In this document: positions 1 to 64,000 of the stretch, piece by piece
Position numbering within the stretch: the stretch's first letter is position 1
How the letters are laid out: every line of letters begins with the position of its first letter
Source of the DNA: Streptomyces sp. NBC_01717
Lineage (GTDB): Bacteria; Actinomycetota; Actinomycetes; Streptomycetales; Streptomycetaceae
Length of the DNA stretch: 64,000 nt
Direction of reading: 5' to 3'
Assembly (NCBI RefSeq): GCF_036248255.1
Contig: NZ_CP109178.1
Coordinates: 3,224,001 to 3,288,000 of the forward strand
Made by a program: the position numbers and the translations under genes
The notes under the pieces: generated by a model
Told to the model about the DNA's origin: nothing
The model's input: only the letters and a program-made list of their open reading frames with translations
The model's database searches: none

Positions 1-1
1 G

Positions 2-913
<912 letters not shown>

Positions 914-964
914 CCGGCCGGGAACGGGGCACCGGGCCAGGCCGGATCCGGACCGGCCTGATCC

Positions 965-984
965 GGCCTCACCCGGGTGAGGCC
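965..984. terminator. Candidate terminator, 20-bp perfect palindrome
   Basis: Two 10-nt arms, GGCCTCACCC and GGGTGAGGCC, abut perfectly 52 nt after the terpene synthase stop, between two convergent genes. There is no T-run, which is common for Streptomyces terminators. The role is inferred from position. Confidence 0.4.
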
Positions 985-1151
985 CCCGCCGAGGCGGTCG
1001 TCCAGGGGCGCCGGTTCCGTCACCGGTGCCCGGCCGGCTGCCCGAGGAGCACGGCCGCTGCGCGCGGACAGGTCCCTGAACTGTTCCGCCCGGTCGCCCG
1101 CCCGGCGGAACGTGTCCGGTCCGGAAAGCTGAGGGGTTACGCGTCCGGCGG

Positions 1152-1175
1152 CCCCCGGCCGACCACGGCCGGGGG
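1152..1175 (-). terminator. Candidate terminator of the EF-hand gene
   Basis: A 9-bp GC-only stem (1152-1160 with 1167-1175, 6-nt loop) lies 12 nt beyond the stop of the minus-strand EF-hand gene. No T-run follows it. Confidence 0.4.
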
Positions 1176-1187
1176 TCCTCCCGGCGA

Positions 1188-1403
1188 TCAGCCCTTGTTC
1201 TGGGCAGCCCAGAACTCGTCGAAGGTGAGCAGACCGTCACCGTTCGCGTCGTGGGAGTTGATCACGGCCTGGGCCACCGGCTCGGTGACGTAGGGGTCAC
1301 CCAGCTGAGCCATCACACTCTTGTACTCGGCGGCCGATATCAGCCCGTCGCCGTTCAGGTCGTACCGCTCGAAAGCCTTGCGCGCCGACTCGATGTCCGC
1401 CAC
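1188..1403 (-). CDS. Small two-EF-hand calcium-binding protein
   Basis: A 71-residue acidic soluble protein made almost entirely of two EF-hand helix-loop-helix units. Both 12-residue loops are canonical: DLNGDGLISAAE and DANGDGLLTFDE have Asp at positions 1 and 5, Asn at 3, Gly at 6 and Glu at 12, so both should bind Ca2+. There is no signal peptide or membrane segment, so it is probably a cytosolic calcium buffer or sensor of the kind found in several copies in streptomycetes. The start is a GTG preceded by a GGGGCGGA stretch. It stands alone between convergent and divergent neighbours, so its target cannot be inferred from context. Confidence 0.9.
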   Translation of the reverse strand: MADIESARKAFERYDLNGDGLISAAEYKSVMAQLGDPYVTEPVAQAVINSHDANGDGLLTFDEFWAAQNKG

Positions 1404-1543
1404 TGTTCCGCCCCTTCATCATGCCTAACTGACGGGGGTCAGATTAACGGGCGCGACCGGCGCCGATCGCGGCGGCCGGTCGTCCATCATGGGTGGGGTG
1501 TCCGCGGACGGCGGGCGGGGTCCAGGACCGGGGAGTGGGACGC

Positions 1544-2185
1544 TTGACGAAGGACGCACTGGATCAGACCCTGACAGCTGCCGCGCACGGGCGGTTCCCC
1601 CCGCCGGACGGGGGCACGACGGTGGTGGCACAGCCGAACGCACGGGACGCCGGGGTGCTGGCCCTCACCGCGCACTCGGTGGTGTTCACCGATGAGGATC
1701 CGGCATGGGTACGGGCCACGCTGGCCGCCACCCCCGGTGATCCGCTCGCCGCGACGATGAACCCGTACTTCCTGGGCGCGCTGCTGGCCCGTACCGGACG
1801 GCACATGAACACCATCGATCTACTGACGGTCGCGGGCGCGCTGCCGGGGGACCCGGACATCGGGCTCCGGGAGATCGAGGACCCGGAACATCCGCGGGTG
1901 GCACGGGCCATGAAGTACCGCGACGAGGTGCGGGTCTGGGCCACCGAAGGCGGTGTGCTGATTCTGGGCCGCGGGGTCGCCGGACGCTGGGAGACGGCGA
2001 TCGAGGTGGCCGAGGAGGCGCGCGGCCGGCGGCTCGGGGAGCGACTGGCGCGAGCGGCCCGGCAGTTGGTGCCGGACACGGTGGTGTGGGCGCAGCAGTC
2101 GCCGGGGAACGCCCGCAGTGTGCGGACGTTCCAGGCGGCGGGCTACCGGCCGGTGGGCTCGGAGGCCCTGCTGATCGCGGGCTGA
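1544..2185 (+). CDS. GNAT-family N-acetyltransferase
   Basis: The C-terminal half carries the acetyl-CoA binding pattern of GCN5-related acetyltransferases: a segment ending in EEARGRRLGERLARAAR that resembles motif A, followed by a conserved WAQQSPGNARSVRTFQAAGY segment of the motif B type in which Asn-x-x-Ser and the aromatic-Gly end are kept. The N-terminal 100 residues are a family-specific substrate domain. I chose the TTG at 1544 because a GGAG lies 8 nt upstream; a GTG at 1535 is in frame but overlaps that ribosome binding site. The frame also runs back to 1493 without a good start. The substrate is unknown. It is divergent from the EF-hand gene and convergent with the propeller lipoprotein. 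Confidence 0.8.
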   Translation: MTKDALDQTLTAAAHGRFPPPDGGTTVVAQPNARDAGVLALTAHSVVFTDEDPAWVRATLAATPGDPLAATMNPYFLGALLARTGRHMNTIDLLTVAGALPGDPDIGLREIEDPEHPRVARAMKYRDEVRVWATEGGVLILGRGVAGRWETAIEVAEEARGRRLGERLARAARQLVPDTVVWAQQSPGNARSVRTFQAAGYRPVGSEALLIAG

Positions 2186-2194
2186 CCCGCGGGC

Positions 2195-2223
2195 CCCCGG
2201 CTGATGGACGGAGGACGCCGGGG
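2195..2223. terminator. Possible bidirectional terminator between convergent genes
   Basis: The inverted repeat CCCCGGC / GCCGGGG (2195-2201, 2217-2223, 15-nt loop) occupies the 49-nt gap between the GNAT and propeller stops. The stem is short, so the call rests mainly on position. Confidence 0.3.
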
Positions 2224-2234
2224 TGGCCGGGCGA

Positions 2235-3434
2235 TCAGCGGAAGACTCCGGTGTGGCCGAGCGAGTAGCGGCCCGGCTGCGGATAGACGGCGAGTCCATG
2301 AGGACCGCTGCCCACCGGGATACGGGCGAGCTGCTTGCCGGTGGCCGTGTCGATCGCGTACACCTCGGCGTTGTAACGCCCGGACAGCCAGAGGACCTTG
2401 CCGTCCGCCGAGACGCCGCCCATGTCTGGGCTGCCACCGTTCGGCAGGTGCCACTTCTTCGTCAGCTTCTTCTTCGCGAAGTCGAAGACGGAGATGGAGC
2501 CTTCCCCACGGTTGGTGACGTACATCTCCTTGGAGTCGCGGCTGACGTACAGACCGTGGGCGCCCTTGCCGGTGCGCAGCAGCGTCGGTCTGGTGAACTT
2601 GTGCCCGTCCAGCACCCAGATGCCGTTCGCGATCATGTCCGCGATGTAGAACGTCCCGCCGTCCGGCGACAGCTTCACGTCCTGCGGCATCGCGCCCTTG
2701 AGCGGCAGCTTCTGCCGGCCGACGACCTTCATCCTCGCCGTGTCGACCTTGAGGAGTTCGCCGGAGAACTCGCAGGAGACGATGAAGTACCGGCCGTCCG
2801 CGGAGAAGTCGGCGTGATTGACGCCCGCGCAGTCGACCGGAACGGTCCTGGCCTTCTTCATGGTGTGCGCGTCGCGGAAGACCAGCTGCCGGTCCATCGA
2901 GGCCATCACGATGGCGTACTTGCCGTTCGGCGTGAAGTAGAGGTTGTACGGGTCGGAGACCGCGATCGTCCGGCCGGCCTTCCCGGTGGCCGGGTCGATG
3001 GCCGTGAGGCTGTCGCCGAGGTCGTTGTTGACCCAGAGTGTCTTCAGGTCCCAGGACGGGACGACATGCTGCGGCTGGTGGCCGACCGGGATGGTCTCGA
3101 TGACTTTGTACGTCTTCGGGTCGATGACCGACACGGTGTTGGACTTGGTGTTGGGTACGTACACGCGCGCCGGGAAGTTCTTGACGACCGGTGACATCAT
3201 TCCGGCCCGGTCGGCCGCGTACACGTCGTCGGGATCGAGCACCGGCGGCATCCCGGCGAGCCCGGGCGGGGTGAGGCGCTCGGGGGTGGCGTTGTTCGGG
3301 ACGACGGGCGGGGCGGCGGCCTCGGTGTCGTCGGCCTCGGCCTTCCCCTTCTCGGCGGGGGCGCCACAGCCCACGAGGACGGCGATGAGGACGCCCCCGA
3401 GCAGGGCCGCGGTGCGCTTGGTGGAGGGAAGCAT
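2235..3434 (-). CDS. YncE-like beta-propeller lipoprotein
   Basis: A 399-residue exported lipoprotein. The N-terminus has a short basic stretch, a hydrophobic helix and the lipobox LVGC, so the mature protein starts at Cys and is anchored outside the membrane. The rest is a run of about 40-residue repeats of the YncE/cytochrome-d1-like seven-bladed propeller type; repeat landmarks include VIDPKTYKVIETIPVG, AIDPATGKAG and VYAIDTATGKQLARIPVG. Such propellers bind ligands or partner proteins rather than showing one fixed activity. The ATG at 3432-3434 overlaps the stop of the upstream NodB-like gene (TGATG), so the two are translationally coupled and probably act together at the cell surface. 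No catalytic residues can be assigned. Confidence 0.85.
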   Translation of the reverse strand: MLPSTKRTAALLGGVLIAVLVGCGAPAEKGKAEADDTEAAAPPVVPNNATPERLTPPGLAGMPPVLDPDDVYAADRAGMMSPVVKNFPARVYVPNTKSNTVSVIDPKTYKVIETIPVGHQPQHVVPSWDLKTLWVNNDLGDSLTAIDPATGKAGRTIAVSDPYNLYFTPNGKYAIVMASMDRQLVFRDAHTMKKARTVPVDCAGVNHADFSADGRYFIVSCEFSGELLKVDTARMKVVGRQKLPLKGAMPQDVKLSPDGGTFYIADMIANGIWVLDGHKFTRPTLLRTGKGAHGLYVSRDSKEMYVTNRGEGSISVFDFAKKKLTKKWHLPNGGSPDMGGVSADGKVLWLSGRYNAEVYAIDTATGKQLARIPVGSGPHGLAVYPQPGRYSLGHTGVFR

Positions 3435-4270
3435 CAGGTCAGCAGCTCCGTGGTCGTCACCGCGCGCAGTTGTCGGCGGTCGATTTCGGTGAGGAGGACA
3501 GGCAGGGCGGCAACCGTGTCCGCGTAGCCGAAGTGCAGGCTCACCACCGATCCGTTGCGGATCTCCCCGGCGATCTTTCGGGTGACGGCCGCGGCGCCTG
3601 GAGAGGTGAAGTCGAGGGAGTCCACGTCGTACGAGAGGACGTGCGGGTAGCCCGCCCTGCGCGCGAGTCGCTGGACGAGCGGGGTGGCATGCCGGCTGCG
3701 TGAGGGGCGGAACCAGGTTCCGATGGAGCCGGTGAGCCGGCGCAGCCGCTGGGCGCAGCCGGTGATCTCCGCGTACGCCGCCGCCTCGCCCATCGCCGAG
3801 ATGTCGACATGGCTCTGGGTGTGGTTGCCGAGGTCGTGCCCCCCGTCCAGGATCCGGCGGGCCATGTCGGGGTGCTCGTCGAGCCAGCTGCCGACGGCGA
3901 GGACGGTGATCCGGACGTGAGCACGTTCCGCCTCTGCGAGCACGGCCCGGGCGATGGCCGGGTCGCCCTGGCCGTGGAAGGTCAGTGCGACGCGCGGGCG
4001 ATTGCGGGGGCCGTGCTCGATCTGGACCGGCTGCCCGGGGAAACGGTGCGGGGTGGGCGCGGGTCGCGGAACCGGGGGCCGCGCACCCGCGTCGCTCTTG
4101 CCGGTGGCCTGTCCAGGGGCGTCCGCGGGCGTCTCGGCAGAGGTCTTCGTGGAAGTGTCGGCGGCGCCGTGTCCATCCGTACATCCGGCCGCAAGGGCGC
4201 CGGTCAGAGCTGCCCCTGCGCCCGCGCGCAGAGCGCTGCGGCGGTGCACCGATGTCTCGGAGGCGTTCAT
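3434..4270 (-). CDS. Polysaccharide deacetylase-like (NodB) lipoprotein with altered metal site
   Basis: A 278-residue exported lipoprotein. An Arg-Arg pair, a hydrophobic stretch and the lipobox LAAGC precede a Pro/Ala-rich linker of about 60 residues and a NodB-fold domain. The metal-binding motif HTQSH is present, as is a SYDVDSLDF segment. The first motif, normally TFDDGP with the catalytic and metal-ligand aspartates, reads TFHGQGDP, and the RxPxG motif reads FRPSRSR. This may therefore be a variant or non-catalytic carbohydrate binder; I recall other actinobacterial proteins with the same TFHGQGD form, but that needs a search. There is no ribosome binding site, but TACTGT lies 7 nt before the ATG, which fits a leaderless mRNA. 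It is coupled to the propeller lipoprotein. Confidence 0.8.
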   Translation of the reverse strand: MNASETSVHRRSALRAGAGAALTGALAAGCTDGHGAADTSTKTSAETPADAPGQATGKSDAGARPPVPRPAPTPHRFPGQPVQIEHGPRNRPRVALTFHGQGDPAIARAVLAEAERAHVRITVLAVGSWLDEHPDMARRILDGGHDLGNHTQSHVDISAMGEAAAYAEITGCAQRLRRLTGSIGTWFRPSRSRHATPLVQRLARRAGYPHVLSYDVDSLDFTSPGAAAVTRKIAGEIRNGSVVSLHFGYADTVAALPVLLTEIDRRQLRAVTTTELLT

Positions 4271-4693
4271 GAGCAGAACAGTAGGGGCGCAATGCCAGGA
4301 AGATAAAAATTGACCCCATTCATACCGATTCAGAGGAGCCTGGAGTACGTCGCAAGCAACCCGGTTGCTCGATGAATCACCCGTCGAACCACATAGTCAT
4401 TCATGCATTGCCAGGCCAGTGACTCATCACACCTACGATTCAACGCAGAAATGTCCCAATATGTCAGGCTACGACAGATTAGCGCTTTTGGCTCCGCGGT
4501 CGCCCATCTGCCATAGTCGGTTCCACGACCCCCATTGACCCGGGCCAGGTCGTCTTACGCGGCCGTGAACACACCCCCCATTTCACGGTCCCCACACAGA
4601 AGCCCCCGAGGCGCCGCACCACGGCAGACCGGGGGCTTCTGTGCGTCGTCCGGACGGGCGGGGGAAGCCGGGGGCCCGGCGGGCCCGACCGGT
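4271..4693. other. Non-coding gap, 423 nt
   Basis: This gap holds the promoter side of the NodB-like gene (left) and the terminator of the RsbW-like gene (right, 4595-4643). The stretch 4300-4480 is less GC-rich than its surroundings. I see no convincing gene. An 18-codon frame on the minus strand ending near 4479 has no ribosome binding site. Confidence 0.5.
4595..4643 (-). terminator. Terminator of the RsbW-like gene
   Basis: A perfect 13-bp inverted repeat, CACAGAAGCCCCC (4595-4607) with GGGGGCTTCTGTG (4631-4643), separated by 23 nt, lies 51 nt past the stop of the minus-strand ATPase gene. Confidence 0.55.
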
Positions 4694-5209
4694 TCAGCGA
4701 TCGGAGATCCGCATCTCGAACCAGGTGGTCTTGCCGCGCGGCAGCAGATCCACCCCCCACCGGTCGGAGAGCTTGTCGACGAGGAAGAGGCCGCGGCCGC
4801 TGATGTCCATCTCCTGGACCGGCATGAGACACGGCAGTCCGCGCGAGGGGTCGCGCACCTCGATCCTGATCCAGCCTCGGCGGCGCAGCATCCGGAGCCC
4901 GAAGATGCGGGCGCCGGTGTGCCGCACCGCGTTGCCGACGAGTTCCGAAACGAGCAGAACGGCATGCTCGGCAGTCTGCGGGGAAAGCGCCCACTGCCGG
5001 AGCACCACGCACGAGGTGAGCCGGCGGGCGGTCGCCGCGGACTCCGGACGGGACGGCAGCCGGACCTCGCCCTCCGTCGGATTTCCGAACAACTCCAGCG
5101 CCTTGAACGCCTGTTCGTCCTCGACAGCCGACATCCAGCGTGCCGCAGTCGCACCGCCGCGCTGTCGCGGCTGTTCCACACCCTCCAGGCCCGCCATGGA
5201 CACCATCAT
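4694..5209 (-). CDS. RsbW/SpoIIAB-like ATP-binding regulatory protein
   Basis: A GHKL-type ATPase domain of the anti-sigma factor kind occupies the last 120 residues. The N-box is in SELVGNAVRHTGA (Glu and Asn for Mg-ATP), the G1 box is in RIEVRDPSRG, and the G2-like DISGRGLFLVDKLSDRWG precedes a conserved end that reads LPRGKTTWFEM. Proteins of this class are serine kinases that bind a sigma factor or an anti-sigma antagonist; streptomycetes hold dozens, mostly orphan. No cognate sigma or STAS gene is adjacent. The start is uncertain: ATG codons at 5209, 5206 and 5197 are clustered, none with a good ribosome binding site, and the frame also runs back to an ATG at 5338. Two dyads lie upstream (5333-5344, 5377-5407). 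Confidence 0.75.
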   Translation of the reverse strand: MMVSMAGLEGVEQPRQRGGATAARWMSAVEDEQAFKALELFGNPTEGEVRLPSRPESAATARRLTSCVVLRQWALSPQTAEHAVLLVSELVGNAVRHTGARIFGLRMLRRRGWIRIEVRDPSRGLPCLMPVQEMDISGRGLFLVDKLSDRWGVDLLPRGKTTWFEMRISDR

Positions 5210-5332
5210 GGCCGCACGGCGGGCACTCCGGGGCCGTTCCCAGGGAATACCTCCCCCGGAAGAAGGCATTCCGAGCAGGTCGTTAGGCATATGCCAGCGG
5301 CAGAATGCACGTCTCGACACCCTCTCCGACCT

Positions 5333-5344
5333 GCACATATGTGC
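5333..5344. promoter_or_regulatory. 12-bp palindrome upstream of the RsbW-like gene
   Basis: GCACATATGTGC is a perfect palindrome, unusually AT-rich at its centre for this genome, about 124 nt before the chosen start. It overlaps the alternative ATG at 5338. A protein-binding site is plausible but unproven. Confidence 0.35.
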
Positions 5345-5376
5345 CGCCCGAGCGGGATTGCCCGGATCACCGGAGT

Positions 5377-5407
5377 GCTGAGCCTTAAGGTTGCCTTAAG
5401 GCTCAGC
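5377..5407. promoter_or_regulatory. Perfect 14-bp-arm dyad between echA-like and RsbW-like genes
   Basis: The arms GCTGAGCCTTAAGG and CCTTAAGGCTCAGC are separated by only TTG. The dyad lies 54 nt past the enoyl-CoA hydratase stop and about 170 nt before the ATPase start. It could be a terminator for the former (no T-run follows) or an operator for the latter; the A/T-rich TTAAGG cores favour an operator. Confidence 0.45.
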
Positions 5408-5460
5408 TAATCCGCCCACACGGATGAACCCACGGCCGTCTGTGCCCAACTGACCTTCGG

Positions 5461-6228
5461 TCAGAGGAACTTCGCCTTGCCCGGACCCTCTTCGACAAAG
5501 CTGCGCATCCCGCGCTCACGGTCCTCCGTGGCGAACAGACCGGCGAACCAGTTCCGCTCGATCGTGAGCCCGGTGTCGATGTCGGTCTCCAGCCCCGCGT
5601 CGATGGACTCCTTCGCGGCGCGCAGCGCCAGGGCGGGTCCCTTGGCCAGCCGCGCGGCCCAGGCATGCGCCTGCTCGTACACCTCGGCCGCCGGCACCAC
5701 CCGGTCCACCAGACCGATCGTCAGGGCCTCCTCGGCCTTCACATGACGGCCGGTGAAGATCAGGTCCTTGGCCTTGGACGGGCCGACCAGCCGGGCCAGC
5801 CGCTGGGTGCCGCCCGCGCCGGGGATCAGACCGAGCATGATCTCGGGCTGGCCCAGCTTGGCGTTGTCGGCAGCGATCCGGAAGTCGGCGCAGAGCGCCA
5901 GTTCGCAGCCACCACCGAGCGCGTAGCCGGTGACCGCGGCGACGACCGGCTTGGGGATCCGGGCCACCGCGGTGAAGGAGTCCTGCAACGCCTTGGACCG
6001 TACGACCATCGCCGTGTGGTCCATCGCCTGCATCTCCTTGATGTCCGCGCCCGCCGCGAACACCTTCTCGCCGCCGTAGAGGACGACGGCGCGCACGTCG
6101 TCGCGCCGGGTCGCCTCCTCGGCGAGTTCACGCAGCCGGTCCTGGGTGGCGACATCCAGGGCGTTCATGGGCGGGCGGTCCAGCCGGATCGTGCCGACGC
6201 CGTCGCTTGCTTCGAGGGTTACGGTCAT
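5461..6228 (-). CDS. Enoyl-CoA hydratase/isomerase family protein
   Basis: A 255-residue crotonase-fold enzyme, full length for the family. The oxyanion-hole segments are present: AAGADIKEM near residue 62 and GYALGGGCELALCADFRIA near residue 105. Both glutamates expected of a true hydratase are kept, one in GGCELAL and one in GQPEIMLGLIPGAGGTQR, so 2-enoyl-CoA hydration in beta-oxidation is the best guess. No other beta-oxidation genes are adjacent and the acyl-chain preference cannot be read. The ATG at 6228 is preceded by a GGGAGG stretch on the coding strand. A strong terminator for the next gene lies just upstream, so it has its own promoter. Confidence 0.9.
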   Translation of the reverse strand: MTVTLEASDGVGTIRLDRPPMNALDVATQDRLRELAEEATRRDDVRAVVLYGGEKVFAAGADIKEMQAMDHTAMVVRSKALQDSFTAVARIPKPVVAAVTGYALGGGCELALCADFRIAADNAKLGQPEIMLGLIPGAGGTQRLARLVGPSKAKDLIFTGRHVKAEEALTIGLVDRVVPAAEVYEQAHAWAARLAKGPALALRAAKESIDAGLETDIDTGLTIERNWFAGLFATEDRERGMRSFVEEGPGKAKFL

Positions 6229-6251
6229 GGGAGGCAGGTTAACCGGCGCTA

Positions 6252-6300
6252 ACGACGGCGGGCCCGGTGCTGTTGGTCACAGCACCGGGCCCGCCGTCGT
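6252..6300 (-). terminator. Strong terminator of the first L,D-transpeptidase gene
   Basis: A perfect 21-bp stem (6252-6272 with 6280-6300, 7-nt loop TTGGTCA) sits 15 nt past the stop of the minus-strand transpeptidase gene. It also insulates the enoyl-CoA hydratase gene. Confidence 0.75.
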
Positions 6301-6315
6301 GTCGTACGTCAGGAA

Positions 6316-7569
6316 CTACTTGGTCCACTCCGCCCAGCTCATGTTCCAGCCGTTGAGACCGTTGTCCGGCTGGATCGTCTTGTCCTGGGACTTCTTCACG
6401 ACCACGACGTCGCCGATGATCGAGTGGTTGAAGAACCAGGCCGCCGGGGTCGTCTTGCTCCAGCCACCGCGTACGTCCTGCAGACCGACGCAGCCGTGGC
6501 TGGTGTTGGTCGAGCCGAACACACCGGGCCCGCCCCAGTAGTTGCCGTGGATGAACGTGCCCGACGTGGACAGCCGCATCGCGTTCGGCACGTCCTTGAT
6601 GTCGTACTCACCGCCGAAGCCGACGGTGTCACCGTTCATCCGGGTCACCTTCAGCTTCTCGCTGATGACCATCTGTCCGTTGTACGTGGTGGTCGCCGGG
6701 GCGCCCGCGGAGATCGGGATGTCCCTGATCTGCTTGCCGTCGCGGACGACCTTCATGCGGTGCGTGCTCGCGTCGACAGTGCTGACCTGGCGGCGGCCGA
6801 TGGTGAACGAGATCGTCTTGGCCTGCTTGCCGTAGACCCCGGGGCGTCCCTCGACCCCGTCGAGGTTCAGCTTCACGGTCACCTTGGTGCCCGCCGCCCA
6901 GTAGTCCTCGGGTCGGAAGTCGAGCCGGTCGTTACCGAACCAGTGGCCCTCGACGGGGACGGACGGCTCCGCCGTCACCTCGATGGCCTTCTCGACGGCG
7001 TCCGGGTCGGTGATGCCGCGAGTGAAGTGGATCGAGACGGGCATGCCGACGCCGACCGTGGAGCCGTCCTCCGGCGTGTACTGCCCGATGAAGGTGTTCT
7101 TCGGGACCAGGGTGGTGAAAGTGGTGTCCTTCGCCGACTGACGGCCCTTGGAGTCCTTGGCGACCGCGTGGACGCTGTACTTCGTCGCCGCGGCCAGGTG
7201 CTGCTCGGGCTCCCAGCTCGTGCCGTCCGCCGCGATCTTGCCCTCGACCTCGGCGCCCTTGGGGTCGGCCACCTTGACCGTGGTCAGCTTGCCCTGATCG
7301 GCCGAGATCTTCAGCGCCCCGCTGGTGGCGACGGAGTCGGCGCCGTCCTTCGGTGCGATGGTCACCACCGCCTGCGAGGCGGTCGTGTCCTCGTTCTTGC
7401 CCCCGCCGGTGTTCTTGCCCTTGCTCCCGGCGTCGGTGTCTCCCCCGCCGCATGCCGTCACCAGCAGCAGCAGCGCTCCCAGCACCAGGGCCAGCAGTCC
7501 GGTGGCCCCCCGACCACGCCGCCCGCCGTTCGTCCCGACCGATGTCCCCGATATCGGCTGCCCGTTCAA
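6316..7569 (-). CDS. L,D-transpeptidase (YkuD) lipoprotein, copy 1
   Basis: A 417-residue exported lipoprotein that would form 3-3 cross-links in peptidoglycan. A signal helix ends in the lipobox VTAC, followed by a Gly/Lys/Asp-rich linker, two bacterial Ig-like domains (about residues 65-260) and the YkuD catalytic domain. The active-site pattern is intact: HGNYWG, then 13 residues later the SHGCVGL motif with the nucleophilic Cys near residue 361. The start is a TTG with GGGGAG about 9 nt upstream; a later GTG is possible. The architecture matches mycobacterial LdtMt2-type enzymes. It is followed by a 21-bp terminator, and a closely related copy lies just upstream, so the pair looks like a tandem duplication that has diverged. 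Confidence 0.92.
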   Translation of the reverse strand: MNGQPISGTSVGTNGGRRGRGATGLLALVLGALLLLVTACGGGDTDAGSKGKNTGGGKNEDTTASQAVVTIAPKDGADSVATSGALKISADQGKLTTVKVADPKGAEVEGKIAADGTSWEPEQHLAAATKYSVHAVAKDSKGRQSAKDTTFTTLVPKNTFIGQYTPEDGSTVGVGMPVSIHFTRGITDPDAVEKAIEVTAEPSVPVEGHWFGNDRLDFRPEDYWAAGTKVTVKLNLDGVEGRPGVYGKQAKTISFTIGRRQVSTVDASTHRMKVVRDGKQIRDIPISAGAPATTTYNGQMVISEKLKVTRMNGDTVGFGGEYDIKDVPNAMRLSTSGTFIHGNYWGGPGVFGSTNTSHGCVGLQDVRGGWSKTTPAAWFFNHSIIGDVVVVKKSQDKTIQPDNGLNGWNMSWAEWTK

Positions 7570-7682
7570 TGTGGTCGTCTCCCCTCACACGGCCTGGCCC
7601 CGCCAAGGCCCAGGGAGCCCGCAGGCTCCCACCCCCGCGCGCTGCTCATGCGCGCTCAGCGAAAGATAACCACACCGACCGT

Positions 7683-7696
7683 GGGGAGATCTCCCC
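7683..7696. promoter_or_regulatory. 14-bp palindrome upstream of L,D-transpeptidase copy 1
   Basis: GGGGAGATCTCCCC is a perfect palindrome 114 nt before the TTG start, inside the 233-nt gap separating the two transpeptidase genes. It could be an operator or a leader hairpin; nothing in the window identifies the regulator. Confidence 0.35.
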
Positions 7697-7802
7697 TCGG
7701 ATGTCACCGTTCAGTCCCAAGTTGAAACGGAACTTCCCCAGGTGACGCACGGTTCGAAGCGCTGGGGCGGGGGTGTCCGGTGCGAGTCCGGCCGATCCGG
7801 GG

Positions 7803-9062
7803 TCAGTGGAGCGCGGAACCCGCCTTCCACTGGATCCAGCTCAGATTCCAGCCGCCCAGACCGTTGTCCGGAGCCACCTTCTTGTCCTCGGAGTTGACGA
7901 CCTCGACCACGTCCCCGACGATCGTCCGGTCGAAGAACCAGCCGGCCGGGGTGTCCCCGCCACCGCCCTTCACATCCCGCAGCCCGACACAGCCGTGGCT
8001 GACGTTCGCCGAGCCGAAGACCCCACCGCCCGCCCAGTAGTTGCCGTGCACGAAGGTTCCGGAGTCGGTGATCCGCACGGCGTGCGGAACGTCCTTGATG
8101 TCGTACTCACCGCCGAAGCCGACGGTCCTGCCGTCCATCCGGGTCACCTCCTGCATCTCGGTGACCACCATCTTCCCGTTGTACGTGCTCGTGGCCGGGG
8201 CGCCCGCCGTGATCGGGACCTTGGACAGCAGCCGGCCGTCGCGGCGTACCTCCATGGTGTGGTCGGCCACGTCCACTCTGGACACCTGCGAGCGGCCCAC
8301 CGTGAAGGTGACCGTCTTCCGCTGGGTGCCGAACACACCGGGCGCGCCCTCCACATCGTGCAGCGCCACCGCGACGGTGACCTCGGTGCCCGGCTTCCAG
8401 TAGGCGGCCGGTCGGAAGTCCAGCCGGTCGCCGCCGAACCAGTGCCCCACCACATCGACCGCAGGCTCGGCGGTGATCCGGATGGCCCGCTGCACCGCCG
8501 CACGGTTCTTGATGACGCGGTTGAAGTGGAAGGAAACGATCATGCCGGTGCCGACGGTCGACCGCTCGTCCGGCTCGAAGCTGCTGGTGAAGCGGTGCTG
8601 GGGGACCGCGGTGGTGAAGGTGGAGTGGCGGGCCGAGCGGCGCCCCGCACCGTCCAGGGCCACCACGTCGACGCTGTACTTGGCGGCCAGGCTGAGCCGG
8701 CCCGAGGCGCCGCGCGGAGTCCAGGAAAGGCCGTCCTGCGAGATCAGACCCTGCATCTCGCGCTGTCCCGCGTCCTTGCCCCGCTCTGCGTTCGCGGGCT
8801 GCTCCGCGACCTCGATCTGCGTCACCTTGACGTGCTCCAGCCGCCCGTCGGAAACCTTCACCACGACCCGGGCGTCGGGCCTGATGTCCCTGGCCCCGTC
8901 CTGCGGGGTGATCCTGATCGCGTACGGCGACGACCCCGGCTTCCCGCTGATGAATGGTTCCGAGTCGGTGCAACCTGTCAGTACGGCCAGTACGGCGAGC
9001 AGTCCTGCCCATGTCAGCACGGTGGCCGGGTTCGCTCCCGCATTCTTCGCATTGTGGTTCAC
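7803..9062 (-). CDS. L,D-transpeptidase (YkuD) lipoprotein, copy 2
   Basis: A 419-residue paralogue of the downstream gene with the same plan: signal helix with lipobox LTGC, two Ig-like domains and a YkuD domain holding HGNYWA and SHGCVGL (nucleophilic Cys near residue 358). It should cross-link peptidoglycan stems outside the membrane. I chose the GTG at 9062 because it gives a normal signal peptide and has GGGGGAA directly upstream; the open frame continues to 9164 but would add 34 unlikely residues. The two copies agree closely across the catalytic domain and less so in the linker, so they may differ in localisation or expression. It is divergent from glgX. Confidence 0.92.
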   Translation of the reverse strand: MNHNAKNAGANPATVLTWAGLLAVLAVLTGCTDSEPFISGKPGSSPYAIRITPQDGARDIRPDARVVVKVSDGRLEHVKVTQIEVAEQPANAERGKDAGQREMQGLISQDGLSWTPRGASGRLSLAAKYSVDVVALDGAGRRSARHSTFTTAVPQHRFTSSFEPDERSTVGTGMIVSFHFNRVIKNRAAVQRAIRITAEPAVDVVGHWFGGDRLDFRPAAYWKPGTEVTVAVALHDVEGAPGVFGTQRKTVTFTVGRSQVSRVDVADHTMEVRRDGRLLSKVPITAGAPATSTYNGKMVVTEMQEVTRMDGRTVGFGGEYDIKDVPHAVRITDSGTFVHGNYWAGGGVFGSANVSHGCVGLRDVKGGGGDTPAGWFFDRTIVGDVVEVVNSEDKKVAPDNGLGGWNLSWIQWKAGSALH

Positions 9063-9214
9063 GTTCCCCCAACGACCGGAGCGGCCGGGTGGAAACGTGA
9101 GTGCGGGCCCCACCCTGGGCAGAACAGAGGGAGGACCACACTCGAGGAGCCACGGCCGGGACACCGTGCGCTCCTCTTCGGTGCCGGGTCCGGACGAGCC
9201 GCGGGAGGCTGAGA

Positions 9215-11482
<2,268 letters not shown>

Positions 11483-11520
11483 ACGGGAGCGAAGGGGCGA
11501 AGGTACGGATGGCGGGTGGC

Positions 11521-12171
11521 TCAGCCGAGGATGCCGCGGTCGTAGGCGACCGCGACGGCCGCGGCACGGTCCTTGGCACCCAACTTGCCGAAGATGTGGG
11601 TGAGATGGGTCTTCACTGTTGCCTCACTGATGAACAGTTCGGCGGCGATCTCCCGGTTGGAGGTGCCCTTGGCGACGAGTTCGAGCACCTGGCGCTCGCG
11701 TGCGGACAGCGACTGGTCGGCCGCGCCGGCGGGCATGCGCACCCGGGTGATCAGCCGGGAGGCGACCGCGGGAGACAGCACGGTGCGGCCGTCGGCGGCG
11801 GCGCGGACGGCGGTGAACAGCTCGTCGCGGGGCGCGTCCTTGAGCAGGTAGCCGGTGGCTCCCGCCTCGATCGCCGGGAGGGTGTCGGAGTCGGTGTCGT
11901 ACGTGGTGAGGACGAGCACCTTGGAGCGGGCACCGCGCCGGGTGAGTTCGGCGATTGCCTCGACTCCGCCGCCGCCCGGCATCCGCAGGTCCATCAGGAC
12001 GACGTCGGGATCCAGGCGGGCGGCGAGATCGACTCCTTCGACGCCGTCGGCCGCCTCGCCGAGGACCTCGAAGCCCGGGGCCGACTCGAACATGCCGCGC
12101 AGACCGTCCCGTACGACGGGGTGGTCGTCGACGACGATGAGGGTGATGGTGCGTGCGGTTCCGTCAACCAT
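11521..12171 (-). CDS. NarL/FixJ-type response regulator
   Basis: A 216-residue two-domain regulator. The receiver domain has the acidic pocket (VVDDHP), the phospho-acceptor Asp in DVVLMDLRMPGG, the Thr in VLVLTTYDT and the Lys in GYLLKDAPRDE. The LuxR-type DNA-binding domain follows, with SARERQVLELVAKGTSNREIA and the recognition helix around SEATVKTHL. It is the last gene of a four-gene minus-strand run: ABC ATPase, ABC-2 permease, sensor kinase, regulator. It most likely controls the exporter in response to an envelope or drug signal sensed by the kinase 52 nt upstream. The ATG at 12171 has GGTGGA upstream. Confidence 0.93.
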   Translation of the reverse strand: MVDGTARTITLIVVDDHPVVRDGLRGMFESAPGFEVLGEAADGVEGVDLAARLDPDVVLMDLRMPGGGGVEAIAELTRRGARSKVLVLTTYDTDSDTLPAIEAGATGYLLKDAPRDELFTAVRAAADGRTVLSPAVASRLITRVRMPAGAADQSLSARERQVLELVAKGTSNREIAAELFISEATVKTHLTHIFGKLGAKDRAAAVAVAYDRGILG

Positions 12172-12223
12172 GGCGGTTCCACCGTACGCGCTACACGGAT
12201 ACGCGTTGCCGGATGCGCGGTGT

Positions 12224-13507
12224 TCATCGCTGAGGAACCAGGGGGACGCGGGCGCAGACCGCCGCCCCGTTGCCCGGTTCCGACTCCACCACGACGGCTC
12301 CCGCCATGCGTTCGGCGCGGGCACGCATGCCGCCGAGGCCGAACCCGTCCGAGCCCCGGTACGGCGGCAGGGCGACCGGGTCGAAGCCGCAGCCGTCGTC
12401 CCGTACGTCCAGGGTGACTTCGTCGCCCATGAAAGAGAGCGTGACGCCGACCCGGGTTGCCCCGGAGTGACGGCCGACGTTGGAGAGGGCTTCCTCCGCG
12501 ATCCGGAGCAGGGTGGAGCCGACCTCGTCGTGCAGCGGCTCGGCGGTGCCGGTGACCGTGCACTCGGCGCGTACACCCGTACGTTCCGCCCAGCTCGCGA
12601 CCGTCTTCCCGAGCGCCTCGGGGAGGTCGTCGTGGGCCAGTGCGGCGGGGACCAGGTTGCTCACGGACCGGCGTGCCTCGCCGAGGCTGTGGCGGGCGAG
12701 CGCGGCGGCGCGGTCGAGGTGCACCCGGGCCAGCGCAGGATCGGACTCTGCGGTGGAGGTGACCACCTGGAGCTGGGCGATGATGCCGGTCAGCCCCTGG
12801 GCGATCGTGTCGTGAATCTCCGCGGCGAGCCGGCTCCGTTCGTCGGCGACCCCCGCCTCGCGGGCCTGGACCAGGAGTTGGGCATGCAGGCCGGCGTTCT
12901 CCGCCAGGGCCCGTTCGAGACGGGCGTTGGCGGACTCCAGTTCGTCGATGGTGTCGAGCTGGGTACGGGCCTGCTCGGCCTGCCGGGTGTCGAGCTGCGC
13001 GAAGACGAGGACGAGGGTGCTGTGCAGGGCGAGCAGGATGCCGAAGGCCGTCCAGTTCGTCAGTGTGTCCGGCGGGAAACCGCTGCCGCACTGGGAGCCC
13101 GCCATGGTGACGGCGGTGGCCAGCATCCCGACGCGTGCGGCCCGCTTGGAGAGGAGGCGCGCCGCGTCGAAGTAGCCGAGGAGCGCGAACATGGAGAAGA
13201 ACGGGTTGCTCCAGGTCAGCACGAAGGCGAGAACGGTGCGCACCACGAAGTAGACCGACGGGGCCCACGACCGCCCGGCAGGCCGGTGCCGGATCCGGCT
13301 CCACCAGAGCTGGAGCATCAGCGCCACCGGGACCAGCGCCCCGGCCACGTACATCCCGGTACGGCTCATGATGAGGTCGGCGGACATCGCCGAGACGACG
13401 GTGGCCAGCCCGAGCAGACCGTACGGCCCGTACCGGAAGAACTGTTCCCACCCCTGCTCGGCCGTAGTGACCGCTGCGGTACTCCGGCCGGTGCGCCCCG
13501 TTCCCAT
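12224..13507 (-). CDS. NarL-family sensor histidine kinase
   Basis: A 427-residue membrane kinase of the HisKA_3 class. About five hydrophobic segments fill residues 25-170 with little extracytoplasmic loop, so sensing is probably within the membrane. A coiled coil (TIDELESANARLERALAENA) leads to the H-box ERSRLAAEIHDTIAQGL with the phospho-His. The ATPase domain keeps the N-box (IAEEALSNVGRHSGA) and the G boxes (DDGCGFDP, GFGLGGMRARAE). It phosphorylates the response regulator encoded next. It starts 31 nt after the ABC-2 permease stop, so exporter and sensor are one operon, as in bacterial systems that sense what they export. Confidence 0.93.
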   Translation of the reverse strand: MGTGRTGRSTAAVTTAEQGWEQFFRYGPYGLLGLATVVSAMSADLIMSRTGMYVAGALVPVALMLQLWWSRIRHRPAGRSWAPSVYFVVRTVLAFVLTWSNPFFSMFALLGYFDAARLLSKRAARVGMLATAVTMAGSQCGSGFPPDTLTNWTAFGILLALHSTLVLVFAQLDTRQAEQARTQLDTIDELESANARLERALAENAGLHAQLLVQAREAGVADERSRLAAEIHDTIAQGLTGIIAQLQVVTSTAESDPALARVHLDRAAALARHSLGEARRSVSNLVPAALAHDDLPEALGKTVASWAERTGVRAECTVTGTAEPLHDEVGSTLLRIAEEALSNVGRHSGATRVGVTLSFMGDEVTLDVRDDGCGFDPVALPPYRGSDGFGLGGMRARAERMAGAVVVESEPGNGAAVCARVPLVPQR

Positions 13508-13537
13508 GAGGTCAGTCTGCCCCGGGGCCCGGCCGCG

Positions 13538-14317
13538 TCACTCCCACCGGAACCAACGGGTCGCCGCTGCGGCCAGCAGGGCGGTCCACAGGGCCATCAC
13601 TCCCAGATGCGCCCAGCTCGGCCAGCCGCCGGAGGCCGCTCTGTCCAGTGCCTGGGAGGCCGCGCCGAACGGGGTGCACTGGACGATCCGGCGGAGGGTG
13701 TCCGGCATCGCCTGGACCGGTACCCAGACCCCGGCCGTGAACATCATCACGAGGTAGACGACCGAGCCGACCGCGGCGGAGACCTTGGTGGTGGCGGAGA
13801 GCGCGCTGACCACCGCCCCGAGGGAGAGAACGCTCGCGGCCGCCAGGAGCAGGGCCAGCAGATAGCCGACGGGCTGACCGGGCAGCCGCACGTCGAAGGC
13901 GATGCGGCCGACGGCCATGACCAGCACGGCCGAGCCCAGGGCGGCGGCGCCGTGGAGTGCGATCTGCGCGGTGAGCAGGGCGGACGGCCGCACCGGAGTG
14001 GTCGACATGCGGCGCAGGATGCCGCGTTCGCGATAGCCCGTGAGGACGGGCGGCATGGCCTGCAGCCCGGCCATGATCATGGCGAGCAGTACGGCCACCG
14101 GTACATACAGGTCGATGACGCGGCGGCCGCCGAGGGCGTCGTCGGGATGCCGGAAGGACGGGACCAGCCCGAGGATCGTCATCAGGACGGTGGGAAACAC
14201 GAGGACCCAGAAGAGGCTGCCGGGCTCGCGGAGGAAGAGCCGGGTCTCGTACTTGAGGACGGCGAGAGAGGGGCTGCCATGGGCCGGAGAGGTTGATGCG
14301 AGGGAGGTGGTGGGCAT
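13538..14317 (-). CDS. ABC-2 type exporter permease
   Basis: A 259-residue integral membrane protein of the DrrB/ABC-2 family with about six hydrophobic helices. A conserved motif of the family, GYRERGILRRMSTTPVRPS, lies on the cytoplasmic side after the second helix. It would form the channel of a drug or lipid exporter driven by the ATPase encoded immediately upstream; the ATPase stop and this ATG are one base apart (TGAGATG). The exported compound is unknown; the operon also encodes its own two-component system. Confidence 0.9.
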   Translation of the reverse strand: MPTTSLASTSPAHGSPSLAVLKYETRLFLREPGSLFWVLVFPTVLMTILGLVPSFRHPDDALGGRRVIDLYVPVAVLLAMIMAGLQAMPPVLTGYRERGILRRMSTTPVRPSALLTAQIALHGAAALGSAVLVMAVGRIAFDVRLPGQPVGYLLALLLAAASVLSLGAVVSALSATTKVSAAVGSVVYLVMMFTAGVWVPVQAMPDTLRRIVQCTPFGAASQALDRAASGGWPSWAHLGVMALWTALLAAAATRWFRWE

Positions 14318-14318
14318 C

Positions 14319-15251
14319 TCAGGCCGCCGTTTCCTTGTTTGCTTCGGGTTCTGGCTCTGTCTCGGTGAGGTCGAGGAAGGCGTCGTCCAAGGTCGCTTCG
14401 CCGACCCGCAGTTGGTGTGCGGTGATCCGGTGCAGGGCCAGCAGCGAGATCACCGCGTTGACGGTCTCGTCGGTGCCGTTGATGACGATCCGGTCCCCCT
14501 TCTGCTCGGCCGACGCCGCTCCGGGGAGCTCCGCCAGATCGCCGGCGGCGAGGGGTTGCGAGGGAGTGAAGGAGATGGTGGTGGTGCTGCCGGCTCTGCT
14601 GATCAGGCCGGACGGGGTGTCGAGGGCGACGACCTTCCCCTTGTCGATCACGGCGACCCGGTCGCAGAGCCGCTGGGCCTCCTCCATGAAGTGGGTCACG
14701 AGAAGGACGGTCACGCCACTGTCCCGTACCTCTTCGATCAGTCGCCAGGTGTCACGGCGGGCCCGTGGGTCGAGTCCGGTGGTCAGCTCGTCGAGCACCA
14801 CGACCTGCGGGTTGCCGACCAGGGCGAGAGCGATGGACAGCCGCTGCTTCTGACCGCCCGACAGCTTGGCGAACCGGGTGGTGAGCTTGGTGTGCAGACC
14901 GAGTCGTTCGGCCAGGGCCCGCCAGTCGGCGGGGTGCGGATGGAAGGCGCTGTGCAACTCCAGCGCCTCGCGCACCGTGAGCTTGGCCTGCAGCTCGCTC
15001 TCCTGGAGCTGGGCTCCCAGCAGTTGCGTCACCGGCCCGTGATCGGCAACGGGGTCGAGTCCGGCGACCCGGACCGTGCCGGCGTCGGGGACGCGTAGTC
15101 CCTCCACGCATTCGACGGTCGTGGTCTTGCCCGCGCCGTTGGGGCCGAGGATCCCGAAGATCTCCCCCTCGTCGACGGCGAAGCTCACTCCGTCCACCGC
15201 GGGGCGCCCGGCGTAGGCCTTGCGCACCCCGTTCACTTCGATGATGGCCAT
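14319..15251 (-). CDS. ABC-2 exporter ATP-binding subunit
   Basis: A 310-residue DrrA-type ATPase. Walker A is GPNGAGKTTT, the signature is LSGGQKQRLS, Walker B runs into LDELTTGLDPRARR (Asp-Glu kept), and the H-loop is VTHFMEEAQ. The C-terminal 90 residues match the extra domain of drug-exporter ATPases and end in TLDDAFLDLTE, a motif typical of that subfamily. It powers the permease encoded next. The gene is first of four on the minus strand and is divergent, by 142 nt, from the large ABC exporter cluster; a near-perfect 20-bp dyad lies in that gap. Only a weak AGGA precedes the ATG. Confidence 0.93.
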   Translation of the reverse strand: MAIIEVNGVRKAYAGRPAVDGVSFAVDEGEIFGILGPNGAGKTTTVECVEGLRVPDAGTVRVAGLDPVADHGPVTQLLGAQLQESELQAKLTVREALELHSAFHPHPADWRALAERLGLHTKLTTRFAKLSGGQKQRLSIALALVGNPQVVVLDELTTGLDPRARRDTWRLIEEVRDSGVTVLLVTHFMEEAQRLCDRVAVIDKGKVVALDTPSGLISRAGSTTTISFTPSQPLAAGDLAELPGAASAEQKGDRIVINGTDETVNAVISLLALHRITAHQLRVGEATLDDAFLDLTETEPEPEANKETAA

Positions 15252-15309
15252 GGGTACGAGGGTCCTGCCGGGCGGGCCCGCGAGGCATCGTCCATCGCGC
15301 TCGAAACGG

Positions 15310-15329
15310 CATCAGCCGATCGGTTGATG
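15310..15329. promoter_or_regulatory. Operator-like dyad between divergent exporter operons
   Basis: CATCAGCCGA and TCGGTTGATG abut with 9 of 10 pairs complementary, in the 142-nt gap between two divergent exporter transcripts. A single dimeric repressor could control both. No TetR or MarR gene is adjacent. Confidence 0.4.
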
Positions 15330-15393
15330 GCGGGTACGACTGCGAGGAAAACCAGATGAGGGATGTCAGTGGTGAACCGTAGGCTCGCCCCTG

Positions 15394-17310
15394 ATGCCCG
15401 AAAACCATGTAGAGCCCAAGGACCGGTCCGCCGCGCACTCCCTGCTGCGGCTGTGGCCTTACGTGAAGCCTGTACGGATCCGCCTGTTCGGCGCGGCCGC
15501 CGTGGCGGTCGTCGCCTCCTGCCTCGGCCTGGTGATACCCCTCGTACTGAAGTGGATCGTGGACGGCCCGGTCGCGCACCACGATCCGGGCGGAGTCTGG
15601 CTCGGCGCGCTCTACCTGCTGTTGCTGGGCATCGTCGAGGCGCTGCTGTTCGGGCTGCGGCGGTGGCTGGTGGCGCGGCCGCTGGCGGGCGTCGAGGCGT
15701 CGATGCGGGCCGACCTGTACCGGCATCTGCAGCGGCTGCCGGTGGCCTTCCACGACCGGTGGCCATCGGGTCAGCTGCTGTCGCGCGGCACCACGGATCT
15801 GATGCTGCTGCGCATGTTCCTGGCCTTTCCGCTGACGTTCCTGCTGGTCAACGCCACCACGATCCTGGCCGGTTTCATCATTCTGCTGGTGCAGCAGTGG
15901 ACGCTGGGATTGGTGCTGCTGGCTCCGGTGGTGCCGCTGGTGATCCTCTGCTCGGTCTTCGAGACGAAGTACGCGGTGGTGGCGCGCAAGGCCCAGGACC
16001 AGGTCGGCGATCTGACGACGGTGGTCGAGGAAAGCGTGCTCGGCATCCGCATCATCAAGGGTTTCGGCCGGCACCGCAGCCAGGCCATGGCCTTCCGTGG
16101 TCTCTCGCAGCGGCTGCGCGGTACGGAACTCGACAAGGCACGGCTGCTGGCCGGCATCTGGGCGTTCATCACCACCATCCCCGAGCTGGCGATCGGGGCG
16201 GCGCTGGTGCTCGGCACGATCCAGGTCGCGGACGGCGGACTGTCGGCGGGCACGCTCGTCGCATTCCTGTCGACGGCGCTGGCGCTGCGATGGCCGGTCG
16301 AGTCGATCGGCTTCCTGCTGGCGATGAGCCAGGAGTCGGCCACGGCGACCGAGCGGTTCTTCGAGGTGATGGACGTGGCGGAGGAGCGTGAGACGGCCGG
16401 GGAGGCGAACGAGGAGCCGTCCGCGGGGACGTCCACGAAGCCGTTCCCGGAGCCTTCCGCGGACGGCGGAATGGTCTTCGAAGGCGTCGAGTTCCGCTAC
16501 CCGGACGCGGAGGCCGGGTCCGTACCCGTACTGACCCGGATCGATCTACGGATCCGCCCCGGCGAGACGATGGCCCTGGTCGGGGCCACCGGATCCGGGA
16601 AGACGACGCTCACCGCGCTCGTACCGCGACTGCACGACGTCACCGCCGGGCGGATCACGCTGGACGGTACCGACATCACCACCCTGCCGCGCGAACGGCT
16701 GCGTGAGCTGGTGTCCGTGGCGTTCGAGGAGCCGACACTCTTCTCGGCGAGCGTCGGGGAGAACGTTCTCATGGGCGCCGAGGGTGCCGGCGAGGACGAG
16801 CTGCGGCGGGCGCTGTCGATCGCGCAGGCCGACTTCGTGTACGACCTGCCGCACGGCATCCACACCCAGGTCGGCGAGCAGGGTCTCAGCCTCTCCGGCG
16901 GTCAGCGGCAGCGCCTCGCACTGGCCCGCGCCGTCGTCGGGAAGCCGCGCTTCCTGGTGCTCGACGACCCGCTCTCGGCTCTGGATGTGCATACGGAGAC
17001 GCTGGTGGAGGCCGCCCTGCGACGCGTACTGGAATCGACCACGGCCGTGGTGGTCGCCCACCGGCCGTCCACGGTGATGCTCGCCGACCGGGTGGCGCTC
17101 TTGTCGGAGGGCCGGATCAGCGCGGTCGGCACCCATCAGCAACTGCTGCGCAGCAACGCCGAGTACGCCTGGCTGATGTCCGGCGCCGGAGGCTCGGTGT
17201 CCGCTGAACCCACCGACGACATGACCGCCGGGGACGCGAGTACCGCATACATGTCCGACACCGGCGTGCGTGCCCTGGACGTCCCTGCCGAGGAGGGCAG
17301 TGCCCGATGA
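15394..17310 (+). CDS. ABC exporter half-transporter, pair 1 subunit A (degenerate site)
   Basis: A 638-residue TMD-NBD fusion with six hydrophobic helices (about residues 25-310) and an ATPase domain. Walker A is intact (GATGSGKTT, near 395) and the signature is canonical (LSLSGGQRQR, near 499). Walker B reads LVLDDPLSALD, with Asp replacing the catalytic Glu, and the Q-loop reads AFEEPTLF, with Glu replacing Gln. These changes mark the non-catalytic partner of a heterodimeric exporter, and the next gene, overlapping by 4 nt (ATGA), encodes the catalytic partner. No ribosome binding site is seen; TAGGCT lies 8 nt before the ATG, which fits a leaderless mRNA. The substrate is unknown, most likely a drug, lipid or peptide. 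Confidence 0.92.
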   Translation: MPENHVEPKDRSAAHSLLRLWPYVKPVRIRLFGAAAVAVVASCLGLVIPLVLKWIVDGPVAHHDPGGVWLGALYLLLLGIVEALLFGLRRWLVARPLAGVEASMRADLYRHLQRLPVAFHDRWPSGQLLSRGTTDLMLLRMFLAFPLTFLLVNATTILAGFIILLVQQWTLGLVLLAPVVPLVILCSVFETKYAVVARKAQDQVGDLTTVVEESVLGIRIIKGFGRHRSQAMAFRGLSQRLRGTELDKARLLAGIWAFITTIPELAIGAALVLGTIQVADGGLSAGTLVAFLSTALALRWPVESIGFLLAMSQESATATERFFEVMDVAEERETAGEANEEPSAGTSTKPFPEPSADGGMVFEGVEFRYPDAEAGSVPVLTRIDLRIRPGETMALVGATGSGKTTLTALVPRLHDVTAGRITLDGTDITTLPRERLRELVSVAFEEPTLFSASVGENVLMGAEGAGEDELRRALSIAQADFVYDLPHGIHTQVGEQGLSLSGGQRQRLALARAVVGKPRFLVLDDPLSALDVHTETLVEAALRRVLESTTAVVVAHRPSTVMLADRVALLSEGRISAVGTHQQLLRSNAEYAWLMSGAGGSVSAEPTDDMTAGDASTAYMSDTGVRALDVPAEEGSAR

Positions 17311-19397
17311 CCGATGCGACAACAGGGTGTCCCACAGGGACGGACGACGACGAGAACCGCTCCGGGCCCGGCCCGGAGTCGACGGCCGCCGGCACGACGG
17401 GCGCGGTGACACACCCGGTTACGAGCTCCGGCGCGGGCACGACCACGGTTGCGGGCGCGGCTACGGCCATGGAGATCAAGGTCCGCGACCTGAAAGGCGC
17501 GGGTGCGGGGACAGGTACCGGGCAGGGCGGCGGCCCGCTGACCAAGGCTCGGGCCACCGACCCGGAACCCGACTCCGCCGTCGACGCCGGGGGCGGGGCC
17601 GGGGCCGGGGACCCCTTCGACCGCGACGACCTGCCCACGCCTCGCGGCGCCACCCGCACCCTGCTGGTGTCCCTGCTCGGCCCGCTCAGGGGCCGGGTGG
17701 TGGTGGCCGCGCTGTTCCTGCTGATCCAGCAGGCAGCCGTCCAGGCCGGCCCACTGCTCGTCGCGTACGCGATCGACCGTGGCGTGCCGGCGTTCCGGGA
17801 CAAGGACTACGGGCCGCTGATCGCCGTGGCCATCGGATACGCACTGTGTTCGGCGGCCGCGGGAAGCATGCAGTACGCGTTCATCCAGTCCTCCGCCCGG
17901 ATCAACCAGGACGTGCTGCTCGATCTCCGCGGGCGGATCTTCCGCCATGCGCAGGCGCTCAGTGTCGACTTCCATGAGCGCTACACCTCGGGCCGGCTGA
18001 TCTCCCGCTCCACCACGGATGTGGAGTCGCTGCGGGAGCTGCTCAGCGAGGGCCTGCAGGAACTCATCGGCGTGGTGCTCTCCTTCGTGTCCATCTCACT
18101 GCTGCTCCTGTGGCTGGACTTCGATCTCGGTGCGGTCGCCGTCCTCTCCTTCGTACCGCTGTATGCGCTGGTGCGGCTCTACCAGCGGCGGGCCGGTGTG
18201 ATCTTCGCTGCGCGGTCCACGGCGATCGCGGCGGTCATCGTGAAGTTCGCGGAGACGATGAACGGAATCCGTCCCGTCCAGGCCTTCCGCCGCGAGCGCA
18301 CCAACGACTCCGAGTTCGACGAGCTCAACCAGCGGCACTGCCGGACCAACGGCAACGCGCTGCTGGAGATGGCGCGCTACGTCGTCGGCTCCCGGCTGGT
18401 CGCCAACACGGCGGTTGCCGGGATCGTGCTGTGGGGTGCGTACCGAGTCGCCTCCGGCGCTCTCGCACTCGGCGTGCTTGCGGCGGCCGTGCTCTATCTG
18501 CGACGGCTGTACGACCCGATCGACCGGCTCGGCATGTTCCTCAACTCCTATCAGTCGGCCGCGGCTTCGCTGCAGAAGATCGCCGGCCTGCTGGCCCAGA
18601 CCCCCACCGTGCCGGAGACCGCGAACCCGCGGGAGCTGCCCGCCCGCACGGGTGGGCAGCCGGGCCGGGACGTCGTCTTCGACTCGGTGAGCTTCGCCTA
18701 CCGAACGGGCGGCGAAGTGCTGCCCCGCTTCGACTTGACGATCCCGGCAGGGCAGACCGTGGCCGTGGTCGGTTCGACCGGCGCCGGGAAGTCCACGCTC
18801 GCGAAACTGCTGGCCCGGTTCTACGACCCGACCGACGGACGGGTGCTGCTGGACGGGACCGATCTCCGGGATCTCGCCACGCGCGAACTGCGGCGCGGTG
18901 TGGTGATGGTGACCCAGGAAGCGTTCCTGTTCTCCGGGACGGTCGCCGAGAACATCGCCATCGGCCGTCCGGACGCCACCCCCGAGGAGATCGAGCAGGC
19001 CGCGAAGGCGATCGGAGCGCACGACTTCATCAGCAGTCTGCCCGACGGGTACGACACGGACGTACGGAAGAGGGGCGGGCGGATCTCGGCCGGCCAGCGC
19101 CAGTTGGTCGCCTTCGCCCGCGCCCTGCTCGCCGACCCGGCGGTGCTGATTCTCGACGAGGCGACGAGCTCCCTCGACATCCCCGGCGAGCGGGCGGTGC
19201 AGCGTGCCATGGACACGGTGCTGCACGGCCGCACCGCGGTGGTGATCGCCCACCGGCTGTCGACCGTGGAGATCGCGGACCGGGTGCTGGTGATGGAGCA
19301 CGGCCGAATCGTGGAGGACGGCTTCCCGTCCGAACTCATCGGGGGGACAGGACGGTTCGCGGGGCTCCACCGCGCCTGGCGGGAGAGCCTGGCCTGA
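17307..19397 (+). CDS. ABC exporter half-transporter, pair 1 subunit B (catalytic)
   Basis: A 696-residue TMD-NBD fusion. The first 110 residues are a Gly/Ala/Thr/Asp-rich low-complexity tail, probably cytoplasmic; an internal ATG at MEIKVRDLKG is possible but the 4-nt ATGA overlap supports the upstream start. The NBD has Walker A GSTGAGKST (near 487), Q-loop VTQEAFLF, a Walker B that includes LDEATSSLD with the catalytic Glu, and H-loop IAHRLST. Its signature is ISAGQRQ instead of LSGGQ. Combined with subunit A, one composite site is fully canonical (this Walker A/B with A's LSGGQ) and the other is weakened on both faces. Confidence 0.93.
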   Translation: MTDATTGCPTGTDDDENRSGPGPESTAAGTTGAVTHPVTSSGAGTTTVAGAATAMEIKVRDLKGAGAGTGTGQGGGPLTKARATDPEPDSAVDAGGGAGAGDPFDRDDLPTPRGATRTLLVSLLGPLRGRVVVAALFLLIQQAAVQAGPLLVAYAIDRGVPAFRDKDYGPLIAVAIGYALCSAAAGSMQYAFIQSSARINQDVLLDLRGRIFRHAQALSVDFHERYTSGRLISRSTTDVESLRELLSEGLQELIGVVLSFVSISLLLLWLDFDLGAVAVLSFVPLYALVRLYQRRAGVIFAARSTAIAAVIVKFAETMNGIRPVQAFRRERTNDSEFDELNQRHCRTNGNALLEMARYVVGSRLVANTAVAGIVLWGAYRVASGALALGVLAAAVLYLRRLYDPIDRLGMFLNSYQSAAASLQKIAGLLAQTPTVPETANPRELPARTGGQPGRDVVFDSVSFAYRTGGEVLPRFDLTIPAGQTVAVVGSTGAGKSTLAKLLARFYDPTDGRVLLDGTDLRDLATRELRRGVVMVTQEAFLFSGTVAENIAIGRPDATPEEIEQAAKAIGAHDFISSLPDGYDTDVRKRGGRISAGQRQLVAFARALLADPAVLILDEATSSLDIPGERAVQRAMDTVLHGRTAVVIAHRLSTVEIADRVLVMEHGRIVEDGFPSELIGGTGRFAGLHRAWRESLA

Positions 19398-19446
19398 GAC
19401 CGACCGCGGGTGATGGTCTCCCCGTCGGCCTCCCGCAGCGACGGTC

Positions 19447-19452
19447 TAGGGT
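19447..19452 (+). promoter_or_regulatory. -10 element for exporter pair 2 (leaderless)
   Basis: TAGGGT lies 6 nt before the ATG at 19459, and there is no ribosome binding site, so transcription probably begins at or next to the start codon. No clear -35 is visible. Pair 2 may therefore be expressed independently of pair 1. Confidence 0.45.
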
Positions 19453-19458
19453 GCGTAC

Positions 19459-21249
19459 ATGACTGAGCCCGTGGATCACCCGGTCGGCCCGTATGCGGAC
19501 CAGGAGACCCCGGACCTCCGCAGCCCCGGGCGGTATCTGTGGTGGCTGGTCACCCGTCAACGGCGCCGCGTTGCCGCCGGGGCGCTGCTCGGCAGCTCCT
19601 GGATGATCTGCCTGACCCTCCCGCCGTACCTGCTGTCGCGCGCCATCGACGACGGGCTGCGGCCCGGGGGCCGCTCCGCGCTGGCCGGCTGGGTCGCGGC
19701 ACTGGTGGGTGTCGGGGTACTCAACGCCTGGCTGGCCATCATGCGGCACCGCACGATGACCAGGGTGCGGCTCGACGGTGCCTTCCGTACGGTGCGGGTG
19801 GTGGTCGCCCAGGCGACCAGGCTGGGCGCGGCGCTGCCGCGCCGGGCCACGGCCGGCGAGATCGTCACCATCGGGTTCGGTGACGTCGCCAGGATCGCCG
19901 ATACGCTGACCGCCACCGGGCCCGGCGTCGGCGCCGTCCTCGCCTATGTCGTCGTGGCCGCACTGCTGTTGACCGTCTCGCCACTGCTCGCCGCGGTGGT
20001 GCTGCTGGGCGTGCCGCTGCTCGCGGTGCTGGTCGGCCCGCTGCTGGGCCGGCTTCAGGGAGCCGAGTCGGCGTACCGCGACCGGCAGGGCAGCCTCGCC
20101 GCCCGTTTCGCCGACATCGCCGGCGGTCTGCGTGTCCTCAACGGCATCGGCGGCAAGGACGTCTACGCCGAGCGCTACCGGCGCGGTTCGCAGGAGCTGC
20201 AGGCGGAGGGGTACCGGGTCGGGGTGGTGACCAGCTGGATCCAGGCACTCGGCGTCGGCCTGCCCACCCTGTTCCTGGGCGCCGTGACCTGGCTGGCGGC
20301 CCGGATGGCCGCGCAGGGCGAGCTCACCGTCGGCGAACTGGTCGCGGTGTACGGCTACACGGCGGTTCTCGTCGTGCCTGTCTCCTTCTTCATCGAAGGC
20401 GGCTACGACATCAGCCGCGGTCTGGTCGCCGCGCGCAGAGTCACCCGCTTCCTGTCCCTGGAGCCCGAATCGACGGTCCGGGAGGCGTCTTCGCCGCCTC
20501 TGAACGGGCCCGAGTCGCCCGCCGTCCTCCACGATCCCGAGTCCGGGGTCGAGGTGGTCCCCGGGTCGCTGACCGCTCTGGTCGGCGCCCGGCCGTCGGA
20601 CTCCGCGACGGTGATCGACCGTCTCGGCGGCTTTGCCGCGTCGGCAGCGACCTGGGGCACCGCACGCCTCGACGAGATCGAGTCGGCCCAGGTCCGCGCG
20701 CGGATTCTCGTCGCGGACAACGAGGCCGACCTGTTCGCCGGCACGCTGCGCGATGTCGTCTCCGGCAGCCGGGACCGGGGCGACGAGGCGCTCCGCCGTG
20801 CCGTCCACGCTGCCGCGGCCCAGGACATCGTCCGCGGCCTGCCCGACGGGCTCGGCTCCGCCATCGACGCCCAGGGGCGCAATCTCTCCGGGGGCCAGCG
20901 GCAGCGTGTCCGTCTCGCCCGGGCCCTGCTGGCCGATCCCGAGATCCTCCTGGCGGTCGAGCCGACCTCGGCTGTCGATGCTCACACCGAGGCAGCCATG
21001 GCGTCCCGGCTGCGCACGGCACGGTCCGGTCGCACCACGGTCGTCACCAGCACCTCCCCCCTCGTGCTGGACCGGGCCGACACCGTGTACTACCTGGTCG
21101 ACGGCTCCGTCGCGGCCGTCGGCTCCCATCGCGAGCTGCTGGACGGGCAACCCGGTTACCGCCTGCTGGTGTCCCGTGGTGCGGACGATGACGACTCCGT
21201 CCCCGCGGGCGACGGGTGCGGCCCCGCGCCCCAGGAGGCCACCTCATGA
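19459..21249 (+). CDS. ABC exporter half-transporter, pair 2 subunit A (no Walker A)
   Basis: A 596-residue TMD-NBD fusion whose nucleotide site is broken. The Walker A position (near 374) reads GARPSDSATV, with no GKS/T. Walker B reads ILLAVEPTSAVD, with Val for the Mg-binding Asp. The H-loop position reads TSTSP, without His. The signature LSGGQRQRVRLARALLADP is perfect. So this chain should not bind ATP productively itself but can supply the signature to its partner, encoded in the next gene with a 4-nt overlap. The membrane half has six helices. The NBD is also shortened before the Q-loop, where the segment reads ARILVADNEADLFAGTLRD. Substrate unknown. Confidence 0.92.
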   Translation: MTEPVDHPVGPYADQETPDLRSPGRYLWWLVTRQRRRVAAGALLGSSWMICLTLPPYLLSRAIDDGLRPGGRSALAGWVAALVGVGVLNAWLAIMRHRTMTRVRLDGAFRTVRVVVAQATRLGAALPRRATAGEIVTIGFGDVARIADTLTATGPGVGAVLAYVVVAALLLTVSPLLAAVVLLGVPLLAVLVGPLLGRLQGAESAYRDRQGSLAARFADIAGGLRVLNGIGGKDVYAERYRRGSQELQAEGYRVGVVTSWIQALGVGLPTLFLGAVTWLAARMAAQGELTVGELVAVYGYTAVLVVPVSFFIEGGYDISRGLVAARRVTRFLSLEPESTVREASSPPLNGPESPAVLHDPESGVEVVPGSLTALVGARPSDSATVIDRLGGFAASAATWGTARLDEIESAQVRARILVADNEADLFAGTLRDVVSGSRDRGDEALRRAVHAAAAQDIVRGLPDGLGSAIDAQGRNLSGGQRQRVRLARALLADPEILLAVEPTSAVDAHTEAAMASRLRTARSGRTTVVTSTSPLVLDRADTVYYLVDGSVAAVGSHRELLDGQPGYRLLVSRGADDDDSVPAGDGCGPAPQEATS

Positions 21250-23054
21250 CTGCCTCTTCGTCCGGTGCCCCGGCAGAGCTCCGGCCGCCGTCCGGGGCTC
21301 TGCCGGTCGCCGAACCGTTCCGGATCCGTCGCGCGGCGGTCCGGCTCGTCCGGCAGGACGGCCGCGCCTTCGCTGTGCTGCTCGCGCTCAACGCGCTGGC
21401 CGCCGGCGCCGGACTCGTCGCCCCGTGGCTGCTCGGCCGTGTCATCGACGAGGTCAGGGCAGGGGGCGGAGTCGGCACCGTGGACCGGCTGGCGCTCACC
21501 ATCCTGGTCTTCGCCCTGGCGCAGCTCCTGCTGGCCCGCTACGCCGGCCTGGTCGGACACCGTTTCGGCGAACGGACCCTGGCCCGCGTCCGCGAGCAGT
21601 TCGCCGACCGCGCACTGGCGCTGCCCGCCTCGATGGTCGAGCGAGCCGGCACGGGTGACCTGACGACCCGCGGCACCACGGATGTCGCGGCGGTCGGCAC
21701 CACCCTCCGCGACGTCGGCCCCGATGTGCTGATCGCCGCGGTCCAGGCGCTGTTCATCCTCGGGGCGGTCTTCGTGCTCAACCCCTTGCTCGGTGCCTGC
21801 GGCGTGCTCGGGCTGCTGGGCATCTGGTTCGCCGTCCGCTGGTATCTGCGCCGGGCGCTCACCGCCTACCTCGCCGAGGGGGCGGCCAATTCCGCACTGG
21901 GGGAGCAACTGGCGGCCACCGCCGCGGGCGCCCGCACCGTCGAGGCGCTCGGGCTGCAGGAGAGCCGTATCGACGCCTGTCACCAGGCGATCGAGGAGTG
22001 CCGGCGCACCCGGACCCGCACGCTGTTCCTGCGCAGCGTGCTCTTCCCTGCCGTGGACATCTCGTATGTCGTTCCCGTGGCCGGTGTCCTGCTGATCGGT
22101 GGTGTGCTGCACGGCCACGGCGCCATGAGCCTGGGTGCGGTGGTCGCCTCGGCCCTGTATCTGCGGCAGCTCTCCCAGCCGCTGGACACCATCCTGCAGC
22201 GGGTCGAACAACTGCAGAGCAGCAGCGCGTCCTTTGCCAGGGTCGAGGGGATCGGGGTGGTGCCGCAGGTGCCCCCGGCCCGCTCCCGCACGCCGGCGGA
22301 CGACCGGATCGCGGTGACCGGTGTGCACTACGCCTACGGCGGCGGGGGCGATGACGCCGACGTCCTGCACGGAGTCGATCTGACGGTCCGGCCCGGCGAG
22401 CACCTGGCGATCGTCGGCCCGTCCGGCGCCGGCAAGACCACGCTGGGCAGGCTGCTGGCCGGCGTGGACGTGCCGCGCACCGGCTCGGTGACGGTGGGCG
22501 GGGTGCCGGTGGCCGACCTGACGCCCGACCGGTTGCGCCGCCAGGTCGTCCTCGTCACCCAGGAGCACCATGTGTTCCTCGGCACGGTCCGGGACAACCT
22601 GCGGATAGCGGCGCCGTCGGCCACCGACGCCGAACTGCGTGCGGCGCTCGCCGCCGTCGGCGCCGAGTGGGCCGGCGAGCTCCCGGACGGTCTGGACACC
22701 GATCTGGGCCATGCGGGACACCGCCCGGACGGCGCTCAGGCGCAGCAACTCGCGCTGGCACGTGTCGTGCTGGCCGACCCCCACACGTTGATACTCGACG
22801 AGGCCACCGCGCTCCTGGACCCGAGGACCGCACGGCACACCGAGCGGGCGCTGGCCGCCGTCCTCGAGGGCAGGACCGTCATCGCCATCGCGCACCGCCT
22901 GCAGACGGCCCATGACGCGGACCGGGTGGCCGTCATGGAGGACGGCCGGATCACCGAGCTCGGTGCCCATGACGATCTGGTGGCCGCCGACGGCGCCTAC
23001 GCCGCACTCTGGCGTTCCTGGCATGCCGACCGGCCTCATTCGCCGTCGTCGTGA
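21246..23054 (+). CDS. ABC exporter half-transporter, pair 2 subunit B (no signature)
   Basis: A 602-residue TMD-NBD fusion, the mirror image of its partner. Walker A (GPSGAGKTT, near 390), Q-loop (VTQEHHVF), Walker B (LILDEATALLD, near 515) and H-loop (IAHRLQT) are all intact. The signature position reads RPDGAQAQQLALARVV, so LSGGQ is lost. The heterodimer thus has one complete composite ATP site and one that lacks every key element. The start is the ATG at 21246 inside the ATGA overlap; the frame is open back to 21216. A strong hairpin follows 2 nt after the stop, ending the cluster. Confidence 0.93.
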   Translation: MTASSSGAPAELRPPSGALPVAEPFRIRRAAVRLVRQDGRAFAVLLALNALAAGAGLVAPWLLGRVIDEVRAGGGVGTVDRLALTILVFALAQLLLARYAGLVGHRFGERTLARVREQFADRALALPASMVERAGTGDLTTRGTTDVAAVGTTLRDVGPDVLIAAVQALFILGAVFVLNPLLGACGVLGLLGIWFAVRWYLRRALTAYLAEGAANSALGEQLAATAAGARTVEALGLQESRIDACHQAIEECRRTRTRTLFLRSVLFPAVDISYVVPVAGVLLIGGVLHGHGAMSLGAVVASALYLRQLSQPLDTILQRVEQLQSSSASFARVEGIGVVPQVPPARSRTPADDRIAVTGVHYAYGGGGDDADVLHGVDLTVRPGEHLAIVGPSGAGKTTLGRLLAGVDVPRTGSVTVGGVPVADLTPDRLRRQVVLVTQEHHVFLGTVRDNLRIAAPSATDAELRAALAAVGAEWAGELPDGLDTDLGHAGHRPDGAQAQQLALARVVLADPHTLILDEATALLDPRTARHTERALAAVLEGRTVIAIAHRLQTAHDADRVAVMEDGRITELGAHDDLVAADGAYAALWRSWHADRPHSPSS

Positions 23055-23055
23055 A

Positions 23056-23085
23056 CCTGTCGCGGAGCCGGTCCTCCGCGACAGG
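23056..23085 (+). terminator. Terminator of the ABC exporter cluster
   Basis: A perfect 11-bp stem, CCTGTCGCGGA (23056-23066) with TCCGCGACAGG (23075-23085), loop GCCGGTCC, follows directly on the stop. A second, shorter hairpin (CCACGGC/GCCGTGG) lies at 23111-23127. Confidence 0.65.
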
Positions 23086-23523
23086 GCTGCGGAGAGAGCG
23101 GCGGCTGCCGCCACGGCCGCGCCGTGGGGCGTCTCGCGCTCGGCGGCGGGTGCGTCGGGCAGCGTCCGGCGAACGCCCCGGCCGCGGACGGTTCGGAACG
23201 AGCCACAGTTCGAGGCCATTTCGGCAGCCGGGCGCTACCCCGTACCCAGCTCGCTGTTCGAACACGATGCATGCGAGCCCGACTTCGATCGTTCTACGAA
23301 TCAGGCCTGCACCCGGACCCTGGATGGCGTCGCGGTGATGATCGGTGAAACGTCCGCTTAACGAACATGACGTTTCCGGCAACGGACGAATTCTGGCCAA
23401 CTTGTTGACGCGGTCCTGACAGAGGCGTCCATCTACTGACACTCTTCCCCCGTTCTGCGCACTGCCTGCTCTGCCCGGACGGCTCACCCAGCCGCCGGTA
23501 CCCCCCTCGCAGAAGGAGTCCGC
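23086..23523. other. Non-coding gap upstream of the metalloprotease gene
   Basis: No gene is visible. The right half carries a dyad, GAAACGTC (23347-23354) with GACGTTTC (23369-23376), and a TTGACG hexamer at 23405-23410 that could be a -35 element. No good -10 lies at the right spacing; ATCTAC at 23431 is 20 nt away. The mRNA leader would be about 80 nt. Confidence 0.4.
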
Positions 23524-25548
23524 GTGAGATCCACGCCCAGCCGTCGTGCCACCGCGACCGGCGCTCTGATAGCCGCAGCAGCCCTCCTCGCCGCAGGAAT
23601 CCAGACCGGCACGGCAGCCGCCGCGCCCGACAGTGCCGCTGCCGCCCCGGCCGCCACCCGTGCCGATCACGGGGCACTGGCCAAGCAGCTCACTCCCTCC
23701 CAGCGCGCCGAGCTGATACGCGAGGCCAACGCGAGCAAGGCAGCCACGGCCAAGGAGCTCGGTCTCGGCTCTCAGGAGAAGCTCGTCGTCCGCGATGTCA
23801 TCCAGGACAACGACGGCACCACGCACACGCGTTACGAGCGCACCTTCAACGGACTTCCGGTCCTCGGCGGGGACTTGGTCGTCCAGGAGTCCAAGGCCGG
23901 TGAGACCGAGAGCGTCACGAAGGCGTCCAAGGCCTCCTCCGCCCAGCTGAAGGCCGTCGACACCGCCGCCGATGTCGCCCCGGCCAAGGCGGAGTCGCAG
24001 GCTCTCGGTGCGGCCAAGGCCGCCGGCTCCAAGAAGACCGTCGCCGACCGGGCACCGCGCAAGGTGGTCTGGATGGCCCAGGGGAAGCCGCAGCTCGCCT
24101 ACGAGACCGTCGTCGGCGGACTCCAGGACGACGGCACCCCCAACGAGCTGCACGTCATCACCGACGCGTCCACCGGTGCGAAGCTCTACGAGTGGCAGGC
24201 CATCGAGACCGGCACCGGCAACACCCAGTACAGCGGCCAGGTCACGCTCGGCACCGCACCGTCGTACACGCTGACCGACACGACACGCGGCAACCACAAG
24301 ACGTACAACCTGAACCACGGCACGTCCGGCACCGGGACGCTCTTCTCCGGCTCCGACGACATCTGGGGCAACGGAAGTCCGTCGAACGTCGAGACGGCCG
24401 CGGCGGACGCGCACTACGGTGCGGCCGAGACCTGGGACTACTACAAGAACGTGCAGGGCCGCACCGGTATCCGGGGCGACGGCGTCGGCGCGTACTCCCG
24501 CGTCCACTACGGCAACAACTACGTCAACGCGTTCTGGGACGACAGCTGCTTCTGCATGACCTACGGGGACGGCAGCGGCAACGCCGCACCGCTGACCTCC
24601 CTGGACGTGGCCGCGCACGAGATGACGCACGGTGTCACCTCCGCCACCGCCGGCCTGGTCTACAGCGGCGAGTCCGGTGGTCTCAACGAGGCGACCAGCG
24701 ACATCATGGCCGCCGCGGTCGAGTTCTACTCCAACAACGCCACCGACAAGGGTGACTACCTGGTCGGCGAGAAGATCGACATCAACGGCGACGGCACCCC
24801 GCTGCGCTACATGGACAAGCCGAGCAAGGACGGTGCGTCCAAGGACGCCTGGTACTCCGGCATCGGCGGAGTGGACGTCCACTACTCCTCAGGTCCCGCG
24901 AACCACTTCTTCTACCTCCTCTCCGAGGGCAGCGGCGCCAAGACCATCAACGGCGTCTCGTACAACTCCCCGACTTCCGACGGCCTGCCGGTCACCGGCA
25001 TCGGCCGCGACAAGGCCGCGCTGATCTGGTTCAAGGCGCTCACCACCAAGTTCAGCTCCACGACGAACTACGCGGCGGCCCGCACCGGCACCCTCGCCGC
25101 GGCCGGTGAGCTGTACGGCACGACCAGCGCCGAGTACAAGGCGGTGGCCGACGCCTGGGCCGGCGTCAACGTCGGCTCGCGCTCCGGTGGCGGAGGCGGC
25201 GGCACCGTCTTCCAGAACACCACCCACGTCGCCATCCCGGACGCCGGCGCGGCCGTCACCAGCTCGGTCAACGTCACCGGTGTCACGGGCAACGCGCCCA
25301 GCACCCTCCAGGTCGGGGTGGACATCACCCACACCTGGCGCGGTGACCTCGTCATCGACCTCGTGGCCCCGGACGGCACGGCCTACCGGCTGAAGAACTC
25401 GTCGTCCAGCGACTCGGCGGACAACGTCCAGACGACCTACACCGTCAACGCGTCTTCCGAGGTCGCCAACGGCACCTGGAAGCTGAAGGTCCAGGACGTC
25501 GCCTCGCAGGACACCGGCACCATCAACAGCTTCAAGCTGACCTTCTGA
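23524..25548 (+). CDS. Secreted M4 (thermolysin-type) neutral metalloprotease
   Basis: A 674-residue preproprotein. A signal peptide (Arg-rich, then Ala-rich to TAAAAPD) precedes an FTP/PepSY-type propeptide of about 170 residues. The catalytic domain has the zinc motif HEMTH in LDVAAHEMTHGVTSATAGL, the third ligand Glu in GGLNEATSDI, and a DVHYSSGPANHFFYLL segment with the substrate-binding His region. A Gly-rich linker joins a C-terminal P/proprotein-convertase domain of about 110 residues (from VFQNTTHVAIPD), often involved in substrate binding or cleaved off on maturation. The start is a GTG with AAGGAG 5 nt upstream. It degrades proteins outside the cell. It stands alone, ended by a strong terminator. 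Confidence 0.95.
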   Translation: MRSTPSRRATATGALIAAAALLAAGIQTGTAAAAPDSAAAAPAATRADHGALAKQLTPSQRAELIREANASKAATAKELGLGSQEKLVVRDVIQDNDGTTHTRYERTFNGLPVLGGDLVVQESKAGETESVTKASKASSAQLKAVDTAADVAPAKAESQALGAAKAAGSKKTVADRAPRKVVWMAQGKPQLAYETVVGGLQDDGTPNELHVITDASTGAKLYEWQAIETGTGNTQYSGQVTLGTAPSYTLTDTTRGNHKTYNLNHGTSGTGTLFSGSDDIWGNGSPSNVETAAADAHYGAAETWDYYKNVQGRTGIRGDGVGAYSRVHYGNNYVNAFWDDSCFCMTYGDGSGNAAPLTSLDVAAHEMTHGVTSATAGLVYSGESGGLNEATSDIMAAAVEFYSNNATDKGDYLVGEKIDINGDGTPLRYMDKPSKDGASKDAWYSGIGGVDVHYSSGPANHFFYLLSEGSGAKTINGVSYNSPTSDGLPVTGIGRDKAALIWFKALTTKFSSTTNYAAARTGTLAAAGELYGTTSAEYKAVADAWAGVNVGSRSGGGGGGTVFQNTTHVAIPDAGAAVTSSVNVTGVTGNAPSTLQVGVDITHTWRGDLVIDLVAPDGTAYRLKNSSSSDSADNVQTTYTVNASSEVANGTWKLKVQDVASQDTGTINSFKLTF

Positions 25549-25582
25549 ACCCAGCAGCACGTTCAGGGCAGTCGATGAGCGG

Positions 25583-25620
25583 AACCGCCCGGGAGGGACT
25601 CTCCTTCCTCCCGGGCGGTT
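25583..25620. terminator. Bidirectional terminator between protease and lyase genes
   Basis: A perfect 14-bp stem, AACCGCCCGGGAGG (25583-25596) with CCTCCCGGGCGGTT (25607-25620), 10-nt loop, is followed by TTT on the plus strand. It sits 35 nt after the protease stop and 38 nt from the lyase stop. Confidence 0.8.
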
Positions 25621-25657
25621 TCGCCGTTCCGCGAAGCGGCTTGCCTCCGGATGCCCG

Positions 25658-26890
25658 TCAGTTGGGGTTGTTCGCGTGGGTCAGGGTCTCCCAGGCGACG
25701 AACAGATTGTTGGATCCGGCCGGCCTCTGCTGTTCGGTGAGGGTCTGGGTGTTGGTCATCGCGATACCCATCCGGTTGTGCAGGGCGTTGAAACCCACTT
25801 CGGTGATCGGGCCGAGGTTGTCCTTGAGCGTGCCACCGCACAGCGTCGACGGGACTGCCGCACCCAGCTGGTACTTGGCGTGGAGGCCCAGTGCGTGGCG
25901 CAGGCGTTCGGCGATCTCGGGGTAGAGGTCCTGGCCCTGGATTCGGCTGGTCTCGGCGATGTGGGAGATGGCGGAGATGCCGTAGCCGGTGTGGGTGAGA
26001 TCGCGGCAGGTCTCCTGGGAGAGACCGTCCATGAAGGTGGACTGTCCCTGCCAGTAGCCGATGATCTCGTCGCGCGTGTCGAGGCCGCTGCCCGGTGCGG
26101 TCTTCGGCAGGGCGCCATCGGCGGCGATGTAGATGTACGCGGGGACACGTCCGCGGAACTTCGTGACGGCCTTGTCGTAGGCGGTGCGGTCCTCGAGGAA
26201 GACCGCGATGCCGATCGCGGCCTCGGTCATGCTCAGTTCCCAGTTCCCGTTGCTGTTGGAGCCGTTGATGACCTTGGGGAGGTAGACGTTGCGCAGCATG
26301 GTGGCGAAACGGCCGGAGTTCGGCCAGCTGCTGTACGTGTACTTGATGATCTCGGCGGCCCGCGGCCAGGAGGAGCCGGCCCAGCCGGTCTGAAGCGGGG
26401 CGTTGCTGTTGGTGTGGTCCTGGATCACGGCCGACCAGGCGTCCATGATCTCGATGGACTTCTGGGCGTAGCGGCTGTCCTGAGTGATGTACCAGGCCAG
26501 CGCGAGGGTGTAGGCGGCTATCGCGTCCTCGCGCTCGTCGGTGCAGCCGTAGTTGGGGTTGGAGTACGAGCCGCACTCCACGATGGCGCGTGGCTTTGCG
26601 GTGCGGGTGAGCGAGGCGTACTTGCTGGCCAGCATCTGGTCGTACGCGCTCTTCCAGGGCTGGGCTCCGGCCTGCACCTTGGCGCGGACGAAGTCGAGCT
26701 GGGGGCGGCTGACGAGGACGCCGGGGTGGGTGAAGGTGGCCGGGGCCGCGGCCGTGGCGGCCTTCACCGCTTGCGGGGCGACGGCGGGTGCGGCTCTGTT
26801 CGCCGAGGCCGGGGCCATGAAGACCGCGGTGAGCAGGGCGGCCAGTGCTGTGGCGAGGCCGAGGCCGCGCCCGATGGATCCGGTACGCAT
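25658..26890 (-). CDS. Secreted alginate-lyase-fold protein
   Basis: A 410-residue exported protein with a Sec signal peptide (hydrophobic stretch ending MAPASA) and an alpha/alpha-toroid domain of the alginate lyase superfamily. Family landmarks are FTHPGVLVSRPQLDFVRAKV, AYTLALAWYITQDSRYA, and the conserved NGNWELSMTEAAIGIAVFLE containing the Asn-Trp region of the active cleft. Substrate cannot be fixed: alginate, glucuronan and other uronate polymers are all used by relatives. The ATG at 26890 has GGAAGG 8 nt upstream. It is monocistronic, with an upstream dyad AGTTCACA/TGTGAACT that may be an operator for a uronate-responsive regulator. Confidence 0.82.
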   Translation of the reverse strand: MRTGSIGRGLGLATALAALLTAVFMAPASANRAAPAVAPQAVKAATAAAPATFTHPGVLVSRPQLDFVRAKVQAGAQPWKSAYDQMLASKYASLTRTAKPRAIVECGSYSNPNYGCTDEREDAIAAYTLALAWYITQDSRYAQKSIEIMDAWSAVIQDHTNSNAPLQTGWAGSSWPRAAEIIKYTYSSWPNSGRFATMLRNVYLPKVINGSNSNGNWELSMTEAAIGIAVFLEDRTAYDKAVTKFRGRVPAYIYIAADGALPKTAPGSGLDTRDEIIGYWQGQSTFMDGLSQETCRDLTHTGYGISAISHIAETSRIQGQDLYPEIAERLRHALGLHAKYQLGAAVPSTLCGGTLKDNLGPITEVGFNALHNRMGIAMTNTQTLTEQQRPAGSNNLFVAWETLTHANNPN

Positions 26891-26944
26891 GTGGGGTGCC
26901 TTCCGGTGCGTAGGAGGTTCAGCAACTCTCTTCAGAACCAGTTC

Positions 26945-26981
26945 AGTTCACAGACATGAACATCGAGTCGAGTTGTGAACT
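26945..26981. promoter_or_regulatory. Operator-like dyad upstream of the lyase gene
   Basis: AGTTCACA (26945-26952) and TGTGAACT (26974-26981) form an 8-bp inverted repeat across 21 nt, 55 nt before the lyase ATG. A second partial copy, GTTCACAGACATGAAC, overlaps the left arm. The cluster is less GC-rich than its surroundings. Confidence 0.4.
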
Positions 26982-27047
26982 CTGCAATGAGTGAGGAACC
27001 TAAATGCATCCCATGGACACGTCAAGGCATAGCGTTCAGAAAGCGAA

Positions 27048-27078
27048 GGAGCCCGGCACCTCGCAGGTGCCGGGCTCC
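27048..27078 (-). terminator. Terminator of glgP
   Basis: A perfect 14-bp stem (27048-27061 with 27065-27078, loop CGC) lies 15 nt past the glgP stop. On the minus strand a T-rich stretch (TTCGCTTTCT) follows. Confidence 0.8.
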
Positions 27079-27092
27079 AGGGGGACGGGTCA

Positions 27093-29696
27093 TCAGCGCA
27101 TCAGCACGCCCGCACCGTCTCCCGTCGCTTCCGTCGGCAGGGCGACCAGGCCCAGTTCCGCGCTGGTCGCGAGCAGCGGGTGGGCAGGAAGCACCCGCAC
27201 GGTGTAGCCGTAGGGCCCCGTGCGGTCGAGGGCGAGTGGCCCCTCGTACAACCAGCGGCCCTCCAGATCCTGACCACCGGTCGGCTTCAGCGGGAATACC
27301 TGGGCGTCCGAGATCGCGTCGGCGGAGTCGACCCGCCCGGCCACCGCCTGCACCTCCACATCGTCCGGCTCCAGCGCTCCGAGGGCGATCCGGACCCGCA
27401 GCGCCAGCGTGGACCCCAACTCGGCCGAACTGCCCGCAGTACTCGGCGCCACGGCCTCCACGTGGTCGACGGCGACCCGCGGCCAGGCCGCACGTGCCCG
27501 GGCCTTCCAGTCCGCGAGTTCCCGCGCCGTGGCGGCGTCCAGGGAGCGGTGGGCCAGCGCGGCCGGTGCGTACAACCGCTCCACGTACTCACGCACCATG
27601 CGTCCCGCCAGAACCTTGGGCCCGAGGGAGCCCACCGTGCGGCGGACCATCTCCACCCAGCGCTCGGGCAGCCCTTCGGCGCCCCGGTCGTAGAAGCGTG
27701 GTGCGACCCGCTCCTCGATCAGTTCGTAGAGGGCATTCGCCTCCAGCTCGTCGCGCCGGTCCTCGTCCATGGCGGACCCGTCCGCGGTCGGGATCGCCCA
27801 GCCGAAGTCCGGTTCGAACCACTCGTCCCACCAGCCGTCGAGCACCGACAGATTGAGACAGCCGTTGAGGGCGGCCTTCATCCCGCTCGTGCCGCACGCC
27901 TCCAGAGGGCGCAGCGGGTTGTTGAGCCAGACGTCGCAGCCCGGGTAGAGCTTCTGTGCCATCGCCATCCCGTAGTCGGGCAGGAAGACGATGCGATGGC
28001 GGACCCTGGGGTCGTCGGAGAACCGCACCAGCTCCTGCACCAGCCGCTTTCCACTGTCGTCGGCAGGGTGCGCCTTGCCTGCGACAACGATCTGAATCGG
28101 CCGGGTCGGGTGGAGCAGCAGTTCCATCAGCCGGTGACGGTCGCGCAGCATCAGGGTCAGCCGCTTGTACGAGGGCACGCGGCGGGCGAAGCCGATGGTC
28201 AGTACGTCCGGGTCCAGCACACCGTCGATCCAGCCGAGTTCGGCCAGCTCCGCGCCCCGTGTGCGCCACGAGGCGGAGAGCCGTTTGCGCACCTCGGTCA
28301 CCAGCTGTTCGCGCAGGTTCCGCCGCAGGTCCCAGATCTCCCGGTCCGGGATCCCGGCCGCCGCGTCCCAGCGTCCCGGCGTGCCCCCGTACCGGTCCCG
28401 GAGTTCGAAGATCTCGGGCGCGACCCACGTGGGGGCGTGCACGCCGTTGGTCACCGAGGTGATCGGCACCTCCGCGGCGTCGAATCCTGGCCACAGCCCC
28501 GCGAACATCTTCCGGCTGACCGCGCCGTGCAGGGTGGAGACACCGTTGGCACGCTGGGCCAGCCGCAGACCCATGACCGCCATGTTGAAAAGGCCGGGCT
28601 CACCGCCGGGGTAGGTCTCCATACCCAGCTGCAGGATCCGTTCGACGCCCACACCCGCCAGTTCACCGTCGTCGCCGAAGTGGCGGGCGACGAGCTCCCG
28701 GTCGAAGCGGTCGATTCCGGCCGGCACCGGGGTGTGGGTGGTGAAGACCGTGCCGGCCCGCACCGCCTCGACCGAGGAGTCGAAATCCAGCCCGGTGCCG
28801 GAGAGTTCACGAATGCGTTCCAGCCCCAGGAAGCCGGCGTGTCCCTCGTTGGTGTGGAACACCTCCGGCTCGGCGTGCCCCGTGAGCCGGCAGTAGGTCC
28901 GTACGGCCCGTACCCCGCCGATGCCGAGCAGCATCTCCTGCAGCAGACGGTGCTCGCTGCCGCCGCCGTACAGCCGGTCGGTGACATCGCGCTCGCCGGG
29001 CGCGTTCTCCTCCACGTCGGAGTCGAGCAGGAGCAGCGGGATGCGGCCGACCTGGGCCTGCCAGATGCGGGCGTGGAGCGAGCGGCCGCCAGGGAGGGCC
29101 AGTACCACTTGGCTCGGTGTTCCGTCCGCCTCGCGCAACAGGGTGAGCGGCAGTTCGTTCGGGTCGAGGACGGGATAGTGCTCCTGCTGCCAGCCTTCGC
29201 GCGACAGACTCTGGCGGAAGTAGCCGTGCCGGTAGAGCAGCCCCACCCCGACGAGGGGTACGCCCAGGTCACTGGCGGCCTTCAGATGGTCCCCGGCGAG
29301 GATGCCGAGTCCGCCGGAGTACTGGGGAAGGGCTGCGGCCACGCCGAACTCGGGTGAGAAGTACGCCACGGCGGCGGGCAGTTCCGTGCCCTGCGCCTGC
29401 TGCTCCTGGTACCACCTCGGACCGTCCAGATACTCCTGGAGGGCGCCGGACACCTCGTTGAGCCGGTGCAGGAACTGCTCGTCCCTGGCCAGCTCGGCGA
29501 GCCGCCCGGCGGAGACGGCGCCGAGCAGACCCACAGGGTCGGAGTCCGCCGCCCGGCTGCCCTCCGGGGCGACGGCCTGGAAGAGCTCACGTGTCTCGGT
29601 GTGCCAGGACCAGCGCAGGTTACGGGCGAGGTCGCTGAGCGGTTGAAGGGGATCGGGGAGGACGGGACGCACGGTGAATCGACGAATGGCCTTCAC
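27093..29696 (-). CDS. glgP: Alpha-1,4-glucan phosphorylase
   Basis: An 867-residue glycogen/maltodextrin phosphorylase of the long actinobacterial type, which releases glucose-1-phosphate from glucan ends using pyridoxal phosphate. The N-terminal domain begins AIRRFTVRPVLPDPLQPL. The catalytic core has HTNEGHAGFLGLER, TTHTPVPAGIDRFDRELV, and the PLP region WLNNPLRPLEACGTSGMKAA. A C-terminal beta-sandwich-like part of about 150 residues follows. I chose the GTG at 29696, with GGTGGA upstream; the frame is open to 29927. It is divergent from the glgE operon across 872 nt, so synthesis and breakdown of the same polymer are controlled from one intergenic region. Confidence 0.93.
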   Translation of the reverse strand: MKAIRRFTVRPVLPDPLQPLSDLARNLRWSWHTETRELFQAVAPEGSRAADSDPVGLLGAVSAGRLAELARDEQFLHRLNEVSGALQEYLDGPRWYQEQQAQGTELPAAVAYFSPEFGVAAALPQYSGGLGILAGDHLKAASDLGVPLVGVGLLYRHGYFRQSLSREGWQQEHYPVLDPNELPLTLLREADGTPSQVVLALPGGRSLHARIWQAQVGRIPLLLLDSDVEENAPGERDVTDRLYGGGSEHRLLQEMLLGIGGVRAVRTYCRLTGHAEPEVFHTNEGHAGFLGLERIRELSGTGLDFDSSVEAVRAGTVFTTHTPVPAGIDRFDRELVARHFGDDGELAGVGVERILQLGMETYPGGEPGLFNMAVMGLRLAQRANGVSTLHGAVSRKMFAGLWPGFDAAEVPITSVTNGVHAPTWVAPEIFELRDRYGGTPGRWDAAAGIPDREIWDLRRNLREQLVTEVRKRLSASWRTRGAELAELGWIDGVLDPDVLTIGFARRVPSYKRLTLMLRDRHRLMELLLHPTRPIQIVVAGKAHPADDSGKRLVQELVRFSDDPRVRHRIVFLPDYGMAMAQKLYPGCDVWLNNPLRPLEACGTSGMKAALNGCLNLSVLDGWWDEWFEPDFGWAIPTADGSAMDEDRRDELEANALYELIEERVAPRFYDRGAEGLPERWVEMVRRTVGSLGPKVLAGRMVREYVERLYAPAALAHRSLDAATARELADWKARARAAWPRVAVDHVEAVAPSTAGSSAELGSTLALRVRIALGALEPDDVEVQAVAGRVDSADAISDAQVFPLKPTGGQDLEGRWLYEGPLALDRTGPYGYTVRVLPAHPLLATSAELGLVALPTEATGDGAGVLMR

Positions 29697-30568
29697 GTAT
29701 TCCACCTTTACAGGGGACGTACGAATCCGAGGGGACGCACCACGGTGTGCGCCCTCTCCGTCACCCTCGACGGTAGCGGTGAGCCGCACTGCGAAACCAC
29801 GGCGCGCGACCGGCTCACAGCGGACGACGCCCGGTGAGCCGCTCGCCCCGGCCACGCCCCCGACCGAAGCCCGGCAGGCATGGGTCCCCTCCGTATCACT
29901 GCCCTCTTGGAGCAAATCGCTGCACATCCGCCACGGGGGTTATGGCCGATTCCACCCCCTCCGGTGGCCTTGTGGCACCTCATTCCACAAGGAAGGCTGC
30001 CGTGTGGCACGTACGGGGTCGGGGGCGGACCGGCCGACCACCGGCGCGACTCCGTGCGGCGAGTTCCACGTCGAGGAGGAGGTTTCGGCTCATGGGACCG
30101 GCACGACGACGCCCGACACCCGACGTCCGGCACGGCCCGCCCGAGCACCGGTGAGGCCGACCACGCCGCCCCGTCACCAGGGACGGAGCCCGGCGAATTC
30201 AGACCTTCACAGCTACGCCCGAGTAGTTAACAAACCACCGGATTGGCCCCCCGAGAACGGTGGGAAGGCTTCTGCGGTACACAGCCCGAATACCGCCCGA
30301 ATGTGGATCATCTGCGTTCCAGCAGCGGCTCGTATGCAGTGCGTACGGGTCAGGTGTGCATCCGGTCCCACTCGTACACCACACCCGTGCCCCAGCCATT
30401 CGAGTGCCATTCGAGTGAACGCGGACAGGAGCGACCATGCTCACACCCCATCAGCCGACAACGGAGCAGCTAGAAAGGACGGACCCCCACAGTCGCGGCG
30501 TACTCGCTCAGCCCTTCCCGGCCTCGCCGCGCCCCGTGCAGCCCGAGCTCCAGTCCCCAGGTGATTCC
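29697..30568. other. Large non-coding divergent region between glgP and glgE
   Basis: An 872-nt region without a convincing gene. It holds an inverted repeat CCTTGTGG/CCACAAGG (29968-29975, 29985-29992), a less GC-rich stretch around 30200-30300, and a tandem direct repeat of CCATTCGAGTG at 30396-30406 and 30407-30417. A good ribosome binding site (AGGAG) precedes an ATG at 30437 that is in frame with glgE, so part of the right end may be translated as a GlgE extension. Promoters for both operons must lie here; I could not place them confidently. Confidence 0.5.
30396..30417. repeat. Tandem 11-bp direct repeat
   Basis: CCATTCGAGTG occurs twice head to tail, about 20 nt before the ATG at 30437 in the glgE leader. 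Tandem copies of this size can bind a response regulator as a dimer; this is inference. Confidence 0.5.
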
Positions 30569-32635
30569 ATGATCGGTCGTATTCCCGTCCTCGACGTCCG
30601 CCCGCTCGTCGACTGCGGCAGAAGGCCCGCGAAGGCCGTTGCCGGAGAGACCTTCCAGGTCACGGCCACCGTGTTCCGTGAAGGCCATGACGCGGTCGCC
30701 GCCAATGCGGTTCTGCGGGACCCGAGCGGACGAACCGGCCCGTGGACACCGATGCGCGAGCTCGCCCCCGGCTCCGACCGCTGGGGCGCCGATGTCACCC
30801 CCGATTCCGAAGGACGCTGGACGTACACGGTCGAGGCCTGGAGCGATCCGGTGACCACCTGGCGCCAGCATGCCCAGATCAAGATCCCGGCCGGCATCGA
30901 CTCCGCGCTGGTCCTGGCCGAGGGCGCCGCACTGTACGAACGGGCCGCCGAGGGCGTACCCAAACGGGACGGGCGCGAGGCGGTGCTGGCCGCGGCCGAC
31001 GCGCTTCGTGACGAGTCCCGTCCGGCCGCCGCCCGGCTCGCCGCCGCGCTCGCTCCCGAGGCCACCGCCGCACTCGCCCGCCACCCGCTGCGCGAGCTGG
31101 TCACCGCGGCCCGACCGCTCCCCCTCGTAGTCGAGCGCCGACGGGCCCTGTTCGGTTCCTGGTACGAGCTGTTCCCCCGGTCCGAGGGGGCCAGGATCGA
31201 ACCGGCCGAGCCGCTGAAGGCGACCAAGGCCGCCAAGAGGGGCAGGACGGGGAAGGCTTCGGCCAGGACGGAGGAGCAAGAGCAGGGAAGGATCATCAGC
31301 GGCACGTTCCGTACCGCTGCCGAGCGGCTTCCCGCGGTCGCCGCCATGGGGTTCGACGTCGTCTATCTCCCGCCCATCCACCCCATCGGAACCACCCACC
31401 GCAAGGGCGCCAACAACTCGTTGTCCCCCGGCGCCCACGATGTCGGGGTGCCGTGGGCGATCGGTTCTGCCGAGGGCGGTCACGACGCAGTACACCCCGA
31501 GCTCGGCACGCTCGACGACTTCGACCACTTCGTCGAGACCGCCCGCACCCTGCGCATGGAGATCGCGCTGGACTTCGCGCTCCAGTGCTCCCCCGACCAT
31601 CCGTGGGTGGAGACGCACCCCGAGTGGTTCCACCACCGGCCGGACGGCACCATCGCCTACGCCGAGAACCCGCCCAAGAAGTACCAGGACATCTATCCGA
31701 TCGCCTTCGACAAGGATCTGCGCGGCCTCGTCGCGGAGACCCTCCGCATCCTCCGGTTCTGGATGGACCACGGTGTACGGATCTTCCGTGTCGACAATCC
31801 GCACACCAAGCCGGTGGTCTTCTGGGAGAAGGTGATCGCCGACATCAATCGCACCGACCCCGATGTGATCTTCCTGGCCGAGGCGTTCACCCGCCCCGCG
31901 ATGATGCACACGCTCGCGACGGTCGGATTCCAGCAGTCGTACACGTACTTCACCTGGCGCAACACCAAGCAGGAGCTCACGGAATACGTCACCGAGCTGT
32001 CCGGCGAGGCGGCCTCCTACATGCGGCCCAACTTCTTCGTGAACACTCCGGACATCCTGCCGGGCTATCTCCAGGAGGGCGGACGTCCGGCCTTCGAGGC
32101 CCGGGCCGTGCTCGCCGCGACGCTCTCGCCGTCCTGGGGCGTGTACGCGGGGTACGAGCTCTGCGAGAACACCCCGGTACGGGCCGGCAGCGAGGAGTAC
32201 CTGGACTCGGAGAAGTACGAAATCCGGCCCAGGGACTGGGAGTCGGCGGAGCGGGAGGGCCGTTCCCTGGCTCCGCTCATCACCTCGCTCAACCGGATCA
32301 GGCGCCGCCACCCCGCCCTGCAGCAGCTGCGCGAGGTGCACTTCCACGCCGCCGACAACGACGCACTGATCGTGTACAGCAAGCGCTCGGGTTCGAACAT
32401 CGTTCTGGTGGCCGTCAACCTCGACCCTCACCACACCCAGGAGGCCACGGTCTCGTTGGACATGCCGCAACTCGGCCTCGACTGGCACGAGACCGTGCCG
32501 GTGCGCGACGAGCTCACCGGCCACACCTATCACTGGGGCAGGAACTTCTATGTGCGCCTAGAGCCGGGCGTCACGCCCGCGCACGTCGTCGTCCTGCGAC
32601 CGTCCCCGCCGACCGGAGGGTCACCCACACCATGA
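30569..32635 (+). CDS. glgE: Maltosyltransferase GlgE
   Basis: Alpha-1,4-glucan:maltose-1-phosphate maltosyltransferase, 688 residues from this start. It extends linear alpha-1,4-glucan using maltose-1-phosphate. The N-terminal beta-domain starts [25 protein letters not shown]; the GH13_3 barrel has [45 protein letters not shown] with the nucleophile Asp, and FLAEAFTRP with the acid Glu. A charged insert rich in Lys, Thr and Glu follows FPRSEGA. The start is uncertain: ATG 30569 gives the conserved MIGRIPVLD end, while ATG 30437 has the better AGGAG site and would add 44 residues. It is first in glgE-treS-mak-glgB and overlaps treS by 4 nt. Confidence 0.95.
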
Positions 32636-34338
32636 TCGTCAATGAGCCTGTCCACGACAAGTTCGAGGACACCCCCGCCAAGGACCGCGATCCCGACTGG
32701 TTCAAGCGCGCCGTCTTCTACGAAGTCCTCGTCCGGTCCTTCCAGGACTCCAACGGTGACGGCATCGGCGACCTCAAAGGTCTCACCGCCAAGTTGGACT
32801 ACCTGCAGTGGCTTGGCGTCGACTGTCTCTGGCTGCCGCCGTTCTTCAAGTCACCGCTCCGCGACGGCGGCTACGACGTCTCCGACTACACCGCGGTACT
32901 GCCGGAGTTCGGCGATCTCGCCGACTTCGTGGAGTTCGTCGATGCCGCGCACCAGCGCGGCATGCGCGTGATCATCGACTTCGTCATGAACCACACGAGC
33001 GATCAGCACGACTGGTTCCAGCAGTCCCGCAGCGACCCCGACGGCCCGTACGGCGACTACTACGTCTGGGCCGACGACGACAAGCAGTTCCAGGACGCCC
33101 GGGTCATCTTCGTCGACACCGAGACGTCCAACTGGACCTTCGACCCGGTGCGCAAGCAGTACTACTGGCACCGGTTCTTCTCCCACCAGCCCGATCTCAA
33201 CTACGAGAACCCGGCGGTGCAGGAGGAGATCATCTCCGCACTCCGCTTCTGGCTGGACCTCGGGATCGACGGCTTCCGCGTCGACGCCGTGCCGTACCTC
33301 TACCAGCGGGAGGGCACCAACTGCGAGAACCTCCCGGAGACCCACCAGTTCCTCAAGCGGCTCCGCAAGGAGATCGACGCGCACTACCCGGACACCGTGC
33401 TGCTCGCCGAAGCCAATCAGTGGCCGGAAGACGTCGTCGACTACTTCGGCGACTTCCCGGCCGGCGGCGACGAATGCCATATGGCCTTCCACTTCCCGGT
33501 GATGCCGCGGATCTTCATGGCCGTACGGCGCGAGAGCCGCTACCCGGTCTCCGAAATCCTGGCGAAGACCCCGGAGATCCCGTCCGGCTGTCAGTGGGGC
33601 ATCTTCCTGCGCAACCACGACGAGCTCACACTCGAGATGGTCACGGACGAAGAGCGCGACTACATGTACGCGGAGTACGCCAAGGATCCTCGGATGCGGG
33701 CCAACATCGGCATCCGGCGGCGGCTCGCGCCCCTGCTGGACAACGACCGCAACCAGATCGAGCTGTTCACGGCACTGCTTTTGTCCCTGCCGGGCTCCCC
33801 GATTCTGTACTACGGGGACGAGATCGGGATGGGGGACAACATCTGGCTGGGCGACCGGGATGCCGTGCGGACGCCGATGCAGTGGACGCCGGACCGGAAC
33901 GCGGGATTCTCCTCCAGCGATCCGGGGCGCCTCTATCTCCCCACGATCATGGACCCGGTCTACGGCTACCAAGTGACCAATGTCGAGGCGTCGATGGCCT
34001 CCCCGTCGTCGCTGCTGCACTGGACACGGCGGATGATCGAGATCCGTAAGCAGAACCGGGCGTTCGGTCTCGGCTCGTACAGCGAACTGCCGTCATCGAA
34101 CCCCGCCGTGCTCGCCTTCACCCGTGAGTACAAGGACGATCTCGTCCTGTGCGTGCACAACTTCTCGCGGTTCGCGCAGCCGACGGAGCTCGATCTGCGG
34201 TTGTTCAACGGGCGTCATCCGGTGGAGCTGATCGGTGGGGTGCGGTTCCCCGCGATCGGTCAGTGGCCCTACCTGCTGACTCTCGCCGGGCACGGGTTCT
34301 ACTGGTTCAGGCTGCGGAAGGACGCGCCGCCGAGCTGA
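32632..34338 (+). CDS. treS: Trehalose synthase TreS (maltose glucosylmutase)
   Basis: A 568-residue GH13_16 enzyme that interconverts trehalose and maltose in the cytoplasm. Motifs in order are [29 protein letters not shown] with the nucleophile Asp, [12 protein letters not shown] with the acid Glu, and [12 protein letters not shown] with the transition-state Asp. The length fits a TreS without a fused maltokinase domain; the kinase is encoded separately by the next gene, and in related bacteria TreS and maltokinase form a complex. The ATG lies in a 4-nt overlap with the glgE stop. It feeds maltose to Mak for GlgE. A 331-nt gap with repeats follows. Confidence 0.95.
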
Positions 34339-34669
34339 TGCGGCGTCAATTTCCATCGCTGATCGCGGGGCGGTTTCCGCCGCCCCGCACGGGGCAGTCT
34401 CCCCCACATCGAGCTCTTCAGGGCTCTTCAGGGCTCTTCGGGGTTCTTCAGGGCTCTTCAGGCAGTTACGGAACTTCGGGGCCCTTCGGGGCGGCTCCCC
34501 CGGAGTCGTTCGGGAGTCCTTCCGGGGGCCTCGCGCCTTTTCGAGGCCCTCACGTCGAGTCCGTACGGACCATCCTGACCCGACACGTCCCGCACAGCCG
34601 GACAGCTATTGCCGCAATCCGGGACACTCTTCGCATCCTGTGGTGTGCCCGGGGAAAGGACGCGATGCC
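34339..34669 (+). other. Non-coding gap inside the glgE operon
   Basis: The gap holds three items: five tandem 10-bp units (34411-34460), a hairpin GGGCCTCG/CGAGGCCC with an 8-nt loop (34526-34533, 34542-34549), and a perfect palindrome GTCCGTACGGAC (34559-34570). No coding sequence is convincing. The gap interrupts an otherwise tightly packed operon, so mak-glgB may have its own promoter or be reached by regulated read-through. Confidence 0.5.
34411..34460 (+). repeat. Five tandem copies of a 10-bp unit
   Basis: Units in order are GAGCTCTTCA, GGGCTCTTCA, GGGCTCTTCG, GGGTTCTTCA and GGGCTCTTCA, so each differs from the consensus by at most one base. The period is about one helical turn. They lie 73 nt after the treS stop and are outside any gene. 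Confidence 0.85.
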
Positions 34670-36088
34670 ATGTCGGAGGCTGCATCCACTCGGGTCGCCC
34701 TCGCGAACAGCACAGCCCTGCTCCCGTCACTCGCCCCACTGCTGCATGAATGGCTGCCCCGGCAGCGGTGGTTCGCGGGCAAGGGGCGGCCGGTCACGGC
34801 CTTCTCCCTTGTCTCGGCGACCGAAATACTGCCGGTGGACGCCGATTCCACCGGCATCGGCCAGGGGACCGGCCCCGGGACGGGGCCGGGGCTGCTCCAT
34901 CTGCTGATCCGGGTCCACCAGCCGACCCTGCCCGCCCAGTCGCCCGACGACTGCTACCAAATGCTGCTCGGGGTACGGTCCACGCTGCCGCCACGGCTCG
35001 CCCCGGCCCTCATCGGCCATGTGACGGGCGGTCCGCTGGCCGGCCGGACCGTCTACGAGGGGCTGCACGATCCGCGCCTCGCCGAACTCCTGCTGGAACG
35101 GCTCCGTACCCCCGGCACCCTCGGCACCCTGCGCTTCGACCGGGGCGCCGCCCCCATCCCGGCCGGGCTCACCCCCCGCGTGCTCGACACCGAACAGTCC
35201 AACTCCTCCCTCGTTTTCGGCAACGCCTACATCTTCAAGATCTTCCGCCGGGTCTTCCCGGGCACCAACCCGGATCTGGAACTCCCGCTCGCGCTCTCCC
35301 GGGAGGGCTGCGGGCGGGTGCCGGAACCCGTCGCCTGGTTCGAGGCGACAGCCCCGGAGCCCCTCACCCTCGGCGTTCTCCAGCCGTTCCTGCGCGGCGC
35401 GGAGGACGGCTGGCAGCTGGCGCTGCGCGCGCTGGGCTCGGGTCATGACTTCACCCGCGAGGCCCGCGCCCTCGGACGGGCCACGGCCGAGGTGCACACG
35501 GCGCTCGCCACCGCCCTGCCGACGCCCGTGCTGGGCAGCGCCCAGACCGAGCATCTCGCCGCCGGAATGCTGCAGCGGCTGGAGGCGGCCGCCCAGGCCG
35601 TTCCGGCTCTCGTGCCCTACGTCCCCGGGCTGCGCACCGCGTTCGACGCCGTTGCCGCGCTGGGTCACAAGGGCCGCAGCTGGGCCGCACAGCGCGTCCA
35701 CGGCGACCTCCATCTCGGCCAGACGCTGCGCGCGGCCGACGGTTTCTGGTCACTGATCGACTTCGAGGGCGAACCGGCGCGCCCGCTCCTGGAACGCCGC
35801 CGTCCGCAGCCGCCGGTGCGCGACATCGCGGGCATGCTCCGCTCCTTCGACTACGCGGCCCGCTCGCACCGGCCCTGGAACGCGGAGTGGGCGGCCCGCT
35901 GCCGCGCGGCGTACTGCGACGGGTACGCGGAGGCCGCGGGCGTCGATCCGCGCAGCGAACCGGAGTTGTTGCGGGCCCACGAGACCGACAAGGCGGTGTA
36001 CGAGGTGCTGTACGAGGCCCGGCACCGGCCCGACTGGCTGCCGGTCCCGATGGCCGCGATCCACCGCCTGGCCGCCGCCGTCGACTGA
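34670..36088 (+). CDS. mak: Maltokinase
   Basis: A 472-residue ATP-dependent maltokinase (Pep2 family) that makes maltose-1-phosphate for GlgE. The N-terminal cap domain has LPRQRWFAGKGRPV; the kinase-like core has VLDTEQSNSSLVF, the substrate and catalytic loop RVHGDLHLGQTL and the metal-binding LIDFEGEP. I chose the ATG at 34670, giving MSEAASTRVAL, with AAAGGA about 9 nt upstream; an earlier GTG at 34640 lacks a ribosome binding site. It follows treS after a 331-nt gap and precedes glgB by 99 nt, with a short Arg/Pro-rich linker region and GAGGAGG before glgB. Confidence 0.93.
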   Translation: MSEAASTRVALANSTALLPSLAPLLHEWLPRQRWFAGKGRPVTAFSLVSATEILPVDADSTGIGQGTGPGTGPGLLHLLIRVHQPTLPAQSPDDCYQMLLGVRSTLPPRLAPALIGHVTGGPLAGRTVYEGLHDPRLAELLLERLRTPGTLGTLRFDRGAAPIPAGLTPRVLDTEQSNSSLVFGNAYIFKIFRRVFPGTNPDLELPLALSREGCGRVPEPVAWFEATAPEPLTLGVLQPFLRGAEDGWQLALRALGSGHDFTREARALGRATAEVHTALATALPTPVLGSAQTEHLAAGMLQRLEAAAQAVPALVPYVPGLRTAFDAVAALGHKGRSWAAQRVHGDLHLGQTLRAADGFWSLIDFEGEPARPLLERRRPQPPVRDIAGMLRSFDYAARSHRPWNAEWAARCRAAYCDGYAEAAGVDPRSEPELLRAHETDKAVYEVLYEARHRPDWLPVPMAAIHRLAAAVD

Positions 36089-36187
36089 TGCCCCGCGCGG
36101 TGCGCGCCTACTTCGGCCGGGCGGATTCCTCCCTGCCCGGGCCACCTGATTCCCGCCTCACCAACACCCCTCGAGGAGGCTGTCCCT

Positions 36188-38635
36188 GTGACCGCCCGCA
36201 AGCCGCCCCGCAAAGCGCCCGATCCCACCGCGACCCCATCAGCGCCCGCTGCCGAGCCGACCCCAGCGGCCAAGCCGGCCCCCGCAGCCCCAGCGGCCAA
36301 GCCGGCGCTCTCAGGCTCCACGGCCACTGCGGCGCCCTCGGCACCCGCGGGCTCGGCGACCTCCCCGGCCAAGCGGAAGAAGACAGCGGAGAAGCGGGCC
36401 GATGCCTCTCCCCCGCGGCCGCGGCGTGGCGGCGGTCGCGGCCTCCGGCCGGTGCGGGCCCTCGACGACGCCGACCGGGGACGGCTGCTCGCCGGTGAGC
36501 ACCATGCCCCGCACGACCTCCTCGGCGCGCACATGGTCCGCGGCGGTGTGGCGATCCGGGTGCTCCGTCCGTACGCGCGATCGGTGACCGTGCTCGCCAA
36601 GGGGCTGCGGACCGAGCTGCACGACGACGGCGACGGCCTCTTCTCCGGTCTGCTGCCGATGCCGTCCGTCCCCGAGTACCAACTCCTGGTCGGCTACGCG
36701 GACAACGAGATCGAGGTCCATGATCCGTACCGCTTCCTGCCCGCGCTCGGCGATCTCGATCTGCATCTGATCGGCGAGGGACGGCACGAGGAGCTGTGGA
36801 CCGCCCTCGGCGCACAGCCCATGGAGCATCAGGGGGTCGCAGGTACGCGGTTCACCGTCTGGGCGCCCAATGCCCGCGGTGTGCGGGTCATCGGGGACTT
36901 CAACTACTGGGACGGCACGGGCTTCCCGATGCGTTCGCTCGGTTCCACCGGGGTCTGGGAGCTGTTCCTCCCCGCGATCGGCGAGGGTGCGCTCTACAAG
37001 TTCGACATCTGCCGCCCCGACGGTACGCACACGGTGCGCGCCGACCCGATGGCCCGCCGCACCGAGGTCCCGCCCGCCAACGCCTCGGTCGTGACGGCCT
37101 CGCACCATGAGTGGCAGGACCAGGAGTGGATGGCGCACCGCGGGGACGTACCCGTGCACGAGGCGCCGTTGTCCGTGTACGAGGTGCATCTGCCGTCCTG
37201 GCGGCCGGGACTCACGTACCGCCGGCTCGCCGAGCAACTTCCGTCCTATGTAAGGGATCTGGGGTTCACACATGTGGAGCTGATGCCGGTCTCCGAGCAC
37301 CCCTTCGGCGGCTCCTGGGGCTATCAGGTAACCGGCTTCTTCGCCCCGACGTCGCGCATGGGCACCCCTGACGACTTCCGGTATCTGATCGACGCGCTGC
37401 ACCGGTCCGGCATCGGCGTCATCGTCGACTGGGTGCCCGCGCACTTCCCGCGCGACGACTGGGCGCTCGCCGAGTTCGACGGCCGCCCGCTGTACGAGCA
37501 CTCGGACCCGGCACGCGCCGCGCACCCCGACTGGGGCACGCTCGAGTTCGACTTCGGTCGCACGGAGGTGCGCAACTTCCTGGTCGCCAACGCCACTTAC
37601 TGGTGCGAGGAGTTCCACATCGACGGACTGCGGGTCGACGCCGTCGCCTCGATGCTCTACCTCGACTACTCGCGCGAGGACGGGGGATGGTCTCCGAACG
37701 AGCACGGCGGCCGGGAGAATCTGGATGCTGTCGCCTTCCTCCAGGAGATGAACGCCACCGTGTACCGGCGCAATCCTGGCGTCGTCACCATCGCAGAGGA
37801 GTCCACCGCCTGGGACGGCGTCACGCGCGCCACCCACCATGTCGGCCCCGGCGGCTTCGGCGGGCTCGGCTTCGGACTGAAGTGGAACATGGGCTGGATG
37901 CACGACTCCTTGGAGTACGTCTCGAAGGAGCCGGTGCACCGCAAGTACCACCACAACGAGATGACCTTCTCGATGGTGTACGCCTACAGCGAGAACTACG
38001 TGCTGCCGATCTCGCACGACGAGGTGGTGCACGGCAAGCGGGCGCTGGTGTCGAAGATGCCCGGCGACTGGTGGCAGCAGCGTGCCAACCACCGGGCGTA
38101 CCTCGGTTACATGTGGGCGCACCCGGGCAAGCAGCTGCTGTTCATGGGGCAGGAGTTCGCCCAGGGCGCCGAGTGGTCGGAGGGCCACGGCCCGGACTGG
38201 TGGCTGCTCGACCCGTCGTACGCGGCGGAGGCGGACCACCGGGGCGTCCGGGACCTGGTGCGTGAGCTGAACGCGGTGTACACGGCGACACCGGCGCTGT
38301 GGCAACGGGACACCGTCCCCGAGGGCTTCGCCTGGGTCGACGGCGGAGCCGCCGAGGACAATGTCTTCGCCTTCCTGCGCTTCGACGCGGGCGGTGCGCC
38401 GCTGCTCGCGGTGTCGAACTTCTCGCCGGTGGTCCGTCACGAGTACCGGCTGGGCGTGCCGTCGTCCGTGTCCGCCTGGGCGGAGGTGCTCAACACGGAC
38501 GCGGCACGGTTCGGCGGCGGAGACGTCCTCAACCCGGATCCACTGAAGCCGGAGTCCGTCGCCGCCCACGGTCACCGCACGAGCGTCCAGCTCACTCTGC
38601 CGCCGCTGGCGACGATGTGGCTGAAGCCGGTGTGA
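36188..38635 (+). CDS. glgB: 1,4-alpha-glucan branching enzyme GlgB
   Basis: An 815-residue GH13_9 enzyme that introduces alpha-1,6 branches in the GlgE product. An unusual Ala/Pro/Lys-rich N-terminal tail of about 80 residues (with the repeat PAAKPA) precedes the N1 and CBM48 domains (TRFTVWAPNARGVRVIGDFNYWDG). The barrel has VIVDWVPAHFPRDDWAL, GLRVDAVASMLYLDY with the nucleophile Asp, TIAEESTAWDGVT with the acid Glu, and ISHDEVVHGK. The start is a GTG, with GAGGAGG 9 nt upstream. It is last of the glgE operon. Its final 44 nt overlap, tail to tail, the end of the helD-like gene on the other strand. Confidence 0.95.
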   Translation: MTARKPPRKAPDPTATPSAPAAEPTPAAKPAPAAPAAKPALSGSTATAAPSAPAGSATSPAKRKKTAEKRADASPPRPRRGGGRGLRPVRALDDADRGRLLAGEHHAPHDLLGAHMVRGGVAIRVLRPYARSVTVLAKGLRTELHDDGDGLFSGLLPMPSVPEYQLLVGYADNEIEVHDPYRFLPALGDLDLHLIGEGRHEELWTALGAQPMEHQGVAGTRFTVWAPNARGVRVIGDFNYWDGTGFPMRSLGSTGVWELFLPAIGEGALYKFDICRPDGTHTVRADPMARRTEVPPANASVVTASHHEWQDQEWMAHRGDVPVHEAPLSVYEVHLPSWRPGLTYRRLAEQLPSYVRDLGFTHVELMPVSEHPFGGSWGYQVTGFFAPTSRMGTPDDFRYLIDALHRSGIGVIVDWVPAHFPRDDWALAEFDGRPLYEHSDPARAAHPDWGTLEFDFGRTEVRNFLVANATYWCEEFHIDGLRVDAVASMLYLDYSREDGGWSPNEHGGRENLDAVAFLQEMNATVYRRNPGVVTIAEESTAWDGVTRATHHVGPGGFGGLGFGLKWNMGWMHDSLEYVSKEPVHRKYHHNEMTFSMVYAYSENYVLPISHDEVVHGKRALVSKMPGDWWQQRANHRAYLGYMWAHPGKQLLFMGQEFAQGAEWSEGHGPDWWLLDPSYAAEADHRGVRDLVRELNAVYTATPALWQRDTVPEGFAWVDGGAAEDNVFAFLRFDAGGAPLLAVSNFSPVVRHEYRLGVPSSVSAWAEVLNTDAARFGGGDVLNPDPLKPESVAAHGHRTSVQLTLPPLATMWLKPV

Positions 38636-40817
38636 TGACTCCGAGCCGCTGGGTGGCCCGGGTCAGCGCCACATAGAGATCGTTGGGGGTCATCAGCGCG
38701 GGCGCGACGACGAGAACCGTGTCGAACTCCAGGCCCTTGGCCTGGCGCGGGTCGAGCAGGACGACGGGCCGGTGCAGATCCAGCGGCCCGTCGTCGAGTC
38801 CGGTGAGTTCCGCGTGGAGCTCGCGCGGGGCGATGACGGCGAGCCTGCCCTCCGCCGGGGCCTCCGCCTCGGCGAGCCCGGCCACGTCGGCGAGCGGCAG
38901 GGTGCGCTCCCAGGGCCGTGCACCGGTGGAGCGGATGGAGCGCGGGGGTTCGAAGGCGGGGTCGGTGGCCCGGCGCCGCTCGGCCGCGTACTCCATGATC
39001 TCGGCGGGCGTACGGTAGTTGACCCCGAGCCGGGCCAGCTGCCAGCGGTCCTGGACGTGCGGTGCGAGGATCTCCTGCCAGGAGTCGCAGCCTGCCAGGT
39101 CGCCGGTCTGGGCCGGGTCGCCGACCAGGGTCATCGAGCGGGTCGGGCTGCGGCGCATCAGCAGCCGCCAGGCCATGGCCGACAGCTCCTGCGCCTCGTC
39201 GACGATGATGTGCCCGAACGCCCAGGTCCGGTCGGCGGCGGCGCGCTCGGCGGCGCTGCGGTGGTCGGCCTCCTCCTGACGCTCGGCGAACCGTTCGGCG
39301 TCGATGATGTCGTGCGCCGCGAGGACCTCGGAGGCGTCCTCGTCGATGTCCTCCTTGTCCTCGAACTCGTAGGTACGGGAGGCGTACGAGACGTCGAGGA
39401 CGCCCTGCGCGTAGGCGATCTGACGGGCCCGCTCGGCCTCGGCGGCGGCCCGGGCGGCGGAGTCGTCCGCACCGAGGAGCTCGGCGGCCTCGTCGAGGAG
39501 GGGCACGTCGGCGGGTGTCCAGGCGGCCTTCTTCGCGCGCCGGAGCAGCTCGGCGTCGCCCTCGGCCAGATGCGTGGGCTCCTCCAGATAGCCGGCGAGG
39601 AACTCCTGCGGGGTGAGCGGGGGCCACAGGGAGGTGATGGCGGCGTGCACCTCCGCGCTGGCGGCGATGCCCTTGCCGAGCTGGGCGATGTCGTCGGGGC
39701 CGAGGAAGTTCGGGCCGCCGTAGGGGTCGGCGCCGATGCGGTCGGCGAGTTGCGTGGTGAGATCGTCGATGATCCGGAAGGCGAAGGTGGGCAGGGCGAG
39801 GTTGTGCGGCAGCCCGGTCTCCCGGGCCTTGTGCCTCGCTTCGACCGCCATGTCCCAGTCGAGGATCAGCTCCCCGTCGTCGTGCGCGATGACGATCGGC
39901 TCGCCCTTCTCGGGCACCTGCTGCTGGTCCCGTACGGCCTCGGCCAGTACGCCGGCCATGTCCGCCCGGCCCTTGACGGCGGCGGCCGCCGGGCTGTCGG
40001 TGCCGGTGGCGTGCACGCCGGGGAACAGTTCACCGACCGTCGACAGCAGTACGCCGGTCTCCCCGAGCGAGGGCAGCACGTCGCCGATGTAGCCGAGGAA
40101 GGCCGGGTTGGGCCCGACGATCAGCACGGCCCGCTTGGCGAGCTGCTCGCGGTGCGCGTACAGCAGATACGCCGCCCGGTGCAGCGCGACCGCGGTCTTC
40201 CCGGTGCCCGGCCCTCCCTCGACGACGAGCACCCCGCGCTGCGGGGCGCGGATGATGTGGTCCTGTTCGGCCTGGATGGTCGAGACGATGTCGCCCATCC
40301 GGCCCGTGCGGGCGCTGTTCAGCGCGGCGAGCAGCACCTCGTCGGCGTCGTGCGACTCGTATCCGGTGCGGGTGGTGTCGGCGAGATCCATGATCTCGTC
40401 GTGCAATCCCGTGACCGTGTGCCCCTGCGTGGTGATGTGCCTCCTGCGGCGCAGACCCATCGGTTCATATCCGGTCGCGAGATAGAACGGCCGCGCGACG
40501 GGGGCCCGCCAGTCGATCAGCAACGGGGTGCGCTCGGCGTCGTCCCGCCGGATTCCGATGCGCCCGATGTGGTACGTGACTCCGTCGCGCCTGTCGATCC
40601 GTCCGAAACAGAGTCCCGTGACGGCCGCATTCAGCGAGGCAAGTGAGGCGGAGTGCTCGGCGACGCCGATATCGCGCTCCACCCGCGCCTGCCGACCGGT
40701 GCTGAGCTGCGCGATCGTGGTGCGCATGGCGGCTTCGGCCGCTGCCCGGAGCTGGTCGAGCCGCTCGTGGGCGAGGGAGACGAATTGCTGCTCCTGCCGC
40801 ATTTCCTCGGTTGACAA
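38592..40817 (-). CDS. helD: HelD-like RNA polymerase-associated UvrD-family ATPase
   Basis: A 741-residue superfamily 1 ATPase. An N-terminal coiled-coil arm of about 75 residues is followed by the HelD-type segment VTYHIGRIGIRRDD...PLLIDWRAPVARPFY. Walker A is EGGPGTGKTAVALHRAAYLLY, motif II is IIVDEAQELS, motif III is LVGDPAQTGD, and the C-terminal motifs include LDPRQAKGLEFDTV and YVALTRATQRLGVI. The long insert between motifs Ia and II (about residues 290-500) is typical of HelD proteins, which dislodge stalled RNA polymerase from DNA and in some actinobacteria protect from rifampicin. The start is a TTG with AGGAG 7 nt upstream. A plus-strand promoter overlaps this start codon. Confidence 0.88.
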   Translation of the reverse strand: MSTEEMRQEQQFVSLAHERLDQLRAAAEAAMRTTIAQLSTGRQARVERDIGVAEHSASLASLNAAVTGLCFGRIDRRDGVTYHIGRIGIRRDDAERTPLLIDWRAPVARPFYLATGYEPMGLRRRRHITTQGHTVTGLHDEIMDLADTTRTGYESHDADEVLLAALNSARTGRMGDIVSTIQAEQDHIIRAPQRGVLVVEGGPGTGKTAVALHRAAYLLYAHREQLAKRAVLIVGPNPAFLGYIGDVLPSLGETGVLLSTVGELFPGVHATGTDSPAAAAVKGRADMAGVLAEAVRDQQQVPEKGEPIVIAHDDGELILDWDMAVEARHKARETGLPHNLALPTFAFRIIDDLTTQLADRIGADPYGGPNFLGPDDIAQLGKGIAASAEVHAAITSLWPPLTPQEFLAGYLEEPTHLAEGDAELLRRAKKAAWTPADVPLLDEAAELLGADDSAARAAAEAERARQIAYAQGVLDVSYASRTYEFEDKEDIDEDASEVLAAHDIIDAERFAERQEEADHRSAAERAAADRTWAFGHIIVDEAQELSAMAWRLLMRRSPTRSMTLVGDPAQTGDLAGCDSWQEILAPHVQDRWQLARLGVNYRTPAEIMEYAAERRRATDPAFEPPRSIRSTGARPWERTLPLADVAGLAEAEAPAEGRLAVIAPRELHAELTGLDDGPLDLHRPVVLLDPRQAKGLEFDTVLVVAPALMTPNDLYVALTRATQRLGVITPASATSSPAAAE

Positions 40818-40840
40818 TTCAGCTCCTGGCGCGATAGGGT
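40811..40840 (+). promoter_or_regulatory. Near-consensus housekeeping promoter, divergent from helD
   Basis: TTGACA (40811-40816) and TAGGGT (40835-40840) are 18 nt apart, very close to the Streptomyces HrdB consensus. The -35 overlaps the TTG start codon of helD on the other strand. The predicted start point is near 40847. Confidence 0.8.
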
Positions 40841-40846
40841 ACGTTT

Positions 40847-40945
40847 ATTGAAGTTCTCCGTGCATTACAGTCCGTACACACACGGAACTATTCAATATAG
40901 GCGAAGAAATACCCCGGCCGTCAATTCGGACCGGGGTTTTTGTTT
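40847..40945 (+). ncRNA. Candidate small structured RNA of about 100 nt
   Basis: The transcript from the promoter at 40811-40840 would begin at the foot of a long stem. UAUUGAA (40846-40852) pairs with UUCAAUA (40891-40897), GUUC (40853-40856) with GAAC (40885-40888), and CGUG (40859-40862) with CACG (40881-40884), with only 2-nt bulges and an 18-nt loop. A short single-stranded stretch leads to an intrinsic terminator at 40911-40945. The segment is far less GC-rich than its surroundings. It may be a free small RNA, or an attenuated leader of the TIGR04222 gene 390 nt downstream. The frame across it is open but has no ribosome binding site. Confidence 0.55.
40911..40945 (+). terminator. Intrinsic terminator with T-tract
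   Basis: ACCCCGG (40911-40917) pairs with CCGGGGT (40931-40937), extended by CCG/CGG after a one-base bulge, and runs into TTTTTGTTT. Classical T-tract terminators are rare in this window, which makes this one stand out. Confidence 0.8.
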
Positions 40946-41237
40946 GCGTCCAGGAGCCGTCTGGCAAAGAGCCGGCACGCCTGTCGCATCGAGCGCGGCA
41001 CGCAGCCGGACGGGATGCCCCGCCGCAAGGCGGCGTCGCTCCGGAGAGCCGCGCGCCCGGAGTCGGGCACCCGGATGCGGTCGATGGCCGGGACCGCGAG
41101 CACGGGGGAAGCGAGCAGCTCGGAACAAGCTCAGAAAAAGCTCTGAAATCAGGCTTGTTCGGATTGACCGTGCTTCACGCGGAGATACCCCTCGCATACG
41201 CACATTCATCCGGAGCACGTCCGGATCGGGGGCTGCC
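40946..41237 (+). other. Non-coding stretch upstream of the TIGR04222 gene
   Basis: No gene is convincing. A dyad GAACAAGC (41123-41130) with GCTTGTTC (41153-41160), with A-rich sequence between the arms, and a TTGACC hexamer at 41164-41169 mark a probable promoter region for the downstream gene, but a -10 could not be placed. Confidence 0.4.
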
Positions 41238-42185
41238 ATGTGGACCACACTCACGCTCATCGACGCCGCGACCGCGCTGGTCGCTGCCACCGCCTGTCTG
41301 GCCCTCTCCGGTCGGCGGCTGCTGCCGTGGCGGCGCCGGGAACGCGCGCCCGACTTGAGTCCGTACGATGCGGCGTTTCTGGCGGGCGGACCGGAGCGGG
41401 TGGTGGAGACGGCGCTCCACGCCCTGTGGGGCAGTGACAACAACGTCGTGATCGGGTCGGGTGGACGGCTGCGGTTACCCGAGCCGTGGACGGGACCCGA
41501 GCATCCGGTGGAGCGTGCCGTGGTCGAGAAGTGGCGGACCTCCGGCTCCACGACCCCGACGCTGCTGCGGGTACGGGCGGTGCGGGCCGTGGCCGTACGC
41601 GAGATCGGCGACCGGCTCGTCTCGTACGGGCTGCTGATGGCCCCGCGACGCGCCCTGGCCCGTCTGTACGCCGCGCGTGGATTGGTCGTCGTGGCGTGCG
41701 GCACAGCGGTCCTGGCCGCCCTGGCCGTCCCGCAGGGGCTGCGGCGGACGGCACCGTTCATCGCGGTGACAGCCTGCTGTCTGGCCGTGCGGGTGCTGTG
41801 CCCGGCGCGGGGTCCGCTCACCCCGGCGGGCCGCCGTCGCCTCGCAGCGATACGCACCAGCGAGCCGTGGGCATCGGCCGCGCTCGGGGCCGTGGTGTTC
41901 GACGGCCGCAGCGCGCTGCCGGGTGAGCGCCGGCGCTCCCGGCGGTGGGACGGGGGCGGGGGCCGTCTGCCTTCGGTGGGCCGGATGCTGGTCAAGTACG
42001 GAAAGGCACTGGATCCGGACCACGACGACCGGAGCCCGGACAGCGGCGGCACCGGCAGCGACGACAGCTCCTACGGATCCGGCAGCTCCCACGACTCGTA
42101 CGGCTCCCACGGCTCCTCGTACGACGGAGGAGGTCACCACCACAGCTGCGGCGGTGGCAGCAGCTGTGGCGGCGGAAACCACTGA
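41238..42185 (+). CDS. TIGR04222-type membrane protein with Gly/Ser/His/Cys tail
   Basis: A 315-residue protein of unknown function. A first hydrophobic helix (residues 5-27) is followed by a cytoplasmic region with the family signature SPYDAAFLAGGPERVVETAL, two central hydrophobic helices (about 150-195), and a final 55 residues rich in Gly, Ser, Tyr and Asp that end in a HHHSCGGGSSCGGG run. The clustered His and Cys could bind a metal or form thioether or disulfide links; similar tails are seen in TIGR04222 proteins. The ATG has GGGGG about 6 nt upstream. It is convergent with trxA, 10 nt apart. A possible RNA-based control element lies upstream. Confidence 0.75.
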   Translation: MWTTLTLIDAATALVAATACLALSGRRLLPWRRRERAPDLSPYDAAFLAGGPERVVETALHALWGSDNNVVIGSGGRLRLPEPWTGPEHPVERAVVEKWRTSGSTTPTLLRVRAVRAVAVREIGDRLVSYGLLMAPRRALARLYAARGLVVVACGTAVLAALAVPQGLRRTAPFIAVTACCLAVRVLCPARGPLTPAGRRRLAAIRTSEPWASAALGAVVFDGRSALPGERRRSRRWDGGGGRLPSVGRMLVKYGKALDPDHDDRSPDSGGTGSDDSSYGSGSSHDSYGSHGSSYDGGGHHHSCGGGSSCGGGNH

Positions 42186-42195
42186 GCGTCGTGGC

Positions 42196-42537
42196 TCACA
42201 CCTTCTCGAGCACGTCCTCCAGCTCCTGAAGGAGCCTGCGCTTGGGCCGGGCGCCCACCATCGACTGCACCGGCTCGCCGGACCGGAACACCATCAGGGT
42301 CGGCATCGACAGCACCCCGTACCGGCTCGCGATCCCGGGGTTGTGGTCGACATCGAGCTGGACGATCTTGATGCGCCCGGCCTCCTCGGCGGCGATCGCG
42401 CTGAGCACGGGGGCGAGTTGGCGGCAGGGTCCGCACCAGTCGGCGGTGAACTCGACCAGTACGGGGAGCTCGGCCCCCAGCACCTCTCCGTCGAAGGTGG
42501 CGTCGGTGACCTCGGCCACGCCCTCTGCATGAATCAT
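42196..42537 (-). CDS. trxA: Thioredoxin
   Basis: A 113-residue cytosolic thioredoxin that reduces protein disulfides. The active site is WCGPC within VEFTADWCGPCRQLAPVL, the buried Asp is in the second strand region, and the cis-proline loop is SMPTLMVF. The length is normal. The ATG follows the merR stop by 3 nt with GGGAGG before it, so the two genes are one operon and the regulator probably controls the thioredoxin in response to a thiol or redox signal. A thioredoxin reductase is not in the window. Confidence 0.95.
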   Translation of the reverse strand: MIHAEGVAEVTDATFDGEVLGAELPVLVEFTADWCGPCRQLAPVLSAIAAEEAGRIKIVQLDVDHNPGIASRYGVLSMPTLMVFRSGEPVQSMVGARPKRRLLQELEDVLEKV

Positions 42538-42540
42538 CTG

Positions 42541-42945
42541 TCATCCTCCCAGTTCACAACGTGGTTCCGGGCCGCCAGGAAGCTCGGCCGCGGCCTCCAG
42601 CTCGGCCCTCGCGAGCTCCGCGCCCACCTGGGCGCGGACCGACTGGAGCTGCTCGATGAGCGAGTCGAGCTCGCCGAGCTTGCGCCGGTAGACGGCGAGC
42701 GAGGCGGGGCAGGCGTCACCGGCCGGGTGGCCGGCGCGCAGGCACTCGACGAACGGCCGGGTCTCCTCAAGATCGAACCCGAAGTCCTGCAGGGTCCGGA
42801 TCTGCTGCAGCAGACGCAGATCGTCCTCGTCGTACGTGCGGTACCCGTTCACGGCCCGCCGCGCAGGCAGCAGTCCGCGTGACTCGTAGTAGCGCAGAGT
42901 CCGCGTCGTCGTCCCGGCCCGCTCGGCCAGCTCCCCGATTCGCAT
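42541..42945 (-). CDS. MerR-family regulator of trxA
   Basis: A 134-residue regulator. The N-terminal winged helix is canonical (IGELAERAGTTTRTLRYYE, GYRTYDEDDLRLLQQI), followed by the dimerisation helix (KLGELDSLIEQLQSVRAQVG). Two cysteines, in VECLRAG and GDACPAS, sit where metal- or thiol-sensing MerR proteins carry theirs. I chose the ATG at 42945; the predicted start point coincides with it, so the mRNA should be leaderless. A dyad in the 20-nt promoter spacer fits autoregulation by DNA untwisting. The next gene is trxA, so a disulfide or electrophile signal is likely. Confidence 0.88.
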   Translation of the reverse strand: MRIGELAERAGTTTRTLRYYESRGLLPARRAVNGYRTYDEDDLRLLQQIRTLQDFGFDLEETRPFVECLRAGHPAGDACPASLAVYRRKLGELDSLIEQLQSVRAQVGAELARAELEAAAELPGGPEPRCELGG

Positions 42946-42951
42946 GCTTCG

Positions 42952-42983
42952 ACCGTAAAGGTTGACGCGGGCGTCAAGGCAAG
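42952..42983 (-). promoter_or_regulatory. MerR-type promoter of merR-trxA
   Basis: On the minus strand, CTTGCC (42983-42978) and TACGGT (42957-42952) are separated by 20 nt, longer than the usual 17-18. The spacer holds the dyad TTGACGC/GCGTCAA (42962-42968, 42971-42977). This is the classical MerR layout, in which the activator shortens an overlong spacer. The start point falls on or next to the ATG. Confidence 0.6.
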
Positions 42984-43054
42984 CACTGGGCTCTCCTCTC
43001 CCAGCCATTCCTTCAACTGCCCTTTACATTCAAGAAGTTAAGAGTGCATCGCCA

Positions 43055-43083
43055 TTGACGCCCCCCTGGCGTGCACCTACAAA
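43055..43083 (+). promoter_or_regulatory. Promoter of the GH16 gene
   Basis: TTGACG (43055-43060) and TACAAA (43078-43083) are 17 nt apart. The predicted start point, near 43090, falls inside the palindrome that follows. Confidence 0.6.
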
Positions 43084-43088
43084 AAGCG

Positions 43089-43102
43089 TGAGAGCGCTCT
43101 CA
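43089..43102. promoter_or_regulatory. LacI-type operator on the GH16 start point
   Basis: TGAGAGCGCTCTCA is a perfect 14-bp palindrome with the central CG typical of LacI-family operators. It resembles the CebR box of streptomycetes (TGGGAGCGCTCCCA) with two symmetrical changes. Its position over +1 suits a repressor. Confidence 0.6.
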
Positions 43103-43151
43103 AGACAGGTACCTCGTTCCCGTTCCCCCGCCCCCACCGGAGAGGTGTTCC

Positions 43152-44636
43152 TTGAACGCGAGCCGCATCCACCTGCCCGCTCACTCCCCCACCTCCACTC
43201 CCCGCAGACGCACCACTGCACTCGCCGCGCTGACCGTGATGGCCCTGGTCCTGGCCGGGCTGGCCACCGTCCTCGGCTCCGGGTCCGCTCGCGGCGCCGT
43301 CCCTCCGGCTCCTGGCTGGGACCTGAAGTGGAGCGACGACTTCAACGGCGCCGACCGCTCCCTCCCCTCGGCCGCGAACTGGCAGATCGACACCGGCCAC
43401 GCCTACCCCGGCGGCCCCGCGAACTGGGGCACGGGTGAGATCCAGAACTACACCGCCAGCCCCGACAACCTCAGCCTCGACGGCAACGGCAACCTCCGGA
43501 TCACCCCGCTCCGGGACGGTGCGGGCAACTGGACCTCCGGCCGGGTCGAGACCACACGCTCCGACTTCAAGGCCCCGGCGGGCGGCACTCTGCGCATCGA
43601 GAGCCGGATCCAGATGCCGAACGTCACCGGTAACGCGGCGCTCGGCTACTGGCCCGCGTTCTGGGCGCTCGGCTCCCCGTACCGTGGCAACTACTGGAAC
43701 TGGCCGGGCATCGGCGAGTTCGACATCATGGAGAACGTCAACGGGATCAACTCCGTATGGGGCGTGCTGCACTGCGGCGTCAACCCGGGCGGCCCGTGCA
43801 ACGAGACGAGCGGCATCGCCAGCAACCGGGCCTGCCCCGGCGCCAGTTGCCAGTCGGCGTTCCACACGTACACGTTCGAGTGGGACCGCTCCGTCTCCCC
43901 CAATGTGCTGCGCTGGTACGTGGACGGCCAGCAGTTCCACTCCGTCTCCCAGAGCCAGCTGGACGCCGGCACCTGGGCTGCAATGACCGAGCACGCGGGG
44001 TACTTCATCCTGCTCAACCTCGCGATCGGCGGCGCGTTCCCCAATGCGCTGGGCGGCAGCACCCCCACCGCGGAGACCGTCCCGGGCCGCCCCATGCTCG
44101 TCGACTACGTCGGTGTCTGGACCAAGGGTGGCGGGGGCGGCACCGACCCGACCGACCCGCCGTCCGGCTCCTCCGACCTCACGCTCCGCTCCGGTGGCGG
44201 TCTCGGCGCGGCTGAGGCGGCCGGCTCGGCCGCCACGCTCGCCTCGGCGGGCGGCGCCAACTACGACGGCACCCCGCACAGCCCGCAGACCTTCACCGCC
44301 TCCGGCATCACCCGGACGTACAACGGCGGGTCCACCCAGTTCGACCTGTTCGTCGACGCCGGTACGACCGTCGCCAACGGGCAGCAGGTGAGGGTGAGTT
44401 ACGACCGTACGGGCGACGGGACCTGGGACCGGACGGAGACGTACAACTACTTCCCCACCGACCCCGTCCCCGGCTACGAGCACTACACGCAGGGCAAGGG
44501 ACTCATGACCTCGACCGGGAGCCAGGGCAATCTGGTGAACGGCAAGGTCAGGGTCGAGATCTGGAACGCCATCGGCAACGGCTCCAGCACGGTCGGAGTC
44601 GGTAACCAGTCGGTCGTCCACATCCCGTTCGGCTGA
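43152..44636 (+). CDS. Secreted GH16 endo-beta-1,3-glucanase-like enzyme
   Basis: A 494-residue exported enzyme. A long signal peptide (Arg-rich at 18-20, hydrophobic to about 46) precedes a GH16 domain of about 270 residues with the catalytic motif GEFDIMENVNG, in which the two Glu are nucleophile and acid/base. Laminarinase-type landmarks are WSDDFNG, WPAFWALGS and FHTYTFEWD. A Gly/Thr/Pro linker leads to a 150-residue beta-rich C-terminal module of unknown type (from SSDLTLRSGGG), perhaps carbohydrate-binding. The TTG start has GGAGAGG 6 nt upstream. It would hydrolyse beta-1,3-glucans such as fungal cell wall. A LacI-type palindrome overlaps the predicted transcription start. Confidence 0.92.
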   Translation: MNASRIHLPAHSPTSTPRRRTTALAALTVMALVLAGLATVLGSGSARGAVPPAPGWDLKWSDDFNGADRSLPSAANWQIDTGHAYPGGPANWGTGEIQNYTASPDNLSLDGNGNLRITPLRDGAGNWTSGRVETTRSDFKAPAGGTLRIESRIQMPNVTGNAALGYWPAFWALGSPYRGNYWNWPGIGEFDIMENVNGINSVWGVLHCGVNPGGPCNETSGIASNRACPGASCQSAFHTYTFEWDRSVSPNVLRWYVDGQQFHSVSQSQLDAGTWAAMTEHAGYFILLNLAIGGAFPNALGGSTPTAETVPGRPMLVDYVGVWTKGGGGGTDPTDPPSGSSDLTLRSGGGLGAAEAAGSAATLASAGGANYDGTPHSPQTFTASGITRTYNGGSTQFDLFVDAGTTVANGQQVRVSYDRTGDGTWDRTETYNYFPTDPVPGYEHYTQGKGLMTSTGSQGNLVNGKVRVEIWNAIGNGSSTVGVGNQSVVHIPFG

Positions 44637-44655
44637 ACGCACGGCTGACATACGG

Positions 44656-44690
44656 GTGCGGCCGGTACGGGAGTCCCGCACCGGCCGCAC
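44656..44690. terminator. Bidirectional terminator between GH16 and dctA genes
   Basis: GTGCGGCCGGT (44656-44666) and ACCGGCCGCAC (44680-44690) pair perfectly, with an inner CGGG/CCCG extension. It lies between two convergent stops. Confidence 0.65.
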
Positions 44691-44700
44691 ACCCACCTCG

Positions 44701-46065
44701 TTACGCCTTCGTCAGCAAGGGCTTCTCGTCGTCGCCGCCCCTGGACTCCGGGACGTACGGCTCCGTGGGACCCTCATCCGTGATCATCTTCTCGTCGAAC
44801 GGGATGGAGCCGGAGAGGACCTGGTCGACCCGCTCCTTGTCGATCTCCTTGGTCCAGGTGCCGACCAGCACCGTGGCGACCGCGTTGCCCGCGAAGTTCG
44901 TCAGGGCGCGGGCCTCGCTCATGAAGCGGTCGATGCCGACGATCAGACCGACGCCGTCGACCAGGCCGGGGCGGTGGGACTGCAGGCCGCCCGCCAGCGT
45001 GGCGAGGCCCGCGCCGGTGACGCCCGCCGCACCCTTCGAGGCGACGATCATGAAGAGCAGGAGCGAGACCTGCTCCCCCGCGCTCAGCGGGTCGCCCATC
45101 GCATTGGCGATGAAGAGCGAGGACATCGTCAGATAGATGGCGGTGCCGTCGAGGTTGAACGAGTAGCCGGTCGGCACGGTGATGCCCGCGACGGACTTGC
45201 TGACGCCGAGGTGCTCCATCTTGGCGATGAGCCGCGGCAGCGCGGACTCCGACGACGAGGTGGAGAGGATCAGCAGGAACTCGCGGCCCAGGTACTTCAG
45301 CAGGAGCAGCAGGTTCACCCCGGCGACCAGCCGCAGGATCGTACCGAGCACCACGAAGACGAAGATCGCACAGGTGATGTAGAAGCCGACCATGATGATC
45401 GCGAGGGACTTCAGCGCGTCGACGCCGGTCTCGCCGACCACGGCCGCCATCGCGCCGAACGCACCGACCGGGGCCGCCCACATGATCATGGCGAGGACGC
45501 GGAAGACGAGTCGCTGGATGTGTCCGATGCCGCGCAGGACGGGTTCGCCGGCCGACCCTATGGCCTGGAGCGCGAAGCCCGCCAGCAGGGCGACGAGCAG
45601 CGTCTGGAGCACTTCGCCCTCGGTGAAGGCGGAGACCATCGTCGTCGGGATGATGCCCAGCAGGAAATCCACGGTGGACTCGCTCGCGCCCGCCGCCTGC
45701 TTCTCACCGGCGGCGCGTACCGCTTCGGTGAGATGGAGGCCCTGGCCGGGCTCCAGGATGTTGCCGACGAGCAGGCCGATGGCGAGGGCCACGGTCGACA
45801 TCACCAGGAAGTAGCCGAGTGCGAGACCGCCGACCGCGCCGACCTTGGCAGCCTTGCGGACCGAGCCGACGCCCAGCACGATCGTGCAGAAGATGATCGG
45901 CGAGATCATCATCTTGATGAGGTTCACGAAGCCGGTACCGATCGGCTTCAGCTCGACGGCCACTCCGGGGGCCACGAAGCCCACCAGGATGCCGAGTGCC
46001 ACAGCGCCGATCACGGCGAGATACAGATAATGCGTACGGTCCCGCCTGGCGGCTGGCACTCCCAC
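44701..46065 (-). CDS. dctA: C4-dicarboxylate:cation symporter DctA
   Basis: A 454-residue member of the DAACS family that imports succinate, malate or fumarate. Hallmarks are the serine-rich re-entrant loop STSSSESALPRL, the SFNLDGTAIYLT motif with Asn and Asp for cation and substrate, and eight hydrophobic helices beginning at YLYLAVIGAVALGILVG. The C-terminal 35 residues are charged and cytoplasmic. I chose the GTG at 46065 with GAGGAG 7 nt upstream; the frame is open back to 46209 but those residues are not DctA-like. It is divergent from a CitA/DcuS-type two-component pair that most likely senses the same acids and controls it. Confidence 0.93.
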   Translation of the reverse strand: MGVPAARRDRTHYLYLAVIGAVALGILVGFVAPGVAVELKPIGTGFVNLIKMMISPIIFCTIVLGVGSVRKAAKVGAVGGLALGYFLVMSTVALAIGLLVGNILEPGQGLHLTEAVRAAGEKQAAGASESTVDFLLGIIPTTMVSAFTEGEVLQTLLVALLAGFALQAIGSAGEPVLRGIGHIQRLVFRVLAMIMWAAPVGAFGAMAAVVGETGVDALKSLAIIMVGFYITCAIFVFVVLGTILRLVAGVNLLLLLKYLGREFLLILSTSSSESALPRLIAKMEHLGVSKSVAGITVPTGYSFNLDGTAIYLTMSSLFIANAMGDPLSAGEQVSLLLFMIVASKGAAGVTGAGLATLAGGLQSHRPGLVDGVGLIVGIDRFMSEARALTNFAGNAVATVLVGTWTKEIDKERVDQVLSGSIPFDEKMITDEGPTEPYVPESRGGDDEKPLLTKA

Positions 46066-46133
46066 GGGGTTCTCCTCGGCTCGTCCCTGTCCGTCCCCCC
46101 GTCCCTGGGGGTCCCGGCGAATATCCCGCCCCG

Positions 46134-46149
46134 TGTGACGGCCGTCACC
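46134..46149. promoter_or_regulatory. Crp-like site between dctA and its two-component system
   Basis: TGTGA-N6-TCACC, with the perfect 14-bp core GTGACGGCCGTCAC (46135-46148), matches the Crp/Fnr half-site pattern TGTGA-N6-TCACA at nine of ten fixed positions. It lies 69 nt upstream of the dctA start and 48 nt upstream of the kinase start. Confidence 0.5.
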
Positions 46150-46196
46150 CTTACGTGCATTTAGTTCATATGTTTTCGGCCAGGCAGACTGTGAGC

Positions 46197-47939
46197 ATGC
46201 GTCTCCCACGCCCCCGTCCCCGTAGCCTGGCCGGTCAGCTCTTCGCGATGCAGGTGGTGCTGGTTGCGGCCGTGGTGGCGGGATGCGCGTTCTTCGCGTA
46301 CGTCTCCGGGAGCGCGCAGGCGAAGGAGACCGCGACCCGGCAGGTCAGGGCGGCGGCGCTGGCGGTGGCCGATTCGCCGTCCGTACGGGAGGCGATCCGC
46401 ACCCCGGACCCGACCGCCGTCCTCCAGCCGTACGCGGAGCAGGTCCGCCAGGACACCGGGATCGCCTTCGTCACGATCATGAGCCCGGACCGGATCCGCT
46501 GGACGCACCCCGACGCGGACCGGATCGGGGAGACGTTCCTCGGCCACACCGCGAGGGCGCTGCGCGGCGAGACGTTCTCGGAGACGTACACCGGCACACT
46601 CGGCCCCTCGATCCGGGTCGTCACCCCGATCCGGGACGGCGGCAGGATCACCGGCCTGGTCAGCGCGGGCATCACGGTCGAGCGGGTCTCCTCGCAGGTG
46701 CGGGCGCAGCTCGGCGCGCTGGGGCTCGCGGCGGGCGGGGCACTCACCCTCGGCGGCATCGGCACGTATGTGATCAACGCCCGGCTGCGGCGCCACACGC
46801 ACGGAATGAACGCCGCCGAGCTGAGCCGGATGCACGACTACCACCAGGCCACGCTGCACGCGGTGCGCGAGGGGCTGCTGATGCTCGACGGACAGCGCAG
46901 GATCGCGCTGGTCAACGACGCGGGCCGGGAGCTGCTCGGGCTGTCGCAGGGTGCGGTCGGGCGCCGGGTGGCCGAACTGGAACTGCCGGTGCCGCTGACC
47001 GGGGCGCTGCTGGCCTCCGAGGAGCGGGTCGACGAGCTGCATCTGACGGCGGACCGGGTGATCGTGGTCAACACCCGTCCGGTGGTGGGCGGCGAGCAGC
47101 GCGGTACGGTCGTGACTCTTCGCGACCACACGGAACTCCAGGCACTGTCCGGCGAGTTGGATTCGGAGCGGGGGTTCACCCAGGCGCTGCGCTCACAGGC
47201 GCACGAGGCGGCGAACCGACTGCACACGGTCGTCTCGCTGATCGAGCTCGGCCGGGTGGAGGAGGCGGTCGGCTTCGCGACGGCGGAGCTGGAGCTGGCG
47301 CAGGTCCTCACCGACCGGGTCGTCGGTGCCGTCGCCGAACCGGTGCTGGCGGCGCTGCTGCTGGGCAAGGCGGCGCAGGCGAACGAGCGGGGGGTGGAGC
47401 TGATGCTCGCGGACGACAGTGTGATCGACGACGGCGCGCTGCCCGCGACGCTGCCGCAGCGCGATCTGGTGACGATCCTCGGCAATCTGATCGACAACGC
47501 GGTGGATGCCGCGTCGGAGGCGGCGACGGCCCCGCCGCCCGGCGCGGGTGTCCCCTCCGGTGCGGGGGTCGTGTCCGGATCCGCAGTGGCGCCGGACTCC
47601 GCAGCCGTGCCCGCCCAGCGCGGTGCGGCACCGCGCCGCGCCGGCCGCGCGCGGGTCACCGTCACCGCACTCGCCGACGACCGTGAGCTGCTGCTGCGGG
47701 TCGCGGACACCGGGGCCGGAGTCGATCCGGACGTCGCCGCGGAAGTGTTCCACCGCGGCTGGTCGACGCACGGCGCCGGTCGTGGGCTCGGGCTGGCGCT
47801 CGTGCAGCAGGCCGTGCACCGGGCCGGCGGGACGGTCGCGCTGAGCGAAGGTGCGGACGGCGGCGCGGAGTTCACCGTACGGCTCCCGCTGGCGCCCTCG
47901 CCCACGCGGCAGCACACGCCGAAGGAGCCCACCCCGTGA
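46197..47939 (+). CDS. CitA/DcuS-type sensor histidine kinase
   Basis: A 580-residue membrane sensor. Two helices (about residues 15-38 and 172-192) flank an extracytoplasmic sensory domain of the PDC/CitA type that includes the conserved MSPDRIRWTHPD and IGETF...GETFSETYTGTLGPS. A cytoplasmic PAS domain follows, then the SpoOB-like H-box LRSQAHEAANRLHTVVSL and an ATPase domain with N-box GNLIDNAVDAAS and G boxes VADTGAGVDP and GRGLGLALVQ. Between the N-box and the rest of the ATPase lies an unusual Ala/Pro/Gly/Ser insert of about 45 residues. A GTG at 46191 and an ATG at 46170 are also in frame. It overlaps the regulator gene by 4 nt and faces dctA. Confidence 0.92.
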   Translation: MRLPRPRPRSLAGQLFAMQVVLVAAVVAGCAFFAYVSGSAQAKETATRQVRAAALAVADSPSVREAIRTPDPTAVLQPYAEQVRQDTGIAFVTIMSPDRIRWTHPDADRIGETFLGHTARALRGETFSETYTGTLGPSIRVVTPIRDGGRITGLVSAGITVERVSSQVRAQLGALGLAAGGALTLGGIGTYVINARLRRHTHGMNAAELSRMHDYHQATLHAVREGLLMLDGQRRIALVNDAGRELLGLSQGAVGRRVAELELPVPLTGALLASEERVDELHLTADRVIVVNTRPVVGGEQRGTVVTLRDHTELQALSGELDSERGFTQALRSQAHEAANRLHTVVSLIELGRVEEAVGFATAELELAQVLTDRVVGAVAEPVLAALLLGKAAQANERGVELMLADDSVIDDGALPATLPQRDLVTILGNLIDNAVDAASEAATAPPPGAGVPSGAGVVSGSAVAPDSAAVPAQRGAAPRRAGRARVTVTALADDRELLLRVADTGAGVDPDVAAEVFHRGWSTHGAGRGLGLALVQQAVHRAGGTVALSEGADGGAEFTVRLPLAPSPTRQHTPKEPTP

Positions 47940-48610
47940 TCCAGGTGCTGGTCGTCGAGGACGATCCCGTGGCCGCCGACGCCCACCGGCTGTACGTCGG
48001 CCGGGTCCCCGGCTTCACCGTGGCCGCGGTCGCGCATTCGCGTGCGGAGGCGGTACGGGCGCTGGACCGTACCCAGGTCGATCTGCTGCTCCTGGACCTG
48101 TATCTGCCCGATGGACACGGTCTGCAGCTGCTGCGGTCGCTGCGCGCCGCCGGGCACACGGCGGATGTCATCGCCGTGACGTCGGCGCGTGATCTTGCGG
48201 TGGTCCGGGAAGGGGTGTCGCTCGGTGTCGTCCAGTACGTGCTGAAGCCGTTCACCTTCGCCACGCTGCGCGACCGCCTGATGCGCTACGCCGAGTTCCG
48301 TGCGGCGGCCGGTGAGGCGAGCGGCCAGGACGAGGTGGACCGGGCGCTGGGCGCGCTCCGGGCTCCGCAGCCGTCCCGGCTGCCCAAGGGGCTGAGCGGC
48401 CCGACGCTGGAGGCGGTGACCCGTGCGCTGCGGGCCTCCCCGGACGGGGTGACCGCAGCCGCGACCGGCGTGGAGCTGGGTATCTCGCGGATCACCGCAC
48501 GCCGTTATCTGGAGCACCTGGTGACGGCGGGCCGCGCCGTCCGCAGTCCGCAGTACGGGCAGATCGGGCGGCCGGAGCTGCACTACCGGTGGGTGGCCGA
48601 AACGCGCTGA
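47936..48610 (+). CDS. CitB/DcuR-type response regulator
   Basis: A 224-residue regulator. The receiver domain has VVEDDP, the phospho-acceptor Asp in LLLDLYLPDGHG, Thr/Ser in AVTSARD and Lys in VLKPFTF. After a linker, the C-terminal HTH resembles CitB-type regulators (GVTAAATGVELGISRITARRYLEHL). It starts with a GTG overlapping the kinase stop (GTGA). Its partner kinase and the divergent dctA suggest control of dicarboxylate uptake. No downstream gene is co-transcribed. Confidence 0.93.
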   Translation: MIQVLVVEDDPVAADAHRLYVGRVPGFTVAAVAHSRAEAVRALDRTQVDLLLLDLYLPDGHGLQLLRSLRAAGHTADVIAVTSARDLAVVREGVSLGVVQYVLKPFTFATLRDRLMRYAEFRAAAGEASGQDEVDRALGALRAPQPSRLPKGLSGPTLEAVTRALRASPDGVTAAATGVELGISRITARRYLEHLVTAGRAVRSPQYGQIGRPELHYRWVAETR

Positions 48611-48714
48611 CCGTACGCCGGTGCGTACGTCCGGCCGCGCCGACGCCCATCTGTACATCCAGCTGTATTTCCACCCGTACGTCGCGCCGACAACAAGCGC
48701 TTCCCGCACGGGGA

Positions 48715-48744
48715 TTGACCTTGTCGACGGGCCGGTCCTACCGT
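48715..48744 (+). promoter_or_regulatory. Promoter of the sugar ABC importer operon
   Basis: TTGACC (48715-48720) and TACCGT (48739-48744) are 18 nt apart, with the start point expected near 48751. An 8-bp palindrome AAGCGCTT lies just upstream at 48695-48702 and could be part of a LacI-type site. Confidence 0.5.
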
Positions 48745-48784
48745 CACGGTCTCAGCCCCCCGTGGCTATGAGGAGGTCGTGCCC

Positions 48785-50146
48785 GTGCGCCCCACCGCCC
48801 CACTGATCCTCGCCGCCGCAGTCACCGTTCTGGCTGCCGGCTCGCTGACCGCCTGCTCCTCCGGTTCCGGCAGCGATCCGGACACCGTGAAGGTCGCGTA
48901 CAACCGTTCCACGGACAACAAGATCCGGTTCAAGGACGCCTACATCGAGTCGGTGAAGAAGCAGTTCGAGAAGGAACACCCCGGCAAGAAGATCAAGTTG
49001 ATACCGATTCAGGCGGCGGACAACGACTACGCCACCAAGGTGCAGCAGATGATGCGGTCGCCGAAGACGGCTCCGGATCTGGTCTACGAGGACACCTTCC
49101 GGATCAACTCCGACATCAAGGCCGGCTATCTGCGGCCGTTGGACGCATATCTCGCCAAGTGGGACACCTGGAGCCAGTTCGTGGACACGGCGAAGGCCGC
49201 CGCGAAGGCCGAGGACGGCAAGACGTACGGCGTCCCGGACGGCACCGACACCCGAGGGCTCTGGTACAACAAGAAGATCTTCGCCAAGGCGGGGCTGCCG
49301 ACGGACTGGCAGCCGAAGAACTGGGAAGAGGTCCTGGACGCGGCCCGCGCGGTCAAGAAGAAGGTCCCCGGCGTCATCCCGCTGAATGTGTACACGGGAA
49401 AGGCCCCGGGCGAGGCCGCGGTGATGCAGGGCTTCGAGATGCTGCTGTACGGGACCGGCGACGACCCGCTCTACGACCCCGGCGCCAAGAAGTGGGTGGC
49501 CGGCGGGCAGGGCTTCCGCGACGCGCTCGGCTTCGTGGAGACGGTGTACGGGGAGAAGCTCGGCCCCGATCCGTCCGACGCGCTCGACCCCAACGTCGGT
49601 ACGCATGTGGCCACCGAGTGGTTCCCCGAGGGCAAGCTGGCCATCTCGCTGGACGGCTCCTGGATGGGCCAGAACTGGATCAACGAGGGACCCAAGGCGT
49701 GGCCCGAGTGGAAGACGGAACTCGCCCAGACCCCGATGCCCACCCAGAACGGCCAGGCGCCCGGGAAGGTGTCCATGTCGGGCGGCTGGACCTGGGCGAT
49801 CCCGCAGAAGGCCAAGAACCCGGATCTGGCCTGGGAGTTCGTCAAGACGATGCAGACCCCGCAGAACGCGTCGAAGTGGGATGTGGTCGGTGCGCAGATC
49901 GCGGTGCGCGAGGACGTGGCGAAGGATCCGGCGTATCTGAACTCGATGCCCGGCATCGAATTCTTCACCGGCCTCGTCCAGTACACCCACTACCGTCCCG
50001 CTCTGCCCGTCTACCCGCAGGTGTCGACGGCCATCGGTGAGGCGATGGAGAAGGTGACGACGGGCGACGGATCGCCGGAGTCGGCGGCGAAGGAGTACGA
50101 CGAGCAGCTGAAGACCCTCGTCGACGGCGCGGTCGTCACGAAGTGA
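48785..50146 (+). CDS. Sugar ABC importer, solute-binding lipoprotein
   Basis: A 453-residue lipoprotein of the family 1 (CUT1) extracellular solute-binding type. The signal peptide ends in the lipobox LTAC. The mature part shows the two-lobe pattern with TVKVAYNRSTD, RGLWYNKKIFAKAGL and the conserved SGGWTWAIPQKAKNPDLAWEF. I chose the GTG at 48785, 8 nt after AGGAGG; the GTG at 48779 is too close. It delivers an oligosaccharide or sugar to the two permeases encoded next, with 4-nt overlaps throughout. The ligand cannot be told; no glycosidase is in the operon. Confidence 0.92.
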   Translation: MRPTAPLILAAAVTVLAAGSLTACSSGSGSDPDTVKVAYNRSTDNKIRFKDAYIESVKKQFEKEHPGKKIKLIPIQAADNDYATKVQQMMRSPKTAPDLVYEDTFRINSDIKAGYLRPLDAYLAKWDTWSQFVDTAKAAAKAEDGKTYGVPDGTDTRGLWYNKKIFAKAGLPTDWQPKNWEEVLDAARAVKKKVPGVIPLNVYTGKAPGEAAVMQGFEMLLYGTGDDPLYDPGAKKWVAGGQGFRDALGFVETVYGEKLGPDPSDALDPNVGTHVATEWFPEGKLAISLDGSWMGQNWINEGPKAWPEWKTELAQTPMPTQNGQAPGKVSMSGGWTWAIPQKAKNPDLAWEFVKTMQTPQNASKWDVVGAQIAVREDVAKDPAYLNSMPGIEFFTGLVQYTHYRPALPVYPQVSTAIGEAMEKVTTGDGSPESAAKEYDEQLKTLVDGAVVTK

Positions 50147-51087
50147 GCGGCGCCGCGTCGAAAGCCGGCCCCCTGCGATCGCGGCGAGCCGGGTCGTGGC
50201 AGCAGGCAGGGCCGCGGCAGCGTGCGGGGGCGTGGCGGCAGGCAGGGCGGTGGCTGCCGATCGCCCCCGCCACCGCGCTGCTGCTGCTCTTCCTCGCGGG
50301 CCCCATCGGCTACTGCGTATGGATCGCCTTCACCAACACCCAGCTGACCGGATCGTCGAGCTCCGACTTCGTCGGCTTCGCCAACTTCCGGCGGGCGTTC
50401 GCCGACGACAACTTCCGTAACGCCGTCCAGCTGACGCTCGCCTTCACCTTCCTGTCGTCGATCGTCGGACAGAACACGCTGGGACTGGCGCTCGCGGGCC
50501 TGATGCGGGCCGCGTCCCGCCCGGTCCGTACGGTCACCGGGGCGCTGGTCATCACGGCCTGGGTCCTGCCGGAGATCGTCGCGGCATTCCTGCTGTACGC
50601 GTTCTTCCGCCGCGAGGGCACCTTGAACGCGATCCTGGACCAACTCCATCTGCCCTCACAGAACTGGCTGTTCACGCTGCCGATCCTGGCGGTGTCGTTC
50701 GCCAACGTGTGGCGCGGGACGGCGTTCTCGATGCTGATCTACTCGGCGGCGCTGGCCGAGATCCCGCAGGACATCACGGAGGCCGCCGAGGTCGACGGGG
50801 CGAGCGGGCCGCGTCGGCTGTGGCACATCACGCTGCCGATGATCCGCCGTTCCATCGGCACCAATCTGATGCTCAACACCTTGTCCACGCTCTCCGTGTT
50901 CGGACTGATCTGGGCGATGACCCGAGGCGGTCCGGGCAACCGCAGTCAGACGCTTCCGGTGTTCATGTACGACCAGGCGTTCGTGAACAGTCTGATCGGC
51001 TACGGGACGGCGGTGGCGCTGCTGCTGCTTCTGGTGGGGTCCCTGTTCTCGATCGTCTATCTGCGGCTGATGAAGGTGGAGGTGTGA
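50143..51087 (+). CDS. Sugar ABC importer, permease 1 (MalF-like)
   Basis: A 314-residue integral membrane protein with six helices and the ATPase-contact motif ITEAAEVDGASGPRRLWHITL (EAA loop). The first 35 residues are an Arg/Gln/Ala-rich cytoplasmic tail with repeated RQAG-type units. It pairs with permease 2. The GTG start overlaps the binding-protein stop (GTGA). Confidence 0.93.
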   Translation: MSGAASKAGPLRSRRAGSWQQAGPRQRAGAWRQAGRWLPIAPATALLLLFLAGPIGYCVWIAFTNTQLTGSSSSDFVGFANFRRAFADDNFRNAVQLTLAFTFLSSIVGQNTLGLALAGLMRAASRPVRTVTGALVITAWVLPEIVAAFLLYAFFRREGTLNAILDQLHLPSQNWLFTLPILAVSFANVWRGTAFSMLIYSAALAEIPQDITEAAEVDGASGPRRLWHITLPMIRRSIGTNLMLNTLSTLSVFGLIWAMTRGGPGNRSQTLPVFMYDQAFVNSLIGYGTAVALLLLLVGSLFSIVYLRLMKVEV

Positions 51088-51932
51088 CGGGCGTGAAAGG
51101 CGTGACGACGTCCCGGCGCACCCGGGCGCGGCTGGCGTCCGACGGGGCGCTGCTGCTGGTCGCGGTGTCGTTCGCGCTGCCGCTGGTGTGGCTGCTGTTC
51201 GCCTCGCTGGACGGCAGCGCCGATCTTCGGGTGCGACCGCCGACGTCACCGACTCTGGACAACTTCGACGCGGTCCTCACCGACGAGATCACCTTCACGC
51301 CGATGCTCAACAGCCTGCTGCTGTGCGGCAGTGCGACGCTGCTGACCGTGGTGTGCGCGGCGCTGGCCGCATATCCGCTCTCCCGCCACCGATCGCGCCT
51401 GACCCGCCCGTACCTGCTGACGATCCTGTTCACGACATGTCTGCCGATCACCGCGATCATGGTGCCGGTGTACGGGCTCTTCGTGCAGGTCGATCTGATC
51501 GACACGATGTACGGGACGGCGCTCTTCCTCGCCACCGCCCAGCTGCCGTTCGCCATCTGGCTGATGAAGAACTTCATGGACGGCGTGCCGAAGGTGCTGG
51601 AGGAGGCGGCCTGGACGGACGGGGCGTCGGCGACACAGACACTGGTCCGGGTGGTGCTGCCGCTGATGGGGCCGGGGGTGGGCGTGGTGACGATCTACAC
51701 CTTCATCATGCTGTGGGGGAACTTCTTCGTCCCCTTCATGCTGCTGCTCTCCCCCGAGCAACTCCCGGCCTCCGTCTCGATCTTCACCTTTTTCGGCAAC
51801 TACGGATCGGTGGTCTACGGGCAGCTGGCAGCGTTCTCGATCCTGTACTCGACGCCGGTGCTGCTGCTGTACATCCTGATCTCGCGCCGCCTGGGCGGCG
51901 GGTTCGCCCTGGGCGGCGCGGTCAAGGGTTGA
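51084..51932 (+). CDS. Sugar ABC importer, permease 2 (MalG-like)
   Basis: A 282-residue membrane protein with six helices and an EAA motif in LEEAAWTDGASATQTLVRVVL. The GTG at 51084 overlaps the previous stop (GTGA) and has AAGG 7 nt upstream; in-frame GTGs at 51093 and 51102 are alternatives. No ATPase gene follows. In streptomycetes such CUT1 importers share the MsiK ATPase encoded elsewhere, which is the likely solution here. Confidence 0.92.
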   Translation: MTGVKGVTTSRRTRARLASDGALLLVAVSFALPLVWLLFASLDGSADLRVRPPTSPTLDNFDAVLTDEITFTPMLNSLLLCGSATLLTVVCAALAAYPLSRHRSRLTRPYLLTILFTTCLPITAIMVPVYGLFVQVDLIDTMYGTALFLATAQLPFAIWLMKNFMDGVPKVLEEAAWTDGASATQTLVRVVLPLMGPGVGVVTIYTFIMLWGNFFVPFMLLLSPEQLPASVSIFTFFGNYGSVVYGQLAAFSILYSTPVLLLYILISRRLGGGFALGGAVKG

Positions 51933-52011
51933 GCGGGCGGCGCAGCCTAGGACGTTCCTACGAGCCGTGATCTCGGTCGAACACACCGTAGTCAGGCCGG
52001 GTCCCGGCTCC

Positions 52012-52017
52012 TACGGT
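52012..52017 (+). promoter_or_regulatory. -10 element of the XRE gene (leaderless)
   Basis: TACGGT lies 6 nt before the GTG at 52024 and no spaced ribosome binding site exists, so the transcript probably starts at the start codon. Confidence 0.4.
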
Positions 52018-52023
52018 GGGGCC

Positions 52024-52707
52024 GTGCACCCCACCCCGCCCTTCAACGCCCCCGCCGCGCGCCGACTGCGCGAGGCCCTGGGGATGGCGCCCGGTCATGT
52101 CGCGTACGGCCTCGGCGCCCAGTACGGACTCCGGATCAGCGCGGACACCGTCGCCGCCTGGGAGCGTGGCCTCGCGCTGCCCGACGAGAAGGAACTCACG
52201 GCGCTGGCCGGAGTGCTGTGGTGCGCGCCGGGCGATCTGCTGACCGCCGCCCGCACCCTGCGCGAACACCGGGTGGCCCGTGGCCTGGCCGTGGACGAGC
52301 TGGCGCGGCTGCTGGGGCTGACGGTCTCCGCGTACCAGCGGATGGAGGATTCGGGGCGCTGGCGCGGCAACGAACGCCAGTCCGCCGCGCTCAGCGAGGC
52401 GTTGGAGCTGACGGCGGCCGACTTCATGACGGCGACCGGGCGGAACGAGGAGCTCGGGGAGCTGCTGCGCAGCGCGGTGACAACGCGCTGGCAGGCGTAC
52501 ACCCGGCCGGTGGCGAAGCTGGTGCCGCTGGAGCGGCGGCTGCTGCAGGGTGTAGTGGAACAGCTGCACTCCGACTACCAGGCACTGATGGTGTCGACCC
52601 TGAGCTGGAGCACGGGAGGTCCGGAGCGGGCGGGCGCGGACGGAGAGGCGGGGCGGGCGTTCCTGGACGAAATCGTGGAGCGGTTCTGGGAGACGGCGGC
52701 GGCCTAG
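52024..52707 (+). CDS. XRE-family helix-turn-helix protein
   Basis: A 227-residue regulator. Two HTH-like segments are visible: RRLREALGMAPGHVAYGLGAQYG with a following ISADTVAAWERG, and a second at VARGLAVDELARLLGLTVSAYQRMEDSG. The C-terminal half is helical and of unknown role. I chose the GTG at 52024; the frame extends to 51967. It follows the sugar importer by 91 nt and could control it, but the separate promoter makes that only a possibility. It is convergent with pfkA. Confidence 0.75.
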   Translation: MHPTPPFNAPAARRLREALGMAPGHVAYGLGAQYGLRISADTVAAWERGLALPDEKELTALAGVLWCAPGDLLTAARTLREHRVARGLAVDELARLLGLTVSAYQRMEDSGRWRGNERQSAALSEALELTAADFMTATGRNEELGELLRSAVTTRWQAYTRPVAKLVPLERRLLQGVVEQLHSDYQALMVSTLSWSTGGPERAGADGEAGRAFLDEIVERFWETAAA

Positions 52708-52736
52708 CGCGGCCGGCGCCCGGCCGGCCCGGCCCT

Positions 52737-52765
52737 CAGGGGCCGTCCTTCGGAGCCCGCCCCTG
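52737..52765. terminator. Possible terminator between the XRE and pfkA genes
   Basis: CAGGGGC (52737-52743) and GCCCCTG (52759-52765) pair across 15 nt between convergent stops. The stem is short. Confidence 0.35.
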
Positions 52766-52785
52766 GGGAGAGTCGGACCCGCCGG

Positions 52786-53811
52786 TCAGAACACCGACTC
52801 CGCCTCGTACATCCGGTCCTTCGGCACCGTCTTCAGCTGTGTGATCGCGTCCGCCAGCGGCACCATCTTGATGTCGTTGCCGCGCAGCGCCGTCATCCGG
52901 CCGAAGTCGCCCCGGTGCGCCGCCTCGACCGCGTGCCAGCCGAAGCGGGTCGCGAGCACCCGGTCGTACGCGGTCGGCGTGCCGCCTCGCTGGACATGGC
53001 CGAGAATGACCGGCCGGGCCTCCTTGCCGAGGCGGGTCTCCAGCTCGACCGCGAGCCGGTTGCCGATGCCCTGGAAGCGCTCGTGGCCGAACTGGTCGAT
53101 CTCGCCCTTGGCGTACGGCATCGAGCCCTCGACCGGGTGCGCGCCCTCGGCGACGCAGATGACCGCGAACTTCTTGCCACGGGCGAAGCGCTCCTCGACC
53201 ATCTTGACCAGGTCCGCGACCTCGAACGGCCGCTCGGGCAGACAGATGCCGTGCGCGCCGCCTGCCATGCCGGACTCCAGGGCGATCCAGCCCGCGTGCC
53301 GGCCCATCACCTCGACGACCATGACCCGCTGGTGCGATTCGGCCGTGGTCTTGAGACGGTCTATGGCTTCGGTGGCGACACCCACCGCCGTGTCGAAGCC
53401 GAAGGTGCGGTCGGTGGACGAGATGTCGTTGTCGATGGTCTTCGGAACGCCGACGACGGGCATTCCGGCGTCCGACAGCATCCGGGCCGCGGTGAGGGTG
53501 CCCTCCCCGCCGATCGGGATCAGCACGTCGATGCCGTAACGACGGCTCAGCTCGTCACAGTTCTCGGCGGCTTCGCGGAGCCGGTCGCGCTCCAGCCGGG
53601 CCGAGCCGAGAATGGTGCCGCCGTGCGCGAGGATGCCGCTGACCGCGTTGAGATCGAGGGGGCGGAAGTGGCCGTCGAGGAGTCCCTTGAAGCCGTCCTC
53701 GAACCCGATGACTTCATCGCCGTGACCCACCACGGCGCGGTGCACGACCGACCGGATCACTGCGTTCAGACCTGGGCAATCGCCGCCTGCGGTGAGAACT
53801 CCGATGCGCAT
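52786..53811 (-). CDS. pfkA: ATP-dependent 6-phosphofructokinase
   Basis: A 341-residue phosphofructokinase that commits fructose-6-phosphate to glycolysis. Motifs are TAGGDCPGLNAVIRS, PIGGEGTLTAA, VGVPKTIDND and VEVMGRHAGWIAL. The Gly in GGEGT, where pyrophosphate-dependent relatives carry Asp, points to ATP as phosphoryl donor. The ATG has AGGAGAT about 8 nt upstream. It is divergent from pta-ackA-pyk by 263 nt, so upper and lower glycolysis and acetate overflow share a control region. Confidence 0.95.
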   Translation of the reverse strand: MRIGVLTAGGDCPGLNAVIRSVVHRAVVGHGDEVIGFEDGFKGLLDGHFRPLDLNAVSGILAHGGTILGSARLERDRLREAAENCDELSRRYGIDVLIPIGGEGTLTAARMLSDAGMPVVGVPKTIDNDISSTDRTFGFDTAVGVATEAIDRLKTTAESHQRVMVVEVMGRHAGWIALESGMAGGAHGICLPERPFEVADLVKMVEERFARGKKFAVICVAEGAHPVEGSMPYAKGEIDQFGHERFQGIGNRLAVELETRLGKEARPVILGHVQRGGTPTAYDRVLATRFGWHAVEAAHRGDFGRMTALRGNDIKMVPLADAITQLKTVPKDRMYEAESVF

Positions 53812-54017
53812 CGTGCCGTATCTCCTGCTCGTTAGTGCCGTGCATTTCGGGGGCGACTGCGGAATCCCCCGTACCGTGAGCCACAACGATTGTCCCACGT
53901 CACGTCCGGACCTCGCGCTCTCGGCTTGTCCGGGGCGCGGCATCCGACCGCTGCAGGGTGTGTGCAGCACCCCGGAACAGGGGCTTTCGCCCGGGGGGCG
54001 GCTGGTCCGCACCCGCA

Positions 54018-54041
54018 GGTATCGTCAAAAAGGGCGATACC
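54018..54041. promoter_or_regulatory. Inverted repeat in the pta leader
   Basis: GGTATCG (54018-54024) and CGATACC (54035-54041) flank the A-rich loop TCAAAAAGGG, 33 nt before the pta GTG. It could be an operator or an RNA hairpin controlling pta. Confidence 0.4.
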
Positions 54042-54074
54042 ACACCAACCGGCCAGAACGACGGGAGAGCATGC

Positions 54075-56201
54075 GTGACGCGCAGTGTGTACGTGACGGG
54101 GATCGACCGGGGAGACGGCCGCCAGGTCGTCGATCTGGGAGTCATGGAGCTCCTGACGCGTCAGGTGGACCGGGTCGGGGTGTTCCGGCCCCTGGTCCAC
54201 GACAGCCCTGACCGGCTGTTCGAGTTGCTGCGGGCCCGCTACCGGCTCAGCCAGGACCCGTCGTCGGTCTATGGCCTGGACTATGCGGAGGCGTCCGCGC
54301 TGCAGGCGGAGAAGGGTACCGACGAACTGGTCTCGCGGCTCGTCGACCGCTTCCATCAGGTGGCCCGGATGTACGAGGTGGTGCTGGTCCTCGGCACCGA
54401 CTTCGCGGCCACCCAGCTCCCCGACGAGCTGGCACTCAACGCCCGGCTGGCCAATGAGTTCGGCGCCTCGGTGATCGTGGTGGTCGGCGGGAAGGGGCAG
54501 GACGCGGAGTCCGTGCGGGCCGAGACGCGCAATGCCTACCGGGCGTACGCCGGTCTGGGTTGCGACGTCCTCGAGATGGTGGTGAACCGGGTGGCGGCCG
54601 AGGACCGCGAGATCATCGCCGAGCGGCTGACGGCGCGGCTGCCCGTGCCGTGTTCGGTCCTGCCGGACGACGCCGCGCTCTCCGCGCCGACCGTCGCCCA
54701 GATCACCGCGGCGCTCGGCGGCACCGTACTGCTGGGCGACGACGCGGGGCTGGCCCGGGACGCGCTGGACTTCGTCTTCGGCGGTGCGATGCTGCCGAAT
54801 CTGCTGAACGCACTGACGCCCGGCTGTCTGGTGGTCACGCCCGGGGACCGGGCGGATCTGGTGGTCGGCGCACTGGCCGCGCACAGCGCGGGCACCCCGC
54901 CCATCGCGGGTCTGCTGCTGACGCTGGACGAGCGCCCCGGCGAGGAGATACTCAAGCTGGCCGCACGGCTCGCGCCGGGCACCCCGGTCGTGTCGGTGGC
55001 CGGCGGCTCCTTCCCCACCGCGGGAGAACTCTTCACACTGGAGGGCAAGTTGAACGCGGCGACGCCCCGCAAGGCGGAGACCGCACTCGGCCTCTTCGAG
55101 CGCCATGTGGACACGCCCGCCCTGCTGGACCGGATCTCGGTGGCCCGCAGCGGCCGCGTCACGCCGATGATGTTCGAGCACGAGCTGCTTGAGCAGGCCC
55201 GCGCGGACCGGCGCCGGGTGGTGCTGCCGGAGGGCACCGAGGAGCGGGTGCTGCGCGCCGCCGATGTGCTGCTGCGCCGCGACGTCTGCGATCTCACCCT
55301 TCTCGGCGACCTGGACGTCATCCGGAAGAAGGCGGCCGACCTCGGCGTCGACCTTGCCGACACCCAGCTGATCGACCCGCAGACCTCCGAGCTGCGCCAG
55401 ACGTTCGCGGAACGGTACGCACAGCTGCGCGCGCACCGCGGCGTCACGGTGGAGCTGGCCTACGACGTCGTCTCGGACGTGAACTACTTCGGCACCCTGA
55501 TGGTCCAGGAGGGCCTGGCCGACGGGATGGTCTCCGGGGCCGTGCACTCCACCGCGGCGACGATCCGCCCCGCCTTCGAGATCATCAAGAGCAAGGGGGC
55601 CGCGCGGAGCGCGTCAGGCAGGGCGGCGGCGGGAGACGGGAGGGCCCGGGCGGACGCGTCGATCGTGTCGTCCGTCTTCTTCATGTGCCTCGCCGACAAG
55701 GTCCTGGTGTACGGCGACTGCGCGGTGAACCCGGACCCGGACGCGGAGCAGCTCGCGGACATCGCCGTCCAGTCCGCCGTCACGGCCGCCCGCTTCGGTG
55801 TGGAGCCGCGGATCGCGATGCTCTCCTACTCGACGGGCACCTCGGGCACGGGGGCCGACGTCGACAAGGTGCGCCAGGCGACGGACCGGGTGCGCGAGAG
55901 CCGGCCGGACCTCAGGATCGAGGGCCCGATCCAGTACGACGCGGCGGTCGAGCCGAGCGTGGCCGCGACCAAGCTGCCCGGTTCGGAGGTGGCGGGGCAG
56001 GCGACCGTGCTGATCTTCCCGGACCTGAACACCGGCAACAACACGTACAAGGCCGTGCAGCGCTCGGCGGGCGCCGTGGCTGTGGGGCCGGTGCTCCAGG
56101 GGCTGCGCAAGCCCGTCAACGACCTGTCGCGCGGTGCGCTGGTCCAGGACATCGTCAACACCGTGGCCATCACGGCGATCCAGGCGCAGGCCCAGGAGTG
56201 A
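54075..56201 (+). CDS. pta: Phosphate acetyltransferase
   Basis: A 708-residue long-form Pta that converts acetyl-CoA and phosphate to acetyl phosphate. It has an N-terminal P-loop-like/BioD domain (from SVYVTGIDRGDGRQVVDLG), a DRTGG domain and a C-terminal PTA domain starting at RADRRRVVLPEGTEERVLRA, with GAVHSTAATIRPAFEI, SSVFFMCLADKVLVYGDCA and MLSYSTGTSG. A low-complexity segment rich in Ala, Gly and Arg of about 20 residues interrupts the catalytic domain after EIIKSKG (about nt 55595-55655). The start is the GTG at 54075 with GGGAGAG 5 nt upstream. It is followed by ackA after 5 nt. Confidence 0.95.
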   Translation: MTRSVYVTGIDRGDGRQVVDLGVMELLTRQVDRVGVFRPLVHDSPDRLFELLRARYRLSQDPSSVYGLDYAEASALQAEKGTDELVSRLVDRFHQVARMYEVVLVLGTDFAATQLPDELALNARLANEFGASVIVVVGGKGQDAESVRAETRNAYRAYAGLGCDVLEMVVNRVAAEDREIIAERLTARLPVPCSVLPDDAALSAPTVAQITAALGGTVLLGDDAGLARDALDFVFGGAMLPNLLNALTPGCLVVTPGDRADLVVGALAAHSAGTPPIAGLLLTLDERPGEEILKLAARLAPGTPVVSVAGGSFPTAGELFTLEGKLNAATPRKAETALGLFERHVDTPALLDRISVARSGRVTPMMFEHELLEQARADRRRVVLPEGTEERVLRAADVLLRRDVCDLTLLGDLDVIRKKAADLGVDLADTQLIDPQTSELRQTFAERYAQLRAHRGVTVELAYDVVSDVNYFGTLMVQEGLADGMVSGAVHSTAATIRPAFEIIKSKGAARSASGRAAAGDGRARADASIVSSVFFMCLADKVLVYGDCAVNPDPDAEQLADIAVQSAVTAARFGVEPRIAMLSYSTGTSGTGADVDKVRQATDRVRESRPDLRIEGPIQYDAAVEPSVAATKLPGSEVAGQATVLIFPDLNTGNNTYKAVQRSAGAVAVGPVLQGLRKPVNDLSRGALVQDIVNTVAITAIQAQAQE

Positions 56202-56206
56202 ACCGC

Positions 56207-57493
56207 ATGACCACCACCACGAAGGAAGGTTCCGCCGTCGTGCAGGCCCGTCGCGTACTCGTCCTCAACTCCGGCTCCTCGTCGGTGAAGTACCAGCTCC
56301 TCGACATGAACGACCGCTCCCGGCTCGCGATCGGTCTGGTCGAGCGGATCGGCGAGGAGACCTCCCGTCTGCTGCACACCCCGCTGACCGGGGGCGACGC
56401 CGAGACACGTGAGCGCACCGGCAGGATCGCCGACCACGCGGCGGCGCTGAAGGCGGCGGCCGAGGAGCTGGCCGCCGACGGGCTGGGCCTGGACTCCCCC
56501 GAGCTGGCGGCGATCGGCCACCGGGTGGTGCACGGCGGACTGCGGTTCACCGAGCCCACCGTCATCACCGACGAGGTGCTGACGGAGATCGAGCGGCTCG
56601 TCCCGGTGGCGCCGCTGCACAACCCGGCGAACATCACCGGCATCCGTACCGCGCAGGCGCTGCGCCCCGATCTGCCGCAGGTCGCCGTCTTCGACACCGC
56701 GTTCCACACGACGATGCCGGAGTACGCGGCGCGGTACGCGATCGACGTGGAGACCGCCGACGCGCACCGGATCCGCCGCTACGGCTTCCACGGCACTTCG
56801 CACGCGTACGTCTCCCGCAAGGCCGCCGAGCTGCTGGGACGCGCCCCCGAGGAGGTCAATGTCATCGTGCTGCACCTGGGCAACGGCGCCTCGGCCTCGG
56901 CGGTGGCGGCCGGCCGGTGCGTGGAGACGTCGATGGGGCTGACCCCGCTGGAGGGGTTGGTGATGGGGACCCGGTCCGGGGACATCGACCCGGCGGTCAC
57001 CTTTCATCTGAAGCGGGTGGCAGGGATGTCCACCGACGAGATCGACGTCCTGCTGAACAAGAAGAGCGGTCTGGTCGGGCTCTGCGGGGACAACGACATG
57101 CGGGAGATCCGGCGCCGGATCGACGAGGGCGACGAGCGGGCGGCCCTGGCGTTCGACATCTACGTGCACCGGCTGAAGAAGTACATCGGCGCCTATTCGG
57201 CGGTCCTCGGGCGGGTGGATGCCGTGGTGTTCACGGCGGGGGTCGGGGAGAACTCGGCGCCGGTACGGGAGGCTGCGATCGCCGGTCTGGAGGAGCTCGG
57301 CCTGGTGGTGGACGCCGGTCTCAACGCCGTGCGGTCCGGCGAACCGAGGCTGATCTCGCCCAACTACGCGCGGGTCGCGGTCGCCGTGGTGCCGACGGAC
57401 GAGGAGCTGGAGATCGCCGACCAGACCTTCGCACTGGTCGGACAGGCCGAACCGGCCGGACAGCAGGTTCCGGTCGGACAGGTCGACAACTGA
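56207..57493 (+). CDS. ackA: Acetate kinase
   Basis: A 428-residue ASKHA kinase that makes acetate and ATP from acetyl phosphate. Signatures are RVLVLNSGSSSVKYQ, VFDTAFHTTMP, RYGFHGTSHAYV, LHLGNGASASAV, GDIDPAV and FTAGVGENSAPVRE. The C-terminus carries a short repetitive tail, AEPAGQQVPVGQVDN, encoded by near-repeats of GGTCGGACAGG. The ATG has AGGAG 8 nt upstream, overlapping the pta stop region. It forms an operon with pta; pyk has its own promoter. Confidence 0.95.
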   Translation: MTTTTKEGSAVVQARRVLVLNSGSSSVKYQLLDMNDRSRLAIGLVERIGEETSRLLHTPLTGGDAETRERTGRIADHAAALKAAAEELAADGLGLDSPELAAIGHRVVHGGLRFTEPTVITDEVLTEIERLVPVAPLHNPANITGIRTAQALRPDLPQVAVFDTAFHTTMPEYAARYAIDVETADAHRIRRYGFHGTSHAYVSRKAAELLGRAPEEVNVIVLHLGNGASASAVAAGRCVETSMGLTPLEGLVMGTRSGDIDPAVTFHLKRVAGMSTDEIDVLLNKKSGLVGLCGDNDMREIRRRIDEGDERAALAFDIYVHRLKKYIGAYSAVLGRVDAVVFTAGVGENSAPVREAAIAGLEELGLVVDAGLNAVRSGEPRLISPNYARVAVAVVPTDEELEIADQTFALVGQAEPAGQQVPVGQVDN

Positions 57494-57526
57494 GCACCCC
57501 CGCGCCCCTTTGTATCTTCCACCAGA

Positions 57527-57560
57527 CGGAATATTCCGCAGCGAAACAAACCGATAGGAT
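57527..57560 (+). promoter_or_regulatory. pyk promoter region with 12-bp palindrome
   Basis: TAGGAT (57555-57560) lies 7 nt before the pyk ATG and there is no ribosome binding site, so the mRNA is probably leaderless. The perfect palindrome CGGAATATTCCG (57527-57538) covers the -35 position, where no consensus -35 is present. It may be an activator or repressor site. Confidence 0.5.
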
Positions 57561-57567
57561 CCGCCTC

Positions 57568-58998
57568 ATGCGCCGTTCCAAAATCGTCTGCACCCTCGGT
57601 CCCGCCGTCGACTCCCATGAGCAGCTCGTCGCTCTGATCGAGGCCGGCATGAGCGTGGCCCGTTTCAACTTCAGCCACGGCTCCCACGAGGAACACCAGG
57701 GCCGTTACGACCGCGTCCGCAAGGCGGCCGCCGAGACGGGCCGGGCGGTGGGCGTGCTCGCCGACCTCCAGGGCCCGAAGATCCGCCTGGCGAAGTTCGC
57801 CGAGGGCCCCGTCGAACTGGTCCGCGGGGACGAGTTCACCATCACCACCGAGGACGTCCCCGGTGACAAGTCGATCTGCGGTACGACCTACAAGGGTCTG
57901 CCGAGCGACGTCGCCAAGGGCGACCCGATCCTGATCAACGACGGCAACGTCGAGCTGAAGGTCGTCGCGGTCGACGGCCCCCGGGTCAGGAGCATCGTCA
58001 TCGAGGGCGGGGTCATCTCCGACCACAAGGGCATCAACCTGCCCGGTGCCGCGGTGAACGTCCCGGCCCTGTCCGAGAAGGACGTGGAGGACCTCCGGTT
58101 CGCCCTGCGGATGGGCTGCGACCTGGTCGCACTCTCCTTCGTGCGGGACGCCAGCGACGTCAAGGACGTCCACAAGGTGATGGACGAGGAGGGCCGTCGG
58201 GTCCCCGTCATCGCCAAGGTGGAGAAGCCGCAGGCCGTCGAGCACATGGAGGGCGTCGTCATGGCGTTCGACGGTGTCATGGTCGCCCGTGGCGACCTGG
58301 CCGTCGAATACCCCCTGGAGAAGGTCCCGATGGTGCAGAAGCGCCTGGTGGAGCTCTGCCGGCGGAACGCCAAGCCGGTGATCGTGGCGACCCAGATGAT
58401 GGAGTCGATGATCACCAACTCGCGGCCGACGCGCGCCGAGGCGTCCGACGTCGCGAACGCGATCCTGGACGGCGCGGACGCGGTCATGCTGTCCGCCGAG
58501 TCCAGCGTCGGCGCATACCCGATCGAGACGGTCAAGACGATGTCGAAGATCGTCGTCGCAGCCGAGGAGGAACTGCTCTCCAAGGGCCTGCAGCCGCTGG
58601 TGCCGGGCAAGAAGCCCCGTACCCAGGGTGGTTCGGTGGCCCGCGCGGCCTGCGAGATCGCGGACTTCCTGAACGGCAAGGCGCTGGTCGCCTTCACCAA
58701 GTCCGGTGACACGGCCCGCCGGCTCTCCCGCTACCGCGCCGCACAACCGATCCTGGCCTTCACCACCGACGAGTCCACCCGTAACCAGCTCGCGCTGAGC
58801 TGGGGCGTCGAGGCCCACGTCGTGCCGCACGTGGACAACACCGACGCCATGGTGGACCTCGTCGACGCGGAGCTGCTGAAGCTGAGCCGCTACAACGCGG
58901 GCGACACGATGGTCATCACGGCCGGTTCGCCCCCCGGCGTCCCCGGCACCACCAACATGGTCCGGGTGCATCACGTGGGCGGCGGCGCCCGCGACTGA
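57568..58998 (+). CDS. pyk: Pyruvate kinase
   Basis: A 476-residue enzyme that makes pyruvate and ATP from phosphoenolpyruvate. Motifs are RSKIVCTLGPAVDS, AGMSVARFNFSHG, DLQGPKIR, the catalytic VIAKVEKPQAVE, VARGDLAVE and ATQMMESM. The C-terminal effector domain is present, so allosteric control is likely. The ATG start appears leaderless. The gene is the third of a pta-ackA-pyk set and is closed by a very strong 36-nt inverted repeat. Confidence 0.96.
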   Translation: MRRSKIVCTLGPAVDSHEQLVALIEAGMSVARFNFSHGSHEEHQGRYDRVRKAAAETGRAVGVLADLQGPKIRLAKFAEGPVELVRGDEFTITTEDVPGDKSICGTTYKGLPSDVAKGDPILINDGNVELKVVAVDGPRVRSIVIEGGVISDHKGINLPGAAVNVPALSEKDVEDLRFALRMGCDLVALSFVRDASDVKDVHKVMDEEGRRVPVIAKVEKPQAVEHMEGVVMAFDGVMVARGDLAVEYPLEKVPMVQKRLVELCRRNAKPVIVATQMMESMITNSRPTRAEASDVANAILDGADAVMLSAESSVGAYPIETVKTMSKIVVAAEEELLSKGLQPLVPGKKPRTQGGSVARAACEIADFLNGKALVAFTKSGDTARRLSRYRAAQPILAFTTDESTRNQLALSWGVEAHVVPHVDNTDAMVDLVDAELLKLSRYNAGDTMVITAGSPPGVPGTTNMVRVHHVGGGARD

Positions 58999-59025
58999 CG
59001 CGTCGCCCCGCACCGGCGTACGACT

Positions 59026-59061
59026 GTGGCCCGTACCCCCTTCGAAGGGGGTACGGGCCAC
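59026..59061. terminator. Bidirectional terminator after pyk
   Basis: An uninterrupted 36-nt palindrome with 18-nt arms and centre TTCGAA lies 27 nt past the pyk stop and 41 nt from the stop of the convergent gene. Confidence 0.8.
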
Positions 59062-59102
59062 GGTCCTGTGCGGCTCCCGAACGGGTCCTGGATCCACGGG
59101 CG

Positions 59103-60356
59103 CTAGTTGTTGCCGCCGGTGAAGTAGTTGTGCAGCCCGGGCACCGTGAGCGTGCCGCCGAACTGGCCGGCCTGCGTGACCTTCACGTTGGTGAAGAACG
59201 CGAACGGTACGTTCACCGGCGGCGGGGTCTGAGGGCTGAACGTGATCGGGATGAGGCCGAAGAGGTTGCCCTTCAGCTCCTCCGTGTACATCGTCACCGT
59301 GCCGTTGCGGATGGTGGACGTGGAGCCCTTCCGCGCCTGGACGTGGCCGGTGGTGCCGTTCGGCCCCTCCGTCAGCTGGTGCAGGTCCTTGATGTCGACG
59401 GACGAGGCGGTGAACTTGAGCACCTTCTTGGTGGTGCCGTCGCCCTTCTCCACCTCGACGATGCCCTTGTAGTCGAGCCCGCTCAGGGTGAGCATCGAAC
59501 TCTCCAGGATCCACGGCTGGTTCGGCAGCCGAGGGATGCCCTGCTCCAGATCGGCCGCGGCCAGCGCCTTGGGGTCGGCGGTGGGGCACGGGAAGCGCTC
59601 CTTGGCGCCGTCCGGGATGTCCAGGTCCTTCACGGGGTCGAGGCCCTTGACGCCCTCGTCGAGCTCCTCGACCGTCTTGCCCGCCTTGCCCGCCGCGTCA
59701 CGGATGGCGTCGGCGGTCTTGCCGACGGTGTCCGTGACCTTGCCGACGGGGTTGTCGGTCGACTTGGTCGCGGTGTCGGACGGCTTCGGGGACGCGGTGG
59801 TGGCGCTGGGGGACGGGCTCGCCGTCCCCTGGTCCGATCCCCCGAGGAGACCCTTGAGCGCGTCGCCGACGCCCAGCGGGTCCAGCGGGTTCTTCGTCGC
59901 CGAGGGCGACGGCGAGGCGCTCGGCGTCGCGGCGGACGCGTCGCTCGACGAATTCGATGTGCCGCTCGACGACGAGGTCGCCGAAGGCTTCGGGGTCGCC
60001 CCGTCGCCCTGGTCCGAACCGCTGCCGCTGTCGCCGGTGGTCTCACTGGCGGACGGCGACGGGGACTTCGTCGCCGAGGCCGACGGCTCCGGGGACTCGC
60101 TCGGCTCGTCGGAACGGGTCACGCAGGGGCCCGGCGCGAACGGGATGTCCGTCGCGTCGTCGGCCATCGCAAGCTTGGGGGTGAGCCCCATCCCGACAAA
60201 GACCGCCGTCGGCATCGCGGCGAGAGCGAAGGCCTTGCCCGCGGGTATGTGCAGCTTCGTCAGCAGAGACTTCCTGGGGGCCGCGTGACGCGGCCCGCTT
60301 CTGCCCCGGAAATCCTCGCCTCCGGTCGAGTTCAGCTGCGTCTCGTCACCCCGCAC
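59103..60356 (-). CDS. Secreted or membrane-anchored Ser/Pro-rich protein of unknown function
   Basis: A 417-residue protein. A basic N-terminus and one hydrophobic segment (AFALAAMPTAVFVGMGL, about residues 38-58) are followed by a 130-residue Ser/Thr/Pro/Ala-rich, probably disordered and wall-spanning region with SPSPSA-type repeats, a short helical part (GKTADAIRDAAGKAGKTVEELDEG) and a conserved C-terminal domain of about 170 residues beginning at PCPTADPKALAAADLEQG. Function unknown. The GTG at 60356 has GGGAGG upstream and overlaps the DUF6114 gene by 11 nt, so it is the third gene of a DUF6230-DUF6114 operon. Confidence 0.8.
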   Translation of the reverse strand: MRGDETQLNSTGGEDFRGRSGPRHAAPRKSLLTKLHIPAGKAFALAAMPTAVFVGMGLTPKLAMADDATDIPFAPGPCVTRSDEPSESPEPSASATKSPSPSASETTGDSGSGSDQGDGATPKPSATSSSSGTSNSSSDASAATPSASPSPSATKNPLDPLGVGDALKGLLGGSDQGTASPSPSATTASPKPSDTATKSTDNPVGKVTDTVGKTADAIRDAAGKAGKTVEELDEGVKGLDPVKDLDIPDGAKERFPCPTADPKALAAADLEQGIPRLPNQPWILESSMLTLSGLDYKGIVEVEKGDGTTKKVLKFTASSVDIKDLHQLTEGPNGTTGHVQARKGSTSTIRNGTVTMYTEELKGNLFGLIPITFSPQTPPPVNVPFAFFTNVKVTQAGQFGGTLTVPGLHNYFTGGNN

Positions 60357-60933
60357 TGTTCCTCCCGCCGTTGGCTTCAACTTTGCCGTTCGTGCTGTCG
60401 TCGCTCCACGGAGCGGGACCCGGGCTGTACGTAGGTCCGGCGCCGAGCTGAGGTTCCGTGCCGTGAGGCGCCGAACCCTCAGGAGCTTCCGGGCCCTTCG
60501 GGGAACGTCCGGCCGCGTGCTTGGCCGGCTGCTCACCTGTGGGCGTGCCCGGGGCCCAGGACAGGGCGAGGCAGCCGCCGATCATGGCGAGCAGGAACCC
60601 GACCACGAAACCGCCGAGGTTGGACACCGGAATGGAGACCAGCGCCAACAGGATCGAGGCGACACCGGCGAACACCCGGACAATTTGGTGGTACCACATG
60701 GTCAGACCGAGCGTGACCAGCAGTACACCGATGATCAGTGAGCCCGCACCCGCCGTGGTCGCCATGGCCAGCGTGACGTGGCCGAGCTTGAGATTGGCGT
60801 ACGGGAAGTACGCGATCGGCGCCCCACCGAGTGCGGTGAGCAGGCCGGCCCAGAACGGCCGGGTGTGCCGCCAGGCACGGAACCGCAGCCGCCAGTAGGC
60901 GGAGTCGCGGGAACCTGTGGTCTCGGCGCTCAT
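60346..60933 (-). CDS. DUF6114 integral membrane protein
   Basis: A 195-residue membrane protein with four hydrophobic helices between about residues 27 and 128 (first FWAGLLTALGGAPIAYF) and a Pro/Gly/Ser-rich cytoplasmic or external tail of about 60 residues. I recognise the DUF6114 type; function unknown. The ATG has GGGAGC about 9 nt upstream. It overlaps the next gene by 11 nt and lies 98 nt after the DUF6230 gene, from which it is separated by a probable terminator or attenuator. The fixed association suggests that the DUF6230 protein is exported or anchored with its help. Confidence 0.8.
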   Translation of the reverse strand: MSAETTGSRDSAYWRLRFRAWRHTRPFWAGLLTALGGAPIAYFPYANLKLGHVTLAMATTAGAGSLIIGVLLVTLGLTMWYHQIVRVFAGVASILLALVSIPVSNLGGFVVGFLLAMIGGCLALSWAPGTPTGEQPAKHAAGRSPKGPEAPEGSAPHGTEPQLGAGPTYSPGPAPWSDDSTNGKVEANGGRNSAG

Positions 60934-60983
60934 GGAAAACAGCTCCCTGGAACCGGTATTGCTGTGAAAAAAGAGTGGGAGAC

Positions 60984-61020
60984 GGGTGGGCGAGGCAGCT
61001 TCACGCTTCCCCGCCCACCC
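60984..61020 (-). terminator. Intra-operon terminator or attenuator after the DUF6230 gene
   Basis: GGGTGGGCG (60984-60992) and CGCCCACCC (61012-61020) form a 9-bp stem 12 nt past the DUF6230 stop. On the minus strand a T-tract (CTCTTTTTTC) follows, about 15 nt after the stem. Partial termination here would make DUF6230 the most abundant product of the operon. Confidence 0.6.
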
Positions 61021-61031
61021 GGGCGGAGTGC

Positions 61032-61670
61032 TTAGTAGCACTCCTTGACGCCGTTGTAGAGGCGCATGCTCAGGCCGTTGAGCTTGAAGGTGCCGGCGGT
61101 GGTCGCCCACGCCTTCTGCTTCACGTTGTCGAGAACCGCGCGGTCCGCCTGCTGGGCGAAGCCGTTCTCGTTGACGTTCTCGCCGTCCTTGATCTTCGGA
61201 CCCTTGGTGGCGTCCTTCGCCGCAACACCGATGTCGATGTTGGTGAACGTGGCGTCGGCGTCCAGATCCGCAACGTCGAGGTACAGGTTCTCGGCGTGAA
61301 CCGGGGTACCGCCGCCGCCGGCCTTCAGCTGGAGGCTGACGGACCCGAGGAGCGGGATGTCCGGCGTGACCACGGACTGGCACATGCCCGTGATGTCGGC
61401 CGACTTGAACGACGAGATAGCGACCGGGTGCAGGGTCTTCTTGTCACCCTTGAGCTCCGCGTAGCCGGCGTCTATACCGCCGTACTGCGAGAAGCCCTTG
61501 CCGTCCAGGTGCTCCGCTGTCACCTTGAACGACTGGCCGGAGACGCTGAACGAAGCGGCCAGCGCACCCTGTGCAAGGGACACACCTACCGCTGCCGTCA
61601 GGGCCACGCTCGGCACCATGACGAGAGCGAACCGCTTCCATCTGGTCCCGCCACGAACTTGGGACTCCAT
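61032..61670 (-). CDS. DUF6230 secreted protein
   Basis: A 212-residue protein with a basic N-terminus and one hydrophobic segment (FALVMVPSVALTAAVGVSLAQGALAA split across residues 14-39) that acts as a signal or anchor, then a beta-rich domain (SFSVSGQSFKVTAEHLDGKG) with two cysteines, in TGMCQSV and at the end KECY, that could form a disulfide. I recognise the DUF6230 family, formerly and without good basis called cholesterol esterase. No Ser-His-Asp lipase motif (GxSxG) is visible. The ATG has a perfect AAGGAGG. It is the first gene of the operon, with a 599-nt upstream region. Confidence 0.82.
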   Translation of the reverse strand: MESQVRGGTRWKRFALVMVPSVALTAAVGVSLAQGALAASFSVSGQSFKVTAEHLDGKGFSQYGGIDAGYAELKGDKKTLHPVAISSFKSADITGMCQSVVTPDIPLLGSVSLQLKAGGGGTPVHAENLYLDVADLDADATFTNIDIGVAAKDATKGPKIKDGENVNENGFAQQADRAVLDNVKQKAWATTAGTFKLNGLSMRLYNGVKECY

Positions 61671-62020
61671 GACTTTCCTCCTTCTCGGACGTACATCTCC
61701 GGTACGGGCGTGGCCCGTCCTGGGATGGGAGAAGTGCTACGTCCTCGGAAAGGAGAGCGCCGGAACCGGAGGCGTGAGCCGCGTCCGAATCACTGGCGAT
61801 CACCCCCGAGCGACAACCACTGGCCACGCGTTCGCGCAACCTGCTTCGGACAGGCCCTGCCAGTCAGCAGGAACCCCCCTGTCCGCAGTCGGCGCCACTG
61901 CCGCCGACCGACTCGGTGGGGACCCAATTCGGCCGGCGCGCCGACTGGCGGTCGGGCTGGCGTCATTGGACCGAGCGTGGCCGATCGTGGTCCATTCGCG
62001 CCCGCGACACAAGGGGGTTC

Positions 62021-62036
62021 GTTACTGGCTAGTAAC
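62021..62036. promoter_or_regulatory. Operator-like dyad GTTACT-N4-AGTAAC
   Basis: Perfect 6-bp arms around GGCT, in the upstream region of the DUF6230 operon. A related copy lies 115 nt away, which suggests one regulator binding both. Confidence 0.45.
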
Positions 62037-62151
62037 GGCCCGATAACCGATGCACAACCGGGTGACATCGACCGGCCACACAGGGTGGTGCAGGGCGCAT
62101 GGAGAAAAGGGGAGATGGAGGTTTGTAAGCGGACAGATCCCAACGCACGAT

Positions 62152-62164
62152 TTACTGCGAGTAA
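62152..62164. promoter_or_regulatory. Operator-like dyad TTACT-N3-AGTAA
   Basis: Perfect 5-bp arms around GCG, sharing the TTACT/AGTAA half-sites of the dyad at 62021-62036. Confidence 0.4.
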
Positions 62165-62223
62165 CAGCCCGAGCTTTTATCAAGATTTGGTAAAGCGGGG
62201 GCGGGTCCTGTCGCTCGACCGCG

Positions 62224-62258
62224 AAAAACGGCCGTGGCACCGGCGGGGCACCACGGCC
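62224..62258 (-). terminator. Terminator of the thioredoxin-TPR gene
   Basis: GGCCGTGG (62230-62237) and CCACGGCC (62251-62258) form a stem 11 nt past the stop; on the minus strand CGTTTTTCG follows, giving a U-tract. Confidence 0.7.
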
Positions 62259-62269
62259 GAGTTGTCACA

Positions 62270-63250
62270 TCAGAACAGGACCCGGGCCAGCGCCGTGCGG
62301 GCGGCGACGACGCGCGGGTCCTCCGGGCCGATCACCTCGAACAGCTCGAGGAGGCGCAGCCGCGCCGCGTCCCGGTCGTCACCGAAATTGCGGCGCACGG
62401 TCTCGACGAGCCGCCCGAAGGCGTCCTCGACATGACCGCCGACCAGGTCCAGATCGGCGGCGGCGATCTGCGCCGCCACATCGCCCGGCTTCTCGGCGGC
62501 GTCGTCGCGGACCTGCTGCGGGTCCATGTCCCGCACCCGGGAGAGCAGTTCGGCCTGAGCGAGACCCAGTTTGGCCTCGGTGTTGGCCGGGTCGTCGGAG
62601 AGCACGTTCTTGTACGCCTGGACGGCGCCGGCGAAGTCGTTGGCGTCCAGCGCCCGGACCGCCGCTTCGAGCAGCGCGTCGTACGGACCGGCCGGAACCT
62701 CGGCCGGGCCCTGCTCGGCTCCCTCCGGACCGGCCGCGGCCGCGTCGACCGCGATCCCGGTGAGACCGAACCGCTCCTCGCCGACCTGGATCAGCTGGTC
62801 CAGGGTCTGCCGGATCTGGGCCTCCGGGGCCGCGCCCTGGAAGAGCGGGAGGGCCTGCCCGGCGACGACGGCGAAGACCGCCGGGATGCCCTGGATACCG
62901 AACTGCTGCATCAGCATCTGGTTGGCATCGACATCGACCTTGGCCAGCAGGAAGCGGCCGTTGTACTCCTGGGCCAGCCGCTCAAGGAGCGGCCCCAACT
63001 GCTTGCACGGCTCGCACCACTCGGCCCAGAAGTCGATGACGACGGGGACCTCGGCGGAGCGCTGGAGAACGTCGCGCTCGAAGCCCGCCTCATCGACATC
63101 GATCACCAGGGCGGACGGAGGTACGGCGCCGCCGCCGCCCTGCCGGGCGGTCTCGGCACGGGCCTGCTCCGCCTTCACCTTGGCCTCGCCGGCCGCCTTC
63201 ACCGCGGCGAGGTCGACGACGCCGCTCATGGACATGTTCCTAGGCTGCAT
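62270..63250 (-). CDS. Thioredoxin-fold protein with TPR region (CnoX/YbbN-like)
   Basis: A 326-residue cytosolic protein. A charged N-terminal helix of about 45 residues leads to a thioredoxin domain with active site WCEPC in VIDFWAEWCEPCKQLGPLLERL and cis-Pro in GIQGIPAVFA. The C-terminal 150 residues are TPR-like helices (DANDFAGAVQAYKNVLSDDP, LGLAQAELL). The layout matches YbbN/CnoX holdases that protect clients from oxidation, and the altered WCEPC site is weakly reducing or inactive in some relatives. The ATG at 63250 has GGGGGGAGG about 9 nt upstream; the frame is open to 63583. Confidence 0.88.
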   Translation of the reverse strand: MQPRNMSMSGVVDLAAVKAAGEAKVKAEQARAETARQGGGGAVPPSALVIDVDEAGFERDVLQRSAEVPVVIDFWAEWCEPCKQLGPLLERLAQEYNGRFLLAKVDVDANQMLMQQFGIQGIPAVFAVVAGQALPLFQGAAPEAQIRQTLDQLIQVGEERFGLTGIAVDAAAAGPEGAEQGPAEVPAGPYDALLEAAVRALDANDFAGAVQAYKNVLSDDPANTEAKLGLAQAELLSRVRDMDPQQVRDDAAEKPGDVAAQIAAADLDLVGGHVEDAFGRLVETVRRNFGDDRDAARLRLLELFEVIGPEDPRVVAARTALARVLF

Positions 63251-63447
63251 GCGTACATCCTCCCCCCTTGGCACGCCGTTCCGGAAAGCGATCCGGGAAC
63301 CGCATCCGTCCGTGGCTCCCGCCGGAGTGCGGGGCGCACGGACATCCACGGCCCGCGGGCCCTCCAGGGCCCTTTTTCCGCCGGGTCCCCACCCGGCGCA
63401 TGTGGCTGTCGTTCGCTCGTGGCGCAGCAACGGCACGGCCGTCGTCC

Positions 63448-63470
63448 TTACGCTACGACCCGTAGCGTAA
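63448..63470. promoter_or_regulatory. TetR-type operator, perfect 10-bp arms
   Basis: TTACGCTACG (63448-63457) and CGTAGCGTAA (63461-63470) are separated by ACC. The length, symmetry and place (96 nt before tetR, 198 nt before the thioredoxin-TPR start) fit a TetR dimer site. Confidence 0.6.
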
Positions 63471-63553
63471 CTGGCCCACACCCCTGGTGCACAAGAGTGT
63501 TCGGTGATCTGTCTCACGACGAACCGGAACGGCTTGTTCTCGCTACCGGCGGG

Positions 63554-63559
63554 TATGGT
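63554..63559 (+). promoter_or_regulatory. -10 element of tetR (leaderless)
   Basis: TATGGT ends 6 nt before the ATG at 63566 and only a short GGG lies between, so a leaderless start is likely. Confidence 0.4.
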
Positions 63560-63565
63560 CACGGG

Positions 63566-64000
63566 ATGCTGAGCGACGGCCACCCCAAACCCGCCCGAAC
63601 GGGACGACCGCGCAGCGCCGCGGCCGATGAAGCGATCCTGGAAGCCTGCCGGGCCTCGCTGGTCGACCTCGGCTGGTCGAAGCTGACGATGGGTGACGTG
63701 GCCACACGGGCCGGGGTCGCAAAGACGACCCTCTACCGCCGCTGGGCCGGAAAGAACGAACTGGTCGTCGACGCCGTCGCGGTCCTCTTCGACGAGCTGG
63801 AACTGCCTGATCTGGGCAGCCTGTCGGCCGATGTGCAGGGCGTGGTGCTGCAGTTCGCCGGGCTGCTGGAGCGGCCGGAGACCAGGACCGCGCTGATGGC
63901 CGTCGTCGCCGAGTCGACCCGCGACGAGGCGCTGCGGGCCCGGATCCGCGACTCGATCGTGGACCGGCAGAAGCGGCTCGTGCTACTGGGACGGCAACGG
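63566..64000 (+). CDS. TetR-family regulator, 3' end outside the window
   Basis: The first 145 residues of a TetR repressor, open to the right edge. The HTH is clear: a GRPRSAAADEAILEACRASL helix, then LTMGDVATRAGVAKTTLYRRW with recognition helix ending in the conserved LYRRWAGKNELV. The ligand domain is only partly visible (FAGLLERPETRTALMAVVAE). It is divergent from the thioredoxin-TPR gene, and a perfect dyad 96 nt upstream is the likely autoregulatory operator. The regulated transporter or enzyme is probably beyond the window. Confidence 0.9.
   Translation, partial: MLSDGHPKPARTGRPRSAAADEAILEACRASLVDLGWSKLTMGDVATRAGVAKTTLYRRWAGKNELVVDAVAVLFDELELPDLGSLSADVQGVVLQFAGLLERPETRTALMAVVAESTRDEALRARIRDSIVDRQKRLVLLGRQR

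What the first reader, a model, noticed from the sequence alone, without database searches (positions are those of the whole stretch)
40811..40945. Candidate small RNA fired divergently from the helD start codon
Seen: TTGACA-N18-TAGGGT on the plus strand, its -35 overlapping the TTG start of helD; a predicted start point at the foot of a 7+4+4 bp stem (40846-40897) with 2-nt bulges; then an intrinsic terminator with TTTTTGTTT. Together these make a self-contained unit of about 100 nt, markedly AT-richer than its surroundings. It could be a free regulatory RNA, possibly linked to RNA polymerase recycling by HelD, or an attenuator for the TIGR04222 gene. I know of no described RNA with this layout.
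Basis: partly seen in the sequence, partly recalled or inferred. Interest (0 to 1): 0.75.

Follow-up and report, generated by a model that had tools for sequence, protein, structure and literature searches.

The report
Antisense RNA facing the helD promoter
In Streptomyces, the gene for HelD, a protein that frees stuck RNA polymerase, appears to have two promoters firing at each other, one making the gene's message and one a short antisense RNA, much like a rifampicin-sensing switch recently found in Bacillus.

Summary
The unit is real and strongly conserved, but it is not an isolated "divergent sRNA". The plus-strand promoter (TTGACA-N18-TAGGGT) and the helD promoter face each other, 53 bp between -10 boxes. 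The predicted roughly 100-nt RNA is antisense to the helD leader.

The layout occurs once in the 10.2-Mb genome, in strict form at 124 of 141 Streptomyces helD loci read, in 8 of 17 family genera sampled, and beside helD in 80 of 80 named loci. The TIGR04222 gene is next to none of those 80; trxA is in 64.

Closest known: B. subtilis helD (NAR 2026), with convergent promoters, about 90-nt antisense RNA and rifampicin induction by transcriptional interference. That paper says actinobacterial helDs use another element (RAE). None was found here, and the genome has a separate helR beside an RAE-like site. Interference control is the best explanation. No transcript data were seen. Rifampicin responsiveness is untested, and a published statement on S. 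venezuelae speaks against it.

The parts
40811..40816 (+). -35 (TTGACA) of the antisense promoter; shares bases with the helD TTG start codon (40817-40815, minus strand)
   Evidence: TTGACA in 124 of 124 strict rows, TTGACAA in 123 of 124, in frame with helD in 124 of 124
40823..40826 (-). GGAG, probable Shine-Dalgarno of helD, inside the spacer of the antisense promoter
   Evidence: sequence; CTCC on the plus strand in 117 of 124 rows, CNCC in 124 of 124
40835..40840 (+). -10 (TAGGGT) of the antisense promoter, spacer 18
   Evidence: spacer 18 in 116 and 17 in 8 of 124 strict rows
40847..40945 (+). predicted antisense RNA of about 100 nt (start inferred from the promoter, end from the terminator)
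   Evidence: no transcript data
40857..40886 (+). central hairpin (arms 40857-40862 and 40881-40886) between the two inferred start points; on the other strand it would be a hairpin at the 5' end of the helD mRNA
   Evidence: folds; covariation by inter-species chimeras, z 10, 0 of 5000 permutations
40894..40899 (-). -10 (TATATT, plus strand AATATA) of the probable helD promoter; helD start point inferred near 40887
   Evidence: AATATA in 124 of 141 loci within the strict layout
40919..40924 (-). -35 (TTGACG) of the probable helD promoter, spacer 19; its TTG is in the terminator loop of the antisense RNA
   Evidence: only TTGNNN-N16-19-TANNNT on the minus strand of 40818-41240; CAA at spacing 17-19 in 125 of 129 rows, five other triplets tested there in at most 3
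40911..40945 (+). intrinsic terminator of the antisense RNA (stem 40911-40937, U tract to 40945)
   Evidence: in 108 of 124 relatives some 8-nt window 22-53 nt after AATATA has at least 5 T
38592..40817 (-). helD, class II (actinobacterial) RNA polymerase recycling motor; the name SCO5439-type rests on recalled synteny
   Evidence: NCBIfam HelR_2 676 bits and HelD_MYCSM 610 bits, both below their cut-offs of 1100 and 1051; HelD chain 6yxu_H, E 8e-160
41238..42185 (+). TIGR04222 gene, incidental neighbour, not part of the unit
   Evidence: not found at 80 of 80 named loci

Best explanation
A two-promoter switch for helD. Shown by sequence and comparison: a plus-strand promoter whose -35 is built into the helD start codon; a minus-strand promoter-like site for helD that faces it, 53 bp between -10 boxes; a predicted RNA of about 100 nt from the first, antisense to the helD leader, ending at a terminator that straddles the helD -35. 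Inferred: RNA polymerase leaving the antisense promoter runs over the helD promoter and keeps helD low (transcriptional interference). When polymerase is stalled at start sites, or becomes scarce, the busier antisense promoter is hit first, the helD promoter is freed, and HelD is made to release stuck polymerase. The RNA itself is mainly a by-product or reinforcing part of this switch. Whether rifampicin is the physiological signal is open.
For: One match of the double motif in 10.2 Mb, the site itself, with 0 for the control. Strict layout in 124 of 141 Streptomyces helD loci. Asked without requiring a helD -35, a CAA stands at spacing 17-19 from AATATA in 125 of 129 rows, although the terminator stem around it differs between clades. 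The antisense -35 is TTGACA in 124 of 124 strict rows. The distance between -10 boxes is 49-55 bp in 110 of 124, then jumps by about one DNA turn (61-66 bp in 12 of 124), with 72 and 91 once each and none at 56-60; promoter geometry seems constrained. Layout, distance (their B. subtilis motif: 45-55 bp between -10s; 39 bp between start points against about 41 inferred here) and RNA size (about 90-94 nt plus terminator) resemble the experimentally tested B. subtilis helD switch. No other TTG-type promoter on the minus strand of 40818-41240. An antisense TTGAC promoter near the helD start recurs in 14 of 59 helD loci of other actinobacterial families, 0 of 59 on the sense strand, mean 0.05 in 300 shuffles.
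Against: No transcript or start-point data were seen. In 66 of 124 strict rows the helD -35 is only TTGCGN, and in 37 of 124 TTGACA or TTGACG; spacers of 18-19 bp are long. So the helD promoter rests mainly on its -10 and spacing. 17 of 141 loci miss the strict layout: 7 have a changed -10, 10 have no match (L031 unreadable, others lack CAA or AATATA or have a long insert). Taken singly, only about half of the hairpins stand out from shuffles (about 63 of 124 at stem z above 2; about 69 of 124 at fold z below -2). PMC8655204 (passage) says that of five helD genes in S. venezuelae only SVEN_6029, the RAE-linked one, is induced by rifampicin, which speaks against a rifampicin response here. The paired layout was found at 0 of 59 helD loci outside the family at the thresholds used.
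Confidence: 0.68

Rival explanations
1. The RNA acts after transcription as a cis-antisense RNA: its 5' hairpin is the complement of the hairpin at the 5' end of the helD mRNA, the two kiss and form a duplex that is degraded or blocks helD expression.
For: About 41 nt of overlap between the two inferred 5' ends; a covarying hairpin lies in the overlap. Non-Watson-Crick pairs favour neither strand (36 G-T against 39 A-C), as expected if both RNAs need the hairpin.
Against: The overlap stops about 20 nt short of the helD Shine-Dalgarno (40823-40826), so the ribosome site is not covered. In B. subtilis the effect is ascribed to promoter interference, and mutating the antisense -10 raised helD transcription also in vitro.
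Confidence: 0.15
2. A trans-acting small RNA (base-pairing with other mRNAs, or binding RNA polymerase) that merely lies next to helD.
For: Self-contained promoter, structure and terminator; an AATATACGC block between the two hairpins is conserved.
Against: It is beside helD in 80 of 80 named loci; its conserved blocks coincide with the helD promoter boxes and the helD start region. RIP-seq in S. coelicolor, under the conditions tested there, named only scr3559 and scr0792 as polymerase-associated RNAs (PMC11077062 passages).
Confidence: 0.1
3. Plain insulation: a two-way terminator between trxA and helD with an unimportant promoter.
For: trxA, on the helD strand, was found in 64 of 80 named loci (72 of 80 had more than 700 nt of flank there), in 59 of these 64 within 53-125 nt of the AATATACGC block; the terminator stem is near-symmetric in many species.
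Against: Does not explain TTGACA in every strict row, the promoter-to-promoter geometry or the covarying hairpin.
Confidence: 0.05
4. Attenuator or leader of the downstream TIGR04222 gene.
For: Orientation in the window only.
Against: That gene was found at 0 of 80 named loci and, within about 1.5 kb, at 1 of 30 loci, the window's own.
Confidence: 0.02

Closest known systems
B. subtilis helD / ashelD two-convergent-promoter rifampicin alarm (PMC12802891, Nucleic Acids Res. 2026)
   Same: helD gene; sense and antisense promoters face each other; -10 boxes 45-55 bp apart in their motif (53 here), start points 39 bp apart (about 41 inferred here); antisense RNA about 90 nt (about 100 predicted here) ending at an intrinsic terminator.
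   Different: Other phylum and other HelD class (II, not I). Antisense spacer 18 and sense spacer 19 in the window (antisense 19, sense 17-18 there). Here the antisense -35 is built into the helD start codon and the helD -35 into the terminator loop, and a covarying hairpin lies between the promoters. Rifampicin response not shown. The paper states that not all helD genes have facing promoters and that actinobacterial ones feature RAE.
Rifamycin-associated element (RAE) control of helR, rgt and others in actinobacteria
   Same: Controls class II HelD proteins in the same phylum.
   Different: RAE is a 19-bp palindrome in the 5' leader (PMC10719064 passages); none lies at this helD. This genome has an RAE-like site at a separate rgt-like and helR pair.
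scr0792 and scr3559 (Ms1-like) of S. coelicolor
   Same: Small streptomycete RNAs tied to RNA polymerase; scr0792 is about 85 nt.
   Different: Other loci; they associate with polymerase, whereas this RNA was not named among such RNAs (PMC11077062 passages). No Rfam match here.

Membership tests
helD two-convergent-promoter switch (B. subtilis type) | two promoters of housekeeping type facing each other upstream of helD | tested here: met
   (by sequence only)
helD two-convergent-promoter switch (B. subtilis type) | distance between -10 boxes about 45-55 bp | tested here: met
   53 bp in the window; 110 of 124 strict rows 49-55 bp, 14 of 124 longer
helD two-convergent-promoter switch (B. subtilis type) | antisense RNA of about 90 nt ending at an intrinsic terminator | tested here: inconclusive
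   promoter and terminator predict about 100 nt; no RNA data
helD two-convergent-promoter switch (B. subtilis type) | antisense promoter stronger and faster to escape than sense promoter | not testable with these tools
   only a hint: -35 is TTGACA in 124 of 124 strict rows for antisense, against TTGACA or TTGACG in 37 of 124 for sense
helD two-convergent-promoter switch (B. subtilis type) | induction of helD by sub-inhibitory rifampicin | not testable with these tools
   published statement for S. venezuelae helD genes other than SVEN_6029 is negative (PMC8655204 passage); which of them is the orthologue was not tested
RAE-controlled helR | 19-bp palindrome in the 5' leader | tested here: not met
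   recalled consensus GGGGCTTGCNNCAAGCCCC, up to 2 mismatches: 9 strand-wise matches at 5 sites in the genome, none at this helD; the control pattern gave 5, so matches with 2 mismatches are near chance
RAE-controlled helR | protein passes a HelR model | tested here: not met
   motor_HelR 424 against 750 bits, motor_HelR_2 676 against 1100; another gene of the genome, L145, passes motor_HelR with 1277
any Rfam release 15 family | match at the curated gathering score | tested here: not met
   38000-44000, E up to 1: only anti-hemB, 18.8 against 49.5 bits

The most novel reading that the evidence does not exclude
Two phyla with different classes of HelD control helD through the same device, two face-to-face promoters with a roughly 90-100-nt antisense RNA, reached separately or kept from an ancestor. 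In Streptomyces it senses polymerase stalled or lacking at promoters in general rather than rifampicin, the two promoters must lie on one face of the DNA (distance changes by about whole turns), and the antisense RNA and the helD mRNA begin with complementary hairpins whose pairing adds a second layer.
Probability: 0.25. Interest if true: 0.82.

Novelty: new variant of a known kind. Interest (0 to 1): 0.68.

Why it matters
If true, antisense-promoter control of helD is not a Bacillus peculiarity but a more general way for bacteria to measure the health of their RNA polymerase without any regulator protein. It would also suggest how RAE-less helD genes of Streptomyces are controlled, which the 2026 paper does not treat in the sections I read, and would offer a test locus in most Streptomyces (124 of 141 helD loci read). 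No paper describing it turned up in my searches of the held library; the supplementary tables of the 2026 paper, which list two-promoter sites in many genomes, could not be read and may contain it.

Tried and rejected
Attenuator for the TIGR04222 gene: contradicted by neighbourhood. Known Rfam RNA: none. RAE: not at this gene. RNAalifold on ungapped blocks of equal length gave no consensus structure (0.0 energy in four length groups), probably because the stem shifts by 1-2 nt between species; I replaced it by the chimera test. Model R1 holds only 7 terminator pairs, so it is mostly a sequence profile. Its matches in 16 genomes outside the family start at model position 28 or later, mostly in the 3' terminator part, with about 20-30 bits, and were not counted as members; the tool's stricter filters may also have lost weak true ones. 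The G-U against A-C test, and comparing fold z-scores of the two strands, did not decide which RNA carries the hairpin. The search for the paired layout outside the family found none at the threshold used, although the antisense half recurs. HelD in viral contigs: nothing kept. One search, meant to show the regions upstream of the genome's other helD-like genes, picked the wrong frame in three of four (L143, L145, L147) and was not used, so those regions were not examined for the layout. One open frame from 40848 to 42185 runs through the RNA and terminator into the TIGR04222 gene; I take it as chance in GC-rich DNA, untested.

Caveats on counts: 9 of 150 genomes had no helD at E up to 1e-150. 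61 of 66 representatives (below 80% identity, from 129 sequences) entered the chimera test. L031 could not be anchored.

Papers: PMC12802891 abstract, passages and sections 36, 37, 45, 47, 48, 50; passages only of PMC8655204, PMC10719064, PMC11077062, PMC8388888, PMC3282765; listing only of PMC4731013, PMC12709188, PMC9952706. Recalled, from no call: RAE consensus, the link of this gene to SCO5439 by synteny, the closeness of S. gardneri to S. venezuelae.

Full report
WHAT IS THERE. The -35 box is built into the start of helD: read on the minus strand, TTGACAA is the start TTG followed by TCA, and GGAG (40826-40823) is a well-placed ribosome site. Among 124 strict relatives (the window included), TTGACAA is kept in 123, the site is in frame with helD in 124, and CNCC is kept in 124.

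WHAT WAS MISSED. The same stretch read on the minus strand holds TTGACG (40924-40919)-N19-TATATT (40899-40894), the only TTGNNN-N16-19-TANNNT in 40818-41240 on that strand. So the probable helD promoter lies inside the small RNA gene and points at the RNA's promoter. The two -10 boxes are 53 bp apart and the inferred start points about 41 bp. The antisense RNA crosses the whole helD promoter and stops at a terminator whose loop region carries the helD -35. No start point has been measured; both are inferred.

IS IT CHANCE? The combined pattern occurs once in the 10.2-Mb genome, at this place, and its control not at all. Of 150 Streptomyces genomes, 141 have this helD at E up to 1e-150. I fetched the upstream region for all 141 (30, 111). 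124 of 141 carry the strict layout, 7 a relaxed one, 10 none; of the 10, one could not be anchored (L031), and L046, L052 and L135 show the rest but no CAA. Without asking for the helD -35, 125 of 129 rows with the antisense promoter and AATATA have CAA at spacing 17-19, and five other triplets tested there occur in at most 3. Since the terminator stem around that triplet differs between clades, a promoter box is the simplest reason. A covariance model (R1) matched in 55 of 121 genomes of a family draw, one of them only in part, in 8 of 17 genera, and full-length in no genome outside the family among 246 of a class draw (strict filters). They include S. gardneri and S. violaceoruber.

THE HAIRPIN. 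Between the two start points lies a hairpin. Its best stem starts 16-18 nt after the antisense -10 in 75 of 124 rows and ends 6-8 nt before AATATA in 80 of 124, with very different stem sequences. Singly, about half stand out from shuffles. Together they do: in 61 representatives the species' own arms pair better than arms from two species (7.09 against 5.28; z 10; 0 of 5000 permutations; two groups taken separately 0 and 1 of 3000). G-T and A-C mismatches are about equally common (36 and 39), so the hairpin may serve either transcript or both, or the DNA.

GEOMETRY. The distance between -10 boxes is 49-55 bp in 110 of 124 rows, 61-66 in 12, 72 and 91 in one each, and never 56-60. In the overlapping named set, 70 of 78 readable loci are 49-54, one is 60 and 7 are 62-66. 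The longer ones have extra letters in the loop part that mostly differ from each other, so they seem to have arisen several times; no tree was made. A step of about one DNA turn suggests that the two polymerases must keep their relative face. This is a suggestion, not a tested claim.

HOW IT MOST LIKELY WORKS. In B. subtilis, helD is controlled by two facing promoters: the stronger antisense promoter makes a roughly 90-nt RNA and keeps the sense promoter low; low rifampicin stalls polymerase at the busier antisense promoter and lets helD rise. Reporter, in vitro and Northern data are given there (PMC12802891: abstract, passages and sections 36, 37, 45, 47, 48, 50 read). There, too, a terminator beyond the antisense RNA is thought to serve the neighbouring gene from the other side, as the one here may for trxA in relatives. 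The Streptomyces unit has the same parts in the same order and nearly the same distances. I therefore propose transcriptional interference as its mode of action (0.68), with pairing of the complementary hairpins as a possible second layer (0.15 as the main mode). Shown: the boxes, the distances, conservation and covariation. Inferred: promoter use, relative strength, interference, and signal.

RESULTS AGAINST. PMC8655204 (passages) says that of five S. venezuelae helD genes only the RAE-linked SVEN_6029 is induced by rifampicin. If the S. venezuelae orthologue of this gene has the unit, as S. gardneri does (a near relative, from recall), rifampicin is not its signal, or not at the dose used. 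In 66 of 124 rows the helD -35 is only TTGCGN. Outside the family the full pair was found at 0 of 59 helD loci, though an antisense TTGAC promoter near the helD start occurs in 14 of 59, from four families, with 0 on the sense strand and 0.05 expected by shuffling. RIP-seq in S. coelicolor named only two polymerase-associated RNAs (PMC11077062 passages), which speaks against a polymerase-binding role. The simple promoter and terminator scan saw nothing in this region.

RELATION TO RAE. The 2026 paper states that actinobacterial rifampicin-protection genes, helD included, feature RAE, and cites this as a case without facing promoters. The RAE consensus is from my recall; allowing two mismatches, it is absent at this helD. 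An RAE-like site with two mismatches lies over the called start of an Rgt-like glycosyltransferase (529 bits, cut-off 800), followed on the same strand by a gene that passes the HelR model with 1277 bits. The control pattern gave as many as 5 matches in the genome, so that site is credible for its place rather than for its letters. If it is real, one genome holds both kinds of control on two different HelD genes.

NOVELTY. Not found in the held library under SCO5439, SCO5438, scr5438-5440, HelD with small RNA, with RAE, with convergent promoters, or with antisense, rifampicin and S. coelicolor; of the three papers naming SCO5439 I saw passages, none on this RNA. The S. coelicolor sRNA survey of 2011 is not held, and supplements could not be read, so earlier listing of the transcript or of the promoter pair is possible. 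I file it as a new variant of a known kind: same device, new phylum and HelD class, with added features.

Noticed in passing
G000:C1:7455465-7459142 (loci L145, L151): An RAE-like palindrome (two mismatches to the recalled consensus) over the called start of an Rgt-like glycosyltransferase (NF000354, 529 bits, cut-off 800), followed by a gene that passes the HelR model: probably the rifamycin operon of this genome, separate from the window's helD.
   Followed up: partly
17 of 124 rows, such as L019, L030, L032, L034, L036: In these Streptomyces the antisense RNA begins with GGCCCC-loop-GGGGCC-TT, an early terminator-like hairpin that could stop the RNA before it reaches the helD -10.
   Followed up: no
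L189-L191, L199, L202, L235, L239, L241-L243, L256, L262, L265, L271: An antisense TTGAC-N17/18-TANNNT promoter near the helD start in four other actinobacterial families. Read by eye, some also show ACTATA or ATTATA (helD -10-like) further on: 42 bp in L239, 50 bp in L235, 70 bp in L241.
   Followed up: partly
window 41238-42185: The TIGR04222 membrane protein gene sits between trxA and helD here, while trxA is next to the unit in 64 of 80 named relatives: probably an insertion in this lineage.
   Followed up: partly
L064, L080, L095, L141: Four Streptomyces loci keep a TTGACA antisense promoter but lack the AATATA box and show a different downstream part.
   Followed up: no
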